Positions 1-64,000 of a DNA stretch of 64,000 nt are shown piece after piece. Where the stretch lies: contig NZ_AQWS01000002.1 of NCBI RefSeq assembly GCF_000375405.1, forward strand, positions 62,001 through 126,000, written 5' to 3'. Within the stretch, counting starts at the first letter, position 1. Each line of letters begins with the position of its first letter. The notes beneath the pieces were generated by a model. The model ran no database searches. It was not told where the DNA came from and worked only from the letters and a program-made list of their open reading frames with translations. The position numbers and the translations under genes are program-made. The stretch is from Bacteroides propionicifaciens DSM 19291 = JCM 14649 (GTDB lineage: Bacteria > Bacteroidota > Bacteroidia > Bacteroidales > Bacteroidaceae).

Positions 1-954
1 TGGACTCCACCAAGATGGATGAAGGTGAATAACTTAACAGATCTTAAACCTTTTAACTCTTGGACAGATGGCCAGCTTAATCTTAAATATTACCAAGACT
101 ATGCACTTTACTTCGTGAAATGGGTAAATGCAATGCAAGCAAATGGTATTAATATCTATGGTATTACAGTTCAAAATGAGCCATTAAATAGAGGAAATTC
201 GGCATCTATGTACATGAGCTGGGAAGAGCAAAGAGACTTTATTAAATCGGCTTTAGGGCCTAAGTTCAAAGAGAGTGGATTAGATCAAGTAAAAATATAC
301 CTGTTTGACCACAATTACAACTACGATAACATCAGTTCTGAGCAAGACTACGTGGGTAAAATCTACAAAGACAAAGAGGCTGAAAGCTATGTTGCAGGTG
401 CTGCATTTCATAATTACGGTGGAAATCGTGAAGAGCTTAATCGTGTACACGATAGCTATCCAAATAAAGAGTTAATCTTTACAGAGACCTCAATAGGAGA
501 GTGGAACGATGGTAAAAACCTAAGTAAAAGACTGATGGAAGATATGGCAGAAGTGGCTCTTGGTACTGTTAATAACTGGTGTAAGGCTGTTGTTGTCTGG
601 AACTTGATGTTGGATTCTGAAAAAGGACCTAATAGAGATGGAGGTTGCCAAACTTGTTACGGGGCAGTAACGCTTGATAAAGGAGATTATAAAACCATTA
701 CAAGAAACTCGCACTACTACATCATTGGTCACTTATCATCGGTAGTAAAACCAGATGCTACTCGTATCGGCACAACTGGATACACAGCAGAGGGCGTTAC
801 TTACAGTGCTTTCGACAATAATGATGGTAGTTATGCATTTGTGTTATTGAACAATACAAGCGAAGTTAAAAAAGTAACAGTAAACGACGGTACGAAAAAC
901 TTTACATATACCGTTCCTGCTAAGGCTGTTACTTCTTATCAGTGGAAAAAATAA
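1..954 (+). CDS. GH30 family glycosidase (5' end outside window)
   Basis: C-terminal part of a secreted glycoside hydrolase family 30 enzyme. The frame is open from base 1 (reading WTPPRWMKVNN, the usual GH30 loop), so the Met at base 19 is internal. The acid/base glutamate lies in VQNEP (codon 178-180) and the nucleophile in TETSIGEW (codon 484-486). A C-terminal beta-sandwich ends in SYQWKK. It is followed 12 bases later by a lipoprotein and then two GH3 genes, an order like Bacteroides beta-1,6-glucan loci, so an endo-beta-1,6-glucanase is plausible. Exact specificity is inferred from context only; signal peptide and N-terminal barrel strands are not visible. Confidence 0.9.
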   Translation, partial: WTPPRWMKVNNLTDLKPFNSWTDGQLNLKYYQDYALYFVKWVNAMQANGINIYGITVQNEPLNRGNSASMYMSWEEQRDFIKSALGPKFKESGLDQVKIYLFDHNYNYDNISSEQDYVGKIYKDKEAESYVAGAAFHNYGGNREELNRVHDSYPNKELIFTETSIGEWNDGKNLSKRLMEDMAEVALGTVNNWCKAVVVWNLMLDSEKGPNRDGGCQTCYGAVTLDKGDYKTITRNSHYYIIGHLSSVVKPDATRIGTTGYTAEGVTYSAFDNNDGSYAFVLLNNTSEVKKVTVNDGTKNFTYTVPAKAVTSYQWKK

Positions 955-966
955 AAGATTAGAATT

Positions 967-2301
967 ATGAAAAAACACATATATACCCTTATGGGCTTGT
1001 TTCTTAGCCTGTTCTTATATAGTTGTTCCGACGACGATAAAGGTCCAGGAAACCCTGTAATTACGATCGAATTAGATGCAGTTGAGTTAGAAAATGTGAT
1101 GTTTGGCGATAGCCTATCTTTTAATATAGGTGTTGCTGATGCAGATAATGTACCACTATCTACACTAAAGGCACGTCTGTTTTTCAGTGACGAAATGGTG
1201 TCCGAAACAGTGATACGTACCAAAACATATGACGAATATGAGGGTAAAATATACATTCCATTCTTGAAAGATATTCCGAATGGTACAGCCACTTTGGTCT
1301 TTGTACTACAGAATATTAATCTAGGTATTACAGAGCAAGAGTTTGAATTACCCCTTACCAGACCAGAATATCCTTACTTAACATTGGTTACTGCAGATAA
1401 GGAATATAAATTACTGCCTACTACAAACTATGAGTACGTGGCTGAAGAGAGTTTCCCTAGCAAAGTGCCTGGGTATATTAAAACTCCAACGCTGACAGAT
1501 AGAGGAAATGTGATGACATTTGGCTGGGATGCCGATCAGGTGAAAGAGGAAACTACTAGGCCTATTCCTTTCTCAAATTCTTCTGCGGGAGAGTATAAAA
1601 TATCGTTCAATACACTGACCTACAATGCTGCTCCATTTATTATTGGCTACACCATTAATGGTGAGCCTATGAATAGAGCAGATGAGAACAACTTTAGCAT
1701 CGACCTAAATTTAGAACCAGGAAATGAGGTGGTTGTAGATGGTATAGATGGCTTTGATACTTGGTGGATAGATCAAGACTTCTTCTCGAAAGAAGAGGAT
1801 AAGCTGATTTTTAAACCAATAGAGGGGGAGTACAGAATTACAGCAAACTTTGAACTTGAATACCTACGTGTTGAAGTGCTTGATAACGGTGAATTAGCTA
1901 CGTTACAGCCCGATGGTTCTGGAGCAATCTGGATTATTGGAGACAATATTGGTAAACCTTCTTTGGCAAATACAACAGGATGGAACCCTGGTAATGCAGT
2001 CTGCATGGCTCCAATAGAGAAGGGCAAGTATAGGGTTACACTAGTTGCAGGTAAAAATGTATCCGAAGACTCTATTGACTTCAAGTTCTTCTATCAAAAA
2101 GAGTGGGGAAGTGAGTTTGGTTCGGACGCACTCTCTACAGATAGTGACCTTGTTTTTGTGGGCAATGGCGATAATGGTCGTGACAGTGGTAATTTAGGAA
2201 TTATAGAAGATAAGTCTCTAACTGTGGGTAGTACCTACCAATTTACGGTAGATGTTACTGCAGGATTAGATAAAGTAGTTCTTACGGTAAAAGAGATTTA
2301 G
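967..2301 (+). CDS. SusE/SusF-like surface glycan-binding lipoprotein
   Basis: Outer-membrane lipoprotein of 444 residues. A lipoprotein signal ends in LFLYSC (Cys about residue 20), followed by SDDDKG, an acidic stretch typical of surface-exported Bacteroidota lipoproteins. The rest is predicted beta-rich: N-terminal Ig-like region (about 30-140), middle domains, and a C-terminal region (about 320-444) with IWIIGDNIGKP and a Trp/Phe-rich patch resembling SusE/F-type binding modules. Such proteins hold glycan at the surface for neighbouring hydrolases. It sits between GH30 and GH3 genes, matching the position of surface glycan-binding proteins in beta-glucan loci. The binding role is inferred from layout and signal, not from a visible catalytic motif. 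Confidence 0.8.
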   Translation: MKKHIYTLMGLFLSLFLYSCSDDDKGPGNPVITIELDAVELENVMFGDSLSFNIGVADADNVPLSTLKARLFFSDEMVSETVIRTKTYDEYEGKIYIPFLKDIPNGTATLVFVLQNINLGITEQEFELPLTRPEYPYLTLVTADKEYKLLPTTNYEYVAEESFPSKVPGYIKTPTLTDRGNVMTFGWDADQVKEETTRPIPFSNSSAGEYKISFNTLTYNAAPFIIGYTINGEPMNRADENNFSIDLNLEPGNEVVVDGIDGFDTWWIDQDFFSKEEDKLIFKPIEGEYRITANFELEYLRVEVLDNGELATLQPDGSGAIWIIGDNIGKPSLANTTGWNPGNAVCMAPIEKGKYRVTLVAGKNVSEDSIDFKFFYQKEWGSEFGSDALSTDSDLVFVGNGDNGRDSGNLGIIEDKSLTVGSTYQFTVDVTAGLDKVVLTVKEI

Positions 2302-2315
2302 TATGTGTTAAATTT

Positions 2316-2355
2316 TAGTATGGAGGCTCTGTTTAGGGCCGCCATACTATTTTAA
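2316..2355 (+). terminator. hairpin between lipoprotein and first GH3 gene
   Basis: An 8-bp stem (TAGTATGG with CCATACTA, 2316-2323 and 2342-2349), extended inside by a GC-rich 5-bp stem with one G-T pair, is followed by TTTTA. The short T run suggests a partial terminator that could lower expression of the two downstream GH3 genes relative to the upstream ones. Confidence 0.55.
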
Positions 2356-2391
2356 AGACTTGATGGATAACTCTAATAACGAATATAATTT

Positions 2392-4761
2392 ATGAAAATA
2401 AAACGTTTACTAAGTATAACACTCCTATTGGGTAGTAGTCTTTTAGCTTTTGGCCAACAGACTACGGATGAGAAGGTTGCTAATTTGGTAAAAGAAATGA
2501 CCTTAGAAGAGAAAATAGGTCAGATGAACCAAAATAGTTACTTCGGATTAGATACAAAGCAGATAACAACTTTAGCCGATAAAGAACTTGATGATTGGTT
2601 GCAAAAGTTAGGGCATAACCCAGCCAAGATTCAGAAAATGAGCCATGCCAAAAAGGTTAAGCTAGTTGTCTCTGCTAACGATATGGAGTTTGACAAAGCC
2701 GTACTCGCTCCGATACGTCGTGGCGAAGTGGGTAGTTTACTCAACGTGGTCGATCCTGTTTTGGTTAACCGTATTCAGCGTGCTGCGGTAGAGGATAGCC
2801 GTTTGGGCATCCCTTTAATCATTGCACGTGATGTTATTCATGGATATAAAACAATCTTCCCAATTCCGTTGGGTCAAGCAGCCTCATTTAATCCAGACCT
2901 TGTAGAAGAGGGTGGACAGGTCGCTGCAAAAGAGGCACGTTCGGTTGGTGTACAGTGGACTTTTGCTCCGATGCTAGATATCTCTCGTGACGCACGATGG
3001 GGTAGAATAGCGGAATCTTTCGGTGAAGATCCTTATCTAACCTCTGTTATGGGTGTTGCTATGGTCGATGGTTTTCAGGGAAAAGGGAATTTATCTTCCG
3101 ATGCAGCAATGGCAGCTTGTGTCAAACACTTTGTTGGTTACGGTGCCTCTGAGGGTGGTCGAGACTATAACAGCACCAATATTCCTGCAGCCTTGATGCA
3201 CAATGTCTATCTCTCTCCTTTTGAGACCACTATAAAGAGTGGTGCAGCAACGCTGATGACCTCTTTCAATGATAACGATGGTATTCCCTCTTCAGGGAAT
3301 GGTTATTTATTGGATGAAGTACTTCGTGGAAAATGGGGTTTTAAAGGAGTTGTAGTATCTGACTGGGCCTCTATTGCAGAAATGATTGCCCATGGTTTTT
3401 CTAAAGACACCAAACATGCAGCAGAACTATCAGCCAATGCACTTTTAGACATTGATATGGTCTCTCAAGTTTACCTCAATCATCTACCAGAGTTGGTTAA
3501 AGAAGGCAAGGTTAAAGAGTCTGATATTGATGGTATGGTTACGAATATTTTACGTTTAAAGTTCGATTTAGGTCTATTTGATAACCCCTATGTAGATATC
3601 GAAAAGGCCTCAGTAATGTATGCCGACAGCCATTTAGATGCTGCAGAAAGGGCCGCAGTAGAATCGGCTGTACTCTTGAAAAATGAGGGTAATACGCTCC
3701 CTTTAGCAAAGGGTACTAAAGTAGCAATTATCGGACCAATGGCCGATGCGCCACACGATCAAATGGGTACTTGGGTATTTGATGGAGAGAAAGAGCGTAC
3801 TGTAACTCCTCTAAAAGCTCTTCAGAGCACACATTCGGCTATTAATTATGTTTATGAGCCTGCATTAAGATACTCTAGAGATGAGAATACGAGCCAGTTT
3901 GAAGCAGCAAAAGCAGCAGTTCGTGAGTCGGATGTTGCCGTTGTTTTTGTAGGCGAAGAATCTATCCTCTCGGGCGAGGCACACTCACTCTCTGATATCA
4001 ATCTTATCGGTAAACAATCAGATCTTTTAGCAGCTGTAAAGAGCGTGGGTAAGCCCGTTGTTATGGTTGTTATGGCGGGTAGGCCACTTACCATTGAGCG
4101 GGATTTGGCTCATGCCGATGCCGTGTTGTATAATTTTCATCCAGGTACAATGGGTGGTCCTGCAATCTTAGATTTATTGTTTGGTAAGGAGAATCCAAGT
4201 GGAAAACTCCCTACAACCTTTGTGCGTGAGGTAGGACAAATTCCGATGTACTATAACCACAACAATACGGGCCGTCCTGCTCCTAGTCAGGTTATGACTT
4301 TAAAAGACATTGCACTTGAGGCAGGTCAAACTTCACTAGGAAACACCTCTTTTTATTTAGATTCTGGTCGTGATCCGTTATTCCCATTTGGCTATGGGCT
4401 CTCCTATACCACTTTCAGCTACACTGACTTAAATATCTATCCAAAGGAGTTGGCTAAAGATGGAGTATTGAACGTCTCTGTAACTTTAACCAATAACGGT
4501 AATCGAGATGGTAAAGAGGTGGTTCAGGTCTATGTGAGAGATTTAGTCGGTAGTGTGGTTCGTCCAGTTAAGGAGTTGAAGCGATTTAAGAAAGTGGAAT
4601 TAAAGGCTGGCGAGAGTCGTCAAGTAACCTTTACCATTCCCGCAGAAGAGCTTGGCTTTTACAATGCCAAAGGAGATAAGTTAATCGAATCAGGTGATTT
4701 TAAGATATGGGTTGGTACGGATAGCAGTGCTACACTAGGTACTGATTTTGAAATTAAGTAA
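2392..4761 (+). CDS. bglX: GH3 beta-glucosidase, BglX type, exported
   Basis: Family 3 glycoside hydrolase of 789 residues, the usual BglX length. Signal peptide MKIKRLLSITLLLGSSLLAFG, then the (alpha/beta)8 domain with substrate-binding KH (245-246, KHFVGYGASEGG) and nucleophile Asp324 in VVVSDWASI. The second alpha/beta sandwich domain follows (about 440-640), and a C-terminal fibronectin-III-like domain ends the protein (motif KEVVQVYVRD, about 690-789). It would release glucose from beta-linked oligosaccharides in the periplasm. It lies downstream of GH30 and the binding lipoprotein and 22 bases before a second GH3 gene, which suggests co-transcription. Linkage preference cannot be read from sequence. 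Confidence 0.92.
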   Translation: MKIKRLLSITLLLGSSLLAFGQQTTDEKVANLVKEMTLEEKIGQMNQNSYFGLDTKQITTLADKELDDWLQKLGHNPAKIQKMSHAKKVKLVVSANDMEFDKAVLAPIRRGEVGSLLNVVDPVLVNRIQRAAVEDSRLGIPLIIARDVIHGYKTIFPIPLGQAASFNPDLVEEGGQVAAKEARSVGVQWTFAPMLDISRDARWGRIAESFGEDPYLTSVMGVAMVDGFQGKGNLSSDAAMAACVKHFVGYGASEGGRDYNSTNIPAALMHNVYLSPFETTIKSGAATLMTSFNDNDGIPSSGNGYLLDEVLRGKWGFKGVVVSDWASIAEMIAHGFSKDTKHAAELSANALLDIDMVSQVYLNHLPELVKEGKVKESDIDGMVTNILRLKFDLGLFDNPYVDIEKASVMYADSHLDAAERAAVESAVLLKNEGNTLPLAKGTKVAIIGPMADAPHDQMGTWVFDGEKERTVTPLKALQSTHSAINYVYEPALRYSRDENTSQFEAAKAAVRESDVAVVFVGEESILSGEAHSLSDINLIGKQSDLLAAVKSVGKPVVMVVMAGRPLTIERDLAHADAVLYNFHPGTMGGPAILDLLFGKENPSGKLPTTFVREVGQIPMYYNHNNTGRPAPSQVMTLKDIALEAGQTSLGNTSFYLDSGRDPLFPFGYGLSYTTFSYTDLNIYPKELAKDGVLNVSVTLTNNGNRDGKEVVQVYVRDLVGSVVRPVKELKRFKKVELKAGESRQVTFTIPAEELGFYNAKGDKLIESGDFKIWVGTDSSATLGTDFEIK

Positions 4762-4783
4762 TAGATAAAAAACAGAATTAGAT

Positions 4784-6991
4784 ATGAGAAAAATGCTAAT
4801 GTTAGTGATAAGTTTTCTTGCTGTAAATGCAATGGCTCAGTCGCTACATAGGTTTCCCGATGGCTGGGATAAAGATATGGAGAGTAAAATAGAGCGTGTG
4901 CTAGAGCAGCTTACTTTGCAAGAGAAGGTGGCACTTTGTCACGCTCAGAGTAAATTTAGTTCGGCAGGTGTTCCACGTTTGGGTATTCCAGAAAACTGGA
5001 TGACCGACGGACCTCATGGTATTCGTCCAGAAGTTTTATGGGACGAATGGGATCAGGCAAGCTGGACGAACGATTCGTGTATTGCTTTTCCTGCATTAAC
5101 CTGTTTGGCAGCCACATGGAATGAGCATATGAGCCAAATTTATGGTAAAGCCATTGGTGAAGAAGCTCGATATCGTAATAAAAATGTACTGCTAGGACCA
5201 GGTGTAAACATCTATCGTACACCACTTAATGGACGCAATTTTGAGTACATGGGGGAAGACCCTTTCTTGGCTTCTCGCATGGTCGTTCCTTATATTAAAG
5301 GGGTACAATCTAACGGTGTTGCCGCTTGTGTAAAACACTTTGCACTCAATAATCAGGAGATTAATCGTCATGGTGTAAATGTTATAGTGGACGATCGTAC
5401 GCTATATGAAATTTATCTACCAGCCTTTAAAGCCTCAGTACAAGAGGGTGGTGCGTGGGCCATAATGGGTGCCTATAACAAGTATCGCAATCAATATTGC
5501 TGCCACAACGACTACCTTCTCAATGACATTCTTCGTAAAGAGTGGGGTTTTGATGGTGTTGTTGTCTCTGACTGGGGTGGTGTTATGGATACTCGGGAAG
5601 CTGCTCTTTATGGGCTAGATATGGAGTTCGGAACTTGGACAGACGGGTTAACAGAGGGACTTAGTAATGCGTATGATAGCTATTATCTGGCTCAGCCATT
5701 TTTAAAGATGTTGCAATCTGGCGAGCTCAGTGAAGATGTTGTTAATGAGAAAGCACGTAATATTTTACGTCTTATTTACCGAACAAACTTAAATCCACAT
5801 CGTCCTTTGGGTAGTTTTGGCACAGAAGAGCATGCTCTTGTGGGTCGCCAAATAGCTGAAGAGGGTATTGTACTACTTAAGAATGATAAAAAAACACTGC
5901 CATTCAACATCAGCATTGGCACTCATATTTTAGTAGTGGGTGAGAATGCTATTAAACCGATGACTGTGGGTGGAGGTAGCTCTTCTCTCAAGGCTAAGTA
6001 CGAGGTTTCTCCACTAGACGGAATCAAAGCTCGAGTAGGAGATAATGCTAAAGTAACCTTTGCAAGAGGATATGTAGGTGATGTTTTGACGGTTCAAGAT
6101 GGTCTGAGAAGTAGTACCGACCTATCGGACAATCGTTCTAAAGAGGAGTTAATATCCGAAGCCGTATCGGCAGCAAAAGATGCCGATGTAGTTATCTTTG
6201 TGGGTGGTTTAAACAAGAGTAGTGGTCAGGATAGTGAAAGCAACGACAGAGCTAGTTTAGGTCTGCCTTATGGTCAAGACGATTTGATTGAGGCACTTGT
6301 TAAAGCAAATTCTAATTTGTTGGTGGTAAACATCTCTGGTAATGCTGTGTCTATGCCTTGGGTAAAATCTGTGCCAGCTATTTTACAAGGTTGGTTCTTG
6401 GGTACAGAGGCTGGTAATGCATTGGCTTCGGTTATTTTTGGCGATACTAATCCTAGTGGAAAACTCCCCTTCTCTTTCTATGCACAACTAGATGATAATG
6501 GTGCACACGCCTTGAATGCGTATCCTGGAGGTGATGATGTAGAGTATAAAGAGGGGCTTTTTGTAGGTTACAGATGGTTGGATAAACATAACATCAAACC
6601 ACTATTTAGCTTTGGTCACGGCTTGAGTTATACCTCATTTAGTTTTGGCAAGGCTATTGCTGATAAGAAAACAATGCAGATCGACGATACAATTGAGTTT
6701 AAGGTTTCTGTAAAAAACACAGGTAGTGTTGCTGGTGCCGAAGTTATTCAGCTTTATGTTGAAGATGTTAAATCGTCTCTTCCACGCCCAATAAAAGAGT
6801 TAAAGAGCTTCCGTAAAGTTTGGCTAGAACCAGGCGAAGAGCAGGTTGTATCAATGACTTTAAGCAAAGAGGATCTCTCGTTCTTTGACGATATAAAACA
6901 TGAATGGGTGGCAGAACCTGGTGATTTTATCGCACACATTGGTAACTCTTCTACCAACATAAAGAGTAAAGTTAGGTTCGTGTTAGAGTAA
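4784..6991 (+). CDS. second exported GH3 beta-glucosidase
   Basis: Family 3 glycoside hydrolase of 735 residues with signal peptide MRKMLMLVISFLAVNAMAQ. The barrel domain has KHFALNNQEINRHGVN and nucleophile Asp263 in VVVSDWGGVMD; the alpha/beta sandwich domain has NPSGKLPFSF; the C-terminal fibronectin-III-like domain has EVIQLYVED. It differs clearly from the upstream GH3 (short insert, different substrate-loop sequence), so it is a separate subfamily rather than a recent duplicate. Last gene of the locus, followed by a strong terminator at 7011. Probably cleaves a different linkage or chain length of the same glucan; that is inference. Confidence 0.9.
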   Translation: MRKMLMLVISFLAVNAMAQSLHRFPDGWDKDMESKIERVLEQLTLQEKVALCHAQSKFSSAGVPRLGIPENWMTDGPHGIRPEVLWDEWDQASWTNDSCIAFPALTCLAATWNEHMSQIYGKAIGEEARYRNKNVLLGPGVNIYRTPLNGRNFEYMGEDPFLASRMVVPYIKGVQSNGVAACVKHFALNNQEINRHGVNVIVDDRTLYEIYLPAFKASVQEGGAWAIMGAYNKYRNQYCCHNDYLLNDILRKEWGFDGVVVSDWGGVMDTREAALYGLDMEFGTWTDGLTEGLSNAYDSYYLAQPFLKMLQSGELSEDVVNEKARNILRLIYRTNLNPHRPLGSFGTEEHALVGRQIAEEGIVLLKNDKKTLPFNISIGTHILVVGENAIKPMTVGGGSSSLKAKYEVSPLDGIKARVGDNAKVTFARGYVGDVLTVQDGLRSSTDLSDNRSKEELISEAVSAAKDADVVIFVGGLNKSSGQDSESNDRASLGLPYGQDDLIEALVKANSNLLVVNISGNAVSMPWVKSVPAILQGWFLGTEAGNALASVIFGDTNPSGKLPFSFYAQLDDNGAHALNAYPGGDDVEYKEGLFVGYRWLDKHNIKPLFSFGHGLSYTSFSFGKAIADKKTMQIDDTIEFKVSVKNTGSVAGAEVIQLYVEDVKSSLPRPIKELKSFRKVWLEPGEEQVVSMTLSKEDLSFFDDIKHEWVAEPGDFIAHIGNSSTNIKSKVRFVLE

Positions 6992-7010
6992 AATAATATT
7001 TTGTAATCAT

Positions 7011-7057
7011 AAACTCGTCTTGTAGCTAACTAAGGTAGCTCTAGACGAGTTTTTTTG
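7011..7057 (+). terminator. strong intrinsic terminator of the glycan locus
   Basis: Stem AAACTCGTCT (7011-7020) pairs with AGACGAGTTT (7043-7052), with an inner AGCT/AGCT pairing in the loop, followed by a T run to about 7057. It lies 20 bases after the second GH3 gene. Confidence 0.9.
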
Positions 7058-7122
7058 TTTATGGGGAGTGGTGTTTTGAAAAATTAGCCTTGCTAACTTT
7101 ATCAGCAGAAGTGGTTAAGAGA

Positions 7123-7289
7123 TAAAACCATCTTTATCTTAGTGGAACAAAGGCGAGAGCTAGGAGTTAAGATCAATAGTAGCTAAATGTATGAAACATA
7201 TGGGTTTGAAAAGCAAATTGACACGTAAGTAGAAATAGGCTGCAGATTCTAATCACAAGGAATTCTGTATGATTTTTAAAGCTAGTGTG
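7123..7289 (+). pseudogene. degenerate IS3-type transposase (OrfB) remnant
   Basis: Broken coding remains in two frames. One frame reads VEQRRELGVKIN (from 7142), another reads VAKCMKHMGLKSKLTRK then a stop, then AADSNHKEF after a second stop (about 7179-7265). These match the N-terminal helix-turn-helix-like part of IS3-family OrfB (the usual pattern is VAKYMK..GLKSKL.RKF..TTDSNHK). Frameshift and stops show it is dead. It differs from the N-terminus of the OrfB in the adjacent intact element, so it comes from another, older IS3-group insertion. The new element sits at its 3' end. Confidence 0.75.
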
Positions 7290-7292
7290 TAA

Positions 7293-7325
7293 TGTGACTT
7301 TTCCTGAAAAAGGTAGACACATTTC
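7293..7325 (+). repeat. left terminal inverted repeat of the IS3 element
   Basis: Pairs with 8758-8788. The inner 15 bases are identical and the outer part is about two-thirds identical, which is common for IS3-family ends where transposase binds the inner block. Confidence 0.85.
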
Positions 7326-7342
7326 ATTAATTATAATAATTA

Positions 7343-7717
7343 ATGAAAACAAAGAAGAAGAATAGATATACAGACTTGGAGAGACTGGATATCTTACGTG
7401 ACCACTTTGAGTCAGGATCTAGCCGTATTGGAACAGCAAGAAAATTCAAGTTAGGAACTCCTACTTTGATAAATTCTTGGATAGAGAGGTTTAGCTTTGA
7501 AGAATTAGAATTATCTTCTGACTGTAAATATAGTCAAGATATGAAAAAGAAACCTCAGACTAGTGAGGCTCAAGAGCTCTTGGAAGCAAGAGTAAAAGAG
7601 TTGGAAAAGGCTTTGGCTTATTCAAAATTAGAGACGCTTGCTCTAAACACTCTAATAGATGTAGCTGAGGAGCATGAGGGTATTCGCATCCGAAAAAAAT
7701 CTGGGGCCAAGCAGTAA
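7343..7717 (+). CDS. IS3-family transposase OrfA
   Basis: Protein of 124 residues: N-terminal helix-turn-helix of the transposase_8 type (RYTDLERLDILRDHFESGSS...GTARKFKLGTPTLINSWIERF, first 50 residues or so) that binds the inverted repeats, then a C-terminal coiled-coil/leucine-zipper-like helix (EAQELLEARVKELEKALAYSKLETLALNTLIDVAEE, about 73-107). It starts 50 bases inside the left end. An A7 run at 7693-7699, ten sense codons or fewer before its stop, would let ribosomes slip -1 into OrfB to make the OrfAB transposase. Confidence 0.9.
   Translation: MKTKKKNRYTDLERLDILRDHFESGSSRIGTARKFKLGTPTLINSWIERFSFEELELSSDCKYSQDMKKKPQTSEAQELLEARVKELEKALAYSKLETLALNTLIDVAEEHEGIRIRKKSGAKQ
7693..7699 (+). 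promoter_or_regulatory. A7 slippery site for -1 frameshifting (OrfA to OrfB)
   Basis: In the OrfA frame the bases read cgA AAA AAA, a canonical heptamer. Slipping back one base continues as ATC TGG GGC CAA, the open frame leading into OrfB (KKIWGQAVTVLHKQHG...). OrfB has no good start codon of its own (the first is a TTG), which supports expression by frameshifting. Confidence 0.75.
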
Positions 7718-8499
7718 CAGTACTCCACAAGCAGCATGGCTTGCATATTACAACTGCTTGTGGATTGTTTGGCCACTGTAGACAAGCATATTATCAACTC
7801 AAAACAGATTATTTAGAGAGGTTAACTCGTGAAAAACAACTTATCGTTGCAGCTAAAGAGATTCGATCAGAGGCTCCAGGGGTTGGTTCTGTAAAGCTTC
7901 ACATACAACTCAGGGATATCTTTGGGCAGGACTTCATGATTGGTAGAGATGCCTTTATTGGACTATTGAGAAAGCATGCTTTGGTGTTACCAGCACCCAA
8001 ACCTCGACGAACAACAAACTCAAATCATAGCTTTCGTAAATATAAAAACTTGATTAAAGATCTTAAAATAACTAAGGCTAATGAGTTATGGGTTAGTGAT
8101 ATAACTTACATTGACACGGCGGAAAGTTTTAGCTATCTACACTTAATAACTGATGCATACTCTCGTCGGATAATGGGTTGGAAGTTAGCAAACTCTCTAA
8201 AAGCAGTCCACAGCATAGATGCTCTTAGAATGGCTATCGACTATACTAAAGAAAACTCATTAGAGGGCTTAATCCACCATTCAGATCGAGGAAAACAATA
8301 CTGTAGTACTGATTATGTGAAAGAACTTAATAATTATAATATTAGCATTAGTATGACACAAGACTCTAAACCCACAGATAATGCAATAGCAGAAAGAGTA
8401 AATGGTATTATTAAGCAGGAGCTAATTTACAGGCAGAAGCAGTTTAAAGACTTTAAAGAGCTCAAGACAAAACTGTTTAACTTCACCCGAGTATTATAA
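7699..8499 (+). CDS. IS3-family transposase OrfB, C-terminus frameshifted
   Basis: DDE recombinase of the rve (retroviral integrase) superfamily, entered by -1 frameshifting from OrfA. Order: HTH_21-like N-terminus, then catalytic residues in WVSDITYI, HHSDRGKQY and NAIAERVNGIIKQE, all present. The frame then stops at 8499 after FNFTRVL. The expected C-terminal motif continues in the next frame as YNKRRPHMSLKMQTPDVAH and runs to a stop at 8627-8629. A single extra base near 8488-8492 explains this. Either the copy is mutated, or the base is a sequencing error. Confidence 0.85.
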   Translation: MWGQAVTVLHKQHGLHITTACGLFGHCRQAYYQLKTDYLERLTREKQLIVAAKEIRSEAPGVGSVKLHIQLRDIFGQDFMIGRDAFIGLLRKHALVLPAPKPRRTTNSNHSFRKYKNLIKDLKITKANELWVSDITYIDTAESFSYLHLITDAYSRRIMGWKLANSLKAVHSIDALRMAIDYTKENSLEGLIHHSDRGKQYCSTDYVKELNNYNISISMTQDSKPTDNAIAERVNGIIKQELIYRQKQFKDFKELKTKLFNFTRVL

Positions 8500-8757
8500 C
8501 AAAAGGCGTCCCCATATGAGTTTAAAAATGCAAACTCCAGATGTAGCCCATTTACAAGAGGGCAACCAAGTAAAATTATGGAAGCTAAAGGTATATAAAA
8601 AGAATAGGGCTTACCCTGCACAATACTGAGTGAATTATTTAACTTTAAAAACAAAATGAAAAACTAAGTAGAGTTCCTTTAATGCAGTAGAATCAAATAT
8701 GACTATTTATTCAGTATGCGTATAAAGATTATGTCTACTTAGTTAGTGATTAAACCC

Positions 8758-8788
8758 GAAATGTGTCTACCTATACAAGTATAAGGCA
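8758..8788 (-). repeat. right terminal inverted repeat of the IS3 element
   Basis: Reverse complement of the left end, identical over 15 inner bases. The element ends in CA at 8788 and is followed by the TAA duplication. Confidence 0.85.
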
Positions 8789-8790
8789 TA

Positions 8791-8956
8791 ATTAGTTGGT
8801 CTTGACCTTCATGTGGGCCATTGATAGCCCAAAACGACTAGGTCATTTGTAGTAAAGTACCTAGTCGGAGCAAGCAAACCACTTACTCGATTTGACTCCC
8901 TGAGTATGGGCCATCTTTTATGCTGAATACTGAGGGTGCTGGCTGATTCTTTTTAT
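8791..8956. other. structured non-coding region upstream of ruvB
   Basis: No open frame. It holds a perfect 9-bp inverted repeat CGACTAGGT/ACCTAGTCG (8835-8843 and 8859-8867, loop 15) and a smaller GGGC/GCCC hairpin (8816-8830). The stretch ACTTACTCG just after it shares nine bases with the intergenic repeat at 46.0 kb. There is no T run after the hairpins. It could be a leftover of the older insertion or a repeat element; no function is claimed. Confidence 0.4.
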
Positions 8957-8964
8957 TACCTTTG
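8957..8964 (+). promoter_or_regulatory. Bacteroidota -7 promoter element for ruvB
   Basis: TACCTTTG matches TAnnTTTG exactly and lies 20 bases before the ruvB start codon. No clear -33 TTTG is seen. Confidence 0.55.
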
Positions 8965-8984
8965 TTTGTGAAATAGTTTATATA

Positions 8985-10007
8985 ATGGAAGATAATTTTG
9001 ATATCCGAGACCACCAATTAACCACTCGCGAAACTGAATTCGAGAATGCGTTGCGTCCTTTATCGTTTGACGATTTTAATGGGCAAGAAAAGGTGGTTGA
9101 GAACCTTACTATATTTGTTAAAGCTGCACGCTTACGAGGTGAAGCACTCGATCATGTGTTGTTGCATGGGCCTCCAGGTCTGGGCAAAACGACATTATCG
9201 AACATCATTGCTAACGAACTTCAGGTGGGCTTTAAAGTAACCTCTGGGCCTGTGCTCGACAAGCCAGGTGATTTGGCTGGTGTGTTGACGAGTCTTGAGC
9301 CCAATGATGTATTGTTTATTGATGAGATTCATCGTCTTTCGCCCGTAGTCGAGGAGTACCTTTATTCGGCTATGGAAGACTACCGAATAGATATCATGAT
9401 CGACAAAGGGCCTTCGGCTCGAAGCATTCAGCTCGAACTAAATCCTTTTACCTTGGTGGGAGCAACGACCCGAAGTGGTTTGTTGACAGCTCCACTTCGT
9501 GCTCGATTTGGTATTAACTTGCACCTAGAATATTACGACGACGATGTGTTGACCCGTATTATTAACCGTTCGGCTGATATCTTAGATGTTCCGTGCCAGA
9601 TTCAAGCGGCTGAAGAAATTGCATCTCGAAGTAGGGGTACACCTCGTATTTGTAATGCATTGCTTCGGCGTGTTCGTGATTTTGCTCAAGTAAAAGGTGA
9701 TGGAACGATTGATGTAGCAATTGCTAAGTATGCACTTGAGGCATTAAACATTGACCGTTACGGCCTGGATGAAATCGACAATAAGATACTTTGCATCATT
9801 ATAGATAAGTTTGGCGGTGGTCCTGTCGGGATTACTACCATCGCTACAGCTTTGGGTGAAGATACAGGTACTATCGAAGAGGTTTATGAACCCTTCTTAA
9901 TCAAAGAAGGATTCATTAAGCGTACTCCTCGAGGACGTGAAGTCACCCCATTGGCTTATACCCATTTGGGTAGAACCCCCGAGTCTAAACAGCAAAATCT
10001 ATTTTAA
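8985..10007 (+). CDS. ruvB: RuvB Holliday-junction branch-migration ATPase
   Basis: Hexameric AAA+ motor of the RuvABC complex; 340 residues, the normal length. Walker A GPPGLGKT (62-69), Walker B with DEIH (113-116), sensor region GATTRSGLL, and a C-terminal winged helix ([20 protein letters not shown]) that contacts DNA. A flippase gene starts 10 bases after its stop, so the two are probably co-transcribed. ruvA and ruvC are not in the window. Confidence 0.97.
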
Positions 10008-10017
10008 TCTCTCAACT

Positions 10018-11532
10018 ATGACCAGCAATAAACAAACCTCAGCAGGGGAGAGTAAGCGATTAGTAAAAGATATAATGATCTATGGTGCGAGTAGCATCGT
10101 AGGTCGTTTTTTAAACTATCTACTTGTTCCGCTATACTCTTACAAGATGACTGTGGAGAGTGGAAGTTACGGTGTGGTTACCAATATGTATGCGATTATT
10201 GCTTTACTGTTGGTGATTCTGACCTATGGTATGGAGACGGGTTTTTTCTATTTTGCCAATAAAAAGACGGAGAATCCTAGCCGTGTATTTTCTACAATTT
10301 TGATTTCAGTAGGAGTGAGCTCGCTATTATTTGTGTTTTTATGCTTGCTTAATTTAGGCTCAATAGCTCAATTGCTCGAATATGGGCAGCACCCCGAATA
10401 TCTGGGTATGATGATTATTGTAGTTGCACTCGATGCTTTTATGAGCATCTTATTTGCTTACTTACGCTACATGAAGCGGCCCATAAAGTTTGCTTCAATC
10501 AAGATATTCTTTATTGTTAGCAATATTGCACTAAACTTATTCTTCTTGGTTTTGGCTCCCGACCTGAAAAAGTCTATGCCATCCCTATTTGCTTGGTTCA
10601 ATGTAGAGGATTTGGCGGGGTATGTTTTTGTGGCCAATCTTATAGCAACCTGTTTGCAGCTGTTGTTCTTTGTGCCTGAGCTAAGACGTATGAAGTATAT
10701 CTTCGATTTACCGCTCTTTAAGCGCGTGTTCAAGTATTCATTCCCAATCCTAATTTTGGGTGTTGCAGGGGTGTTGAGTCAAACATTTGATAAGATAATA
10801 TTCCCCATTGTTTATCCAAATGAGGCAGAGGGTTTATCTCAGCTGAGCATTTATGGAGCGACCAGTAAGATTGCCATGATCATGGGGATGAGTACGCAAG
10901 CCTTTCGTTATGCTTACGAGCCCTTTGTTTTTAATAAAAACCGTCAGGGTGATGGCCGAAAAACCTATGCCGATGTGATGAAGTTTTTCATCATCTTCAC
11001 GCTTTTGGGCTTTCTTGGAGTCGTCTTCTATCTAGACGTGATTCAGTATATTATTCAGTCTGAATATCGCGTAGGTTTAATCGTTGTACCCATTGTTATG
11101 CTTACCGAAATTTTGATTGGTGTCTATTTTAATCTTTCCTATTGGTATAAGCTCACAGAACAAACCAAGTGGGGAGCATATTTTTCGATCATAGGTTGCG
11201 GTGTTATTATAACTTTGAATATCTTGTGGATACCTAAGTATAGTTATATGGGAGCAGCTTATGCAGGTTTGGTGGGTTATGCGTTAATGACCTTGCTCTC
11301 TTATATTGTAGGGCAAATGAAAAACCCCATCCCTTACGACATGAAGCGTATTGCTGGTTATGTTTTTCTGACACTCTTTTTATACCTTCTGGGTACACAA
11401 GTAGAGATATCTAACTTATATTTACGATTGACTTACAGAACAGTTTTATTAATAATCTATGTGGCTTATGTACTAAAAAAAGATTTGCCACTGCGGAAGA
11501 TTCCTCTTCTAAACCGATTAACTAAATCATAG
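10018..11532 (+). CDS. Wzx-like polysaccharide flippase (MOP superfamily)
   Basis: Multi-pass inner-membrane protein of 504 residues from the chosen ATG (MTSNKQTSAGE); the open frame also extends upstream into ruvB, but that start would overlap ruvB by about 70 bases. The N-terminal motif DIMIYGASSIVGRFLNYLLVPLYS is typical of oligosaccharide/lipid-linked sugar flippases, and about 12-14 hydrophobic segments follow. It would move undecaprenyl-linked or similar glycan precursors across the membrane. It stands between ruvB and DUF389, away from glycosyltransferases, so its substrate is unknown. Confidence 0.85.
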   Translation: MTSNKQTSAGESKRLVKDIMIYGASSIVGRFLNYLLVPLYSYKMTVESGSYGVVTNMYAIIALLLVILTYGMETGFFYFANKKTENPSRVFSTILISVGVSSLLFVFLCLLNLGSIAQLLEYGQHPEYLGMMIIVVALDAFMSILFAYLRYMKRPIKFASIKIFFIVSNIALNLFFLVLAPDLKKSMPSLFAWFNVEDLAGYVFVANLIATCLQLLFFVPELRRMKYIFDLPLFKRVFKYSFPILILGVAGVLSQTFDKIIFPIVYPNEAEGLSQLSIYGATSKIAMIMGMSTQAFRYAYEPFVFNKNRQGDGRKTYADVMKFFIIFTLLGFLGVVFYLDVIQYIIQSEYRVGLIVVPIVMLTEILIGVYFNLSYWYKLTEQTKWGAYFSIIGCGVIITLNILWIPKYSYMGAAYAGLVGYALMTLLSYIVGQMKNPIPYDMKRIAGYVFLTLFLYLLGTQVEISNLYLRLTYRTVLLIIYVAYVLKKDLPLRKIPLLNRLTKS

Positions 11533-11536
11533 CAGA

Positions 11537-12910
11537 ATGAAAACAGACAAAAGAAATGTATTTGCTATACGCTCATTTTTGAGTGAGTATCTAGATCTTC
11601 ACAAAGACAAAGATGACGAGAGTCTTGCGGTAGACTCTATTCGAAAAGGTGTTGTTTTCAAAGGTGCTAATCTTTGGATTCTTATTTTTGCCACCTTTAT
11701 GGCCTCGTTAGGGCTCAATGTTAACTCGACAGCCGTAATCATTGGTGCGATGTTAATTTCGCCGCTAATGGGCCCAATTATGGGTATTGGTTTGGCTGTA
11801 GGTGTTAGTGATTTCGACTTGGTAAAGCGTTCATTTAAGAGTTTCTTAATCACTACGGCTTTTAGTGTGGTTACCTCTACCATATTCTTCTTAATCTCTC
11901 CTTTGGCTGAAGCGCAGTCAGAACTTTTGGCTCGTACTTCACCCAATATTTACGATGTTTTGATTGCACTCTTTGGGGGCTTGGCAGGTGTAGTTGCACT
12001 CTCTACAAAAGAGAAGGGAAATGTGATTCCAGGTGTGGCGATTGCCACTGCTCTTATGCCTCCTCTTTGTACAGCAGGTTATGGACTGGCAACAGGCAAC
12101 CTCGCCTTTTTCTTAGGTGCTTTTTACCTCTACTTTATCAACTCTGTATTTATTGCCGTAGCTACCTTTATTGGTGTTCGAGTAATGAAGTTCAGGCCCA
12201 AAGAGTTTGTTGACAAAACTCGTGAGATGAAGGTTCGTAAATATATTGTACTGATTGTTATTTTAACTATGGTGCCTGCCATTTACTTAACCACGGGTAT
12301 TATTAAAGAGACTGTGTTCAAGAACTCTGCTAGCCGTTTTATAGCCGAGGAGCTTCAATTTGATAATACTCAGATTATCGATAAAACGATTCACCTGAAC
12401 GATTCTAATAAAGAGCGTGAGATTCGAGTTGTCTTGGTTGGAGCAGAAGTTCCCGAAGCAGCGATCAATGTGGCGCGTCAAAAACTACCAAAGTACAATC
12501 TTAAAGATACACGACTTGTCGTTATTCAAGGATTAGGTGATAGCAATACTCCCGACTTAAGCACCATTAAAGCCTCACTTATGGAAGATTTTTACAAGGA
12601 GAGCCGAATGAAAATCCAGTCGAATGAGGAACAAATCAAGCTCTTAGAATCGACCGTACAACGCTACAAAGAGTACAGCCAAATGAGTAGTACGATTGCT
12701 CCTGAACTGACTGTACTTTATCCTTCGGTAGAGAAGTTCTCCATATTCGAAGCCACAGAGGTAGATACCAAAACCATGAAGTCGGATACTGTAATGTTGG
12801 CCGTACTAAGAACTGATAGAGACTTTACTTCCGAGGAGAGAATAAAGCTTCAAGATTGGCTTAAAACCCGAGTGAAAGCTAAGAAGTTGAAAATCATTCT
12901 AGATAAATAA
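11537..12910 (+). CDS. DUF389 / TIGR00341 family membrane protein
   Basis: Protein of 457 residues with a DUF389 core: a short cytosolic N-terminus, then about six membrane segments with the conserved run STAVIIGAMLISPLMGPIMG (about 65-84) and GVAIATALMPPLCTAGYGLA. The C-terminal 200 residues are soluble, with a coiled-coil-like stretch (SRMKIQSNEEQIKLLESTVQ). Function of the family is not established. It begins 4 bases after the flippase stop and ends before a bidirectional terminator, so it closes the ruvB operon. Confidence 0.85.
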   Translation: MKTDKRNVFAIRSFLSEYLDLHKDKDDESLAVDSIRKGVVFKGANLWILIFATFMASLGLNVNSTAVIIGAMLISPLMGPIMGIGLAVGVSDFDLVKRSFKSFLITTAFSVVTSTIFFLISPLAEAQSELLARTSPNIYDVLIALFGGLAGVVALSTKEKGNVIPGVAIATALMPPLCTAGYGLATGNLAFFLGAFYLYFINSVFIAVATFIGVRVMKFRPKEFVDKTREMKVRKYIVLIVILTMVPAIYLTTGIIKETVFKNSASRFIAEELQFDNTQIIDKTIHLNDSNKEREIRVVLVGAEVPEAAINVARQKLPKYNLKDTRLVVIQGLGDSNTPDLSTIKASLMEDFYKESRMKIQSNEEQIKLLESTVQRYKEYSQMSSTIAPELTVLYPSVEKFSIFEATEVDTKTMKSDTVMLAVLRTDRDFTSEERIKLQDWLKTRVKAKKLKIILDK

Positions 12911-12945
12911 GCAGCTTTGCTAAGCTTGTAAGTTTCTTAATATTT

Positions 12946-12987
12946 AAAAAGCGAGACTATCCGATTTGTTGGTAGTCTCGCTTTTTT
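12946..12987. terminator. bidirectional intrinsic terminator
   Basis: Stem AAAAAGCGAGACTA/TAGTCTCGCTTTTT (12946-12959 and 12973-12986), with T runs on both strands. It separates the convergent DUF389 (+) and EamA (-) genes. Confidence 0.93.
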
Positions 12988-13006
12988 GAATTCTTTATCT
13001 ATTGTA

Positions 13007-13873
13007 TTATCTCTTTAGGATGATGAGCATTACACCAGTCAGGATTAGTGCTATACCAAACCCTATTTGAAGTGTAAATACCTCACCAAAGAATAACATT
13101 TCGATGGCTAATGCTGTGACAGGCTCCATGGCACCTAGCACTGATGTTATGGTCGATCCTATGGCTTTTACAGCTTTAATTAATGCTAGATTCGATAGTA
13201 TGGTTGGCACGATGGCTAGTAGGCTTAAAAAACCAAATGATCGCCATGAGGGAATGACTTGTATCTCAGAGAAAGAGGTAATACCCGCAAAAAGAATTAG
13301 TCCTCCAAATAAGAAAACGTAAAAGGTCAACTTAAGAGGATTCATCTTTAGGTTGAGTTGGTTTAAGGCTACAAGATAAGCTCCATAGCCAAACCCTGAT
13401 ATAAGGACAATAATGATACCCCAAATGGAGAGCTGAGTGTCACCACCATTAATTGACAGTAGAGCTACTCCAAGTATGGCAGTAAGTATGGCAAATATCC
13501 GCCAAAACGACTTCTTTTCTTTGAAGAAAATCATCATTAATAGAGTAGTAAAGACGGGGTAAATAAAGTGTATGGCTACGGCAACGCCACTCGAAATAAG
13601 GTGAAATCCCCAGAAAAGGAATAGTGATGAGATATCGTAGAGAACAGCCAAAAGGATTAATCCACGGATTTCTTTTCGGGTTAGTCGGAGTGAAACTCCC
13701 TTTACTAAGAGTAGGCTAGCCAGTACGAGGCAGGCGAAAATGAATCTATACATCAGTATGGATGGGAATTGCAATCCTTCAGCTATTAGCGGTAGGGTGA
13801 AGAGTGGAATTAGCCCGAAGGTTGAAGAGGACAAGATTCCGAAAAGGAATCCTGTGATGGTATTTCTATTCAT
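13007..13873 (-). CDS. EamA-family (DMT superfamily) transporter
   Basis: About 288 residues with ten hydrophobic segments in two tandem EamA repeats (first: GFLFGILSSSTFGLIPLFTL; second begins near WGIIIVLISGFGYGAYLVAL). Members export small metabolites or amino acids; the substrate here is unknown. The ATG at 13873 (MNRNTITGF) is preferred over a TTG five codons upstream. A -7-like TATCTTTA lies at 13912-13919 on this strand, one base off consensus. It stands alone, divergent from the HD-domain gene. Confidence 0.85.
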   Translation of the reverse strand: MNRNTITGFLFGILSSSTFGLIPLFTLPLIAEGLQFPSILMYRFIFACLVLASLLLVKGVSLRLTRKEIRGLILLAVLYDISSLFLFWGFHLISSGVAVAIHFIYPVFTTLLMMIFFKEKKSFWRIFAILTAILGVALLSINGGDTQLSIWGIIIVLISGFGYGAYLVALNQLNLKMNPLKLTFYVFLFGGLILFAGITSFSEIQVIPSWRSFGFLSLLAIVPTILSNLALIKAVKAIGSTITSVLGAMEPVTALAIEMLFFGEVFTLQIGFGIALILTGVMLIILKR

Positions 13874-14070
13874 GTCTTTAATAATCAAGATGATTTGGGT
13901 GTAAAGATAGGCAAATTTGCGTGAGTTTCTTAGCTGGTTTATTGATCAGAATCTTCGTTTAATGAAAACTTCATTTATCTTTATCATAATATATTGCGTC
14001 TAGAAACCTGTAAATAGGTCTTTACTGGCGTATGCTAACTGTAAGTATCGTAAAATTTAGAATAATAAAA

Positions 14071-14685
14071 ATGATAAGTAAAGCTGAGATTCTGATTCGA
14101 GCGCAAGAACATATACGAGAGGTTTTCTTAACCGAAAGCACAGGTCACGACTATTATCATATACAGCGAGTGGTAATCAATGCCCGAAAGATTTTGATTA
14201 CCGAACCAGCCGATAGCTTTGTTGTAGAGCTTGCTGCCTGGCTACACGATTTGGGAGATCATAAATTACACGATGGGGTTGACAAGTCCGAAGAGTTAAT
14301 TAATGACTTTCTTAGCTCACTGGACGTTGAACAGCAGGTAATCGACCGGATTGTTGAGGTGGTATCCCAGGTCTCTTTTAGTAAGGGGAATACACCCTAC
14401 TCTATAGAAGCTGAGATTGTGCAGGATGCCGATCGGCTAGATGCTATTGGTGCAATTGGTATTGCTCGCTGCTTTGCTTATGGAGGAAGCAAGAACCGCA
14501 TTCTGTTCAGTCCTCATAAGTATGAACAGATCAATTCTAGTATTCAGCACTTCTACGACAAGCTGTTTAAACTGAAAGACAAGATGAATACCCAATCTGC
14601 TAGAATTATAGCAAATAAGCGACATCAATTTATGCAAGAGTATATTGCTGAGTTCTACCAAGAGGTAGGATTTTCGATAGATTAA
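14071..14685 (+). CDS. HD-domain phosphohydrolase, YedJ/YpgQ-like
   Basis: About 204 residues from the ATG at 14071 (MISKAEILIRAQEHI); an upstream ATG at 14032 would add 13 residues that do not resemble the family. Metal-binding HD motifs are present: HDYYHIQRV, LHDLGDHKLHD, and EIVQDADRLDAIGAIGIARCFAYGG, which is close to E. coli YedJ. The family are metal-dependent (pyro)phosphohydrolases; B. subtilis YpgQ acts on nucleotides. The true substrate here is unknown. Monocistronic, ending at a strong terminator. Confidence 0.85.
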   Translation: MISKAEILIRAQEHIREVFLTESTGHDYYHIQRVVINARKILITEPADSFVVELAAWLHDLGDHKLHDGVDKSEELINDFLSSLDVEQQVIDRIVEVVSQVSFSKGNTPYSIEAEIVQDADRLDAIGAIGIARCFAYGGSKNRILFSPHKYEQINSSIQHFYDKLFKLKDKMNTQSARIIANKRHQFMQEYIAEFYQEVGFSID

Positions 14686-14701
14686 GAAAAACATAAAGCA
14701 A

Positions 14702-14742
14702 AACCCCGTCGCTACAACTTAATGTAACGACGGGGCTTTTAT
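14702..14742. terminator. bidirectional intrinsic terminator
   Basis: Stem CCCCGTCG/CGACGGGG (14704-14711 and 14728-14735) with a further TACA/TGTA pairing, A and T runs on either side. Serves the convergent HD-domain and helicase genes. Confidence 0.93.
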
Positions 14743-14785
14743 ATGATTAGGGCTAAACTAGCACCTTTTTTCAGATAACCTTAAA

Positions 14786-16549
14786 CTAGCGGTTAGATTT
14801 ACCGTATTTGTTTTTTGGTCTTCTTTCTCTATTTTCTCTATCTGGTCTTTTTCTTGATGAAGATTTATTGCTATCGTCACCAGCTAGTTCTACAACAATT
14901 TTGCGGTCACCCCACGATTTGTTATTCAAACTATCAAGTACCATGCGAGCTTCTCTCTCTTCAACCTCGAAAAACGAGAAGTTTCTCATTAAGTCGATTC
15001 GACCTAAATCCACTCGTTTAGAAGTGTTTTTGTTGAGTAGTTCAATTAGTTCGCTAGGATAGAAGTTGTCTGTTTTACCCAAGTTGATAAATAGTCTAGA
15101 GTAACCTGCGTCGGCTTGTCTAGGGCTACGAGAACCTTCTTCACGTCTGTTGCGGCTGCGGTCATTGCGATCTCCACGATCACCACGATCTGAGCGATCA
15201 CGATCTCTTCTGTCACCATCTTGTGCGTTTTCGATATCTTTTCTACCTTGGTAGTATTCTAAGAAGCGGTTAAACTCAATTGAAACCATACGTTTGATAA
15301 CATCTTCTTTGGTTAACCAATCGAGTTTACGATAGATCTCAGGTAAGAAGTGCTCGATTTCTTCTTCGTTCACTTTTACTTTTTCGATATCATCGATAAC
15401 CTTGATGATTTGCTTACCGCAAATTTCTTCACCTGTTGGTAGTTTACCCTCTTCGAATTTCTTACCAATGATGCGTTCGATTTCGCGTTGTTTGCTTTTT
15501 TCTCTAAGGTTCATAATTGCAATAGCAGTACCTGTTTTACCAGCACGACCAGTACGACCTGTACGATGAGTATAGCTTTCAGCATCATCAGGAAGACCGT
15601 AGTTGATAACGTGAGATAGATCATCTACGTCAAGTCCACGTGCAGCTACGTCTGTAGCTACAAGCAGTTGTACGCTTTTGACACGGAATTTTTGCATTAC
15701 TGCATCACGTTGGATTTGTGATAAATCACCGTGAAGTGAGTCTGCGCTATAACCGTCTTTTACTAATAGGTCGGCAATCTCTTGAGTCTCTCTACGAGTT
15801 CTACAGAAGATAATACCATAAATCTTAGGATTAAAATCGGCAATTCTCTTAAGAGCTGCGTATTTATCTTTAGCGTGAACTTTGTAAGCAACGTGATTAA
15901 CATTAGCTGTACTTTCGTTCTTACGACCGATGGTAATTTCTTTTGGGTTTTGAAGGTATTTCTTAGCGATTCTAGCTACCTCAGGGCTCATTGTAGCCGA
16001 GAATAATAGCGTGTTTCTGTTCTTTGGAACATCAGCAAGAATTGCATTGATACTTTCGGTAAAGCCCATATTTAGCATTTCGTCAGCTTCATCCATTACC
16101 ACGTTTTGAATGGTTGATAATGACACTGTACCACGCTTCATAAGGTCTAAAAGACGACCTGGAGTTGCCACAATAATGTGAACACCTCTTTTAAGGCTTC
16201 TGATTTGGCTCTCAATAGATGATCCACCATAAACAGGTAATACCTTTAGTCCTTTGATATATTTAGAATAGTTGTGTAAGTCATCAGCAATTTGCAAACA
16301 AAGCTCACGCGTTGGGCAAAGTACCAAAGACTGAGGAGAATTGAAATCTACATTTACTTTTTGAATAATAGGTAATCCAAATGCTGCTGTTTTACCTGTT
16401 CCTGTTTGAGCTAAAGCTACGACATCGTTGTTTTCACCTAGTAAATAAGGAACTACTTCTTCTTGTACTGGCATAGGGTGTTCGTACCCTAATTCTTGGA
16501 TTGCTTTGATGATCTCTGCAGATACACCAAGCTCTTGAAAATTTTTCAT
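14786..16549 (-). CDS. deaD: DEAD-box RNA helicase with DbpA-type RNA-binding domain
   Basis: 587 residues from the ATG at 16549 (the open frame starts at a TTG one codon earlier). Q motif near the start, Walker A AQTGTGKTAAF, PTRELCLQ, TPGRLLDL, DEAD in VMDEADEMLNMGF, SAT, and HRTGRTGRAG, giving two RecA domains (about 1-370). Then a linker very rich in Arg and Asp (about 455-480), and a DbpA/CsdA-like RNA-binding domain (YSRLFINLGKTDNFYPSELI onwards), ending in a Lys/Arg/Ser-rich tail. Likely role in ribosome assembly and cold adaptation, as for DeaD/CsdA. The charged linker is low-complexity and probably disordered. Confidence 0.92.
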   Translation of the reverse strand: MKNFQELGVSAEIIKAIQELGYEHPMPVQEEVVPYLLGENNDVVALAQTGTGKTAAFGLPIIQKVNVDFNSPQSLVLCPTRELCLQIADDLHNYSKYIKGLKVLPVYGGSSIESQIRSLKRGVHIIVATPGRLLDLMKRGTVSLSTIQNVVMDEADEMLNMGFTESINAILADVPKNRNTLLFSATMSPEVARIAKKYLQNPKEITIGRKNESTANVNHVAYKVHAKDKYAALKRIADFNPKIYGIIFCRTRRETQEIADLLVKDGYSADSLHGDLSQIQRDAVMQKFRVKSVQLLVATDVAARGLDVDDLSHVINYGLPDDAESYTHRTGRTGRAGKTGTAIAIMNLREKSKQREIERIIGKKFEEGKLPTGEEICGKQIIKVIDDIEKVKVNEEEIEHFLPEIYRKLDWLTKEDVIKRMVSIEFNRFLEYYQGRKDIENAQDGDRRDRDRSDRGDRGDRNDRSRNRREEGSRSPRQADAGYSRLFINLGKTDNFYPSELIELLNKNTSKRVDLGRIDLMRNFSFFEVEEREARMVLDSLNNKSWGDRKIVVELAGDDSNKSSSRKRPDRENRERRPKNKYGKSNR

Positions 16550-16636
16550 CAATTTAAATAATCTTTTGTATACGTTTGTTACGGTCTTGTGCTATGTGAC
16601 AGAATAGCAAAAATTTGGGAGAAGGACTGTCTTTAA

Positions 16637-17698
16637 TTATTCCAGCAGCATAGATTGAAGCTTTTTAAGATCGTTGTCTGTAAATCCAAGCCCTTCGGTC
16701 ATGAAGGAGTCAATATTCCCGTAACTTGACTTAACCTCTTGGATTGCTGCATCTAAATACTCATCTTGAGTTAAAAGTAATGCAGTTAAAGCTTCTTGGG
16801 CATTATTCGATAGATTAGAAGCATAGACGTATGCCTCCGAGATATCTATAAAGTTATTTGATCGTTTATAATCTGTTTTGATAATATCCTCATTAACGTT
16901 TAATATGCTCAGTAGTATGTATGATACTATACCACTTTGCCTTTTTCCAGCAGCGCATTGGTAAACGATAGGGTAGTTTGCTTTGTCCAAAAGCAAGTCG
17001 AATATTTGTTTATATTGTTCGTTATTCTCTTTAGTAAGTTGAGTATAGATGCATTGCATATATGCTCTTAACTCCTTACGTGTTATCTCTTTATTCCCTA
17101 TTTGATTAATTAGGTCTTCAGTATCTCTACAAGATACTGGAATTGAAATTGTTTTAAAGTTATTGTCTAGTAGTTGGTTTTGCTTTTGCTCGTTAAGCGG
17201 TCTTAAATCTATAACTGTTTTAATGTTTAGGTTTTTAAGTCGTGCAATTCCTTTTGCGTCAATATTGTCAAGGTTTCCTGTACGATAAACCATTCCCCAT
17301 TTTGTTCTCTTTTTAGTAGAGTGGATTGGATATCCACCTAAATCTCTAAAGTTTTGAACATTAGGAATGTTTATGTTTCGGCTTCCTACTACTATTCGCT
17401 CTTCGTTGTTGAAAACAACTTTGTAGAAATTGCGAACAGAAGGGTTATTATTGATTATAACTAGACGTTGATCTCCAATATTAGCCATTGCAATAGGGGT
17501 GTCTTCGACAATGTTATAGGGAGAATTACCTGCAAATACTCGTACAATACCTTCTTTAATGGGGGTTGTTTCCCAAACAATGATATTGTTACCAACTTGA
17601 TTTTCTTCACAAGTAATGGATATTTGTGATGAAGACTTTGAGCAAGATGTAAACAATAAAAAGAGAATAAATGTCCTGAATAAATGTCTTATAAGCAT
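16637..17698 (-). CDS. lipoprotein with tyrosine-phosphatase fold, altered active site
   Basis: 353 residues. Lipoprotein signal ends in LLFTSC (Cys19). Residues about 30-110 form a beta domain; about 111-350 is a Tyr-phosphatase-family (PF13350-like) domain with the family signature PNVQNFRDLGG and WGMVYRTGNLDNI. The catalytic loop reads VYQCAAGKRQSG: Cys248 is present, but the CX5R arginine position is Gln254 and the usual His before Cys is Gln247. Arg253 is one place early. The enzyme may be inactive, bind phosphate without cleaving it, or use a different residue. Transcribed alone, with a perfect TATCTTTG just upstream. Confidence 0.8.
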   Translation of the reverse strand: MLIRHLFRTFILFLLFTSCSKSSSQISITCEENQVGNNIIVWETTPIKEGIVRVFAGNSPYNIVEDTPIAMANIGDQRLVIINNNPSVRNFYKVVFNNEERIVVGSRNINIPNVQNFRDLGGYPIHSTKKRTKWGMVYRTGNLDNIDAKGIARLKNLNIKTVIDLRPLNEQKQNQLLDNNFKTISIPVSCRDTEDLINQIGNKEITRKELRAYMQCIYTQLTKENNEQYKQIFDLLLDKANYPIVYQCAAGKRQSGIVSYILLSILNVNEDIIKTDYKRSNNFIDISEAYVYASNLSNNAQEALTALLLTQDEYLDAAIQEVKSSYGNIDSFMTEGLGFTDNDLKKLQSMLLE

Positions 17699-17721
17699 AT
17701 CACTACCAGTGTAAGGTGATG

Positions 17722-17729
17722 CAAAGATA
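17722..17729 (-). promoter_or_regulatory. Bacteroidota -7 element for the phosphatase-like lipoprotein gene
   Basis: TATCTTTG on the minus strand, 24 bases before the start codon. The remaining bases to 17940 carry nothing I can assign. Confidence 0.6.
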
Positions 17730-17940
17730 GGTGTTAATTTGGAATATTTGGTATGTTGTTCTTTTAAATAGATAAAGTATATATTTTTTTAAGACTAATT
17801 ATACTCCTTAACCATCTGTTTAACAGGTGGTTTTAGTCATGATTTCCTATTCTGGTAGGTATGCTTCTAAAAATGCTTTGTAGGCTTTGTAAGTAGCTCT
17901 TTATTCACTTCTAGTTTGATAAGTGACTCTATATTGATTA

Positions 17941-17998
17941 AATAAAAATGGGTAACCTACCCATAAGGGCTTTTATCGCCCTGGGAAGTCACCCATTT
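17941..17998 (-). terminator. intrinsic terminator of the LOG-SIS operon
   Basis: Outer stem AAATGGGT/ACCCATTT (17946-17953 and 17991-17998) with an inner AGGGC/GCCCT hairpin; followed on the minus strand by a T run. It lies 29 bases beyond the stop of the SIS-domain gene. Confidence 0.8.
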
Positions 17999-18026
17999 AT
18001 GTGTTATTTAAAATGTCTTTTGTTGA

Positions 18027-18635
18027 TTATAGATCAGAACATAGACTTCTTGACTTTTCGCCTAAATATCCACCGTGGTGTCTCTTAGAATATTCTTCGA
18101 TGGTGAACTGAGTACATTTCATGGTTTCAACAACTAGTATATCTCCAATAACAGTCATCGCTGTTGTAGAAGTTGTAGGAGTCATTCCAAGCTCACAAAC
18201 CTCTTTAGGGTTGCCTGTGCTAAGTGCGATAGTCGCTTCCTTGGCTAGTGGGCTATCGAGATTTCCTGTGATCACAATAAATTGTATATTGGGTAATAAT
18301 TGGCGAGAAAGTCGTGCCAACTCAACAATCTCTCTCGTTTTTCCTGAGTTCGAAATCATCAGAAATAAATCGTTCTCTTGTAATACACCAAGGTCGCCGT
18401 GTTGGGCTTCACTGGGGTGTAAAAATACAGCGGGGATACCCGTAGAGCAAAATGTAGTAGCAATATTCATTGCTATTTGACCAGCTTTCCCCATTCCTGA
18501 GGTTACTAGTTTACCTTTCTTTTGGTGTATCTGCTTAACAATTAGCTCAACTGCTTTTTCGTATTCGCTAGTAACTGGAATATTTGAAATAGCTTCAGCT
18601 TCTTGTTTTAATAATGCTTTAATAGCCTCAATCAT
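18027..18635 (-). CDS. kpsF: single-domain arabinose-5-phosphate isomerase-like SIS protein
   Basis: 202 residues forming one SIS domain: SGMGKAG (46-52), FLHPSEAQHGDLG, ISNSGKTREIVEL (94-106), TPTTSTTAMTVIGD, and RHHGG near the C-terminus. KpsF/KdsD enzymes convert ribulose-5-phosphate to arabinose-5-phosphate for Kdo synthesis but usually carry two CBS domains (about 320 residues); this protein lacks them. Single-domain forms are known in Bacteroides. It follows the LOG-family gene by 13 bases in one operon. Another sugar-phosphate isomerase is possible. Confidence 0.85.
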   Translation of the reverse strand: MIEAIKALLKQEAEAISNIPVTSEYEKAVELIVKQIHQKKGKLVTSGMGKAGQIAMNIATTFCSTGIPAVFLHPSEAQHGDLGVLQENDLFLMISNSGKTREIVELARLSRQLLPNIQFIVITGNLDSPLAKEATIALSTGNPKEVCELGMTPTTSTTAMTVIGDILVVETMKCTQFTIEEYSKRHHGGYLGEKSRSLCSDL

Positions 18636-18648
18636 TGTAGTATGGTTG

Positions 18649-19176
18649 TTATTTTAATAGTGTTTTGAGTTCTGTATCTGTATTTGCAACCTCATAGAGG
18701 TCAGATAAATTAGAACTTATAAATCCCTTTCTTTTGTAGTCGGCCAAGCAGGTTAGTAAACTAGAATAGTAGCCGTTGATATTGTAGAAGATGATTTTCT
18801 TGTCGTGACTACCAATGTAAAGTGATGCCAATACATGAAACACCTCATCTAACGTACCAATACCACCAGGAAAAGCGATGAGCTTATCAGATAGCTTTAA
18901 GATATTATCTTTTCTATCGCTAAGACTCTCTGTTATCATTTTTTCATCCAGATATTGACTCGCATGGTTTTGTAGTTTTGTAGGAACGATTCCGATTACT
19001 TTGCCTCCAGCCAGATGGGCTGCCTTGCCAATAATTTCCATTAGACCTCTATCAACCCCGCCATATATTAGGGTTTTCTTATTTTCTCCAAGCCATTTTC
19101 CAAAAGATGCTGCATTATCTGTGTAGATTACATCTATATTGGATGAAGCTGAGCAAAAAACGCCAATACTATTCAT
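18649..19176 (-). CDS. LOG-family Rossmann protein (TIGR00730)
   Basis: 175 residues with the family motif PGGIGTLDEVF (103-113) and GGVDRGLMEIIGKAA (39-53) for the phosphoribosyl site. LOG proteins hydrolyse cytokinin-type or other nucleoside 5'-monophosphates to base and ribose-5-phosphate. First gene of a two-gene operon with the SIS protein; both act on pentose phosphates, which may be why they are paired. That link is inference. Confidence 0.88.
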   Translation of the reverse strand: MNSIGVFCSASSNIDVIYTDNAASFGKWLGENKKTLIYGGVDRGLMEIIGKAAHLAGGKVIGIVPTKLQNHASQYLDEKMITESLSDRKDNILKLSDKLIAFPGGIGTLDEVFHVLASLYIGSHDKKIIFYNINGYYSSLLTCLADYKRKGFISSNLSDLYEVANTDTELKTLLK

Positions 19177-19241
19177 ACTTAAAAGTGATTAGTTCTTTTG
19201 CAAATATCCACAAATATTTATTAATGACCATATCTTTTGCT

Positions 19242-19249
19242 TAGTTTTG
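19242..19249 (+). promoter_or_regulatory. Bacteroidota -7 element for the M16 peptidase gene
   Basis: TAGTTTTG matches TAnnTTTG, 29 bases before the GTG start codon. Confidence 0.5.
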
Positions 19250-19278
19250 TAGCCTTAACATAATAAAGAGAGGTCAGC

Positions 19279-20499
19279 GTGAGTTACTTAGAATATGAAT
19301 TATCCAATGGATTACGAGTTATACTTGATCGAACAGAGTCGAAAGTAGCTTATTGTGGTTATGCTGTAAATGCAGGAACCCGAGACGAATTATACACTGA
19401 ATCGGGTATGGCTCATTTGGTTGAACACTTATTATTCAAGGGGACTAAGCATCGTAAAGCATGGCATATCCTAAACAGGATGGAGAATGTTGGTGGTGAT
19501 TTAAATGCTTATACTAGCAAAGAGGAAACCGTCATCTATTCAGCTTTCTTAGTCGAACATTTCAGTAGAGCTGTTGATCTTTTGACAGATATTGTTTTTC
19601 ATTCGACCTACCCACAGGACGAGCTTGAAAAGGAAGTTGAAGTTATTGCAGAGGAGATTGTCTCTTATAAGGACAGCCCTTCTGAGCTAATTTTTGATGA
19701 GTTTGAGAACCAAGTATTCCAGGATCATCCCTTAGGGCGTGATATTCTTGGTGAAGCCTCGAAGCTTAAAACCTACAGATCTGAGGATGTACACAATTTT
19801 ACTTCTCGATTTTACCGACCCAATAACATGGTGTTTTTTGTTCGAGGAAATCTCTCACTTAAACGAGTTGTTAATACCCTAGAAAACTTTACTAAAGGCA
19901 TCCCATCGGATGTTATACCTCTTTTCCGTGAATCTCCAGTTATAATACCCCCAACAAAAAAAATTGAGCTAAAAGATACCCATCAGTCGCATGTAATGAT
20001 TGGTTCTCGGTCTTTTTATCAGTTGGATAAAAATCGTGATGCACAATACCTACTCAATAATATCTTGGGCGGACCAGGGATGAATAATAAGCTTAATCTT
20101 TCGCTTCGTGAACGTAACGGTTTGGTCTATTCTGTTGAGTCTAATTTGACCTCGTATACCGATGCTGGAGTGTTTTCAATCTATTTTGGTACCGATGACT
20201 CCGATGCTGATCGCTGTATTGACTTAGTGCTTAAAGAGCTGAAAGAATTCCGAGAAACTAGATTGACTAGCTTAAAGCTATCTATGGCTAAGAAGCAATT
20301 ACTTGGTCAAATTGGTGTAGCTTCAGATAGTAGTGAAAGTTTGGCACTCGGAATGGGTAAAACATATCTACACCACCGTAAATGCGATAGCTTCGAAACC
20401 ATCTACAATAAGATTACCTCACTTACTGCTGTAGACCTATTGAATGTTGCTAACGAAATATTTGATGAAGATAAGTTATTTTATCTTATCTATAAATGA
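19279..20499 (+). CDS. M16-family zinc metallopeptidase
   Basis: 406 residues starting at GTG. Inverted zinc motif HLVEH (46-50) with the distal glutamate in EVEVIAEEI about 75 residues on, then the M16 C-terminal domain including HQSHVMIGSRSF and GGPGMNNKLNLSLRERNGLVYSV. Length and layout fit the processing-peptidase/PqqL-like single-unit type. No signal peptide is seen, so it is probably cytoplasmic. Its last 24 bases overlap tail-to-tail with the wbqC-like gene on the other strand, so no terminator fits between them. Confidence 0.92.
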   Translation: MSYLEYELSNGLRVILDRTESKVAYCGYAVNAGTRDELYTESGMAHLVEHLLFKGTKHRKAWHILNRMENVGGDLNAYTSKEETVIYSAFLVEHFSRAVDLLTDIVFHSTYPQDELEKEVEVIAEEIVSYKDSPSELIFDEFENQVFQDHPLGRDILGEASKLKTYRSEDVHNFTSRFYRPNNMVFFVRGNLSLKRVVNTLENFTKGIPSDVIPLFRESPVIIPPTKKIELKDTHQSHVMIGSRSFYQLDKNRDAQYLLNNILGGPGMNNKLNLSLRERNGLVYSVESNLTSYTDAGVFSIYFGTDDSDADRCIDLVLKELKEFRETRLTSLKLSMAKKQLLGQIGVASDSSESLALGMGKTYLHHRKCDSFETIYNKITSLTAVDLLNVANEIFDEDKLFYLIYK

Positions 20500-21129
20500 T
20501 AAATCGAGGTAGAATACCGACTCTGGGCCTTTATTGAACAGTAAATCAATAATGCTTAGATTCGGTATAAAGCCGTGTTTCTGCTTAAAGACTTGGTGAT
20601 AAGCTACAACATCAAAGTTTGGGTCTATCTCCAGGTAGCTCTTCTTGGGGTGAATCACCTCTCTTAAATCCAACTCATTCCCCTCAAAATCCATTTTGTA
20701 TTCTGATGAATAGCTATAGCTCTTCTGGCAGTCTAAAAGTTCCAAAATTAGTTCTTGTAGTGACTCGTTGAGGTCTAGTAGGTATTTAAAATCTTTGTCG
20801 TGGTAGTAGGGGGCAAACTCGTCAGCATAAAACTCAAAATAGGGGCTATTATTATAGGCTGATACTATAGCATTCCAATGGATATGTTTCCAATTTCCAT
20901 GTTGTGAAATCTCTACATCCTTCATTGAAATCTTCGGTGTACTTGCCTTAACGGTAGGAATCGTAAGGTTTTGGACACCCTCGGCACCCACTATATGGCA
21001 TCGGTTTCGGTAAGTTTGTTTGGTATAATTATCGTATTGTTCAATAACAGTGTTGGGGTTAGACACTAGTTTTTGATAATACTGAATTGGAGCCATGTAG
21101 GCCGAACTTAAGTAAAGCGTTTTATTCAT
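20476..21129 (-). CDS. WbqC-family protein
   Basis: 217 residues. The sequence shows the WbqC pattern: LSSAYMAPIQYYQKL at the start, QTYRNRCHIVGAEGVQNLTIP, then WKHIHWNAIVSAYNNSPYFEFY. WbqC proteins occur in O-antigen loci and next to signal-peptidase genes in Bacteroidales; biochemical function is not settled. It is the last gene of dapB-lepB-lepB-like-wbqC, 6 bases after the upstream stop. Confidence 0.85.
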   Translation of the reverse strand: MNKTLYLSSAYMAPIQYYQKLVSNPNTVIEQYDNYTKQTYRNRCHIVGAEGVQNLTIPTVKASTPKISMKDVEISQHGNWKHIHWNAIVSAYNNSPYFEFYADEFAPYYHDKDFKYLLDLNESLQELILELLDCQKSYSYSSEYKMDFEGNELDLREVIHPKKSYLEIDPNFDVVAYHQVFKQKHGFIPNLSIIDLLFNKGPESVFYLDLSFIDKIK

Positions 21130-21135
21130 TTTCGT

Positions 21136-22050
21136 TTAATAGATGGGCTGAAAAATTCTGTTCCAACGGTAGCCCGAAAAGAGTCCTTGGTTGGGATCTT
21201 TGGAGAACCAGATAAAGCTAGCCTTTCCGATGATATGGCTTTGAGGTACTAAGCCGAACTGCCTTGAATCCACCGTGTTTTTACTGTTTCCAGCTACCAT
21301 CCAGTAATAATCTTGTCCGAATCTATAGCTCTCTACAGGCTGGTTCTCAACCCATAATTTATTACTCTTAACGGTTGTTGTTTTTCTCTCGTGAAGCAGT
21401 ATGGTGTTATGTATCAAGGCTATGTTCCAAGGTTCTACTTTGATACTTTCACCTTTTTTAGGTATAACAAAATGATATTCCAAGTTGTCACTTAGGTCTT
21501 TGACCGTTATGCTATCTTCTCTTCCTAGCTTTTGGGCTATTAGGTAATATTCGTAGCTACTCAGACTTTGTACTAAGGAGTCGTTTCGCTCAGAAGCAGG
21601 GTTTACTGTTATTTCTAGTAGGTTTATAACGGAGTCAATAGTTGCTTTGTATCGACTGCTGTAACTGTATTGTTTTTTTTGATCGGGGCTGAAGAATAGA
21701 TCCTCTTGTTCTATTTCAAACTGAGCATTGACCAATAAGGTATCTCCAGGAAGTCCCATACAGCGGCTAGTGTATATCTCTTTTTGGTGTAGTGGAGCTT
21801 GCGTATTTGCAGGATTGTAGAAGAGTACAATATCTCCTTGCTTGGGGCTTCTGTCACCTATTACTTTGTTGCTAAAAGGTGTTGTAAAGCCATAGCTGGT
21901 CTTATTGATTATGATATGATCGCCTTGCTTAAGGCTATCTTCCATACCCTGATTAGGGATATAGCATGAGGTAAATAGCAACAGTCGAAGTATTCCTGCA
22001 ATGAGGAGTACTCCAACTGTAATTGCTATCCATTTTTTTAGTTTTCTCAT
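21136..22050 (-). CDS. signal peptidase I paralogue lacking the Ser-Lys dyad
   Basis: 304 residues from the ATG at 22050 (a TTG two codons upstream is less likely). N-terminal membrane anchor, then the S26 fold: IPNQGMEDSLKQGD, YTSRCMGLPGDTL, YYWMVAGNSKNTVDSRQFG. In active enzymes the first motif has Ser before Met; here it is Gly35. The general-base Lys before Arg-x-x-GLPGD is Ser95. Both catalytic residues are therefore gone while the substrate-binding fold remains. It lies 14 bases after active lepB, suggesting a partner or regulatory role. This is a pseudoenzyme prediction. Confidence 0.85.
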   Translation of the reverse strand: MRKLKKWIAITVGVLLIAGILRLLLFTSCYIPNQGMEDSLKQGDHIIINKTSYGFTTPFSNKVIGDRSPKQGDIVLFYNPANTQAPLHQKEIYTSRCMGLPGDTLLVNAQFEIEQEDLFFSPDQKKQYSYSSRYKATIDSVINLLEITVNPASERNDSLVQSLSSYEYYLIAQKLGREDSITVKDLSDNLEYHFVIPKKGESIKVEPWNIALIHNTILLHERKTTTVKSNKLWVENQPVESYRFGQDYYWMVAGNSKNTVDSRQFGLVPQSHIIGKASFIWFSKDPNQGLFSGYRWNRIFQPIY

Positions 22051-22064
22051 GCTCAAGAACTTTT

Positions 22065-23687
22065 TTACTTAACCCATTTAAAGAAGCGGTTCCAACGAAT
22101 TTTTCCATCAAACCATCCGTTGTCTTTCTCTAAAGATAGCCAAATAAATAGAGGTTTACCCACAATATGGTCTTCAGGCACAAATCCCCAATATCTGGAG
22201 TCGAGCGAGTTGTCTCTATTATCACCCATCATCCAGTAATAACTCATCTTGAAGGTATACTTGTCTGTTTGCTCTCCATTGATATAAATCTTACCGTCTT
22301 TTACTTCGAGCTTATTGCCCTCATAAACAGCGATACATCTTTCATAAATTGGCAGGTTTTCTAGACTAAGCTCTATTGTTTCTCCTTTTTTTGGCACCCA
22401 AATAGGCCCATAGTCGTTTTTGTCCCACTTGGTATAACCGCTAAGTGGGTAGATTAGGAGCTTCTGATAGTTAGCATCGGCTATGCGTGCCGTGTTTGGC
22501 TCTTGAATAATTTTTGAGATTAAAGCTGTATTAACCTTAAGGGTTTGATACATCTCCTTGGTCAAAGGAATCTTATAGATAAACTTATCGTCAGCTCTAA
22601 AACCATTTGAGTCAAATCCTTCTTGGTTTAAGAAGTTTGCTTCAGCACCATTGATGACCAATACCGCATATCTTGCCGAGTTGGAATACTTATTTATAAC
22701 TTTCTCTAAATCTTCGTTATTCAGACCTTCTGCATGATAAACAATTTGATTATTGCTCGCTCTGTCTTCAACTCGAACATCTCTTCGGAATAGGTATTTA
22801 TCGTCGTTATTAACACCAAGCTCTTTAAACACCTTTTCAGGAATTCTAGGGCCTGTAGTCTGTACGTAGTAGTTAAACTGTACATCGGGGGCATCGGGGT
22901 TTAATTTACCATCAATATAGACTTTACTATCAATGATCTGTAAAGTGTCTCCTGGTAGTGCTAAACAACGTTTTACATAGTTATCTCTTCGGTCAACTGG
23001 GCGACTTATGATCTCACCATAATATTGAGGCAAAGTTTCGACAACCTTACGGCCTTCGGTATAAATGCTCTCAAAGTAGTTTCGTTGTTCTTGGGTTGAC
23101 ATGCTGTCGAGCAAAGGCATGTTTTTGTTGACATTGTAGCCAATTTCGTAGGCCAGTCTGTAGAAGTCTACATTGGTCAGGTCTGAGGCAACAGTATCAC
23201 CTGCAGGATAGTTGAAAACAACAATGTCATTTCTTTGAATCTCTCCAAGTCCTTTTACACGTTTATAGTCCCAATGAGGTGAGTCAAAATAAGATTTACC
23301 ACCGCTAGGGAGTGTGTTGTGTGCAATAGGTAGTGCAATTGGTGTATTGGGTATGCGTGGTCCGTAACTAAGTTTACTAACAAATAGGTGATCACCCACT
23401 AATAGTGATTTCTCAAGAGAAGAAGTAGGGATTTGGTAGTTTTGGAACACAAATATGTTGACGAAATATACCGCAACTAGTGCAAAAAGGATGGCATCAA
23501 ACCAGCTAAACAATGTTTTGGCTATGGGGTTGGTGTATTTACGCCAAAATCCCCAAGGGATAAACCTTGTAAAGTAGATATCGATTAGGAGAGGTAGCAA
23601 AATCAGCCCTAACCAGCTTTTAACCCATACAAGGAAAAGGAGGTATAGAACGATAAATATAATGCCTTTAATCTGTCTCTTTTGCAT
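22065..23687 (-). CDS. lepB: signal peptidase I
   Basis: 540 residues, much longer than E. coli LepB (about 324). Two N-terminal membrane segments (about 8-38 and 62-82), catalytic Ser90 in IPTSSLEKSLLVGD, catalytic Lys239 in NYVKRCLALPGDTL, and the C-terminal box YYWMMGDNRDNSLDSRYWG. A large periplasmic insertion separates the boxes (about 250-440). It removes signal peptides from exported proteins. Operon order dapB-lepB-paralogue-wbqC; the dapB stop is 6 bases upstream. Confidence 0.95.
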   Translation of the reverse strand: MQKRQIKGIIFIVLYLLFLVWVKSWLGLILLPLLIDIYFTRFIPWGFWRKYTNPIAKTLFSWFDAILFALVAVYFVNIFVFQNYQIPTSSLEKSLLVGDHLFVSKLSYGPRIPNTPIALPIAHNTLPSGGKSYFDSPHWDYKRVKGLGEIQRNDIVVFNYPAGDTVASDLTNVDFYRLAYEIGYNVNKNMPLLDSMSTQEQRNYFESIYTEGRKVVETLPQYYGEIISRPVDRRDNYVKRCLALPGDTLQIIDSKVYIDGKLNPDAPDVQFNYYVQTTGPRIPEKVFKELGVNNDDKYLFRRDVRVEDRASNNQIVYHAEGLNNEDLEKVINKYSNSARYAVLVINGAEANFLNQEGFDSNGFRADDKFIYKIPLTKEMYQTLKVNTALISKIIQEPNTARIADANYQKLLIYPLSGYTKWDKNDYGPIWVPKKGETIELSLENLPIYERCIAVYEGNKLEVKDGKIYINGEQTDKYTFKMSYYWMMGDNRDNSLDSRYWGFVPEDHIVGKPLFIWLSLEKDNGWFDGKIRWNRFFKWVK

Positions 23688-23693
23688 ATAATC

Positions 23694-24419
23694 TTATTTA
23701 AGGAAGGTAAATAGGTCTGACATTTGCAACCAACCATCGTTTTTTGCAGTGAATTCAGCTGCAATAACAGCTCCAAGAGCAAAGCCTGAACGGTTCTTAG
23801 CATTGTGAGTGATGGTTATTGTATCTGCTTCCGATTCGTAGCTTATGGTATGTATACCGGGAACTTCTCCCTCACGGATTGATTCAATATATAAGTCTTC
23901 GCTTTTGACTGATGGGTCATTTACCCATTCTGTTTTGCGATTGATATTCTCCAGCACTCCTTCGGCAAGCGTAATAGCAGTACCACTCGGTGCATCAAGC
24001 TTATGGATATGGTGAGTTTCACTCATTTTGACATCATAAGCAGGAAAATCGTTCATTATCTTGGCGAGGTACTTATTTACTGATGAAAATATAGCTACAC
24101 CTAGGCTAAAGTTTGAAGACCAAAATAGTGTTTTACCTTGGTTCTGACAAAGACTATTTATCTCTTCCTCATGCTCTTCGAGCCAGCCTGTAGTGCCCGA
24201 AACAACTTTAACGCCAGCCTTAAAAGCTTGAATATAGTTATCGTAAGCTGAACTAGGATTTGTAAACTCAATGGCAACATCAGCCGATTTAAAAGCTTCA
24301 CTTTCAAAATCACCGCGATTATCGTGGTCAATTATGGAGACGATTTCGTGACCTCTGGTTTTGGCTATACGCTCAATCTCTTTCCCCATCTTTCCATATC
24401 CTATAAGTGCTATCTTCAT
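23694..24419 (-). CDS. dapB: 4-hydroxy-tetrahydrodipicolinate reductase
   Basis: 241 residues from the ATG at 24419 (MKIALIGYGKMGKEI), preferred to a TTG three codons upstream. Rossmann NAD(P)H motif GYGKMGKE, catalytic region SETHHIHKLDAPSGTA, and C-terminal HNAKNRSGFALGAVIAAEF. It reduces HTPA to tetrahydrodipicolinate in the lysine/diaminopimelate pathway. A perfect TATCTTTG lies 43 bases upstream. First gene of the signal-peptidase operon. Confidence 0.96.
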   Translation of the reverse strand: MKIALIGYGKMGKEIERIAKTRGHEIVSIIDHDNRGDFESEAFKSADVAIEFTNPSSAYDNYIQAFKAGVKVVSGTTGWLEEHEEEINSLCQNQGKTLFWSSNFSLGVAIFSSVNKYLAKIMNDFPAYDVKMSETHHIHKLDAPSGTAITLAEGVLENINRKTEWVNDPSVKSEDLYIESIREGEVPGIHTISYESEADTITITHNAKNRSGFALGAVIAAEFTAKNDGWLQMSDLFTFLK

Positions 24420-24461
24420 AATCTTCAAAAGTTTGTGTGAATTTTTTATTCCGTACTAATA

Positions 24462-24469
24462 CAAAGATA
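24462..24469 (-). promoter_or_regulatory. Bacteroidota -7 element for the dapB operon
   Basis: TATCTTTG on the minus strand, 43 bases before the dapB ATG. Confidence 0.6.
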
Positions 24470-24479
24470 ATATTTTTAT

Positions 24480-24487
24480 TATATTTG
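24480..24487 (+). promoter_or_regulatory. -7 element for the DUF2851 gene
   Basis: TATATTTG matches TAnnTTTG, 27 bases before the ATG. Back to back with the dapB element, so the two promoters diverge within 26 bases. Confidence 0.5.
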
Positions 24488-24513
24488 ATAGTTGAGAAAC
24501 ACAACTTGTTCAT

Positions 24514-25779
24514 ATGGAGGAGCTTTTATATTACGTGTGGCAGTACAAACTGTTCACCAGCTCACCTCTAGAGACCACTAATCATCTTCCCGTAGAGGTA
24601 ATCGACTCAGGACTTAGAAACTACAGTGTAGGTCCTACTTTTTTAAATGCAAAGTTAATAATTGATCACACCCTTTGGGTGGGCAATATTCTGGTACATG
24701 GGCATCATAGTGGTGCTCCTGCTGATCTTTCCACTAAATCTTTGCTTCAAGATTCAGTTATTCTTGAAGTTTATGCTCAGGTGGAGTCAGCCAAGTCTGA
24801 TTTGTGCGCCACAGATGATGCTATCCCAAAACTAATTTTGTCTTTACCCCCTGAACTAATCGATAGATACGTCAGGCTTAGGGATACTCGATACCAGCCA
24901 CATTGCTCAAAGTCTTTGTTGCTAGTAGATAAGCTGCGACTTCATTTGTGGTTCGAAGCCCTTCGTGTAGAACGACTCGAAACCAAGCAAACCCGTCTTC
25001 AAGAGCTATTTGAATCCCAAAATTATCTATGGGAAGATATATTCTTTATTGCACTAGCTCGTAATTTCGGGTTTGGTATCCGGGGTGATGTTTTTGAGCG
25101 GTGGGCAAAGAGTTTACCCTATCGTGCACTTGATAAGCATAAGGATTCGTTATTTCAGGTTGAGGCAATCTTTTTTGGTCTCGCTGGTTTATTACAGACA
25201 GATCCATCTGACCGATATATGCGTGAGCTTCAAGATGAGTTTGCCTTTTTGAGTGTAAAGTTCAATCTTAATGTAGCAGATTACCCTTGGATAGCTAGGC
25301 AGTTCAAACCAGGCAATTATCCCCATGTTCGTTTAGCTCAGCTCGCTTGGTTTTATAGCTGTCAGAGAACACAACTCTCCAACCTTTTGGATTCTACCCG
25401 TATAGACGATGTTTATAAAGCACTTGACTTTAAGACTAGTCCTTATTGGCAGACTCATGTAATTTTTGGTAAAGAGATCGCTTCACGTGATAAGGTCTTG
25501 ACTCGGCAGGCCAAAGATCTCTTAATCATTAACAGTGTATCTCCATTTTTGTATGCCTATGCTAAGCATCAAAACAGCCAGCCGAAAATGGAGTTGGCTA
25601 TTGAGCTTTTAAATCAGATAAAACCTGAAAATAATTACATTACTCGGCTTTGGCGTGCCGCACACGTTGGAGTTGATCATGCAGGTGATAGTCAAGCCCT
25701 GATTCAACTTCAGAAAGAGTACTGCGATAAAAACCGTTGTCTAGCCTGTAGAATAGGATATACTGTTTTGACTAAATGA
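24514..25779 (+). CDS. DUF2851-family protein
   Basis: 421 residues, soluble. The N-terminus has the DUF2851 pattern NYSVGPTFLNAKLIIDHTLWVGNILVHGHHSG, and the C-terminus ends with the family's Cys pair in CDKNRCLACRIGYTVL. The function is unknown. In this family the N-terminal fold resembles nucleases in some models, but no catalytic set can be read here with confidence. Monocistronic; divergent from dapB and convergent with queG. Confidence 0.85.
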   Translation: MEELLYYVWQYKLFTSSPLETTNHLPVEVIDSGLRNYSVGPTFLNAKLIIDHTLWVGNILVHGHHSGAPADLSTKSLLQDSVILEVYAQVESAKSDLCATDDAIPKLILSLPPELIDRYVRLRDTRYQPHCSKSLLLVDKLRLHLWFEALRVERLETKQTRLQELFESQNYLWEDIFFIALARNFGFGIRGDVFERWAKSLPYRALDKHKDSLFQVEAIFFGLAGLLQTDPSDRYMRELQDEFAFLSVKFNLNVADYPWIARQFKPGNYPHVRLAQLAWFYSCQRTQLSNLLDSTRIDDVYKALDFKTSPYWQTHVIFGKEIASRDKVLTRQAKDLLIINSVSPFLYAYAKHQNSQPKMELAIELLNQIKPENNYITRLWRAAHVGVDHAGDSQALIQLQKEYCDKNRCLACRIGYTVLTK

Positions 25780-25786
25780 GTATGTT

Positions 25787-25820
25787 AAGCGAGCAGCTCG
25801 TTTGGGTAGTGCGAGTAAGT
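25787..25820 (+). repeat. intergenic structured repeat, copy 1
   Basis: A 23-base block (25798-25820) matches 46013-46035 with one difference; it begins TCGTTTGGGTAGTGCGA. Just before it AAGCGAG and CTCGTTT form a short hairpin with a CAG loop. It lies between the convergent DUF2851 and queG genes. See the copy at 45983. Confidence 0.6.
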
Positions 25821-25844
25821 GGGAACTTGTGAGTCAGCCTATGG

Positions 25845-26777
25845 TTAGTCTTTAGTTGCCCGAATGTTTCGGACTAGCCCGGTAAACTTGGCTCTTTTAA
25901 CGGCTGATTTTCTAAATAATTCCTGATATTGCTTTTCGGAAAGCTCATGCCAGTCTTCTTTTTTCATGTTAAGTAGCTCGTCGGAGATTCTAAAGGCAGG
26001 TTCTAGAGATGGCTTAGCAAAACGAGTCCATGGACAGGCCTTGATGCAGTCGTCACAACCGTAAATTTTATCGCCTAAATGGGAGATGATGTCTTTATCT
26101 ATTTCACCCTTATTCTCTATGGTTTGGTAGGAGATACATTTGTTGGCATTGAGCAGAAATGGAGCCTCTAGTGCATTTGTTGGGCAGGCCTGAAGGCATC
26201 TTCGGCATGTGCCGCATCGGTTGCGTTGAGGTGTGTCGTAGTCGAGCTCAATATCGATAAAAAGTTCACCTAAAAAGAAGGTAGAACCCGCTTTAGGGAT
26301 TATCAATTGTGTATTCTTTCCAATCCAGCCCAGCCCCGATTTCCAAGCCCAATAGCGTTCAAGCACAGGCGCAGTATCACAAAATACACGGCCATTAATG
26401 GGTTGAATCTGATTGATGTAATTGAATAATTCGGTGAGTTTATCCTTTACTATGTAATGGTAGTCTTTGGCGTAGCTATACCAAGCAAGTTGGTATTGAT
26501 CGGGAGCGATAAATTGGGATGGGTAATAGTTATACGCCAGTGAAATGATGGTTTTTGTCCCATCTTCGAGGAGTGTGGGGTCAATTCTTTTCTCTAGATT
26601 ATTGGCTAGGTAGCCCATCTGACTGTGATAGCCTTTTTCTATCCACTCTTTGTAGGCTTCTAAATCCTTTTGATCAATGGGTTCAGCCAAAGCCATACCA
26701 ATAGCAGTAAAGCCTAGCAAGTAGGCTTTTTCTTTTATGAGTTCTGTGAGCTCTGTTTTAGAGTAGTTTAAATTCAT
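25845..26777 (-). CDS. queG: epoxyqueuosine reductase
   Basis: 310 residues. Cobalamin-binding N-terminal region, then two [4Fe-4S] motifs: CGTCRRCLQACP and CISYQ...YGCDDCIKACPW. It carries out the last step of queuosine synthesis in tRNA, reducing epoxyqueuosine. Length and motif order are normal. The start codon overlaps the nodB-like gene by 20 bases, so they are translated from one message. Confidence 0.95.
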   Translation of the reverse strand: MNLNYSKTELTELIKEKAYLLGFTAIGMALAEPIDQKDLEAYKEWIEKGYHSQMGYLANNLEKRIDPTLLEDGTKTIISLAYNYYPSQFIAPDQYQLAWYSYAKDYHYIVKDKLTELFNYINQIQPINGRVFCDTAPVLERYWAWKSGLGWIGKNTQLIIPKAGSTFFLGELFIDIELDYDTPQRNRCGTCRRCLQACPTNALEAPFLLNANKCISYQTIENKGEIDKDIISHLGDKIYGCDDCIKACPWTRFAKPSLEPAFRISDELLNMKKEDWHELSEKQYQELFRKSAVKRAKFTGLVRNIRATKD

Positions 26778-27372
26778 AACCTTCTTCGATTAGGAATTCA
26801 ATGGATCGGGGAAGAGCATATTGTAGGTTGCCATTTTTCCACGATTTTAGTGAGTCGTGAAATGTAATGATTGAGCCGTTGCGCGTATATTTCATTACAT
26901 TGGCTAAAACCTGTGGTCCTCTTAATTTTGTACTATAATCACGGGTAACGACATCCCACATGATAATCTTATAATACTTTTTGAGCAGTCGGTACTGCAT
27001 CCATCTCATATGTCCGTGTGGGGGTCTAAAGAGATCGGTATGCATATATTCGTCAGCCTTCTTAGCATTCTTGAGATACTTATTGCTCCAATATTCAAAT
27101 CCACGAATATGGTTATAGGTGTGGTTACCCAGTTTATGTCCTTGATCAACTACACGTTGAAAAATCTCTGGGTATTTGTGGATATTATCACCCACCATAA
27201 AGAAGGTAGCTTTTACATTATACTTGTTTAAGATATCAAGCACCCAGGGTGTAACCTCAGGAATCGGGCCATCATCAAAGGTCAAGTAAATAGAATGTTC
27301 GTTTGGGTCCATTCTAAAGATGGCACTAGGGTATAGCGCTCTAAAAAACTTGGGTGGTTGTTCTATTAACAT
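26758..27372 (-). CDS. NodB-type polysaccharide deacetylase
   Basis: 204 residues, single NodB domain: LTFDDGP (metal-binding Asp pair), HTYNH (zinc histidines), RPPHGHMRW, and ITFHDS near the C-terminus. These are the CE4 motifs of enzymes that remove acetyl groups from GlcNAc polymers or peptidoglycan. No signal peptide is visible, so either it acts inside or the substrate is intracellular. Overlaps queG; upstream is a terminator for the DUF2723 gene. Confidence 0.9.
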   Translation of the reverse strand: MLIEQPPKFFRALYPSAIFRMDPNEHSIYLTFDDGPIPEVTPWVLDILNKYNVKATFFMVGDNIHKYPEIFQRVVDQGHKLGNHTYNHIRGFEYWSNKYLKNAKKADEYMHTDLFRPPHGHMRWMQYRLLKKYYKIIMWDVVTRDYSTKLRGPQVLANVMKYTRNGSIITFHDSLKSWKNGNLQYALPRSIEFLIEEGYEFKLL

Positions 27373-27390
27373 ATCATCATCTTGAAATGA

Positions 27391-27424
27391 AAGAAAGGAG
27401 AAGATTCTAACTTCTCCTTCTTTT
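27391..27424 (-). terminator. intrinsic terminator of the DUF2723 gene
   Basis: On the minus strand AAGGAGAAG pairs with CTTCTCCTT around a 7-base loop, followed by a T-rich run. It lies 14 bases after the DUF2723 stop and before the nodB-like start. Confidence 0.75.
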
Positions 27425-27437
27425 CAAAGATCGAATT

Positions 27438-30400
27438 TTATTGGTTATTTCTAAGTTTTTGGATCCTTTTATCCAAAACCTTAGCTAGACTTTGTTGCTT
27501 TTGCATGTATTCGTCGGCATAAGTTGAGTCGTTTTGACTCATTAGTCCGATAGCATTGCGCATTAAACTAAAATGGTAACTCAATGAAGAGAGCACATTT
27601 GGTAATTGTGCATCAGATAGCGACAGACTCCAGTCGATATAGGCCACAGCATCGTCAGCCAGTGCTCTAGCTATTTGGTCACCTTTGTCTTGTTTACCTA
27701 AGGTGTAATAATTCTCAGCCATAATATGTGAATAGCTTTGGAAGTCGTGAGGGACATTCTTGGCAGGAATCTGTTCTTCACAGAAGTCTAATACCTCAAG
27801 TGCTTTGTCATTTTCACCCTCTTCGATCAGTTGATCGGCAAGCTGAACCATGATTCTTCTATGCGTAAGACACATACGCATCGCATTCTCATCAATATAG
27901 ATACCCTCAACGTTCATACCACCAAACTTGAATCGGTTCATGATGTTATCGTACATCTTGTCGGTATCAATAGTTATCTCAAAAGGAATCTTTGCAGGAT
28001 CGATCTCAGGATATTTCTCAGTCAGTTTTTGCTTTCTGATTTCTTCCCAATTAAATGGTGTGAAGCGATAAGCTAATCCCTCTTGTACTAAGTATTTGTC
28101 TAGGTTCAGGTATTCGTTACCTCCAACAGATACAGCTACGTAAACGGGGCGTTCCCAGTTAGAGCGCGCTAAAATTTCAAGGAACATCATATTTCCCTTT
28201 GTTAAGACACGCGTGTTTTTGAGTGAGATATACATCTTATCAGGGATACTATCTTCCATTCCCTGGGGAATCATCATGCCCGAAGCTAACACGGCAGCTT
28301 TGTCAACAGGGATTGTCAGCGTATCGGTTGGGATTACTCTTAGCTTAGGATCGTCAGACATCACCCATTTTTCGAATACGTTTTGTACGCTGAACGGATC
28401 TTCACCATACTTCATGTTGAATAGTTTCAAGAGCTTATCATCACCTTCAGCAGCTTTCTGTTTTGCTTTTCTTTGCTCGCTCAGGATAAGTTCTTTCATC
28501 TCTGGACGCACTTCAACACCGTTATTTGTGTTGTGAGCATAGTACTTTTCAGGCCAAGTAATCGGTAGACTAGGGCTTTGGTAAGCAGGTCTCTTCATTT
28601 GGTCGATATACCAATCGGTATTGATATAGCTAAAATTACAAGTACGTGTATCTAAACGAACACCCTCAACCTCTTGATTGTACCAAAGAGGGAAAGTATC
28701 GTTATCGCCGTTATTGAATAGGATAGGAGCACCCTCTACTTGCGTACTGTTTAGGTAGTTTTGACCAAAATCTCTTGCAAAATAGCGGTGAGAACGATCG
28801 TGATCATCCCAAGTCTGGCAACCCATTTGGATGGGCACAAGTATACATAGCCCAGTAACAAGTCCTGCTATGGCTGGGGTTTCCTTGTTGGTAATGTCTT
28901 TTATGAGTCGAACAATTCCTGCTACTCCCATGCCGACCCAGATGGCAAAGGCATAGAACGATCCTGCATAGGCATAATCACGCTCACGCACCTGCATTGG
29001 TGTCTGGTTTAGGTATAAGATAATTGCTAAACCTGTCATAAAGAAGAGTAGGAAAACAATGCTAAACTGCTTTGTCCCTTTTCTACCCTTATTGAGTTGC
29101 CAAAGTAGTCCAAGAATACCCAGCAATAGTGGAAGACCATAAAATACATTATGTCCTTTATTCTGTTTAAGGGAGTCAGGAAGCTTGTCTTGATCTCCAT
29201 AGGCCATATTATCAATAAAAGGGATACCCGTTATCCAATTGCCTTTATCGAGATCGCCCTGACCCTGAAGGTCGTTTTGGCGGCCTACAAAGTTCCATAA
29301 GAAGTACCTCCAATACATGTATCCTACTTGATATTTCAAGAAGAACTGAACATTTTCCCACTGAGTAGGAATGGTTACAGGTACGACCTGACCATTATAG
29401 TAGTAGGGCACTTGATTGCCCTCAATATCTACCCATTGCTCATAAGCTTGAGCATGTCCCTGGCTGTACATACGTGGAAATAGCATGTTTTGCTCAAAAA
29501 TATAGTCGGCTGGTTTTGGCGATACCTCGTAAGAGTCGGGCTCATTAGGGCTTAATTTTGTTTTAGGAATATAGGTGTGCGATGCTTTTTCACGAGCAAA
29601 CGTACCATCTGCATTTGTTTTAGGAATAGAATTAAAGGTTTCACCATAGAATAGTGGACGAGAACCGTATTGCTCTCTACCCAAATAGCTACCCAAGGTA
29701 AAGATATCTTCGGGTGAGTTTTGATCCATTGGCGTGTTGGCAATCGAACGCATCACAATTAGTGTATAGCTAGAATAACCTACCATGATAAATGTAATGC
29801 AAAGCACAACAGTATTGATTACACGCGAATTGAATACTTTCTTAAACCTTTGAACGGCAAAGCCTATGGCTACAAGAACTACTATGCCAACAAGTAGGCT
29901 TGTTGTGCCCTCTCCAAAGAACGGAATCCCTACAATAGCTATAGTAGCTAAAAAAGAGATAAGTAGTCTTTTGCCACTTTTTAAGTGTATGGACTCATAT
30001 ATTCCCCAAGCTAAAATCAAGATTAAGGCCATCATATAGACCATAATACCTGTGTTGAAGCTAAATCCTAGCGTGTTAACAAAGAATAGTTCAAAAGCAC
30101 CTCCAACCTTGATAACCCCAGGAACAAGTCCATAAAGCACCAAGCCTACAAGTATTCCTGATAGAGTTAATACGATAAGTGAGTCTTTTAACTTTGCTTC
30201 AGGTCTTTTCTTGAAGTAATAAACCATCACAATAGCAGGAATGCAGAGTAAATTCAGCAAATGGACTCCAATACTTAAACCTGTTAGGTATGCAATTAAA
30301 ATAAGCCATCTATCGGCTGCTGGTGAGTCTTCATCGGCATCCCATTTTAAGATGAGCCAGAATACAACGGCTGTAAATAGAGATGAATAGGCATAAACCT

Positions 30401-30833
30401 CACCTTCAACAGCACTAAACCAAAAGGTGTCGCTAAACATGTAAACAAATGCACCAACAAGACCACTACCAATGACCGTAATCATTTGAGAGCTTCGTTT
30501 AAATCCGTCTGTAACGTTGATTAGTTTTTGAGTGAGGTAAGTTATAGTCCAATAGAGAAACATGATACAAGCTGCACTCATCAGTGCACTCATAAGGTTT
30601 ACCATCATGGCAACTTTCGTTGGGTCACTTACAAATAGCGAAAAGAAATTCGCTGTTAGCATAAAGAAAGGGGCGCCAGGTGGGTGACCAACTTCAAGTT
30701 TAAAAGCCGAAAGAATAAATTCTCCACAGTCCCAAAAACTGGCTGTGGGCTCTATAGTCAAGCCATAAACGAGTGCCGCTATGAAAAAAACAATAAACCC
30801 TGTGAGGTTATTGATTGCTTTATAGTGTTTCAT
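27438..30833 (-). CDS. DUF2723 (TMEM260-like) GT-C membrane protein
   Basis: 1131 residues. N-terminal DUF2723 domain with about 10-14 membrane segments, including the luminal/periplasmic acidic motif TASFWDCGEFI (about 29-39) and LEVGHPPGAPFF. The C-terminal half (about 660-1131) is soluble and ends with TPR-like helices (NDKALEVLDFCEEQIP). The family includes human TMEM260, an O-mannosyltransferase, and in Bacteroidota similar proteins are candidates for protein O-glycosylation at periplasmic targets. Alone in its transcript with a TATATTTG promoter. The transfer reaction here is inferred. Confidence 0.85.
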   Translation of the reverse strand: MKHYKAINNLTGFIVFFIAALVYGLTIEPTASFWDCGEFILSAFKLEVGHPPGAPFFMLTANFFSLFVSDPTKVAMMVNLMSALMSAACIMFLYWTITYLTQKLINVTDGFKRSSQMITVIGSGLVGAFVYMFSDTFWFSAVEGEVYAYSSLFTAVVFWLILKWDADEDSPAADRWLILIAYLTGLSIGVHLLNLLCIPAIVMVYYFKKRPEAKLKDSLIVLTLSGILVGLVLYGLVPGVIKVGGAFELFFVNTLGFSFNTGIMVYMMALILILAWGIYESIHLKSGKRLLISFLATIAIVGIPFFGEGTTSLLVGIVVLVAIGFAVQRFKKVFNSRVINTVVLCITFIMVGYSSYTLIVMRSIANTPMDQNSPEDIFTLGSYLGREQYGSRPLFYGETFNSIPKTNADGTFAREKASHTYIPKTKLSPNEPDSYEVSPKPADYIFEQNMLFPRMYSQGHAQAYEQWVDIEGNQVPYYYNGQVVPVTIPTQWENVQFFLKYQVGYMYWRYFLWNFVGRQNDLQGQGDLDKGNWITGIPFIDNMAYGDQDKLPDSLKQNKGHNVFYGLPLLLGILGLLWQLNKGRKGTKQFSIVFLLFFMTGLAIILYLNQTPMQVRERDYAYAGSFYAFAIWVGMGVAGIVRLIKDITNKETPAIAGLVTGLCILVPIQMGCQTWDDHDRSHRYFARDFGQNYLNSTQVEGAPILFNNGDNDTFPLWYNQEVEGVRLDTRTCNFSYINTDWYIDQMKRPAYQSPSLPITWPEKYYAHNTNNGVEVRPEMKELILSEQRKAKQKAAEGDDKLLKLFNMKYGEDPFSVQNVFEKWVMSDDPKLRVIPTDTLTIPVDKAAVLASGMMIPQGMEDSIPDKMYISLKNTRVLTKGNMMFLEILARSNWERPVYVAVSVGGNEYLNLDKYLVQEGLAYRFTPFNWEEIRKQKLTEKYPEIDPAKIPFEITIDTDKMYDNIMNRFKFGGMNVEGIYIDENAMRMCLTHRRIMVQLADQLIEEGENDKALEVLDFCEEQIPAKNVPHDFQSYSHIMAENYYTLGKQDKGDQIARALADDAVAYIDWSLSLSDAQLPNVLSSLSYHFSLMRNAIGLMSQNDSTYADEYMQKQQSLAKVLDKRIQKLRNNQ

Positions 30834-30874
30834 CCAATAGAAATTAATGATTTTAATTGCAATGTTAAAGCTGC

Positions 30875-30882
30875 AAATATAA
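30875..30882 (-). promoter_or_regulatory. -7 element for the DUF2723 gene
   Basis: TATATTTG on the minus strand, 42 bases before the ATG. The rest of the 30834-31013 gap holds A+T-rich sequence and a weak AACTCAA/TTGAGTT pairing that may end the znu transcript. Confidence 0.5.
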
Positions 30883-31013
30883 GTAAATTGTGTGAGCCGA
30901 TAGAAATTTAATGATTAAACTATTTTAAGAAGCTAAATATTAATGATATAACTCAAGCTATATGTTTTCGTTTCTTTATTTTACTAAATAAAACAGTTGA
31001 GTTAATCAATAAA

Positions 31014-31709
31014 TTAAAAAATATCTTGCACACTAGCCGTAGATAAGACTTGAGCATCAGGGTAATACTTTAGAGTTTGGTTTACATAGGCTACTTTCTG
31101 TACTTTTTTGAGTACGGTACTGATGTCATGGCTGACCAAAATTATAGCACACTCCTTTTGGATGTCCTCGAGTAGGTCATATAGCTTATCTTGAAATCTT
31201 TTATCGATATAGGTATTTGGTTCGTCGAGAATGAGCACTTCAGGATCCGAAATTATGGCTCTTCCAAGTAAAGCACGTTGGAGTTGTCCTCCGCTGAGTT
31301 GACCTATTGGACGATCTTCTAAAGTCTCCAATCCCATGCGCTCAATGATTAACTGAGCATGCTGGATTTCTTGTTTGTTATGTCTAAGAATCAAGCCTCT
31401 CTCTCTTCTTAAGCCCGAGAGAATAACCTCACGAACAGAGATTGGGAATTTTCGATCGATTAGGTTGTACTGAGGTAGGTATCCCATTTTTATATTTTTG
31501 ACAGCATTCCCATTTTTGAAGTAGCTAATGTTGCCACGATCATAGGCTTTGAGACCCAAGATGCACTTGATAAGTGTCGTTTTGCCACCTCCGTTGGGGC
31601 CAATTATGCCCAAAAAGTCATTATTGCATACCTCTAAGGTAATGTCGGTCAGAACTTGTTTTTGATCGTAACTTGCTGCTAAATCTTTTATCTTAATAAT
31701 AGGTTGCAT
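31014..31709 (-). CDS. znuC: zinc/manganese ABC transporter ATPase
   Basis: 231 residues. Walker A GPNGGGKTT, Q-loop YLPQYN, signature LSGGQLQRA, Walker B LILDEP, and His-switch VSHD. Closest in pattern to the metal-uptake ATPases ZnuC/MntB. It lies 26 bases after znuA in the same orientation. No membrane permease (znuB) sits before, between or after the two, although one is needed for uptake, so it must be elsewhere or shared. Confidence 0.88.
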   Translation of the reverse strand: MQPIIKIKDLAASYDQKQVLTDITLEVCNNDFLGIIGPNGGGKTTLIKCILGLKAYDRGNISYFKNGNAVKNIKMGYLPQYNLIDRKFPISVREVILSGLRRERGLILRHNKQEIQHAQLIIERMGLETLEDRPIGQLSGGQLQRALLGRAIISDPEVLILDEPNTYIDKRFQDKLYDLLEDIQKECAIILVSHDISTVLKKVQKVAYVNQTLKYYPDAQVLSTASVQDIF

Positions 31710-31735
31710 ATTCTAGTTCGAGTTATGGGTTCTGC

Positions 31736-32605
31736 TTACTGATTTTCTATTAAAGCTTTAGTGATGTGAACCATCTCATCTTGCCAATAAAAGGAGAGCG
31801 GATTGATGCCCACTATTTTGCTATCGGTTTGAGTGGCGATGACTTCAGCATTCTTCTGATCAAACTCTGGTTGAATAAAGATCGTATGTATATTATCGCT
31901 CATACACTTTTCAATCAGCTTCTTAAGATGCGCTGGAGTGGGCTCTTTTCCCTCTTCCTCAATGCTGATTTGCTCTAAGTCGTAGTCTCTAGCATAGTAA
32001 GATAGGGCAGGATGATAAATCATAAAACCCTTGGCATGCGGATTATTATTGAGCATCAACTGTATAGTATCTTCGGTCGTATCTATCAGTTCAATAAGTG
32101 ATTCGTAATTTGCTTTGTAGGCCTGAATATTGATAGAATCGAGCTGAGTTACAGCATTGAGTATGTTCTTGGCTATTATTCTAGCATTCCTCGTTGAGTT
32201 CCAAGTATGTGGTTCAACTCCTCCTGCATGGTAGTGATCTCCGTGTTGATGCCCATCGGCATAAATTAGGTCTAAACCTTTAGAACTATCAAATATGGCA
32301 AGGTGCTTGGCATTCTCCTGAATCTTATCCATCCAACTGAGTTCAAACCCGATATAGCCTATTTTAATGTAGGCAGCACTATTGGCTAGATTAACCAGTT
32401 GTTGTGGAGTAGGGTCGTAGGTCTCTGGGCTAGTCCCGTTGGGAACCATGCTCACAACCGAGAAGTGATCGCCTACTATGGCTTCAGTAAAAAAGCGTAA
32501 GGGTTCTATTGTAACTGTAATGATGGCTTTATCCGACTTTTGGGATTGTCCACAGCTGCTTAGAACCAGTGTTAAAAGAATGAGTATATAATATCTTAGT
32601 TTCAT
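31736..32605 (-). CDS. znuA: zinc-binding lipoprotein of an ABC importer
   Basis: 289 residues of the cluster A-I metal-binding family. Lipoprotein signal ends in LVLSSC, then VTIEPLRFFTEAIVGDHFSV...NGTSPETYDPTPQQL, a His-rich loop HQHGDHYH in the 120s, VEPHTWNSTRNA, and HPALSYYARDYDL. Metal ligands are His and Asp/Glu in these segments; the His-rich loop is typical of zinc-specific ZnuA. Position 130 bases before znuC suggests one operon. No Zur box could be recognised. Confidence 0.88.
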   Translation of the reverse strand: MKLRYYILILLTLVLSSCGQSQKSDKAIITVTIEPLRFFTEAIVGDHFSVVSMVPNGTSPETYDPTPQQLVNLANSAAYIKIGYIGFELSWMDKIQENAKHLAIFDSSKGLDLIYADGHQHGDHYHAGGVEPHTWNSTRNARIIAKNILNAVTQLDSINIQAYKANYESLIELIDTTEDTIQLMLNNNPHAKGFMIYHPALSYYARDYDLEQISIEEEGKEPTPAHLKKLIEKCMSDNIHTIFIQPEFDQKNAEVIATQTDSKIVGINPLSFYWQDEMVHITKALIENQ

Positions 32606-32609
32606 GAAT

Positions 32610-33266
32610 TTAGAATTTTGTTGCTCTTAATATTTCTCGTTTACCATTGGGAGGTCCAGGCAGTCGTTCTACCTTAAATCCAGCCTCTTGAAGCATTCTT
32701 CTGATTACTCCTTTTGCACAATAGGTGGTCAGGATTCCTCCGTCAGATAATAAACCAAAAAGGTGGTTAAAAAGTTGTTGAGTCCACATGTTTGGTTGTT
32801 TTTCGGGGGCAAACGCATCGAAATAGATTACATTAAATGCTGATCCTATATCTTTTGTGGGCAAAGTTGTAAAGTCGAACTGGTGCTTATGTATGGTAAA
32901 CTCGGGTGTAATTTCAACTAAATTTTCCCAAGGTGCAAGGTGAATCTCTTTATAATAGGGTTGTTCTGCATAGCTAAGCGACTCCAGTTTACCCCAAGTT
33001 AGAGGGTAGAGTTCTAGCGTATGAAAAGCAACTTTAATATTATTCTCTTGAGCTGCTTTAAGTGTTTGAATAGCATTTAATCCTGTCCCAAATCCTATCT
33101 CGAGCACTTTAACTTCTTTTTGAGTTGAGGCTAGTAAGCCTTTCTCAATAAAAATATAATTTGTTTCGGTTAGGGCACCCTTCGTTGAGTGGTAGTGCTC
33201 GTCCATCTCTGGGATAAACAACGTATCGCTGCCATCCTCTGTCTTTTCTAGAATGAGTTCGTCCAT
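32610..33266 (-). CDS. mnmD: tRNA 5-aminomethyl-2-thiouridine methyltransferase MnmD
   Basis: 218 residues equivalent to the MnmC methyltransferase half. SAM motif EIGFGTGLNAIQTL and the catalytic-pocket stretch FNVIYFDAFAPEKQPNMW, then TYCAKGVIRRML. The oxidase half of E. coli MnmC is absent, as in organisms that use MnmD alone. It finishes mnm5s2U34 in the tRNA wobble base. Four bases after it comes znuA; three bases before it lies the YqaA gene. Whether these form one operon is likely from spacing. Confidence 0.9.
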   Translation of the reverse strand: MDELILEKTEDGSDTLFIPEMDEHYHSTKGALTETNYIFIEKGLLASTQKEVKVLEIGFGTGLNAIQTLKAAQENNIKVAFHTLELYPLTWGKLESLSYAEQPYYKEIHLAPWENLVEITPEFTIHKHQFDFTTLPTKDIGSAFNVIYFDAFAPEKQPNMWTQQLFNHLFGLLSDGGILTTYCAKGVIRRMLQEAGFKVERLPGPPNGKREILRATKF

Positions 33267-33269
33267 CGT

Positions 33270-33737
33270 TTAAAAATAATTAAAGATACCTAGAGCTGCG
33301 TAAATAACCAATAGGTAGCGTAGCACTTTTCCAATTGACATACTTACGAGTACCACTAGGAAATTGCTTCGCAGAAACCCCAATGCCACAACTATCACAG
33401 TACCAACAATTGGAATAAAAGCAAAGAAGGCCATCAGACCACTGCGTTTATTGAGTTGATGTTGCATCCTTACAATCTTCTCGGGCTTCATGTTGAAGTA
33501 TTTTTCCAACCAATCCATATGGCCCATACGTCCGATAACAAAGCAGGTGCAACTGCCCAAAATATTGCCAGCAGATGCTGCTAGAAGACAAATCCACGGA
33601 TCAAGTCCTGTGGATGGGTGTACTAAAGCGGCAAGTACTGCTTCTGAACTAAAGGGGATGGCACTTCCGGCAAGAAGGGCTGAAATAAACATACCGAGGT
33701 AACCCCAGTCAATAAGAAATTGTATTATAGCATCCAT
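33270..33737 (-). CDS. YqaA-family small membrane protein (DedA/VTT-like)
   Basis: 155 residues, about four to five membrane segments, with the VTT-type motif SAIPFSSEAVLAALV and GRMGHMDWLEKYF, then PIVGTVIVVALGF. Family members may help lipid or small-molecule transport across the inner membrane; role here is unknown. Its start overlaps the preceding 333-residue gene by 13 bases, so they are translationally coupled. Confidence 0.82.
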   Translation of the reverse strand: MDAIIQFLIDWGYLGMFISALLAGSAIPFSSEAVLAALVHPSTGLDPWICLLAASAGNILGSCTCFVIGRMGHMDWLEKYFNMKPEKIVRMQHQLNKRSGLMAFFAFIPIVGTVIVVALGFLRSNFLVVLVSMSIGKVLRYLLVIYAALGIFNYF

Positions 33738-34726
33738 ACGTTGAAGCAGAATAAGGTGATTAGCAGTGAGATTGAAAACATGAATAGATAATTGGAGAGT
33801 TTATCCCGATTGCTCATTAAGGCATAGCCGTAAGTAAAGCTTATTGAGATTAACCAAATGGGAATAATCTCTCTGAGGATATTGGGGTAAAGTAGTGTTA
33901 GTGCAATCGAGTAAATTGCTATTCTATTGAAGTGGTTTACCATTTGGCGGGTACGGGTTCTCATCTTGGTACGTGAGAATACTAAATATCCTCCAGCCAA
34001 TAACGAAATAAAAACCATATAACCCCATGTAGCCAACTGATCCCAGCTCAGTGTATGGTAATTGAACAGATCGTGCCCACTAAATAGATCGGTAAAAGGA
34101 AAGTAAAATAGTTCTATCTGCTCGTGCCAAATGGCGTGTGCTAATAAGAACCAAATCGGCATGCAAAATCCCAACAGTGTAGCGCAAAGTGTCCTTAAAT
34201 TCATGCAGTTGAATGTGATTCTACTTAGCAAGAATATAGGGAATAGTAATATCGTTTTGGGCTCCATAAAGAAGATTATTGCCATCGATACTCCCGCAAA
34301 GAACTGTTGGCGCATCGAATCCCACTCTTTATAAGATAGGAATAAGAAATAAGTGCTGCAGACAAAGCAAAACCCAATAATAATACTGGGCTGAATGATG
34401 TGTAGCTGTGGTATGGCTGTTATGAAGAGTAAAAACAGGGTTGACTGTACTGTTGCTCTTTGTGTAATAATGGTAAACTGATTGTTCAGCTGAATAAGTA
34501 GGTATCCCACCAAGCTTAAAATAGCGTAAGTACCCAATTGGCTAATCCAAGCAGGTAAATTCTGGAGTGAGATTATATTCCAGATAGGATTATCACTCGG
34601 GAAAGGGTATTGGTTGCTAGGGGTATAGTAGGCTGAAATAATCCAGCCTACTGTACAAGCAATATACACAATAGGTAGCGTAAATCTACCTGTTGTGTAT
34701 CTATTCTGTATTGAGTTATCTCTCAT
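33725..34726 (-). CDS. multi-pass membrane protein of unknown function
   Basis: 333 residues with about nine to ten hydrophobic segments and no recognised motif. The N-terminal soluble stretch is short; a loop of about 20 residues follows the first segment. It sits directly against purD (the purD stop touches its ATG) and overlaps the YqaA gene. I do not recognise the family. Placement among housekeeping genes suggests a conserved Bacteroidales envelope protein rather than recent transfer. Confidence 0.75.
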   Translation of the reverse strand: MRDNSIQNRYTTGRFTLPIVYIACTVGWIISAYYTPSNQYPFPSDNPIWNIISLQNLPAWISQLGTYAILSLVGYLLIQLNNQFTIITQRATVQSTLFLLFITAIPQLHIIQPSIIIGFCFVCSTYFLFLSYKEWDSMRQQFFAGVSMAIIFFMEPKTILLFPIFLLSRITFNCMNLRTLCATLLGFCMPIWFLLAHAIWHEQIELFYFPFTDLFSGHDLFNYHTLSWDQLATWGYMVFISLLAGGYLVFSRTKMRTRTRQMVNHFNRIAIYSIALTLLYPNILREIIPIWLISISFTYGYALMSNRDKLSNYLFMFSISLLITLFCFNVWML

Positions 34727-36001
34727 TTATTTTAAATCAAAACCAAGATCAGTTCTGAAGTATTTGTCTTTAAAATTGATTTCTTTAGCTTTTTGATAGC
34801 TGTTATTTAATGCTTCCTGCATGGTCTTGCCATAAGAAGATACAGCTAAAACTCTACCGCCATTGGTGAGTATAGTCTCTCCCTGACTTTTTGTACCCGA
34901 GTGAAAAACAAGGGTATCAGGATTGGTCGACTCAGTGCCTGTTATTTCATAACCGTTTTTGAATTCTTCAGGATATCCACCGCTAACCATGACTACACAA
35001 GCTGCATGTCGCTGGTCTTCTACTAGCTTTTTGTCTTGAAGAGTTCCATCTTGTATTCCTTGGAATAGTTCTACCAGGTCGCTTTTTATGCGTAGCATAA
35101 CACTTTCAGTTTCAGGGTCACCCATTCGCACATTATACTCAATAACCATGGGCTCATTGTCTACCGAAATTACACCCACAAAGATGAAACCTAAGTAATC
35201 AATGTTTTCTTTTTGAATTCCGTGTACAGTGGGTTCTACAATTCGAGTTCTTACTTTTTCCATAAAAACCTCATCTGCAAAATGAACTGGTGATATACTA
35301 CCCATTCCACCCGTATTTAGCCCTGTATCGCCCTCACCAATTCTCTTATAGTCTTTGGCAACAGGAAGAATCTTATAATCAATTCCGTCAGTAAGTACAA
35401 AAACAGAGCACTCTATTCCACTAAGGAATTCCTCAATAACAACCGTGGTGCTTGCTTGTCCAAAACGACCCGAAAGCATCTCTTGAAGTTCGCTTTTAGC
35501 CTCATCTAGTGAATCTAAAATTAGCACACCTTTACCAGCACAAAGACCGTCAGCCTTTAATACGTAAGGTGCTTTGAGGCTTTCTAAGAATTCAAACCCT
35601 TCTTCTATATTGTTTTGTGTGATGCTTTTGTATTTGGCCGTAGGAATATTGTATTTCTGCATGAACGCCTTAGCAAACTCTTTGCTACCCTCGAGTTGAG
35701 CACCTTTCTTTGATGGGCCAATAACCGTAATGTGTTTGGTCGAATCATCGGCTTTGAAAGAGTCGTAAACACCTTGAACCAAAGGAGCTTCGGGGCCTAC
35801 AACTACTACCGTAACTTCGTTCTTGCAGCAAAACTCTTTCAAGGCTGTAAAGTCACAAGGGTCAATAGCTATGTTTTGTCCTAAGGTTTGAGTCCCCACA
35901 TTGCCCGGAGCAATATAAAGTTGTTCGATTAACGGACTTTGTGCAATTTTCCATCCCAGTGCATGCTCTCTACCACCAGAACCCAATAATAATAGCTTCA
36001 T
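34727..36001 (-). CDS. purD: phosphoribosylamine-glycine ligase
   Basis: 424 residues, normal GARS length. ATP-grasp fold: N-terminal LLLGSGGREHALGWK, ATP site YVLKADGLCAGKGV, GFIFVGVISVDNEPMVIEYNVRMGDPETE. It is the second step of purine synthesis. Starts 18 bases after the peptidase stop; the next gene begins without a gap. No purine riboswitch or PurR-like site was seen. Confidence 0.96.
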   Translation of the reverse strand: MKLLLLGSGGREHALGWKIAQSPLIEQLYIAPGNVGTQTLGQNIAIDPCDFTALKEFCCKNEVTVVVVGPEAPLVQGVYDSFKADDSTKHITVIGPSKKGAQLEGSKEFAKAFMQKYNIPTAKYKSITQNNIEEGFEFLESLKAPYVLKADGLCAGKGVLILDSLDEAKSELQEMLSGRFGQASTTVVIEEFLSGIECSVFVLTDGIDYKILPVAKDYKRIGEGDTGLNTGGMGSISPVHFADEVFMEKVRTRIVEPTVHGIQKENIDYLGFIFVGVISVDNEPMVIEYNVRMGDPETESVMLRIKSDLVELFQGIQDGTLQDKKLVEDQRHAACVVMVSGGYPEEFKNGYEITGTESTNPDTLVFHSGTKSQGETILTNGGRVLAVSSYGKTMQEALNNSYQKAKEINFKDKYFRTDLGFDLK

Positions 36002-36018
36002 TTTATTCAGAAATAAGT

Positions 36019-38151
36019 TTATAAAAAGTCTTCAAAATATCTTGTTATCTTTTCGTACAAATGTACTCTATCTCGGCCTTGCACATTATGAGCATGGTTA
36101 GGATATATAAATAAATCGGGATAAGTGCGCGCATTTATACACGCTTTAAGAAAAGAGAGTGTATGTTGAGGCACGCAAGTTGTGTCGTGATCGTCGTGAA
36201 TAAGCAGCAATCTTCCCTCGAGCAGGTTAGCATAATTGGTTAGATCTGTCTTTTTGTATCCTTCGGGGTTGGTTTGCGGAGTATCCATGTAGCGCTCACC
36301 ATACATAATCTCGTATAGAGCCCAATTCATTACTGCGCCTCCCGAAACACCTACCTTAAAAATCTGAGGGTAGCGTAGCATAAGTGCTGTGGTCATGTGT
36401 CCACCGAAGCTCCAACCATGTACTCCGATTCTATCTGTATCTACGTAATCTAGAGTACTTAGGAACTTGATACCTTCAACTTGGTCTTCTCCCTCTTTTA
36501 TTCCGAGTTCGCGGAAAGTACAGTTCTCGAACTCCAGGCCTCGGTTTGCACTACCCCTATTGTCTAAGGTAAAAACAATATAGCCTTTGTTTGCCATGTA
36601 TATGTCCCAGCCCCTGACACCGTAGTTCCAACCACCATTTATCATTTGAGCATGAGGCCCACCATAAACATAAACGATTACTGGGTATTTCTTGTCTTTG
36701 TCTAATTTACTTGGAGTAACCAATCGATAATACAGGTCTGTTTGTCCATCAGCGGCTTTGATTGTACCTACTTGGATATGGGGTTGTTTATATTCTTTAT
36801 AGGGGTCTTCAGCTTTGAGTAAGTTGATTCTAGTCTCTTTATCAATATTGACTATATCAACAACTCGAGGTAAGTTTGGTGAGCTGTAACTATCTATAAG
36901 GTAAGTTCCTGAGCCGCTAAGTAGGGGGCTATGAACTCCTTCAAGGTTGTCAATTTCACGCAATTTACCTGAGTTAACCGACAGAGCTAAAATATTACTC
37001 TGTAGAGGAGATTGTTTTGTAGCTGTAAGGATAATTTCTTTTCTAGAAGGGTTAAAACCTACTAGCTCTTGCACTAACCAATGTCCACTTGTAAGTTGTT
37101 TAATGATTTCCCCTTGGGCATTCATCAGGTAGAGATGATTAAAGCCATCTCTTTGACTTTGGAGTACGAATTGGTTTGAATTCCAAGGTAAGAATACAAT
37201 GGGGGTTTGAGGTTCTACGTAGTAGGGGTGTGATTCTTCGTATAAAACCATCTCAAGTTCTCCACTTGCACTGTTATAGCGGCAAAGCTTTGATTGATTT
37301 TGATCTCTGTTTACCTCAATCAGATAAATTGACTTGTCGTCAGGTGACCAGCTGATATTTGTAAAGAATCGATTGGTCGGATCTCCTGTATTTAAGTAAA
37401 CTGTCTTTTGGTTTGCTGGGTTGTATATACCAACTTTAACCTTATGACTTTCCATGCCTGCCATAGGGTAGCGTACATTTTCAAGTGAGGCTACTCTGCT
37501 TGTAATATCTACAAGGGGATATTGACTCACCATGGTCTCGTCTTTGAGGTAAAAAGCGAGTAAGTCGCCTTTCGAACTCCAAAACGTACCCTTTCGAATT
37601 CCAAACTCACTGCGGTGTACGGTTTGACCCGCAACTATTCCTTCAGGATTGTCTGTAATTTGCCTGTCGTTAACCCATAAATTATTACCTACCGTGTAGG
37701 CAAGATTTTTAGAGATAGGGTTAAAATCGTTATTTTCGGCTTCGGGTGCTGTCTTATGGAGAATGGAGGCTGTTTTAGCCTCCCAATCCACTAAAACATA
37801 CTCATCTCCTTGTTCGAAGTAGAACCTATTTTGGTTTGCCCAAGGAAGTTGAGCTTGATAAAACGTTGTAAGCTCAGAAACGCCTTGCTGACTAAGAATT
37901 TGATTGACCTCGGTGCGTGTCAGTAAGACCTTCTCTTTACCGTTCTTAGTGTTTATTAGTTTAAGGTTATCCATCTCTTTTTGCACACATTGATCCCCCC
38001 ACCAGCTTAATCCATACCTGTTTTCGGGGAAAATATAACTGTTTCCACCTGGCATAAGATGCTCTAGGGTGAGGTCTTTTAATGTGTCTTGAGCAAAAAG
38101 TGTATTACTTAAAAAAAATAGACTTAATAGTAAGTAAAGTTTGTGTCTCAT
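36019..38151 (-). CDS. dipeptidyl peptidase IV (S9 family), exported
   Basis: 710 residues from the ATG at 38151 (MRHKLYLLLSLFFLSNTLFAQ, signal peptide); the longer frame begins with TTG. N-terminal beta-propeller (about 50-470), then the alpha/beta hydrolase domain with YVYGGPHAQMI, catalytic Ser in GWSFGGHMT, Asp in HDDHDTTC, and His in HAHNVQGRD. It releases X-Pro dipeptides from peptides in the periplasm. In Porphyromonas and Bacteroides DPP IV serves peptide nutrition. The start overlaps nothing and the gene lies 36 bases after the methyltransferase stop. Confidence 0.92.
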   Translation of the reverse strand: MRHKLYLLLSLFFLSNTLFAQDTLKDLTLEHLMPGGNSYIFPENRYGLSWWGDQCVQKEMDNLKLINTKNGKEKVLLTRTEVNQILSQQGVSELTTFYQAQLPWANQNRFYFEQGDEYVLVDWEAKTASILHKTAPEAENNDFNPISKNLAYTVGNNLWVNDRQITDNPEGIVAGQTVHRSEFGIRKGTFWSSKGDLLAFYLKDETMVSQYPLVDITSRVASLENVRYPMAGMESHKVKVGIYNPANQKTVYLNTGDPTNRFFTNISWSPDDKSIYLIEVNRDQNQSKLCRYNSASGELEMVLYEESHPYYVEPQTPIVFLPWNSNQFVLQSQRDGFNHLYLMNAQGEIIKQLTSGHWLVQELVGFNPSRKEIILTATKQSPLQSNILALSVNSGKLREIDNLEGVHSPLLSGSGTYLIDSYSSPNLPRVVDIVNIDKETRINLLKAEDPYKEYKQPHIQVGTIKAADGQTDLYYRLVTPSKLDKDKKYPVIVYVYGGPHAQMINGGWNYGVRGWDIYMANKGYIVFTLDNRGSANRGLEFENCTFRELGIKEGEDQVEGIKFLSTLDYVDTDRIGVHGWSFGGHMTTALMLRYPQIFKVGVSGGAVMNWALYEIMYGERYMDTPQTNPEGYKKTDLTNYANLLEGRLLLIHDDHDTTCVPQHTLSFLKACINARTYPDLFIYPNHAHNVQGRDRVHLYEKITRYFEDFL

Positions 38152-38187
38152 GTTCTTCTTAGTTAGCAAAGTGCTTAGGGCTTTTAT

Positions 38188-39585
38188 TTAATTTTCAGTA
38201 GCTGAGTTTTCGGAAGCCTCCGTTCCTTCTTCTAGTCTTTTTTGATACTCAACTTTTCTTTCGTAGTGTTGTTTATAGCGCTCTCTATCTGAAGATCCTG
38301 TTGAGGAGTCTGCTGAAGGTTTACGCTCAAACTTTGGAGCATCTCCCTCTTTTACACGCACAATGGTTTTGGGAGTTCTTACACGTGGTTTTGAAGAGTC
38401 TCTTGGTTTGTCTTTTCTATGCTCACTAGGGTTTTCTGCTTTGAAAACCTTCATTTTGCCATCAAAAATCTCATACTTTCTAATTTCACACTCAAGTGGG
38501 CCGTTGAATAGAGGTAGTTTTAAGCTCGGTCTTAAACCGATTTTCACAAAGCACTCTTCTCTATACGATAGAATCCAAGCCGTATTGCCTAAAAAAGCAT
38601 GTTTAAGTCTCTCACCAATTACTTCGTATAAACCAAGAATATCGTCTGTAGAGATACGCTCACCATACGGTGGGTTGGTAATCATCAGTGTTGGCTCAGT
38701 TGGTTGCTCTAAACGCTGAATAGGTTTGAGTGCCAACTCAATGTCTTTTGATACACCTGCAGCTTTGATGTTGCGACTCGCAATTTCAATAGCATTGGGG
38801 TTATTATCGTTTGCATAAATTTTATGGTTGAACTCTCTCTCTTGGCTGTCGTCATTATAAACCTCTTCAAAAAGCTCTTTATCAAAGTCAACCCATCTTT
38901 CGAAGGCAAACTCTTTTCTGAAAAGCCCAGGAGCGATGTTTCTTGCAATAAGAGCCGCTTCAATAGGAATAGTACCAGATCCACACATGGGGTCGATAAA
39001 GTCGGTTTCACCTTTCCATCCTGCTTGTAGAATCATACCTGCTGCAAGAACCTCGTTCAGAGGGGCCTCAACAGCTTCTTGGCGGTAACCGCGACGGTGT
39101 AACGATTCACCCGATGAGTCTAACGATAGCGTGCATCGCGTCTCAGCAATATGGATGTTAAGCGAAATGTCAGGTCTGTGAATACGTACCGATGGTCGTT
39201 TTCCTGTTTTATCTCTAAAATAGTCAACAATAGCATCTTTAACCTTATAAGAAACGAACATAGAGTGTCTAAACTCGTTGCTAAAGACAACTGAGTCAAT
39301 AGCAAATGTGTTATTCACATCCATGTAGTCTTCCCAAACTATGTTTTTGATGGCATCATATACCTCATCAGCATTTTTTGCGGTAAATTCTTTGATGGGC
39401 TTAAGTATACGAGTAGCAGTTCGCAGACAAAAGTTGGCTCGGTACATCATCTCTTTATCACCAGAGAATGATACCATACGGCGACCAATCTGTACATCAC
39501 TAGCCCCTAGTACTGTTAACTCTTCTGCTAAAACCTCTTCCAATCCTTGGAATGTTTTAGCAATCATTGCATAGTTTTTATTCAT
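38188..39585 (-). CDS. THUMP-domain 23S rRNA (guanine-N2) methyltransferase
   Basis: 465 residues. N-terminal ferredoxin-like/THUMP domain (about 1-160) that binds RNA, then a Rossmann methyltransferase with DPMCGSGTIPIEAALIARN and the NPPYGER catalytic motif. Matches the N-terminal half of RlmL (m2G2445). After about 385 there is a low-complexity, Lys/Arg/Ser-rich tail (EHRKDKPRDSSKPR and similar) likely to aid RNA binding. Position before DPP IV has no clear functional meaning. Confidence 0.88.
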   Translation of the reverse strand: MNKNYAMIAKTFQGLEEVLAEELTVLGASDVQIGRRMVSFSGDKEMMYRANFCLRTATRILKPIKEFTAKNADEVYDAIKNIVWEDYMDVNNTFAIDSVVFSNEFRHSMFVSYKVKDAIVDYFRDKTGKRPSVRIHRPDISLNIHIAETRCTLSLDSSGESLHRRGYRQEAVEAPLNEVLAAGMILQAGWKGETDFIDPMCGSGTIPIEAALIARNIAPGLFRKEFAFERWVDFDKELFEEVYNDDSQEREFNHKIYANDNNPNAIEIASRNIKAAGVSKDIELALKPIQRLEQPTEPTLMITNPPYGERISTDDILGLYEVIGERLKHAFLGNTAWILSYREECFVKIGLRPSLKLPLFNGPLECEIRKYEIFDGKMKVFKAENPSEHRKDKPRDSSKPRVRTPKTIVRVKEGDAPKFERKPSADSSTGSSDRERYKQHYERKVEYQKRLEEGTEASENSATEN

Positions 39586-39611
39586 TAAAATATATAATAT
39601 TAATCTTTGTT

Positions 39612-40505
39612 TTAAACTTTTCGCTGTACTATTCTTGAATTTGATTCTACATCTTCAGTAACCCAAATATTACCACCAATGACAGCTCCCTTACCTATAC
39701 GGATTCTTCCGAGTATCGTTGCATTGGAATATATGATGACATCGTCTTCGATGATGGGATGTCTTAAGATGCCTTTAATGGGTTGGTTGTTTTCGTCTAA
39801 AGGAAAACTCTTGGCTCCAAGGGTTACCCCTTGATATAGTTTTACGTTGTTTCCAATAATGGTTGTAGCTCCAATAACAACACCAGTACCGTGATCAATG
39901 GTAAAGAAACCACCAATTTGCGCGCCAGGATGAATGTCTATTCCTGTTTCGCTATGTGCCATTTCGGTTATCATACGTGGAATCAAAGGTGCTCCAAGTA
40001 GTAGTAGTTCGTGTGCTATTCGGTAATTGCTAATAGCTCGTATCGCTGGGTAACAACAAATAACTTCTCCAACACTTTGCGCAGCAGGATCACTTATATA
40101 AGCTGCTTTTACATCGGTTGCAAGCGTATGACGCATTTCGGGAAGTTTCGTAATAAAAGAAATAGCCTTTTGGGCTGCTTCTTGACGTTTTACCTCTCTG
40201 CAATCTTGATCATTGTGTCTGCGAGTGAAGCATAAGCCTGCAAATATCTGGTCGGTAAGAAGTTCTAGCAGACTTTCTACATTAACTCCAATGTGATATT
40301 TGATGGTTCTACTGTTTATACTTGAATTTCCGAAATACCCAGGAAATAAGATTGTTCGACATAGTTCAATAATCGTATTGAGCTCTTTAGCGGAAGGGAG
40401 TAGTTCTCCATCTCTTTGCTCATGAAACAGCTCTTGATAAGAATTGCTATTTGATAACTGGTCTACGACCTGAGTAAGACAGAGTGTATGGTCTAAAGGG
40501 TTCAT
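39612..40505 (-). CDS. cysE: serine O-acetyltransferase, EpsC type
   Basis: 297 residues starting at ATG 40505 (MNPLDHTLCL). A longer frame begins at a TTG in the promoter itself and is rejected. N-terminal helices (about 1-150), then left-handed beta-helix repeats: DIHPGAQIGGFFTIDHGTGVVIGATTIIGNNVKLYQGVTLG, with the catalytic His pair and Asp (D-HG). It makes O-acetylserine for the divergent cysK. A TATCTTTG promoter lies 34 bases upstream. Confidence 0.9.
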   Translation of the reverse strand: MNPLDHTLCLTQVVDQLSNSNSYQELFHEQRDGELLPSAKELNTIIELCRTILFPGYFGNSSINSRTIKYHIGVNVESLLELLTDQIFAGLCFTRRHNDQDCREVKRQEAAQKAISFITKLPEMRHTLATDVKAAYISDPAAQSVGEVICCYPAIRAISNYRIAHELLLLGAPLIPRMITEMAHSETGIDIHPGAQIGGFFTIDHGTGVVIGATTIIGNNVKLYQGVTLGAKSFPLDENNQPIKGILRHPIIEDDVIIYSNATILGRIRIGKGAVIGGNIWVTEDVESNSRIVQRKV

Positions 40506-40538
40506 TTGAATACGCTTAAAATGAAGTGATATAGTCTG

Positions 40539-40546
40539 CAAAGATA
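40539..40546 (-). promoter_or_regulatory. Bacteroidota -7 element for cysE
   Basis: TATCTTTG. The TTG in it was the apparent first codon of a longer open frame. The 100-base gap to cysK also shows TATATTTA on the + strand, one base off consensus, suggesting divergent promoters. Confidence 0.6.
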
Positions 40547-40649
40547 GTTATAAAAGTGCGAATAAAAAACATAAAAAAGGCTATACAAAAGTGTTAATCA
40601 AAATCTTTATTTTATATTTAGAAATACATACACTTAAAAAATAGATGTT

Positions 40650-41597
40650 ATGAGTAAAATTTCAAGTAAACTAACAGATTTGATCGGCTCAACTCCATTG
40701 CTAGAGCTGACTAACTATAATGCTGCCAAGGGGCTTAAAGCGAAAGTGATTGCTAAATTAGAATATTTCAATCCAGCAGGTAGTGTTAAAGATCGTATTG
40801 CCCTAGCTATGGTAGAAGATGCCGAAGCCAAGGGAACGCTTAAAAAGTCAGGAACTATTATTGAACCTACTAGTGGTAATACCGGTGTAGGGTTGGCGCT
40901 TGTAGCTGCATCAAAAGGCTATAGACTAATTCTTACCATGCCCGAGACCATGAGTGTAGAGCGTAGAAACTTATTAAAAGCTCTGGGTGCTGAATTGCAT
41001 CTGACTCCTGGAGCCGATGGAATGAAGGGTGCTATAGCTAAGGCTATGGCTCTTCAAACAGAAATTGAAGGTTCGGTAGTTTTGCAACAGTTTGAAAATC
41101 CGGCTAACCCTGAAGTTCACAAACGCACTACTGGTCCTGAAATATGGAGTGCTACCGATGGTAAGGTTGACATGTTTGTTGCTGGTGTTGGTACTGGTGG
41201 TACAGTTAGTGGAGTAGGTTCTGCACTAAAAGCTAAAAACCCATCGATTAAGATTATAGCTGTTGAACCCGCAAGCTCTCCTGTACTTTCGGGCGGCAAG
41301 CCAGGCCCTCACAAAATTCAAGGTATTGGTGCAGGTTTTGTGCCCAAAAACTACGATGCTAGTGTTGTTGACGAGGTAGTTCAGATTGAAAACGATGAGG
41401 CTATTCGCGTAGGACGTGAGTTGTCAACCAAAGAAGGACTACTTGTAGGAATCTCTTCTGGGGCTGCTGTTGCTGCTGCAACTAAGTTGGCTCAACGCCC
41501 TGAGAATGCAGGTAAAAACATTGTAGTGCTTCTACCTGACACGGGCGAACGCTATCTATCGACAGATTTGTATGCTTTTGACTCTTATCCATTATAA
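40650..41597 (+). CDS. cysK: cysteine synthase A
   Basis: 315 residues. PLP Lys in [12 protein letters not shown], phosphate loop [11 protein letters not shown] and [12 protein letters not shown], and PLP-ring contact [15 protein letters not shown]. It turns O-acetylserine plus sulfide into cysteine. Divergent from cysE, so acetylserine supply and use are adjacent but transcribed separately. The C-terminal DTGERYLST fits CysK rather than CysM. Confidence 0.95.
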
Positions 41598-41663
41598 TGA
41601 CTAGTTCATAAGTTAAGAGCTTTGTCTGTGACATTTTGACTTAAGGCACTATCTAACTTTTTT

Positions 41664-41702
41664 AAGAACGACTTGAGTAAGTTTATTACTCAAGTCGTTC
41701 TT
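41664..41702. terminator. perfect 17-bp hairpin without a downstream T run
   Basis: AAGAACGACTTGAGTAA (41664-41680) pairs with its exact complement (41686-41702) around a 5-base loop. A T run precedes it on the + strand, but none follows on either strand. Most likely it ends the convergent cysK and DUF2971 transcripts, possibly without classic U-tract release. The rest of 41598-41790 shows a smaller AGCTGTTCTTCAGAAC hairpin near 41752. Confidence 0.55.
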
Positions 41703-41790
41703 CTGTATAATAGTAAATTGAGTTTTAAAAGCTAAAGTCCTTTATTTTATAGCTGTTCTTCAGAACAAGGGCTTAAGTTACCGCTTTAAC

Positions 41791-43029
41791 CTACTCCCTA
41801 AATTTATCATGCTCGCTAATATTTATCACGCTAATACCAAATTTTCTATTTGTCATATCTACTAGTAAGGGATAATTTACACTAAAATTGGGTAACTTTG
41901 CTCCAATTATTAGCCAACTTAATTTAATATCTATCTCCTTAATCTCCTGATTACTTATGTTGAAATCTTTGTATGGGCTTAACAGATTGCCATACTTTGC
42001 CCATTTTAAATCTTCTTCAGTGCAGCGATAAGATAACCTATACTCGTCTTCGTATTTAAACCCGTCACTTTTAGCATAATACTTAAAGTTGTCAAAATCT
42101 TTAAAATAAAGACTGATGCCTTCTTTCTTTAGATTGTCAACACATCTCTTTAATTTTTGATAACCCTCTGATCTTGTGTTTACGTAATGAATCTTTTTTA
42201 CTTTGTTTTTAGGTACAATAAAGCTTAAACATACACCTCTACCTGAGTCTCCATACAGTCGCCACATTAAAGCACTATCATGTTGGTCAGTAAAAGAAGT
42301 AATTAATATTCTGCTGTTTTCAACAGTTTTTAAATACTTCTCATCTTTACCCTCACCATCATAAATATTCGTAATTCCGTCATCTAAGAAAAATGATTCA
42401 CTTTCGTCATTCATAGCTACTATAGAGTTCATCCTAAAGCTATTATTGTTTAGCATGCTATAATACGTGTCCAATGACATGTATTTATAAAGATATAAAG
42501 TGTTTTTATCCTCTTGGCCACTGGTTTCTCCTCCATCAATCAATAATAATGATAAATCCCCCAAAATGATATAGCGTTTATTAAGAGTGTCAAATTTTAT
42601 TTCAAGATTACTTATAGATTCCTTTTGAAATTGGTCTTTAATTTTGGTTACCTCATCGCTGTTAGAGATTGGTAATACTCTATTTAACTCATCATCTAAC
42701 ATAATAGATTTCCCATTATTATGTCCACATGTAAGAAATTCATCAACATTTACTGATATGTTACCTATATGATACCATTTGGAGTAGTTGAATAGTTCAA
42801 TAGTAATGCTGCCTCTTATTTGTCTTCGTCCATCTGGAGTAAAAACATTTGATATATAAAATCCAAAACGTACAAACTCTTTATTTTCGTACTTAACAAT
42901 TATGTCATTATCATATTCCGTTTTATAAAATGGTTCGCAGCTAAATTTTTCTTTCTCCCAGTCTATTAACTCCAAATGTTTTTTTATTATTCCTATAACG
43001 TTCTCAAAAGTATATTTCATCATGTGCAT
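41791..43029 (-). CDS. DUF2971-type protein with unknown N-terminal domain
   Basis: About 410 residues from the ATG at 43029 (a GTG lies five codons upstream). Residues about 1-175 are a beta-rich region I do not recognise. From about 178 comes a DUF2971-like domain: LYKYMSLDTYYSMLNNNSFRMNS, VAMNDESES, SFTDQHDSALMWRLYGDSGRGVCLSF, and FKYEDEYRLSY, the last like the E-x-E/W-R end of DUF2971. The function is unknown. The gene looks more A+T-rich than its neighbours and interrupts a housekeeping stretch, as accessory genes often do. A role in defence or stress is possible but not shown. Confidence 0.7.
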   Translation of the reverse strand: MHMMKYTFENVIGIIKKHLELIDWEKEKFSCEPFYKTEYDNDIIVKYENKEFVRFGFYISNVFTPDGRRQIRGSITIELFNYSKWYHIGNISVNVDEFLTCGHNNGKSIMLDDELNRVLPISNSDEVTKIKDQFQKESISNLEIKFDTLNKRYIILGDLSLLLIDGGETSGQEDKNTLYLYKYMSLDTYYSMLNNNSFRMNSIVAMNDESESFFLDDGITNIYDGEGKDEKYLKTVENSRILITSFTDQHDSALMWRLYGDSGRGVCLSFIVPKNKVKKIHYVNTRSEGYQKLKRCVDNLKKEGISLYFKDFDNFKYYAKSDGFKYEDEYRLSYRCTEEDLKWAKYGNLLSPYKDFNISNQEIKEIDIKLSWLIIGAKLPNFSVNYPLLVDMTNRKFGISVINISEHDKFRE

Positions 43030-43133
43030 TTCTATAATAATCACTGTATTCTAATCTCAAGCGGCACTTATTTATTGAAAAATTATGTATTAACTGTGTC
43101 AGCTGGACTAATGCTATACTAAGGTTCTAATTT

Positions 43134-43173
43134 AATAATAAGAGGAGGTAATTATTTACCTCCTCTTATTATT
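43134..43173 (-). terminator. 18-bp perfect hairpin overlapping a gene's 3' end
   Basis: AATAATAAGAGGAGGTAA (43134-43151) pairs with 43156-43173 around a 4-base loop. The downstream arm encodes the last codons of the PNPOx-like gene. The A-T-rich base of the stem takes the place of the usual T run. Confidence 0.65.
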
Positions 43174-43652
43174 TGTGGTCCAGCGTGTGGTACTCCAAAA
43201 GACTTTCCTGTAGCCTTTTCAATGGGGACCTCCCAGATAAGTACATTCTCAACTGCTGGTTTTGAATAGTTGAAGCTTTTGTCTTTGACATACTGCTTCA
43301 TTATGATGTTTAAAATCTCTACTTTCTTATCGAAATCGTCGACAAACCCTACCTTTCCCTTGCAAACAATACTTTCGGCCTTCATTCTATAACTGCAAGC
43401 CACATCGGGGTGTTGATAGACCAACTCACCATCACTACAAAAAGTGATGCAGATCCGATTGTCATTTTTGACCTTATCTACCAAATTGCCTGTTGGAGCT
43501 GAATGCAGGTATATTATGTTTTTGTAATAGCCAAAGTTCATGGGGATTACATAGGGGGAACCATCGGAGTCTATCAGACCTACATAGCAAACTGAGCAGG
43601 TTTTGATAACCGACTCAATTTGCTCTAGATCAGTGAGAACCTCAGTTTTCAT
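43152..43652 (-). CDS. PNPOx-like flavin-binding protein (NimA-type)
   Basis: 166 residues, single split-barrel domain: SVCYVGLIDSDGSPYVIPMNFGYY, HSAPTGNLVDKVKNDNRICI, ESIVCKGKVGFVDDFDKK. The pattern is that of pyridoxamine-5'-phosphate-oxidase-like proteins, including 5-nitroimidazole reductases (Nim) of Bacteroides. Resistance activity cannot be claimed from sequence: many members are general flavin reductases. Its ATG directly follows the rnr stop, so it shares that transcript. Confidence 0.85.
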   Translation of the reverse strand: MKTEVLTDLEQIESVIKTCSVCYVGLIDSDGSPYVIPMNFGYYKNIIYLHSAPTGNLVDKVKNDNRICITFCSDGELVYQHPDVACSYRMKAESIVCKGKVGFVDDFDKKVEILNIIMKQYVKDKSFNYSKPAVENVLIWEVPIEKATGKSFGVPHAGPQIIRGGK

Positions 43653-45821
43653 CTATTTTTTGCTTTTAGGCGACTCGTCTACCAAGGTGAAGTCTAACTG
43701 TTTCTTTTCTAGATTTGCTCTAGCAACTTGGATTCGTATGGGGTCGCCTAGTGAGAAAACCTTATGTGTGCGTCGCCCAATCAAGCGGTAGTTCTTTTCG
43801 TCGAACTCGTAGTAGTCGTCGTCAAGGTCGCGTACAGGAATCATTCCTTCGCATTTGTTCTCGTTAAGCTCTACGTAAAGCCCCCATTCAGTAACACCCG
43901 AAACGACACCCTCAAACTCCTGCCCAAGTTTGTCTGCCATAAATTCAACCTGTTTGTATTTGATTGAAGCTCGTTCAGCATTCGAAGCGATAAGTTCCAT
44001 TTGAGAACTGTGGTCACATAACTCTTCATACTTTTCTTCAGATGCACTTGGTGCATTCTCTTCCAAGTAGGCTGTAACCAAACGATGTACCATCATATCT
44101 GGGTAACGGCGGATAGGAGAGGTGAAGTGCGTATAGTAGTCGAACGAAAGACCGTAGTGCCCAATATTATGTGTTGAGTATCTCGCTTTTTGCATTGCTC
44201 TGATTGATACCGTCTCAATTAAATTAGCCTCTTTCTTACCTTGAACCTCCGTTAGTAAAGCATTAATAGACTTTGATACGGTGTCTTTATTGCCACTAGT
44301 TCTAATCTTGTAACCAAAACGAGCAATAAATTGAGCTAGTGTGTCTAGTTTTTCAGGGTCGGGTAGGTCGTGAATACGGTAAGGAAGAACTTTCGCCTTT
44401 TTGCTATGTCCCACTTTGCCTATTTTTTCGGCAACCGTACGGTTGGCCAGTAGCATAAACTCTTCAATTAGCTTATTGGCTTCTTTTGACTCTTTAAAGA
44501 ATACTCCAATGGGTTTACCCGTTGCATCAATGTCGAAGCGAACTTCTACACGATCAAAGTTTAGAGCACCGTCAGCAAAGCGAGCAGCTCTTAGTTTGCC
44601 TGCAAGTTCGTTAAGCATTAAGATTTCGGTAGCATACTCGCCTTGTTTTGTCTCAATAACCTCTTGAGCCTCTTCATAAGCAAATCGTCTATCCGATTTA
44701 ATTATGGTATGTACAATTCTAGAATGAAGAACTTCACCCTGCTCGTTCATCTCAAAGATAGCCGAGTAGGCTAGTTTTTCCTCATCAGGACGTAGCGAGC
44801 AAATGAAATTACAAAGTCGTTCGGGAAGCATCGGGATGGTTCTGTCGACCAAGTAGATTGATGTTGCTCTTTTTTGAGCCTCTCTATCTATAATGTCATC
44901 AGGTCTTACATAATGAGTCACATCTGCAATATGTACTCCAATTTCCCAGTTTTTATTCTCTAATTGGCGGATAGAGAGTGCATCGTCAAAGTCTTTTGCG
45001 TCTTTGGGGTCGATGGTGAAAGTCGTAATCTTTCTAAAATCTTCTCTTTTAGCAATCTCTTCGGCTGTGATATCGGTAGGGATGCTGTTAGCATACTCTT
45101 CGACCTCTTTGGGATATACATAAGGTAGGCCAAACTCAGCTAAGATGGCATGCATCTCTGTGTTATTGTCTCCTGCTTTACCCAAAATGTCGATTACCTC
45201 ACCAATAGGGTTCTTTGCTTTGTCTGGCCACTCAGTAACCTTAACAACCGCTTTATCTCCCGATTTTCCACCTTTAAGTTTCTCGGTAGGGATAAATATA
45301 TCGTTGGATAATGTTCTGTTTTCTGTAACTAAAAAGGCATACGATTTTGAAACCTCAAGCGTACCAACAAAAGTGTCGTTAGCGCGTTCCAAAATCTCTA
45401 CTACTTCGCCTTCAGGGTCTTGATTCTTGCGTTTGGCAAAAAATGCAATTTTAACCTTGTCGTTGTTCATTGCATGGCCCGAGTTGAACTCCGAGATAAG
45501 AATAGGATCTCCACCTTCATCGGGGATGAAAGAGTTCTTTCCGTTACTTTTACGTCTGAAAGTACCCGTCATCTCTGTACCTCGGTGGTTGAGTGTGTAC
45601 TTGCCTTTGGCCGATTCGAATACGTAATCATCACTAATCATTGCACCCAAGATATCTTTACATAGCATTTTAGCTGGGTGAGTCTTTAGGCTCAGCTCAG
45701 TACATATTTGCTTGAAAGTTAGTTTTTCTTTGGTGTTTCTTTCGAGCAACTTAATCAGACGTTCTGATAAATCCCGTTTCGAAATTGTCTTTTTAGCTTT
45801 TGGAAATTTTTTCTTACCCAT
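43653..45821 (-). CDS. rnr: ribonuclease R
   Basis: 722 residues: winged-helix N-terminus (about 15-65), cold-shock domains, then the RNB domain with the catalytic aspartates in IDPKDAKDFDDALS and HIADVTHYVRPDD, and a C-terminal S1 domain (FEGVVSGVTEWGLYVELNENKCEGMI). Acts on structured RNA 3' to 5'. The protein is somewhat shorter than E. coli RNase R (813) because the C-terminal Lys-rich tail is short. First gene before the PNPOx gene. Confidence 0.95.
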   Translation of the reverse strand: MGKKKFPKAKKTISKRDLSERLIKLLERNTKEKLTFKQICTELSLKTHPAKMLCKDILGAMISDDYVFESAKGKYTLNHRGTEMTGTFRRKSNGKNSFIPDEGGDPILISEFNSGHAMNNDKVKIAFFAKRKNQDPEGEVVEILERANDTFVGTLEVSKSYAFLVTENRTLSNDIFIPTEKLKGGKSGDKAVVKVTEWPDKAKNPIGEVIDILGKAGDNNTEMHAILAEFGLPYVYPKEVEEYANSIPTDITAEEIAKREDFRKITTFTIDPKDAKDFDDALSIRQLENKNWEIGVHIADVTHYVRPDDIIDREAQKRATSIYLVDRTIPMLPERLCNFICSLRPDEEKLAYSAIFEMNEQGEVLHSRIVHTIIKSDRRFAYEEAQEVIETKQGEYATEILMLNELAGKLRAARFADGALNFDRVEVRFDIDATGKPIGVFFKESKEANKLIEEFMLLANRTVAEKIGKVGHSKKAKVLPYRIHDLPDPEKLDTLAQFIARFGYKIRTSGNKDTVSKSINALLTEVQGKKEANLIETVSIRAMQKARYSTHNIGHYGLSFDYYTHFTSPIRRYPDMMVHRLVTAYLEENAPSASEEKYEELCDHSSQMELIASNAERASIKYKQVEFMADKLGQEFEGVVSGVTEWGLYVELNENKCEGMIPVRDLDDDYYEFDEKNYRLIGRRTHKVFSLGDPIRIQVARANLEKKQLDFTLVDESPKSKK

Positions 45822-45982
45822 ATATTTTAGTTCGATCTTTTAAATCTTGTTTTCTTAGTTAATCACAACAAAGTAAGCAAATAAAATAGTTTCACCATTT
45901 ATAATGAAAGAATAATTTGATGACCTGTTGTTGTAAGTCGCCTAGTTAAAGCTACAGTGCTGTTTTTAGACATTATTTAAAA

Positions 45983-46037
45983 GGACTTACTCGCCTGAAG
46001 CAAACGAGTTAGTCGTTTGGGTAGTGCGAATAAGTCT
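45983..46037 (+). repeat. intergenic structured repeat, copy 2
   Basis: Two nested stems: outer GACTTACTCGC (45984-45994) with GCGAATAAGTC (46026-46036), ten of eleven paired, and inner CAAACGA/TCGTTTG (46001-46007 and 46013-46019, loop GTTAG). The 3' arm matches 25798-25820. It lies in the 343-base gap between the divergent rnr and CDF genes; I see no gene in the rest of that gap. Confidence 0.65.
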
Positions 46038-46164
46038 GAGCTTAAAATAGTATCGGTCGCTTATTATAGGCTAGCATAGGGCTGTAAATCATAAAAAACC
46101 TAATTAAGTTTACAAAACTTATGTTTATATTGTAACATAATCTCCCTTAATCTGTTTTATTAGT

Positions 46165-47097
46165 ATGAAATCCAGAGTTACTTCTCGAGAAAGAGGAATA
46201 TATAAGGTGACCCTCCAAGGGAGTGTTGTCAATGTACTGCTGACACTTTTTAAGCTTGCAGCAGGAATTTTTGGTCGTAGCTCTGCTATGATAGCCGATG
46301 CTGTGCACTCACTCTCGGACTTGATAACCGATTTGATTGTGCTTGTTTTTGTACGGATATCCAGTAAGCCCGAAGACGATAACCACGACTACGGCCATGG
46401 TAAGTACGAGACGCTTGCCACCTTACTTATAAGTGTTTTCCTTTTTATAGTCGGTGTGGGGATTTTTTGTAACGGATCAATTGATATATATCGCTCACTA
46501 GTTCTCAAAGATGTTTTACCCTCTCCTAAACTCATAGCTTTCGTTGCAGCCGTAGTTTCAATTATTGCAAAAGAATTGTTGTTTCGTTATACCTATGCTG
46601 AAGGCAAACGAATGAATTCGCAGGCTGTTATGGCTAATGCATGGCACCATCGGAGTGATGCTCTGTCTTCTGTAGGTGCTGCTGTAGGTATTGGTGGGGC
46701 TATTTTGCTGGGTCACTCATGGAGCATACTCGACCCCTTGGTAGCAGTATTGATGAGCTTCTGGATTATTTATGAAGGATTTAAATTGCTAAAATCTTCT
46801 TTAAATGAGCTTTTAGAGCGTTCTTTGCCTACCGAAACAGCGAAGGAAATTATTGCTATTATTGAGTCGGTTGAACCAATCAAGGGTTTTGATGAACTAC
46901 GTACCCGTAGAATAGGCAATTATTATGCAATATCCTTCCTTATATATATAGATCAGAATACCACCGTTAAGGTGGCTCATCAATATACGGATGAACTTGA
47001 AGACAGACTCAGAAAGTCATTTGGACAGAACACATACATAAGCATTCATATAGAACCTTTTTTAGAACATGACAAAAATATTAATCACCGGAGCTAG
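46165..47097 (+). CDS. cation diffusion facilitator transporter
   Basis: 310 residues with six membrane segments and a C-terminal cytoplasmic domain. Metal-site motifs: HSLSDLITD (segment 2), HDYGHGKYE, and NAWHHRSDA (segment 5). The pattern fits zinc/iron efflux CDF proteins such as FieF. Its end overlaps the next gene by 29 bases, forming an operon with the SDR and PAP2 genes. Why a metal exporter is grouped with lipid-type enzymes is unclear. Confidence 0.92.
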   Translation: MKSRVTSRERGIYKVTLQGSVVNVLLTLFKLAAGIFGRSSAMIADAVHSLSDLITDLIVLVFVRISSKPEDDNHDYGHGKYETLATLLISVFLFIVGVGIFCNGSIDIYRSLVLKDVLPSPKLIAFVAAVVSIIAKELLFRYTYAEGKRMNSQAVMANAWHHRSDALSSVGAAVGIGGAILLGHSWSILDPLVAVLMSFWIIYEGFKLLKSSLNELLERSLPTETAKEIIAIIESVEPIKGFDELRTRRIGNYYAISFLIYIDQNTTVKVAHQYTDELEDRLRKSFGQNTYISIHIEPFLEHDKNINHRS

Positions 47098-48076
47098 TGG
47101 TTTTATCGGTAGTTTTATCGTTGAGGAAGCCCTATCCCAAGGCTATAAGACCTATGCTGGAGTGCGTAGAAGCAGTAGCCGACGTTATCTTCAAGATGAG
47201 CGAATTAACTTTTTAGAGATTGACTTTTCTAGCAAGCAGTCCATAGTTGAGGCTTTATCCAATTTTAAACGTGATAACGGCAGTTTTGATTATATCATTC
47301 ACTGTGCAGGGGTAACTAAATGCATCAATAAAGAGGAGTTTATTGAGGTCAACTACCTCCAAACCAAGAATTTTGTAGACTCACTATCAGAGCTCGAAAT
47401 GGTTCCTAAGCAATTTATTTATATTAGTACATTGAGTGTCTTTGGACCAATTTACGAACAGACCTATCAGCCCATTGCCGAATCTGACCAACGCCAACCC
47501 AATACGGCATATGGACTTAGTAAGCTAAAATCTGAGCAATACCTTGAGCAGATGCCGGATTTCCCTTATGTGATTTTTCGACCTACTGGGGTTTATGGCC
47601 CGCGTGAAGGCGATTACTTCTTGATGATAAAGTCTATTAAAGGTCATGTTGACTTTTCGGTTGGTTATAAACGTCAAGACATAACCTTTGTCTATGTGAA
47701 GGATTTGGTTCAAGCCATCTTTTTGGCTATCGACAAAAAGGTTAATCGCAGAGCCTATTTTGTGTCTGATGGCCAGGTGTATAGTAGTCGATCTTTCTCC
47801 GACTTAATACAGCATGAGTTAGGCGATCCTTTTGTTATTCATATAAAAAGTCCACTTTTCGTATTAAAAGTAATATCTTTGTGCGCTGAATTTTTATCGG
47901 GTTTGATGAAGAAGACAAGTACTCTAAACTCAGATAAATACAAAATTATGAAACAAAGAAACTGGCAATGTGATATCTCTCCAACTGTCGAAGAGCTGGG
48001 TTACGTGCCCAAATACAAACTTGATAGGGGAGTGAAAGAGGCTGTTTCTTGGTATAAAGATGAAAAATGGATATAG
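47069..48076 (+). CDS. extended SDR (NAD-dependent epimerase/dehydratase)
   Basis: 335 residues. Cofactor site ITGASGFIGSFI, catalytic Ser/Thr around STLSVFGPI, and YGLSKLKSE (Tyr-x-x-x-Lys). The C-terminal part is hydrophobic in places (FVLKVISLCAEFLSGLM). In B. thetaiotaomicron a protein of this type reduces 3-ketosphinganine during sphingolipid synthesis. Here it overlaps a PAP2-type lipid phosphotransferase gene, which would fit. Sugar epimerase is the other option; sequence alone does not separate them. Confidence 0.85.
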   Translation: MTKILITGASGFIGSFIVEEALSQGYKTYAGVRRSSSRRYLQDERINFLEIDFSSKQSIVEALSNFKRDNGSFDYIIHCAGVTKCINKEEFIEVNYLQTKNFVDSLSELEMVPKQFIYISTLSVFGPIYEQTYQPIAESDQRQPNTAYGLSKLKSEQYLEQMPDFPYVIFRPTGVYGPREGDYFLMIKSIKGHVDFSVGYKRQDITFVYVKDLVQAIFLAIDKKVNRRAYFVSDGQVYSSRSFSDLIQHELGDPFVIHIKSPLFVLKVISLCAEFLSGLMKKTSTLNSDKYKIMKQRNWQCDISPTVEELGYVPKYKLDRGVKEAVSWYKDEKWI

Positions 48077-49053
48077 CGCTGACAAAAAAAGTTCTTCTTA
48101 ATAAACGATTACTTGGTGTTGAAAAGATCTCTTTGATCTATAGTTTTTTAACTGCGATCTTAATTGTTTGCCTTTACCCTCGTATGGATCATCCCATGCA
48201 AATGCTCGTTGAACGATTGGCTATAGTGGGGATTACCTTAGCTCTTGTATTTATTGGTTCGTGGTGGCCTTCCAAGTTTACGACACTTGTTCGGGTGGCT
48301 TTTCAGATGAGTTTACTATCTTATTGGTACCCTGATACTTATGAATTCAATCGTCTATTCGATAACTTAGACCATGTTTTTGCTTCTTGGGAACAGAGCT
48401 TGATTGGCTTTCAGCCTGCTATTACATTTAGGGTTAATTTCTCTGATATTTCTTGGAGTGAGGCCTTTAACCTGGGTTATTTTGCCTATTACCCCATGAT
48501 AGGCTTAGTTGTATTTATGTATTTCTTTAAACGATTTCAGGAATTTACTAAAGTGGCTTATATCCTTGTAGGGGCTTTCTTTCTTTATTATTTTATCTAT
48601 ATCTTCTTGCCAGTGGTAGGGCCTCAGTATTATTTCCCTGCAATCGGTTTTGATAATGTATTGAATGGTGTATTCCCCGCAGTTGGTGATTATTTCGACC
48701 ATAGCCAAGAATTATTGCCCAATACGGGTTGTGATCAAGGGATATTTTATGAGTTGGTGGAGTCTTCTCAGGCAGCAGGAGAGCGTCCAACAGCAGCATT
48801 CCCCAGCTCTCATGTGGGGATATCGACCATTATTATGATTTTGATTTGGAGAATAAGCAGAACCACATTTGGTGCATTATTTCCTTTTTATGTGCTGCTT
48901 TGTGGAGCAACGGTTTATATCCAAGCCCACTACCTGATAGATGTGTTTGCGGGATGGGTTACAGCATTTCCTATTTATGGAGTTGTTTTGTGGTCGTATA
49001 ATAAATGGTTTAAACAATCTGAAAGCAAGCTTATGGCATTCTCTTCAAAATAA
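48067..49053 (+). CDS. PAP2-family membrane enzyme, AUR1/IPC-synthase-like
   Basis: 328 residues with about six membrane segments. PAP2 motifs are AAFPSSHVG (His249) and AHYLIDVFAGW (His288, Asp292), the order of the catalytic triad seen in inositol-phosphorylceramide synthases and lipid phosphatases. The N-terminal half lacks the usual first PAP2 motif (KxxxxxxRP), as in AUR1-type transferases. It overlaps the SDR gene by 10 bases. A role in moving a phospho-head group onto ceramide or dephosphorylating a lipid phosphate is inferred from family and context. Confidence 0.75.
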   Translation: MDIALTKKVLLNKRLLGVEKISLIYSFLTAILIVCLYPRMDHPMQMLVERLAIVGITLALVFIGSWWPSKFTTLVRVAFQMSLLSYWYPDTYEFNRLFDNLDHVFASWEQSLIGFQPAITFRVNFSDISWSEAFNLGYFAYYPMIGLVVFMYFFKRFQEFTKVAYILVGAFFLYYFIYIFLPVVGPQYYFPAIGFDNVLNGVFPAVGDYFDHSQELLPNTGCDQGIFYELVESSQAAGERPTAAFPSSHVGISTIIMILIWRISRTTFGALFPFYVLLCGATVYIQAHYLIDVFAGWVTAFPIYGVVLWSYNKWFKQSESKLMAFSSK

Positions 49054-49095
49054 AGAGACTCACTAAGAGAATCCTCTTGTTGAGTTTTAAAATAA

Positions 49096-49133
49096 AAAGC
49101 CGTGTCTTGACCTGATAGTCTCGACACGGCTTT
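49096..49133. terminator. bidirectional intrinsic terminator
   Basis: Stem AAAGCCGTGTC/GACACGGCTTT (49096-49106 and 49123-49133). Separates the convergent PAP2 (+) and typA (-) genes. Confidence 0.92.
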
Positions 49134-49159
49134 CTTATATATTGCGATGTAAGGAGTTC

Positions 49160-50959
49160 TTATTTCTTATTTGATCTCTTACGTTCTGATTCGTCTAGTA
49201 TAATCTTACGCATACGCATATGGTTAGGTGTAACCTCTACGTATTCATCTTCTTTGATGTATTCTAGTGCTTCCTCTAATGAGAATTGTACTGGAGGTGT
49301 AAGACTTGCTTTATCATCCGATCCTGAAGCACGCATATTGGTAAGCTTCTTAGATTTAGTTACGTTGATAACGAGGTCTTTGTCGTGAATATGCTCACCA
49401 ACAACTTGTCCTACATAAACGTCGTCTTGTGGGAAGATAAAGAATTTACCACGATCTTGTAGTTTATCAATTGCATAAGCAAATGCTGTTCCACCCTCCA
49501 TAGCAATCATTGAGCCGTTAGAACGTCTTTCGATTGGGCCTTTGAAAGGTTGGTATTCTTTGAAACGGTGAGCCATGATTGCTTCACCAGCAGAAGCTGT
49601 AAGTACGTTAGTACGTAGACCAATGATACCACGTGATGGCATATCGAACTGAAGGTTGATACGTTCACCAGTGTTTTCCATTTGAGTCATTTCGCCTTTT
49701 CTACGCGTTACCATATCAATGATACGGCTAGAATACTCTTCGGGTACATTGATTGTAAGTTCTTCAATTGGCTCATGTTTTTTGTCGTCAATTTCCTTGA
49801 AGATAACCTGAGGCTGTCCTACTTGTAGCTCATAACCTTCACGGCGCATAGTTTCAATCAAAACTGAAAGGTGGAGTACACCACGACCAGATACGATCCA
49901 CTTACCATCTTCGTCACTTTTGGCTACGCGAAGTGCTAAGTTCTTATCAAGCTCTTTCATCAAACGATCGTGAATATGTCTTGAGGTTACAAATTTACCA
50001 TCACGACCAAAGAATGGTGAGTCATTGATAGCAAATAGCATGCTCATAGTTGGTTCGTCAATCTTGATTGGTATTAGTGCTTCTGGATTTTCGTAATCAC
50101 AAACAGTATCACCAATTTCGAAACCGTCAATACCGACAACTGCACAAATATCTCCCGAAGAAACTTCTTTTGTTTTAATACGGCCTAGGCCTTCGAAAAC
50201 GTGTAGTTCTTTAATCTTGGTCTTCACAAACTCACCATCGCGTTTAGCAAGTGTGATGTTCATACCTTCTCTAAGTGTACCTCTATGGACGCGACCAATA
50301 GCAATACGACCTGTGTATGAAGAGTAGTCTAGTGAAGTGATAAGCATCTGAGGAGTTCCCTCAAGTATTTCTGGTGCAGGAATAGTCTCAATAATGCAAT
50401 CAAGTAGTGGTTCGATGGTTTCGGTTGGAGTTTTCCAGTCGGTGTTCATCCAGCCATTTTTGGCAGAGCCGTAAAGGGTTGGGAAGCTCAACTGGTCTTC
50501 TGTAGCATCAAGATTAAACATTAGGTCAAAGACCATTTCGTTTACCTCGTCTGGGCGACAGTTTTGCTTGTCCACTTTGTTGATAACAACAATTGGTTTC
50601 AGTCCTATTTCAAGTGCTTTCTGCAATACAAAGCGAGTTTGTGGCATCGGACCTTCAAAAGCGTCAGCGAGTAGGATACAGCCATCGGCCATATTAAGAA
50701 CACGCTCTACTTCACCTCCAAAGTCACTGTGACCAGGAGTATCAATAACATTGATTTTTGTACCTTTGTAGTTGATAGATACGTTTTTTGAAAGAATGGT
50801 TATTCCGCGTTCACGCTCGAGATCATTATTGTCTAGAATTAATTCTCCACTAGACTGATTATCTCTAAAAAGCTGACCCGCAGATAACATACGATCCACT
50901 AATGTGGTTTTTCCATGATCGACATGGGCAATAATTGCAATATTTCTAATATTCTGCAT
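49160..50959 (-). CDS. typA: ribosome-associated GTPase TypA/BipA
   Basis: 599 residues: P-loop AHVDHGKTTLVD, switch region RERGITILSKN, DTPGHSDFGGEVER, NKVDK, then domain II, EF-G-like domains III/V and the BipA-specific C-terminal domain (NMRASGSDDKASLTPP). It binds 70S ribosomes and aids assembly of the large subunit under stress. Monocistronic; a perfect TATCTTTG lies 22 bases before its start. Confidence 0.97.
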   Translation of the reverse strand: MQNIRNIAIIAHVDHGKTTLVDRMLSAGQLFRDNQSSGELILDNNDLERERGITILSKNVSINYKGTKINVIDTPGHSDFGGEVERVLNMADGCILLADAFEGPMPQTRFVLQKALEIGLKPIVVINKVDKQNCRPDEVNEMVFDLMFNLDATEDQLSFPTLYGSAKNGWMNTDWKTPTETIEPLLDCIIETIPAPEILEGTPQMLITSLDYSSYTGRIAIGRVHRGTLREGMNITLAKRDGEFVKTKIKELHVFEGLGRIKTKEVSSGDICAVVGIDGFEIGDTVCDYENPEALIPIKIDEPTMSMLFAINDSPFFGRDGKFVTSRHIHDRLMKELDKNLALRVAKSDEDGKWIVSGRGVLHLSVLIETMRREGYELQVGQPQVIFKEIDDKKHEPIEELTINVPEEYSSRIIDMVTRRKGEMTQMENTGERINLQFDMPSRGIIGLRTNVLTASAGEAIMAHRFKEYQPFKGPIERRSNGSMIAMEGGTAFAYAIDKLQDRGKFFIFPQDDVYVGQVVGEHIHDKDLVINVTKSKKLTNMRASGSDDKASLTPPVQFSLEEALEYIKEDEYVEVTPNHMRMRKIILDESERKRSNKK

Positions 50960-50980
50960 ATAATACCTATAATTTGTTGC

Positions 50981-50988
50981 AAAGATAC
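50981..50988 (-). promoter_or_regulatory. Bacteroidota -7 element for typA
   Basis: TATCTTTG on the minus strand. It points away from the rpsO promoter 80 bases further on. Confidence 0.6.
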
Positions 50989-51064
50989 AAAAAGCGATCT
51001 GATAAATGGGGGTAATGTTTTGAATATATTCTGATAATCATGCTAATATATTAAAAACTATGTC

Positions 51065-51072
51065 TATCTTTG
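51065..51072 (+). promoter_or_regulatory. Bacteroidota -7 element for rpsO
   Basis: TATCTTTG, 39 bases before the rpsO ATG. Confidence 0.6.
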
Positions 51073-51110
51073 CAAGCTCATAGAATAGTTATATAAAAAC
51101 GCTAAAAATT

Positions 51111-51380
51111 ATGTATTTAGACGCAACTAAAAAACAAGAAATCTTTGCCGAACACGGAAAGTCTAACACTGATACTGGCTCAGCTGAGGCCCAGATAGCT
51201 TTGTTTTCGTACCGTATTTCGCACTTAACTGAGCACATGAAGCTCAACAGAAAAGATTATAGCACAGAAAGAGCATTAACAAGATTAGTAGGTAAACGTC
51301 GTGGTTTACTTGATTATCTTAAAGATAACGAGATCGAAAGATACCGTAATATCATTAAAGCTCTTAAACTTAGACGATAA
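51111..51380 (+). CDS. rpsO: 30S ribosomal protein S15
   Basis: 89 residues, the standard length. Has the S15 rRNA-binding signature GSAEAQIALFSYRISHLTEHMK and LVGKRRGLLDYLKD. Binds the central domain of 16S rRNA. Single gene flanked by its own promoter and terminator. Confidence 0.98.
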   Translation: MYLDATKKQEIFAEHGKSNTDTGSAEAQIALFSYRISHLTEHMKLNRKDYSTERALTRLVGKRRGLLDYLKDNEIERYRNIIKALKLRR

Positions 51381-51405
51381 TTCATCTAAGCTTGTTAAGA
51401 AAATT

Positions 51406-51436
51406 AAAAAGCTCCTTCATCGAAGGAGCTTTTTTA
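51406..51436 (+). terminator. intrinsic terminator of rpsO
   Basis: Stem AAAAAGCTCCTTC/GAAGGAGCTTTTT with a 3-base loop and a T run, 25 bases after the rpsO stop. Confidence 0.93.
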
Positions 51437-51452
51437 ATTATACAGCATTAAA

Positions 51453-51483
51453 TTGGCTGACATTAAAGAATTATCTATTTTTG
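51453..51483 (+). promoter_or_regulatory. promoter of the LPS-core operon
   Basis: TTG (51453-51455), 20-base spacer, TATTTTTG (51476-51483): both the -33 and -7 parts of the Bacteroidota promoter. About 80 bases of leader follow before the DUF4254 ATG. Confidence 0.6.
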
Positions 51484-51571
51484 CTGAATTGTTCTTGGTA
51501 TCTATATTGTATAAATGTAGATGCACAAAGCGTAAACCTCAAACCTAGTACTAATTTAAAAATTGAAATTT

Positions 51572-52177
51572 ATGAGCTTTAGCAACCTTTGTAATAAAAT
51601 TTTCTTGCAATCGACAAAAGACTATCATATTGAAAATAGTGTTGATGCAACGATAAACAATCCTTATGAGTTTAAAACTATCGAATACTACTTGTATTTG
51701 AAGAATTGGATTGATGCTGTTCAGTGGCACTTCGAAGATATCATCCGTGATCCTAATATTGATCCCGTTGAGGCTTTGAAGCTAAAACGTCGTATTGACA
51801 AATCGAATCAAGATCGTACCGACTTAGTAGAGCTTATTGATAGCTACTTCTTAGACAAATCTAAAGAGGTTAAGGTTAAATCTGATGCAACGATCAATAC
51901 TGAAAGTCCTGCTTGGGCTATAGATAGATTGTCTATTCTGACTCTTAAGATTTATCATATGCAAGAAGAGGTAGATCGAAAAGATACTTCGAAAGAGCAT
52001 CACGACAAATGTCTTGAGAAGCTAAACGTTCTTTTGGAGCAACAAAAAGATCTTTGTTCTGCAATTGATCAACTACTAGAAGATATTGAAGCTGGTAATA
52101 AATACATGAAAGTTTATAAACAAATGAAAATGTATAATGACCCTGCTTTGAACCCAGTATTATATGCAAAGAAATAA
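51572..52177 (+). CDS. DUF4254-family protein
   Basis: 201 residues from ATG 51572; a TTG three codons earlier is less likely. Mostly helical with family traits: YLYLKNWIDAVQWHFEDIIRDPNIDP, SPAWAIDRLSILTLKIYHMQEE. Function unknown. It ends one base before the GT9 start, a pairing seen in other Bacteroidales, which suggests a role with LPS core assembly. Confidence 0.85.
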   Translation: MSFSNLCNKIFLQSTKDYHIENSVDATINNPYEFKTIEYYLYLKNWIDAVQWHFEDIIRDPNIDPVEALKLKRRIDKSNQDRTDLVELIDSYFLDKSKEVKVKSDATINTESPAWAIDRLSILTLKIYHMQEEVDRKDTSKEHHDKCLEKLNVLLEQQKDLCSAIDQLLEDIEAGNKYMKVYKQMKMYNDPALNPVLYAKK

Positions 52178-52178
52178 G

Positions 52179-53213
52179 ATGAAGCGTATTCTAATTATAC
52201 GATTTTCTGCAATAGGGGATGTCGCCATGACAGTCCCTATTGTTCATTCCTTGGCTGTGCAATATCCAGATTTGGAGATTACCATGCTAAGTAGAGAGGC
52301 TTTAAGACCAATCTTTAAAGAAATGCCCTCTAATGTACGCTTTATAGGTGCAGACCTTAAAGGCAAGCATCATGGTATTTCGGGTTTAAACAAGCTTTTC
52401 TCAGAGCTTGCTGCCCATAAATTTGATGCAGTTGCCGACTTTCATAACGTATTAAGAACGCAATACTTAGACTTAAGATTCCGACTTAAAGGAGTCAAGG
52501 TTGCCAAAATAGATAAAGGACGTACAGGCAAGCGCAAACTGGTTCGTCGAACCAATAAAGTGTTTGTTCGTCAAAAGAGCTTATTCCAACGCTATACAGA
52601 TGTTTTGGAAACTCTTGGCTTACCTATATCTGCCAATTTCGATTCTATCTTTGGAAAGGGGAAAGGAGACTTCTCTCAAATTCAAGATGTAGTTGGGCTA
52701 AAACAGGAGAAATGGTTGGGTATCGCCCCATTTGCACTGCATAAGGGCAAAATATATCCAATGGATAAAATGGAGCAAGTCATTGCACATTTTTCAAAAG
52801 ACCCTCGTGTACGTATATTCTTGTTTGGAGGTGGTCAGCACGAACAAGTGATATTTGATGACTTGGTGGCGAAATATCCTTCAGTTATGTCAATGATTGG
52901 TAAGCTGAACATGGAGAAAGAACTAATTCTGATGAGTTACCTTGACCTAATGTTGTCTATGGATTCGTCTAATATGCATTTGGCTTCTCTTGTAAATACT
53001 CCTGTACTCTCTATTTGGGGTGCAACACATCCTTATGCAGGGTTCTTGGGTTGGAAGCAACTGCCCATTAACACCATTCAAATCGAAGACTTAACCTGTA
53101 GACCTTGTTCTGTTTATGGTCAAAAGCCTTGTTACAGAAAAGATTATGCATGTTTGAATCAAATAGCTCCCACAACTATAATTGATCGTATTGAGCGAGA
53201 TTTTAGCTTGTAA
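52179..53213 (+). CDS. GT9 heptosyltransferase-like glycosyltransferase
   Basis: 344 residues from the ATG at 52179 (MKRILIIRFSAIGDVAMTVP); the longer frame starts inside DUF4254. GT9 signature at the N-terminus, then ADFHNVLRTQYLDLRF, PFALHKGKIYPMD and the sugar-nucleotide stretch MLSMDSSNMHLASLVNTPVLSIWG. This family adds heptose or related sugars to the lipid A-proximal core. It starts the glycan part of the operon. Confidence 0.9.
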   Translation: MKRILIIRFSAIGDVAMTVPIVHSLAVQYPDLEITMLSREALRPIFKEMPSNVRFIGADLKGKHHGISGLNKLFSELAAHKFDAVADFHNVLRTQYLDLRFRLKGVKVAKIDKGRTGKRKLVRRTNKVFVRQKSLFQRYTDVLETLGLPISANFDSIFGKGKGDFSQIQDVVGLKQEKWLGIAPFALHKGKIYPMDKMEQVIAHFSKDPRVRIFLFGGGQHEQVIFDDLVAKYPSVMSMIGKLNMEKELILMSYLDLMLSMDSSNMHLASLVNTPVLSIWGATHPYAGFLGWKQLPINTIQIEDLTCRPCSVYGQKPCYRKDYACLNQIAPTTIIDRIERDFSL

Positions 53214-53248
53214 TTGCTAGAGCAGACCAAGAAGTATAATTTTAGCCT

Positions 53249-53995
53249 ATGTATAAAAGGATAATCAATTCTAAATTCAATGCCCTTAAGCCTTTTGTAG
53301 ATTCACTTCCCTATATATTTGAGGACAATGGTGAAACTATTTACACGGGTCGAAACCTTATAAAGGTTTTTGATGTTGATGGCCTCAAGGTTAATGTTAA
53401 GCGATATGGAATCCCCTTTTTTATCAATAGAGTTGTATATTCATATCTCCGTAAGCCCAAAGGGCTGAGAGCCTACACATACCCTTCAATTTTACTAAAG
53501 GCTGGAGTCAATACGCCCGAACCTATAGCTTACATTGAGGAGCGAAAAGGTGGGTTGATAGGTTACTCTTACTTTGTTAGTTTACAATCTTCTTATAAAG
53601 CCTATTTGTATGAAATAGGTAACCTTGAAGTAGAAGAGATAAAGGAGTTGGCTCATGCTTTAGCTCTCTTTACTTCCGATATGCATAAAAAAGGAATCTA
53701 CCATAAAGATTATTCGCCAGGCAATATCCTGTGTGGCACTAAAGATGGTAGACCCGACTTCTGCTTGGTTGATATTAACCGTATGCGTTTTGGCGAAGTT
53801 ACTTTAGAAGAAGGATGTGCTAATTTTGCTCGGTTATGGGGGCAGCCTTCATTCTTTAGATATATTGCAGAGGCTTATGCTAAAGACAGAGGAGCGGACG
53901 TAGAATGGTGTATAGAGTGTGTATTCTATTACAGAACCAAGTTCTGGAAAAGTTTTTCGAAACGTAAGACCATCAAATACGACTTAAAATATTAA
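53249..53995 (+). CDS. LPS core kinase (InaA/Kdo-kinase-like)
   Basis: 248 residues with a small kinase fold: ATP lysine in LKVNVKRYG (Lys51), catalytic loop HKDYSPGNIL (152-161) and metal-binding VDINR (174-178) in place of DFG. It fits the lipopolysaccharide-kinase family (PF06293). It would phosphorylate a sugar of the core, possibly Kdo. Placed between GT9 and a polyol-phosphate transferase. Confidence 0.8.
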   Translation: MYKRIINSKFNALKPFVDSLPYIFEDNGETIYTGRNLIKVFDVDGLKVNVKRYGIPFFINRVVYSYLRKPKGLRAYTYPSILLKAGVNTPEPIAYIEERKGGLIGYSYFVSLQSSYKAYLYEIGNLEVEEIKELAHALALFTSDMHKKGIYHKDYSPGNILCGTKDGRPDFCLVDINRMRFGEVTLEEGCANFARLWGQPSFFRYIAEAYAKDRGADVEWCIECVFYYRTKFWKSFSKRKTIKYDLKY

Positions 53996-53997
53996 GC

Positions 53998-55050
53998 ATG
54001 AAAGTAGCTCTTTTCTGTGAAAACAAATATGCCTTAGGTATATTACAGCCATTATACAGTTATGCATTGGATAATGACATGGAAGTTTTATGGTATATTC
54101 ACTTGCCTAAAATTCAGCTGAGTGAGGTAGAAATGGCTATGCCAGATCACTATACTACATCCATTCAAAAGCTTTACGACTTTTGTCCAGATGTTGTTTT
54201 TGTCCCTGGAAATATTGTTCCCTACTATCTATCAGGGGTTAAGGCCCAGGTCTTTCACGGCTATGCTGCCGAAAAGAAAGACCATTGGATAATCCGAAGA
54301 TATTTTGATCTTTACTTGACTCAAGGACCATATTTTACTCGAAAGTTTAAAGAGCTGTCTTTAGAATACAAAGACTTTGAGGTTGTAGAAACTGGCTGGA
54401 CCAAACAAGATTGGATAAAACAGCACTTGCACTCTTTTGATACCGAAAAGGCCAAAATACTTACTGAGCATGGAAAAGAAAAAATGGTGCTTTATGCACC
54501 AACATTTTCGCCTAAGCTTACTTCATTACCCTTAATTAAGCAGGCTTTAGTCGATTTGGTCGAGCAAGAAAATATCGTGCTCATGATTAAGCCTCATCCA
54601 CTGACTAACCCCATTTGGCTTGACGAATACAAAGAATTGGCTCGTCAAACGAAGAATATTGTTTGGGCAAAAGATAATAACATAACCAAATATGAGTTGA
54701 TGGCTGATCTTATGATTAGCGATACATCGTCTACTGTCTATGAGTTTTTATTGCTCGATAAGCCTGTAATCACGCTTAATTCGATTGCTAAAGATATATA
54801 TTGGACGAATATTAGTTCCCCCGATGATCTACCAAAAGCCTATTATGAAGTGTTTCATGATCCTGAGGCTATTGCAAAACGGAAGTGGGTAGTTGATAAT
54901 TATGATCCTTATATGGATGGATTGGTTTGTCAACGTATGTTTGAAGCCGTAAATGACTATATTTGCAGAAACGGTGTGCCTAAAAAGAGGAAGTTAAACC
55001 TTTGGCGCAAGTACACAAGTATTAAGACCTTTGGGCGTATAAAAAAATAA
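53998..55050 (+). CDS. TagF-like CDP-glycerol glycerophosphotransferase family protein
   Basis: 350 residues. Family pattern: VFVPGNIVPYYLSGVKAQVFHGYAAEKKD (phosphate/acceptor region), LYAPTFSPKLTSLP, IKPHPLTNPIW, and MISDTSSTVYEFLLLDKPVITLN. This GT-B-like family transfers glycerol-phosphate or similar units from CDP donors. It begins 2 bases after the kinase gene and is followed by an aminotransferase and a cytidylyltransferase, which together could supply the donor. Substrate is unknown. Confidence 0.82.
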   Translation: MKVALFCENKYALGILQPLYSYALDNDMEVLWYIHLPKIQLSEVEMAMPDHYTTSIQKLYDFCPDVVFVPGNIVPYYLSGVKAQVFHGYAAEKKDHWIIRRYFDLYLTQGPYFTRKFKELSLEYKDFEVVETGWTKQDWIKQHLHSFDTEKAKILTEHGKEKMVLYAPTFSPKLTSLPLIKQALVDLVEQENIVLMIKPHPLTNPIWLDEYKELARQTKNIVWAKDNNITKYELMADLMISDTSSTVYEFLLLDKPVITLNSIAKDIYWTNISSPDDLPKAYYEVFHDPEAIAKRKWVVDNYDPYMDGLVCQRMFEAVNDYICRNGVPKKRKLNLWRKYTSIKTFGRIKK

Positions 55051-55053
55051 TTT

Positions 55054-56097
55054 ATGAAGCTATTTGTATTTCCAGGAAATATCGAAGATGATATTTTAGC
55101 AATTGGAGCACAACAGTTGCCTTATATGCGTACTCCATTCTTTTCTCAAATTGTAAAGGAATCGCAAGAGATGATATTAAGTTTGATGGGTTGCCCCAAA
55201 GGACGAGCAATTTTTCTGACAGCTTCAGGAACAGGCGCTATGGATGCCGTAGTGGCCAATTACGTTTCGACCAAAAGTAAAGCTTTTATTATTGTAGGAG
55301 GTTCTTTCGGCAAAAGATGGGAAGACCTCTGTACCTACTATAATTTGCCACATGTTGTAAGCAATGTAGAGTTTGGTAAAGATTTAGATTATATAAAACT
55401 CGAAGAAAATCTCTCTCGAGAGAAGCCTGAGGTGCTTCTTTGTCAACAGCACGAAACCTCTTCGGGTCAGTGTTTTGATGTGAAGCGTATCGGTGATCTT
55501 TGCAAAAAGTACAATATCTCTTTGGTTGTTGATGTTATTAGCTCTTTCTTAGCTGATCCATTGAGTATGGATGAATTTGGAATTGACATCTGCATCACAA
55601 GTAGTCAGAAAGGTTTGAATATTCTTCCTGGCATCTCAGTGATTGCTTTGTCTGAAAGGCTAATTAATTATCCATTTACTAGTACCAATTACTATTTTGA
55701 CTTTAAAGAAAACCTAAAGAACCTCACTCGAGGCCAAACCCCATACAGTCCTGCAACTAGTCTGTTCCTTCAGATGCATGAGCGCTTAGTGAGAATGTCC
55801 AAAGAGGGACTCGATAATATTATAGCTTCTGTCCGTGATAAAGCTTTATTATTTAGAGAATTGTGTCAACAGAATGGGTGGTCATCCTTAGCAGAAAATC
55901 CATCAAATTGTATTACAGGATTTTTCTTACCTAAAAATGGTGATGTCTTGTTCTCAAAACTAATGGATAGTGGATTTACAATTATGCCGGGAGGTGTTCC
56001 AAATTATTTTAGAGTTTCGCACTTAGGTGTTCAATCTAAAGAGGATTTGATGAGTTTAGCTCAAGCAATTATGGCGATTGAAAACGGAGAAAAATGA
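55054..56097 (+). CDS. class V pyridoxal-phosphate aminotransferase
   Basis: 347 residues. Fold type I with N-terminal SGTGAMDAVVANYV, DVISSFLADPL (PLP Asp), and PLP lysine in TSSQKGLN (Lys186). Close in pattern to AEP/serine-glyoxylate aminotransferases (AGXT group). In this operon it could aminate a keto-phosphate to give an amino-alditol phosphate for CDP activation. The ATGA overlap with the next gene shows translational coupling. Confidence 0.85.
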   Translation: MKLFVFPGNIEDDILAIGAQQLPYMRTPFFSQIVKESQEMILSLMGCPKGRAIFLTASGTGAMDAVVANYVSTKSKAFIIVGGSFGKRWEDLCTYYNLPHVVSNVEFGKDLDYIKLEENLSREKPEVLLCQQHETSSGQCFDVKRIGDLCKKYNISLVVDVISSFLADPLSMDEFGIDICITSSQKGLNILPGISVIALSERLINYPFTSTNYYFDFKENLKNLTRGQTPYSPATSLFLQMHERLVRMSKEGLDNIIASVRDKALLFRELCQQNGWSSLAENPSNCITGFFLPKNGDVLFSKLMDSGFTIMPGGVPNYFRVSHLGVQSKEDLMSLAQAIMAIENGEK

Positions 56098-56603
56098 TAA
56101 ACATGGAAAATAAAAAAGTTAGAGTTTTTACATCTGGTAGCTTCGATTTATTTCATATCGGACATCTCAATATCTTGGAGAAATCGGCTGCTTTGGGCGA
56201 TGAGTTAATTGTTGGTGTTAGTACCGATGAGCTTATTGAAGAATACAAGGGCATGAAGCCTATTATTCCTTTTGACCAAAGATTCCGAATTATTCAGAAC
56301 ATCAAATGTGTAACCAAAGTAGTAAAACAGGTCAAGCTTACCGAGATTGCTCAGCTTGAACATGAACAAATAGATGTTGTTACTATCGGAGACGATTGGA
56401 AAGATAAATATTTAGAAGGATTGGACTGGATGAAACTTCAGCCAGGTAAAGAGGTGGTTTATTTCCCCTATACCGAAGGAATCAGTACAACGACTATTAA
56501 AAAGAAAATTCTAGAGAGTGCTTCACAGATTATCACTGCTGCTTTACAAAGAGAAGAAGAGCAAGATAAAAACTGGAAAGAAGACTCACCAAAGAACGAT
56601 TAA
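56094..56603 (+). CDS. TagD-like cytidylyltransferase
   Basis: 169 residues. Nucleotidyltransferase motif GSFDLFHIGHLNILEKSA (HIGH at 21-24), then EGISTTTIKKKI. The family activates glycerol-3-phosphate, ribitol-phosphate or other phosphates with CTP. An internal ATG at 56103 is an alternative start. The C-terminus (about 145-169) is a charged tail beyond the family core. With the TagF-like and aminotransferase genes it forms a donor-and-transfer set. Confidence 0.87.
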   Translation: MINMENKKVRVFTSGSFDLFHIGHLNILEKSAALGDELIVGVSTDELIEEYKGMKPIIPFDQRFRIIQNIKCVTKVVKQVKLTEIAQLEHEQIDVVTIGDDWKDKYLEGLDWMKLQPGKEVVYFPYTEGISTTTIKKKILESASQIITAALQREEEQDKNWKEDSPKND

Positions 56604-56618
56604 ACTAATTACTTACTT

Positions 56619-58454
56619 ATGAAAGAATTCCTGAGGATTTTAAGAAGGTTTGTGCCTCCTTATAAATCGTATGTGATATGGGCATCGGTTCTTAACCTTT
56701 TGTCAGCGGTGCTTAATATTTTTTCATTCTCCTTAATAGCACCTATTTTATCGATTTTGTTTGAAGCAGAGAAAGCTGTATACACCTTTATTCCTTGGGG
56801 AACTGAAGGCGTTAGCGTGAAAGACTTAATCTATAATAATGCTTACTATTATGTAACCGATCTGATTAATACTTATGGAGCATCATCTACACTGATGATC
56901 TTGGGTATGTTTTTGGCGGTGATGACACTGTTTAAGACTTCGTGTTACTTTGCCTCTTCGGCAGTCATGATTCCTTTGCGAACAGGTATTGTACGTGATA
57001 TTCGTGTTAGTCTTTATAATAAAGTCTTAGCACTGCCTATAGGATTCTTTTCGGAAGAACGTAAGGGTGATATTATCACTCGTATGAGTGGTGATGTATC
57101 GGAGGTTGAAAACTCTGTAACAAGTTCCCTCGATATGCTACTGAAGAACCCTATTCTTATTGTAGTATATTTTTCGACTCTACTCTTTATTAGCTGGGAG
57201 CTTACTTTGTTTACTATAGTTGTACTTCCTTTTATGGGCTGGTTAATGGGCATAATTGGCCGAAAACTCAAGAGGCAATCTCTCGATGCTCAAGAGAAAT
57301 GGAGCAACTCCATGTCTCAGATGGAAGAAACTTTGGGTGGACTTCGTATTATTAAGGCATTTGTTGCTGAAGGTAAAATGTCGAAGCGCTTCCTAGACTC
57401 TAGCAACGACTATAGAAATGCTATCAACCGTGTAGCTATTCGTCAGTCTTTGGCACATCCTGTTAGTGAGTTCCTAGGGACAATTCTAATTGTAGTTGTG
57501 CTTTGGTTTGGTGGTACTTTGATTTTGAGTAACCACTCTTCGATTAGTGCTCCTTCTTTCATGGTCTATATTGCCATGTTATATAGTTTGATAAATCCCT
57601 TGAAAGAGTTCTCTAAAGCGGGATATAGTATCCCAAAAGGGCTAGCTTCTATGGAGCGTATCGACAAGATACTTCTTGCTGAGAGCTCAATTGTAGAGAA
57701 GGAGAATGCGGAGTCTTTGACCGATTTTAATCAAAAAATTGACTTCAAGAACGTATTCTTTAGCTATGACGGTACGCGTGACGTCCTTAAAGATATTGAG
57801 CTGACCGTTAAGAAAGGGCAGACCATAGCCCTAGTTGGTCAGTCAGGGTCGGGTAAGTCGACATTAGTTGATCTATTGCCTCGTTATCATGATGTAACCA
57901 AGGGAGCAATTTGCATAGATGATAAGGATGTGCGTGATCTGAAGATTCACGACCTACGTTCACTTATCGGTAATGTAAACCAAGATGCAATCTTGTTTAA
58001 TGATACGTTCTTTAATAATATTGCTTTTGGTGTAGAAAGCGCTACAATGGAACAAGTCATTGAAGCGGCAAAAATAGCCAATGCACACGAGTTTATTATC
58101 GAAACCGAAGGTGGTTATGAATCGAATATTGGTGACCGTGGTAGCAAACTTTCGGGCGGACAGCGTCAACGTATTAGTATTGCTCGTGCTATACTTAAGA
58201 ACCCGCCAATTCTTATTCTGGATGAGGCTACCTCAGCTCTTGATACCGAATCGGAGCGCTCTGTTCAAGAAGCTCTTGAGCACCTGATGAAATCAAGAAC
58301 AACGATCGCCATCGCTCACCGCTTATCGACCATTAAGAATGCCGATGAGATTTGTGTCCTTTATGAGGGTGTAATTGTGGAGCGTGGTAAACATGATCAG
58401 CTTATTGCGAAGAACGGATACTACAAGCGTCTACACGATATGCAGAGCTTATAG
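56619..58454 (+). CDS. MsbA-like ABC exporter (fused permease-ATPase)
   Basis: 611 residues: six membrane segments (about 1-330), then ATPase with Walker A GQSGSGKST, signature LSGGQRQRI, Walker B LILDEATSALD, and His-loop AHRLST. It resembles MsbA/lipid-linked exporters. At the end of the LPS-core operon it may flip the finished core or lipid A. It ends 1 base before the RNase H stop on the other strand. Confidence 0.88.
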   Translation: MKEFLRILRRFVPPYKSYVIWASVLNLLSAVLNIFSFSLIAPILSILFEAEKAVYTFIPWGTEGVSVKDLIYNNAYYYVTDLINTYGASSTLMILGMFLAVMTLFKTSCYFASSAVMIPLRTGIVRDIRVSLYNKVLALPIGFFSEERKGDIITRMSGDVSEVENSVTSSLDMLLKNPILIVVYFSTLLFISWELTLFTIVVLPFMGWLMGIIGRKLKRQSLDAQEKWSNSMSQMEETLGGLRIIKAFVAEGKMSKRFLDSSNDYRNAINRVAIRQSLAHPVSEFLGTILIVVVLWFGGTLILSNHSSISAPSFMVYIAMLYSLINPLKEFSKAGYSIPKGLASMERIDKILLAESSIVEKENAESLTDFNQKIDFKNVFFSYDGTRDVLKDIELTVKKGQTIALVGQSGSGKSTLVDLLPRYHDVTKGAICIDDKDVRDLKIHDLRSLIGNVNQDAILFNDTFFNNIAFGVESATMEQVIEAAKIANAHEFIIETEGGYESNIGDRGSKLSGGQRQRISIARAILKNPPILILDEATSALDTESERSVQEALEHLMKSRTTIAIAHRLSTIKNADEICVLYEGVIVERGKHDQLIAKNGYYKRLHDMQSL

Positions 58455-58455
58455 G

Positions 58456-59103
58456 TTACTTTCTGCCAAAATCGGCAGGAATTTCACCCCAATCTCTTGT
58501 TTCCCACTTGTAGATGGGGGTGGTATATGAATTAGATTGCAGCCACTTTTCAGCCCTTTCAATAAGGTCATGAACGGTGGCTGTTTTGTTGTTTCTCTCT
58601 AGCTTAGTCTTGCACTTCTTATTCTTAATCCAGAGTATTGCATTTCGACTGTCACTATAGATTGGCATATCCCATCCTTGCTGTTTTAAAAATGCCAAGC
58701 CATGAACTAGGGCTAGGAATTCTCCAATATTATTAGTTCCTTGCGTGGGTCCGTAATGAAACAGTTGTTGACCAGTTGCCGTATAGACTCCACGATACTC
58801 CATGGGGCCAGGATTGCCGCTGCACGCTGCATCAACACAAAGGCTATTTGGTAATACTTCTGGAGGTAATGTGGCAAGTGATTTTTCAGTGGTGTTACTC
58901 TCTTTTGTTGGCTTCTTGGTACTAAAGTATAGGTGAGCTGAAGAGTTATAAGCATTCTCAGCCTCATTTCTTGATGGAAATGATTTATATATTGCCCCTT
59001 CATAACCTTTAGTTTGAAGTTGACATTCGGTCCATGAATCGTATATACCGGGGTTTACTCCCTTCCATACCACGTAGTATTTTGGCGCTTTTTTCTTTGA
59101 CAT
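58456..59103 (-). CDS. ribonuclease H with viroplasmin domain
   Basis: 215 residues. N-terminal caulimovirus viroplasmin-like domain (YYVVWKGVNPGIYDSWTECQLQTKGYEGAIYKSF, 9-43) that binds RNA/DNA hybrid, then the RNase H fold with acidic residues in VDAACSGNP, NNIGEFLAL and YSDSRNAILW. It degrades RNA in hybrids. Tail-to-tail with the ABC exporter, so no terminator fits between. Confidence 0.9.
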   Translation of the reverse strand: MSKKKAPKYYVVWKGVNPGIYDSWTECQLQTKGYEGAIYKSFPSRNEAENAYNSSAHLYFSTKKPTKESNTTEKSLATLPPEVLPNSLCVDAACSGNPGPMEYRGVYTATGQQLFHYGPTQGTNNIGEFLALVHGLAFLKQQGWDMPIYSDSRNAILWIKNKKCKTKLERNNKTATVHDLIERAEKWLQSNSYTTPIYKWETRDWGEIPADFGRK

Positions 59104-59215
59104 GTTTCTTATTTGCTGATAAAGTTACAACTATCTCTTAACAAGATAAAATGCGTCTGTTGAATTCTCTTGAAATATAAACTAAAGAACTAGATATCAG
59201 AAATCAAAATCTTCT

Positions 59216-59223
59216 TAACTTTG
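59216..59223 (+). promoter_or_regulatory. Bacteroidota -7 element for aroK
   Basis: TAACTTTG, 23 bases before the aroK ATG. Confidence 0.55.
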
Positions 59224-59246
59224 TTTCTTAAATGTAAAGACAAGCC

Positions 59247-59792
59247 ATGCGAAGAATATTTTTAATAGGATATATGGGGGCAGGTAAAACTACTTTGGGA
59301 GCTCCTTTAGCAGAAGCTTTGAATTTAAGTTTTATAGATTTGGATAAGTTTATTGAGCAGCGCTATCATAAGACTGTCAATGAGTTGTTCGATAAATATG
59401 GCGAATCCGCTTTTCGTGAAATAGAACGCAAGGTTCTTCATGAGGTTGCAACATTCGAAGATGTTATTATATCAACAGGAGGAGGTACTCCTTGTTTTTA
59501 CGACAACATGAAGTTTATGCAAGAGCGCGGACTTACAATTTATCTTGAAGTTGAGACAGCTATATTGTTTCAGCGCCTTAAGTTAGGAAAGCATAAACGT
59601 CCTAAACTCAAAAATAAAACTGATGAAGAGTTGTTGGAGGTTATTGAAAACGGCTTGGTTCTTCGTCTTAAGCATTATCTTCAAAGCGATATTCACTTTA
59701 AAGCCGATACACTCCATAGTGTTGCAGAAATTGCCCAGACAACAGCTGAGTTGGTTAAGCATATTCGACAAAAAAAGGCGGACTCAATCTAA
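59247..59792 (+). CDS. aroK: shikimate kinase
   Basis: 181 residues. Walker A GYMGAGKTT, shikimate-binding DLDKFIE and GESAFREIE, and STGGGTP. Converts shikimate to its 3-phosphate for aromatic amino acids. Single gene; the 250 bases downstream hold no gene, only the speA promoter. Confidence 0.95.
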   Translation: MRRIFLIGYMGAGKTTLGAPLAEALNLSFIDLDKFIEQRYHKTVNELFDKYGESAFREIERKVLHEVATFEDVIISTGGGTPCFYDNMKFMQERGLTIYLEVETAILFQRLKLGKHKRPKLKNKTDEELLEVIENGLVLRLKHYLQSDIHFKADTLHSVAEIAQTTAELVKHIRQKKADSI

Positions 59793-59966
59793 TTTATATA
59801 TTGCTAATATTCATGCATTTAAGTTTTGTGGTGTTTTTCTGATTAATTGCCTTACAAGTCAAGTTATCACGCGGTTATCTGCAAAAAGAAAGTATTTTGA
59901 ACTATATGTGATTTCCCTTGTTTGGTTAGTACAAATAGTTTAACTTTTATTTGTATCAATAAGAGG

Positions 59967-59996
59967 TTGTTTAGTCTAGATTAATATCTATTTTTG
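59967..59996 (+). promoter_or_regulatory. promoter of speA
   Basis: TTG (59967-59969), 19-base spacer, TATTTTTG (59989-59996): complete Bacteroidota -33/-7 pair, 46 bases before speA. Confidence 0.65.
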
Positions 59997-60042
59997 CGAC
60001 CCAAATTGTTTACTTATTTAATTTTAATAAGGTTTTGTAAAT

Positions 60043-61944
60043 ATGAGAAAATGGAAAATTGAAGATTCTGAGGAGTTGTATAATATCACTGGTTGGGGCA
60101 ACCCTTATTTTCGTGTAAACGAGAAAGGTAATGTAGAGGTGGCACCACGTGAAAACAATGCTGCTGTTGATTTGAGAGAGTTGATAGATGAAATGCAGCT
60201 GAAAGATATTTCGACTCCTTTGTTGGTCCGCTTTCCTGATATTTTGGATCACCGTATTGAGAGTATTGCTCAAAGTTTTGAAAAAGCTTCACAAGAGTAC
60301 GACTATAAAGCTCAAAACTTTATTATATATCCGATCAAGGTAAACCAAATGCAACCGGTGGTAAGTGAGATTATCAGTCATGGTAAGAAGTTTAACTTGG
60401 GTCTCGAAGCAGGATCTAAGCCTGAATTGCATGCGGTTATTGCTATCAATACAGATGCTGACTCTTTGATTATCTGTAACGGATACAAAGATGAAAGCTA
60501 TATTGAGTTAGCACTTCTTGCTCAGAAGATGGGTAAGAGAATATTCCTAGTGGTTGAAAAGCTTAATGAGCTTAAACTAATTGCTAAGATTGCTAAGAAA
60601 CTTAATGTGCGTCCTAATATTGGAATTCGCATTAAGCTAGCATCTTCGGGTAGTGGTAAATGGGAAGATTCTGGTGGTGATGCAAGTAAGTTTGGATTGA
60701 CATCAAGTGAGCTTCTTGAGGCACTTGATTATCTAGAGCGTAAAGAGCTTCAAGATTGCTTGAAACTGATTCACTTCCACATTGGAAGCCAAGTGACCAA
60801 AATTCGTCGCATTAAAACTGCGTTGCGTGAAGCTTCACAGTTCTACGTTCAACTTCATAAGTTGGGCTTTAATATTGAATTCGTTGATGTTGGTGGTGGT
60901 CTAGGCGTTGATTATGATGGTACACGTTCGGCTACAACTGGTAGTAGCATCAACTATACACTTCAGGAATATGTAAACGACTCTATCTTCTCGTTAGTAG
61001 ATGCTAGTGATAAGAACGGGTTACCACACCCTAATATCATTACTGAGAGTGGGCGTGCACTTACTGCACATCACTCTGTACTGATTTTTGAGGTTTTAGA
61101 AACAGGAACTCTACCCGAGTGGGAAGATGACATGAAGGTAACTGAAGACGAACATGAACTTGTTCGTGAACTTTATGATATTTGGGATTCTCTTAACCAA
61201 AACTCTATGCTGGAGTCTTGGCACGATGCCCAACATATTCGTGAAGAGGGTCTTGACTTATTTAGTCACGGAATAGTTGATTTGAAAACCAGAGCACAGA
61301 TTGAACGCTTATATTGGAGCATCACTCGTGAGATTCAGCAGATTTCTTCTGGTCTTAAGCATATACCCGAAGAGCTTTCTGGTTTATCAAAATTGCTTGC
61401 AGATAAATATTTCTGTAACTTCTCACTATTTCAGTCTTTACCAGATTCTTGGGCTATTGACCAAATATTCCCTATATTACCAATCCAACGCTTGGATGAA
61501 AAGCCTTCACGTCTGGCGACTCTTCAAGATGTTACTTGCGATTCGGATGGTAAAATAGCCAACTTTATATCCTCACGTGGTGTATCGCATCATTTGCCAG
61601 TACATCCTGTCAAGACTAATAAAGAATCATACTATATTGGTGTGTTCTTAGTGGGAGCTTATCAAGAGATATTGGGTGATTTGCACAACTTGTTTGGGGA
61701 TACCAATGTTGTTCATGTTTCTGTAAATGAGAAAACCCATGTTATTGACCAGATTATTGATGGTGAAACTGTAGCAGAAGTCTTGGAGTATGTTGAGTAT
61801 AACCCTAAGAAACTTGTTCGTTCATTAGAGATTTGGGTAGCTAAGTCTGTTAAGGCAGGCAAGATATCACTCGAAGAAGGTAAAGAGTTTTTGGCTAATT
61901 ACCGCTCTGGGCTATATGGATATACCTATTTAGAGCAAGATTAA
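60043..61944 (+). CDS. speA: biosynthetic arginine decarboxylase
   Basis: 633 residues. Alanine-racemase-like barrel with PLP lysine in FIIYPIKVNQMQPV and the HFHIGSQV motif (about 243-251), then VDVGGGLGVDYDG, and a large C-terminal half including a helical insert. Makes agmatine from arginine, the first step of polyamine synthesis by this route. Transcribed alone and ended by a strong hairpin. Confidence 0.96.
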   Translation: MRKWKIEDSEELYNITGWGNPYFRVNEKGNVEVAPRENNAAVDLRELIDEMQLKDISTPLLVRFPDILDHRIESIAQSFEKASQEYDYKAQNFIIYPIKVNQMQPVVSEIISHGKKFNLGLEAGSKPELHAVIAINTDADSLIICNGYKDESYIELALLAQKMGKRIFLVVEKLNELKLIAKIAKKLNVRPNIGIRIKLASSGSGKWEDSGGDASKFGLTSSELLEALDYLERKELQDCLKLIHFHIGSQVTKIRRIKTALREASQFYVQLHKLGFNIEFVDVGGGLGVDYDGTRSATTGSSINYTLQEYVNDSIFSLVDASDKNGLPHPNIITESGRALTAHHSVLIFEVLETGTLPEWEDDMKVTEDEHELVRELYDIWDSLNQNSMLESWHDAQHIREEGLDLFSHGIVDLKTRAQIERLYWSITREIQQISSGLKHIPEELSGLSKLLADKYFCNFSLFQSLPDSWAIDQIFPILPIQRLDEKPSRLATLQDVTCDSDGKIANFISSRGVSHHLPVHPVKTNKESYYIGVFLVGAYQEILGDLHNLFGDTNVVHVSVNEKTHVIDQIIDGETVAEVLEYVEYNPKKLVRSLEIWVAKSVKAGKISLEEGKEFLANYRSGLYGYTYLEQD

Positions 61945-61971
61945 TTGAGTTTTAAATAATAATATTATAAT

Positions 61972-62016
61972 TAGCCTATCTGTAAGTTCTTGCTTACAGA
62001 TAGGCTATGTTTTTAT
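61972..62016 (+). terminator. intrinsic terminator between speA and argB
   Basis: 15-bp perfect stem TAGCCTATCTGTAAG (61972-61986 with 61993-62007) and a T run, 10 bases before argB, so argB is probably transcribed separately or by read-through. Confidence 0.85.
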
Positions 62017-62026
62017 TACTGAATTT

Positions 62027-62803
62027 ATGAAAGAGCAATTAACAATAGTAAAAGTTGGAGGTAAGATCGTTGAAGATCCTACGGCATTGGCAGACTTTAT
62101 CCAACAATTCAAGCAAGTTCCCATCCCTAAGGTTTTGGTGCATGGTGGCGGACGTTCGGCCACGCAAATGGCAAATAAGTTGGGTCTTAAAACAGTTATG
62201 GTTGATGGACGGAGAGTAACAGATGAGGCTATGCTTCAGGTTGTCACTATGGTTTATGGAGGTATGGTTAACAAAAATATTGTTGCTCAACTTCAAGGCC
62301 AGGGGATTTCGGCTATTGGACTTACGGGTGCAGATGCTAACTTGATACGTTCGCACAAGAGAGAGGTTAAAGACGTTGATTATGGCTTTGTTGGTGATGT
62401 CGATCAGATTAATAGTTTATTTTTGAGTCAGCTTCTTTATAGTAAGTTAGTTCCTATTATAGCACCTTTGACACACGATGGTAAAGGTTCACTACTCAAT
62501 ACTAATGCTGATACTATTGCCGCTGCTTGTGCCACAGGCATGGCTGAACTCTTTGATGTGAAGCTTATCTATTGCTTCGAGAAAAAAGGTGTACTTAGCA
62601 ACCCTTCTGATGACGATAGTGTTATACCTATTATTAATCCAACACTTTTTGAGGAGCATGTTGCCAATGGTGTAATTGAAGGAGGTATGATTCCCAAGCT
62701 TGAAAATGCTTTTGAATCTCTAAAAAAAGGTGTACAGGAAGTTGTTATTACCTCTGCTGAGCATCTAGGAGCTTCGGGTGGAACCTCAATTTCATTGGAC
62801 TAA
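62027..62803 (+). CDS. argB: acetylglutamate kinase (or succinylglutamate kinase)
   Basis: 258 residues with amino-acid-kinase motifs: VKVGGKIVED, VHGGGRSATQ, GRRVTDEAML, GLTGADANLI, and VIEGGMIPKL. Catalyses the phosphorylation step of arginine synthesis. Bacteroides use succinylated instead of acetylated intermediates in this pathway, and the kinase here may do the same. Downstream of speA by 82 bases, but with a terminator between. Next gene begins 11 bases after it. Confidence 0.93.
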   Translation: MKEQLTIVKVGGKIVEDPTALADFIQQFKQVPIPKVLVHGGGRSATQMANKLGLKTVMVDGRRVTDEAMLQVVTMVYGGMVNKNIVAQLQGQGISAIGLTGADANLIRSHKREVKDVDYGFVGDVDQINSLFLSQLLYSKLVPIIAPLTHDGKGSLLNTNADTIAAACATGMAELFDVKLIYCFEKKGVLSNPSDDDSVIPIINPTLFEEHVANGVIEGGMIPKLENAFESLKKGVQEVVITSAEHLGASGGTSISLD

Positions 62804-62814
62804 GATTTTAGTTT

Positions 62815-63534
62815 ATGCCTAACTCTAAAGATCAATCCTTGTTTGTGGAGGGCCTAGGTCAAATTCGTGTTCGATATAACTCCCGTGCTAAGCGGTTTGT
62901 ATTTCGAGTTAAGGACAATGAGTTGGTCATGACCGCTCCACGATATTCCACTACTCGGGAGCAGCTAAAAGCGATCGATACGATGTTTAATGAGCTACAA
63001 AGCTTGTTGGATCGCAGTGCTGAACCCTTAATTGATCTGAATTACAAAATAGACACTACTTACTTTAAGCTTCAAATTAAGCAAGGAACCGGAAAGCAGT
63101 TCTTAGCTCAATCGGAGTTGGGTAGTATGGTAATTGCAGCTCCAGCAGAGGTTGATTTTGAGAATAAGGATCTGCAAGAGTGGCTGAAGAAGGTTATTAT
63201 TGAGGCTCTTCGTCGTAATGCTAAAATAATCCTTCCGCCAAGGCTGTATATGTTGGCAAAAAGAAATAATATTACCTACGATCGTGTGCGAATTAATACC
63301 AGTAAAGGTCGATGGGGAAGTTGTTCTCAGAAAAAGAGTATCAACCTGTCAGCCTATTTAGTTCTTCTTCCCGAACACCTTATTGATTATGTTCTATTAC
63401 ATGAGTTGGCTCATATTGATCATATGGATCACAGTGAGCATTTCTGGAACAGACTTGATCTGCTGACTAATAATCAGGCTCTTGAACTTAACGCTGAGCT
63501 TAAAAAATATAAAACCTCGCTTTTTAATCTATAA
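62815..63534 (+). CDS. YgjP-type metallopeptidase (M48/DUF45)
   Basis: 239 residues. Zinc motif LHELAHIDHMDHSEHFW (HExxH then H) preceded by KGRWGSCSQKKSINLSAYLVL, the YgjP/WLM signature. Members are annotated as metal-dependent hydrolases; the true substrate is not agreed. It overlaps the next gene by 11 bases on the other strand. Confidence 0.9.
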   Translation: MPNSKDQSLFVEGLGQIRVRYNSRAKRFVFRVKDNELVMTAPRYSTTREQLKAIDTMFNELQSLLDRSAEPLIDLNYKIDTTYFKLQIKQGTGKQFLAQSELGSMVIAAPAEVDFENKDLQEWLKKVIIEALRRNAKIILPPRLYMLAKRNNITYDRVRINTSKGRWGSCSQKKSINLSAYLVLLPEHLIDYVLLHELAHIDHMDHSEHFWNRLDLLTNNQALELNAELKKYKTSLFNL

Positions 63535-63919
63535 TTAGATGTGTTTTCTCTCCTTCTTTCTTAAAGTTATAAGTTCCTCCCTTTTCGCTGAGATTAAAAA
63601 TTGAAATATCATGAGTTTGGGTATCAACAAATATAAGAGCACCTTGCTCAGCAAACTGTTTGATTGATAAAGTATAAGGCTCAGTAGGAATAGCACCTTC
63701 AAAAATAACACTATCGTTGAGGTGAAGTTCAATTGGCTCTTTCCCAAACCCCTCAACAAGAGTTATCTCATATATCCCCTCGAAAGAATTTTCTTGTTTG
63801 CTTTGTGTGCGCAAACTCATATACACAAAAAGAACAGTAATGAAAATCACAGCAAAAGCTAAAATTCCGTTACCTACCATAAATTGTTTGTTAATATTAA
63901 GATGCTTCGATTTCTTCAT
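63524..63919 (-). CDS. membrane-anchored protein of unknown function
   Basis: 131 residues. One N-terminal membrane segment (about 17-35, NGILAFAVIFITVLFVYM), then a short polar stretch and a beta-rich domain (about 45-131). No recognised family. Convergent with and slightly overlapping the metallopeptidase. A TACTTTTG promoter lies 20 bases upstream. Probably a conserved envelope protein of the order. Confidence 0.7.
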   Translation of the reverse strand: MKKSKHLNINKQFMVGNGILAFAVIFITVLFVYMSLRTQSKQENSFEGIYEITLVEGFGKEPIELHLNDSVIFEGAIPTEPYTLSIKQFAEQGALIFVDTQTHDISIFNLSEKGGTYNFKKEGEKTHLIID

Positions 63920-63938
63920 ATTTATTGAGGTTTTAGTG

Positions 63939-63946
63939 CAAAAGTA
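63939..63946 (-). promoter_or_regulatory. Bacteroidota -7 element for the last gene
   Basis: TACTTTTG on the minus strand, matching TAnnTTTG. Confidence 0.55.
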
Positions 63947-64000
63947 GTTGAAATCGCTTAATATTTTGACTTACTTAGTCAAGATTAATATAAATGGTTG

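Follow-up and report, generated by a model that had tools for sequence, protein, structure and literature searches.

A conserved gene pair of Bacteroides propionicifaciens predicted to encode a ceramide reductase and an Aur1-fold head-group transferase

Ceramide phosphoethanolamine (CPE) is the most abundant sphingolipid in four Bacteroides species, where it accounts for 35–81% of the sphingolipids (PMC10056535). Gut members of Bacteroides, Parabacteroides and Prevotella whose lipids include phosphorylated dihydroceramides produce mainly PE-DHC in most cases, and P. gingivalis makes it as well, whereas P. distasonis and the oral species T. forsythia produce mainly PG-DHC (PMC3037954). The phosphorylated dihydroceramides of the Bacteroides group act through TLR2 and have been recovered in human tissues (PMC3037954). 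In one study of B. thetaiotaomicron, loss of serine palmitoyltransferase (SPT) eliminated all sphingolipids and caused poor growth and lysis (PMC8791184); since every sphingolipid was removed, the role of CPE itself was not separable. A BLAST search with the Drosophila enzyme revealed no EPC synthase in B. thetaiotaomicron (PMC8791184). In the open-licence literature we found no CPE/EPC synthase of Bacteroides and no PAP2 protein assigned to dihydroceramide synthesis; a subscription paper or a preprint may name one.

Among the reductases of the pathway, BT_0972 of B. thetaiotaomicron is an enzyme of about 31 kDa that, according to its paper, was picked for its similarity to the yeast and human KDSR. 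The ceramide reductase CerR of Caulobacter is reported to be periplasmic and NDUFA9-like. The published CerS (BF9343_4218) and CerR (BF9343_4240) genes of B. fragilis have 22 locus tags between them.

The locus and its conserved unit

The window, that is, the whole stretch of 64,000 nucleotides that was analysed, contains three plus-strand open reading frames that overlap by 29 bases (CDF and SDR) and by 10 bases (SDR and PAP2). The overlaps had been reported in the first-pass annotation and agree with the coordinates. The features are as follows.

46165–47097, plus strand: CDF cation exporter, 310 aa (Pfam Cation_efflux and ZT_dimer)
47069–48076, plus strand: extended SDR of 335 aa, most readily interpreted as CerR (Pfam Epimerase, linkage, tree and motifs)
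48067–49053, plus strand: PAP2_3 membrane protein, 328 aa, with a predicted Aur1 fold, putative head-group transferase (Pfam, AlphaFold2 and neighbourhood)
48799–48819, plus strand: FPSSHVG motif of the PAP2 protein (His249 invariant in the 40-row alignment)
48928–48945, plus strand: HYLIDV motif of the PAP2 protein (His288 and Asp292 invariant across the 40 aligned rows)

Genome contigs were scanned for Bacteroides-like loci and 80 were retained; the PAP2 gene lies directly 3' of the SDR gene in 78 of them. One exception ends at the SDR (L122), and the other shows no PAP2 match within the following 6 kb (L140). The same arrangement was found in 22 of 30 relatives' loci (the best 30 matches, own genome included), and the pair is present in B. 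fragilis and P. vulgatus. This adjacency is more than chance. The CDF protein scores 221.3 bits with TIGR01297 (cut-off 82.35) and below the cut-offs of the equivalog models. Its gene lies directly 5' of the SDR in 42/80 loci of the contig scan and in 12/30 relatives' loci, and we dropped it as a fixed partner given the former count. The conserved unit is the SDR-PAP2 pair, and the CDF gene is a frequent neighbour only; the metal exporter that the first-pass annotation placed alongside the operon is there, but outside this unit. We predict, with a probability of roughly 0.6, that the pair completes the bacterial ceramide pathway, encoding CerR followed by a CPE synthase.

The reductase and its linkage to sphingolipid genes

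The SDR matches Pfam Epimerase (118.3 bits, cut-off 20.9) and carries the nucleotide-binding motif GASGFIG and the catalytic motif YGLSK (YxxxK), thus having the trait of CerR, an extended SDR with both motifs. It had been proposed to be the B. thetaiotaomicron 3-ketosphinganine reductase or, alternatively, a sugar epimerase, and we favour neither. BT_0972 and the window protein both belong to the SDR superfamily and to the sphingolipid pathway, but BT_0972 is KDSR-like, whereas the window SDR scores 32.1 bits with the KDSR model NF049977 against a cut-off of 400. The classical-SDR type was rejected on these grounds, and the protein is best taken to be of the extended CerR type.

If the SDR were a sugar-nucleotide epimerase or dehydratase, the operon would serve envelope sugar synthesis. 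The Pfam assignment and the envelope-sugar-type genes about 2.5–9 kb downstream are compatible with that, and the best NCBIfam scores (best 25 of 61 matching families) are to sugar enzymes, all of them far below the cut-offs (80.7 bits against 365.1 for the best). This explanation is rendered extremely improbable by these scores together with the tree, the linkage of its gene to those for SPT and bCerS-type proteins in 15 genomes of the order and, in other lineages, on three plasmids, and the co-occurrence with SPT. In the tree the Bacteroidaceae loci are represented by hand-picked members, and a weak second SDR at locus L148 was removed before it was built. The SDR does not group with the sugar-nucleotide enzymes of its own genome; the branches of the sugar enzymes are very long. 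The result singled out from the tree is a Bacteroidales clade of 35 rows (99/96); a single clade for all 39 SDRs was neither rejected nor shown (p-AU 0.398).

An SPT, which the first-pass annotation had suggested looking for, is present in the same genome (NCBIfam equivalog NF047600, 713.6 bits against a cut-off of 640; phmmer against solved SPTs, 1.4e-157), together with one bCerS-type acyltransferase (E 1.9e-145). Both genes are on other contigs than the SDR-PAP2 pair. A YegS-type lipid kinase gene adjoins the SPT gene. A second PAP2 protein of this genome, encoded near SPT (C26), scores 22.7 bits, below the PAP2_3 cut-off.

Surveys of the order were made on even draws, in total 247 genomes. 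SPT was found in 59 of the 65 genomes with the SDR and in 24 of the 182 genomes lacking it, these counts being uncorrected for kinship. In 15 of the 59 genomes having both genes the two are at most 1.6 kb apart on the same strand, and in all 15 a bCerS-type GNAT gene is located between them. Outside the order, SPT-GNAT-SDR runs occur on Streptomyces and Rubrobacter plasmids, and an Aureispira plasmid carries GNAT-SPT next to a divergently oriented SDR gene. The label "bCerS-type" reflects operon place and the B. fragilis spacing, not an assayed sequence.

In many genomes the SDR is co-encoded with SPT and a bCerS-type gene, a trait it shares with CerR of Caulobacter and B. fragilis (BF9343_4240). 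The assayed CerR and bCerS sequences were represented by a cluster on a Sphingomonas plasmid and by the spacing in B. fragilis Q1F2, where the SDR is found 20–21 ORFs away from the bCerS-type gene. This is close to the published spacing of BF9343_4218 and BF9343_4240, and the Q1F2 SDR may accordingly correspond to BF9343_4240. The Sphingomonas stand-in is very divergent, and YxxxK was not found in the stretch searched. Unlike the reportedly periplasmic CerR of Caulobacter, the window SDR begins right at the nucleotide-binding motif. Judging from its sequence and linkage, the SDR is very probably a ceramide (3-ketodihydroceramide) reductase, CerR.

Fold, distribution and head group of the PAP2 protein

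The PAP2 protein matches Pfam PAP2_3 (PF14378) with 62.3 bits (cut-off 27) and has no match in NCBIfam. As had been noticed at first reading, it lacks KxxxxxxRP and retains FPSSHVG and HYLIDVFAGW. Within its family, KxxxxxxRP occurs in 0 of 121 rows and both other motifs in 120 of 121, some rows being fragments. The 40-row alignment mentioned above (A2) comprises the window protein and 39 of 43 non-redundant rows, taken from 74 rows of at least 280 aa.

The closest solved structures to the AlphaFold2 model (mean pLDDT 82.6) are those of yeast Aur1, with Z-scores of 17.9 and 16.7 over 265 and 273 residues (rmsd 3.9 for the 265-residue match). Foldseek alone gave Aur1 at E 0.012 and no match below 0.001. 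Phmmer and profile searches of PDB sequences gave no match, and none to Aur1 up to E 10. By its model the protein has the Aur1 fold, outside the sequence group that matches Aur1, and we consider it a likely head-group transferase acting on sphingolipids.

The PAP2 superfamily would also suit a phosphatase that acts on a sphingolipid phosphate (such as ceramide-1-phosphate) or on a lipid product of another enzyme. Two relatives match the LpxE profile weakly (20.5 and 21.9 bits against a cut-off of 177), and the YegS-type kinase gene next to SPT could be brought into such a scheme. The phosphatases among the matches listed, however, align with the model at Z of at most 10.8 over 162–194 residues, well below the Aur1 match that extends over most of its length; KxxxxxxRP, their motif 1, is missing throughout the family; and PAP2 proteins of the inositol kind take the same place in parallel operons. 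We therefore consider a phosphatase quite unlikely.

At the 1e-10 threshold PAP2 was found in 25 genomes of the order and lies beside the SDR or a GNAT gene in 24 of them; in the remaining one (G189) it is at a contig end. SPT, GNAT, SDR and window-type PAP2 form one run in two genomes (G075 and G109) and in a third, G086, where SPT is cut by the contig end. No PAP2 match at E 1e-10 was obtained in 54 of the 65 SDR-bearing genomes. A profile search, in which two positive controls were found, covered 28 of those 54 as well as six genomes from the same family as the window that had been PAP2-negative, and gave no match in any of them. Since PAP2 is missing from so many SDR-bearing genomes, other enzymes must serve there.

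Distant members (28–34% identity, 46% in one fragment) are paired in 13 genomes with a separate GNAT clade, as seen in a quickly built GNAT tree without bootstrap. Ten of the 13 genomes have no SPT at 1e-90, two of these ten showing SPT pieces. Second synthases were fetched from nine genomes, and the two that were compared with solved structures match cysteate-C-fatty acyltransferase (1.2e-183 and 5e-180), the only better match being to an entry called 7-keto-8-aminopelargonate synthetase-like. These sequences point to sulfonolipid makers, and because distant members sit in such apparent sulfonolipid makers, specificity for CPE may not extend to the entire PAP2 family.

The fold and the neighbourhood establish neither the activity nor the head group. 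The protein may accordingly transfer another head group (for instance phosphoglycerol or phosphoserine) or use an acceptor that sphingolipids and sulfonolipids share, a reading in keeping with the members adjoining GNAT in genomes where no SPT was found at 1e-90 and with the cysteate fatty acyltransferases, by sequence, of two of these genomes. We regard it as unlikely: PG-DHC was found in only two Parabacteroides among the gut species tested (PMC3037954), and the four Bacteroides species have CPE in common as their major sphingolipid (PMC10056535). Moreover, the SDR on the P. distasonis contig has no PAP2 beside it, a weak absence given that contigs of the plasmid collection are of uncertain completeness. 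The correlation between lipids and PAP2 is confounded by kinship.

Inositol was considered as well, as the motifs had been described as the arrangement of inositol-phosphorylceramide synthases. In three genomes (G086, G238 and G250) CerR is followed, after one short gene, by a gene for a different kind of PAP2_3 protein; the short gene is DUF4833 in G086 and G250. PgpA and GtrA are upstream in these two runs, and MIPS in that of G250. The G250 protein, the only one tested, matches Aur1 by sequence (4.9e-16), whereas the window protein does not; the two kinds of PAP2 are on separate branches (100/100), and G086 holds both runs. No inositol-phosphate synthase (PF01658) was found in the own genome, whose bearer may take up inositol, or in a B. 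fragilis strain having the pair, and B. fragilis has no ceramide-PI (PMC10056535). The Aur1 fold and the FPSxH and HYxxD motifs keep that part of the earlier description, but the sequence group differs, and we rejected the protein as an inositol phosphorylceramide synthase, which is very unlikely on these grounds.

Proposed pathway and comparison with known systems

Coupling of ceramide synthesis with head-group addition, as put forward in the first-pass annotation, is the best reading of the linkage, the SPT and bCerS-type genes and the Aur1 fold. We infer the activities of both enzymes, the head group and its donor as follows. SPT and the bCerS-type acyltransferase would supply 3-ketodihydroceramide, which the SDR (CerR) would reduce to dihydroceramide. 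The PAP2 protein, as an Aur1-fold lipid phosphotransferase of another subfamily than inositol phosphorylceramide synthase, would then take the phospho-head group of a phospholipid and attach it to dihydroceramide at the C1 hydroxyl. Phosphatidylethanolamine is the most likely donor, which would make it the CPE/EPC/PE-DHC synthase of Bacteroides and Prevotella; we give phosphoethanolamine as the specific head group an even chance. By analogy with the PAP2/Aur1 superfamily, His288, which we take to be the nucleophile with Asp292 as its partner, would be polarised by the latter and take phosphoethanolamine from the donor, and His249 would help the ceramide hydroxyl to accept it.

The broader proposal, at slightly less than even odds, is that the protein is the missing CPE synthase of gut Bacteroides and Prevotella and represents a second, inositol-independent Aur1-fold family co-encoded with ceramide reductase. 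If a single head-group gene is indeed involved, a CPE-less but ceramide-competent strain becomes possible.

SMSr (sphingomyelin synthase-related protein), a CPE synthase in animals, has the same broad fold as the PAP2 model (Z 10.9) and possibly the same product, but only 197 residues align, with 8% identity. Aur1 and BT_1522 share with the window protein the PAP2_3 Pfam family, the fold over most of the length and the His/His/Asp motifs. They form a separate sequence group (BT_1522 being represented by the three inositol-type cluster proteins), with MPSLHA in place of FPSSHVG. In three genomes the inositol-cluster proteins come after CerR in a comparable position; if the proposed activity is correct, two Aur1-fold families stand in like places of parallel operons and attach different head groups.

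Overlapping gene trio and its conserved unit

The first-pass annotation described three overlapping genes, and the open reading frames were confirmed with the same overlaps (29 and 10 bases) in this 2.63-Mb genome (72 contigs):

46165–47097, + strand, CDF transporter (Pfam Cation_efflux/ZT_dimer)
47069–48076, + strand, SDR (Pfam Epimerase)
48067–49053, + strand, PAP2 protein (Pfam PAP2_3)

Judged by the SDR, the closest named relatives are Bacteroidaceae (Bacteroides, Phocaeicola). A contig collection was scanned with the B. finegoldii SDR; the best 80 of 198 relatives were retained, from records titled Bacteroides, Phocaeicola and other Bacteroidales, MAGs included. The PAP2 gene lies directly 3' of the SDR gene in 78 of these best 80 loci, the exceptions being L122, which stops at the SDR, and L140, with no match in the following 6 kb; the CDF gene lies directly 5' in 42. 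In 30 fetched loci of relatives, own genome counted, PAP2 follows the SDR in 22 and CDF precedes it in 12. Since PAP2 is near-constant and CDF is found only in part of the loci, the conserved unit is SDR–PAP2. The metal exporter that had been placed alongside the pathway does adjoin the SDR here, but as an optional neighbour sited between rnr and the SDR.

Elsewhere in the window, a DUF2971 protein (41791–43044) is flanked by a cysteine synthase-like ORF and a small rnr-adjacent ORF. DUF4254, GT9 heptosyltransferase, Kdo-kinase-like, CDP-glycerol glycerophosphotransferase-like, class V aminotransferase, cytidylyltransferase and ABC exporter genes stand in a row at 51563–58454, possibly a cluster for a phospho-substituted envelope glycan.

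The probable reductase and its link to serine palmitoyltransferase

The SDR is present in 43 of 61 relatives, own genome counted, and in 65 of 247 evenly drawn Bacteroidales genomes (limit 1e-25); the weakest per-genome best match was 9.4e-64, so presence and absence are separated without a grey zone. Serine palmitoyltransferase (SPT; limit 1e-90) was found in 83 of the 247: 59 of 65 SDR-bearing versus 24 of 182 SDR-less genomes (Fisher test, 3e-30, uncorrected for kinship). Two of the six SDR-bearing genomes without SPT (G047, G093, G114, G159, G273, G274) are incomplete (G047, 61%; G273, 65%). The two genes lie on the same strand, 1.1–1.5 kb apart, in 15 of the 59 genomes having both, and a GNAT of a single family stands between them in all 15 fetched loci. 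This GNAT and the acyltransferase encoded in an SPT-GNAT-SDR run from Streptomyces match each other. A Rubrobacter plasmid has this order as well; an Aureispira plasmid carries GNAT-SPT divergent from the SDR, and a Sphingomonas plasmid carries genes for an NAD(P)H-binding protein, ACP, SPT, LptF/G and an N-acetyltransferase. The bCerS-type GNAT family has one member in the own genome (contig C11, 16256–17386) and one in B. fragilis Q1F2, where a crude ORF count places it at a distance of 20–21 ORFs from the SDR; the CerS and CerR tags published for B. fragilis are BF9343_4218 and BF9343_4240 (PMC10865984).

In the tree, the window SDR and the operon SDRs share a 35-row clade (99/96), and eight sugar-type enzymes from the window's genome fall outside it, which speaks against the sugar epimerase considered earlier. 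Nor does the proposed 3-ketosphinganine reductase identity hold: the SDR groups with SDRs of SPT operons, whereas BT_0972 (31 kDa) was, as described in PMC9278070, selected by likeness to yeast and human KDSR. CerR is presented in PMC11087976 as an NDUFA9-like reductase working downstream of bCerS, and the window SDR is very probably a reductase of this known type.

Several neighbouring arrangements were recorded. On a Rubrobacter radiotolerans plasmid (L189, 5704–11296), SPT-, bCerS- and CerR-type genes and a gene of the LTA synthase family stand in a row; the last may encode a head-group transferase of a different kind in that position. An overlapping run of SPT-type, GNAT, CerR-type and condensation-domain genes on a plasmid of Streptomyces sp. 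NBC_01001 (L057, 5642–10168) suggests a plasmid-borne sphingolipid-like pathway. On contig C26 of the own genome a YegS-type lipid kinase gene (L011, 9711–10607), a candidate ceramide or sphingoid-base kinase, is divergent from SPT; a GtrA-type protein is encoded about 5 kb beyond it.

Fold and distribution of the PAP2 protein

PAP2 was found in 25 of the 247 genomes (1e-10), in 24 of them no more than some 350 bases from the SDR or a bCerS-type GNAT gene; in the 25th (G189) it meets a contig end. The full run SPT-GNAT-SDR-PAP2 occurs in G075 and G109, and in G086 with SPT truncated at a contig end. A structure model built from a 40-row alignment (mean pLDDT 82.6) aligned to yeast Aur1 with Z-scores of 17.9 and 16.7 over 265 and 273 residues, versus 10.9 for SMSr and at most 10.8, over 162–194 residues, for phosphatases; these scores come from re-alignment of Foldseek-ranked chains, Foldseek alone ranking Aur1 first with E 0.012. 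All 40 rows carry His249, His288 and Asp292, and KxxxxxxRP was found in none of 121 family rows. The model gives PAP2 an Aur1 fold, and gene position links it with the ceramide genes.

Part of the distribution does not fit. PAP2 is missing from 54 of the 65 SDR-bearing order genomes (1e-10) and from 6 of 36 in the window's family, own genome counted; a profile search of 28 of the 54 and of six PAP2-negative own-family genomes found no PAP2 and recovered both positive controls. Thirteen GNATs paired with PAP2 without an SDR (L164–L176) form a separate GNAT clade in the tree. SPT was not found at 1e-90 in 10 of these 13 genomes, two of which (G079, G246) hold SPT pieces. Second synthases taken from eight of the ten and from G274 all scored far under the SPT cut-off. 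The two compared with solved structures, from G132 and G218, match cysteate-C-fatty acyltransferase (1.2e-183, 5e-180), ranked second after an entry named 7-keto-8-aminopelargonate synthetase-like. By these matches, distant PAP2 family members may act in sulfonolipid makers, and the acyltransferase and PAP2 paired in L164–L176 possibly serve the synthesis of sulfonolipids or of another amino lipid.

Choice of head group

The annotation had likened PAP2 to inositol phosphorylceramide synthases. In G250 (locus L155, 1–11001), G086 (L149) and G238 (L156), SPT-bCerS-CerR is followed by a single short gene and then by a gene for a PAP2_3 protein. Directly upstream of SPT, and in one run with these genes, lie MIPS (inositol-phosphate synthase), PgpA, GtrA and DUF5686 genes in G250, and PgpA and GtrA in G086: gene kinds of the BT_1522–1526 cluster, reported as required for phosphoinositol dihydroceramide (PMC9246714, PMC8791184). 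The short gene encodes DUF4833 in G250 and G086; DUF4833 also follows CerR in L154 and L157 and is possibly a sphingolipid protein. Profiles of the window-type and inositol-cluster PAP2s align (probability 94.5, E 7.8e-8) with motifs in register, yet the two form separate branches (100/100), and both operon kinds occur within G086. The G250 protein matches Aur1 in sequence (4.9e-16), whereas single-sequence and profile searches gave no such match for the window PAP2. Inositol-phosphate synthase is present in P. vulgatus and B. xylanisolvens; the search found none in the own genome or B. fragilis Q1F2. An inositol phosphorylceramide synthase in the window is thus very improbable.

The best candidate assignment is a ceramide phosphoethanolamine (CPE) synthase. 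PMC10056535 gives CPE as the commonest sphingolipid in B. thetaiotaomicron, B. fragilis, B. ovatus and P. vulgatus, with ceramide-PI not detected in B. fragilis; a BLAST search with Drosophila EPC synthase described in PMC8791184 matched nothing in B. thetaiotaomicron. According to PMC3037954, most gut Bacteroides, Parabacteroides and Prevotella making phosphorylated dihydroceramides have mostly the phosphoethanolamine form, as does P. gingivalis; the phosphoglycerol form is reported there among gut species for P. distasonis and P. merdae only, and as the main one in T. forsythia. PAP2 is present in B. fragilis, P. vulgatus and one Prevotella, and was found neither adjoining the P. distasonis SDR nor among that species' plasmid-collection records, which, P. 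gingivalis aside, fits a CPE synthase. We hold PAP2 as an unproven candidate for this activity at about even odds (roughly 0.5); no name for the enzyme was found in open-licence literature.

The coupling of ceramide synthesis with head-group addition proposed earlier is right in outline, with a CerR-type reductase and, in all likelihood, a head group other than inositol. Compared with known systems, the reductase is of a type already described, and the new element is the conserved, predicted Aur1-fold enzyme in the head-group place.
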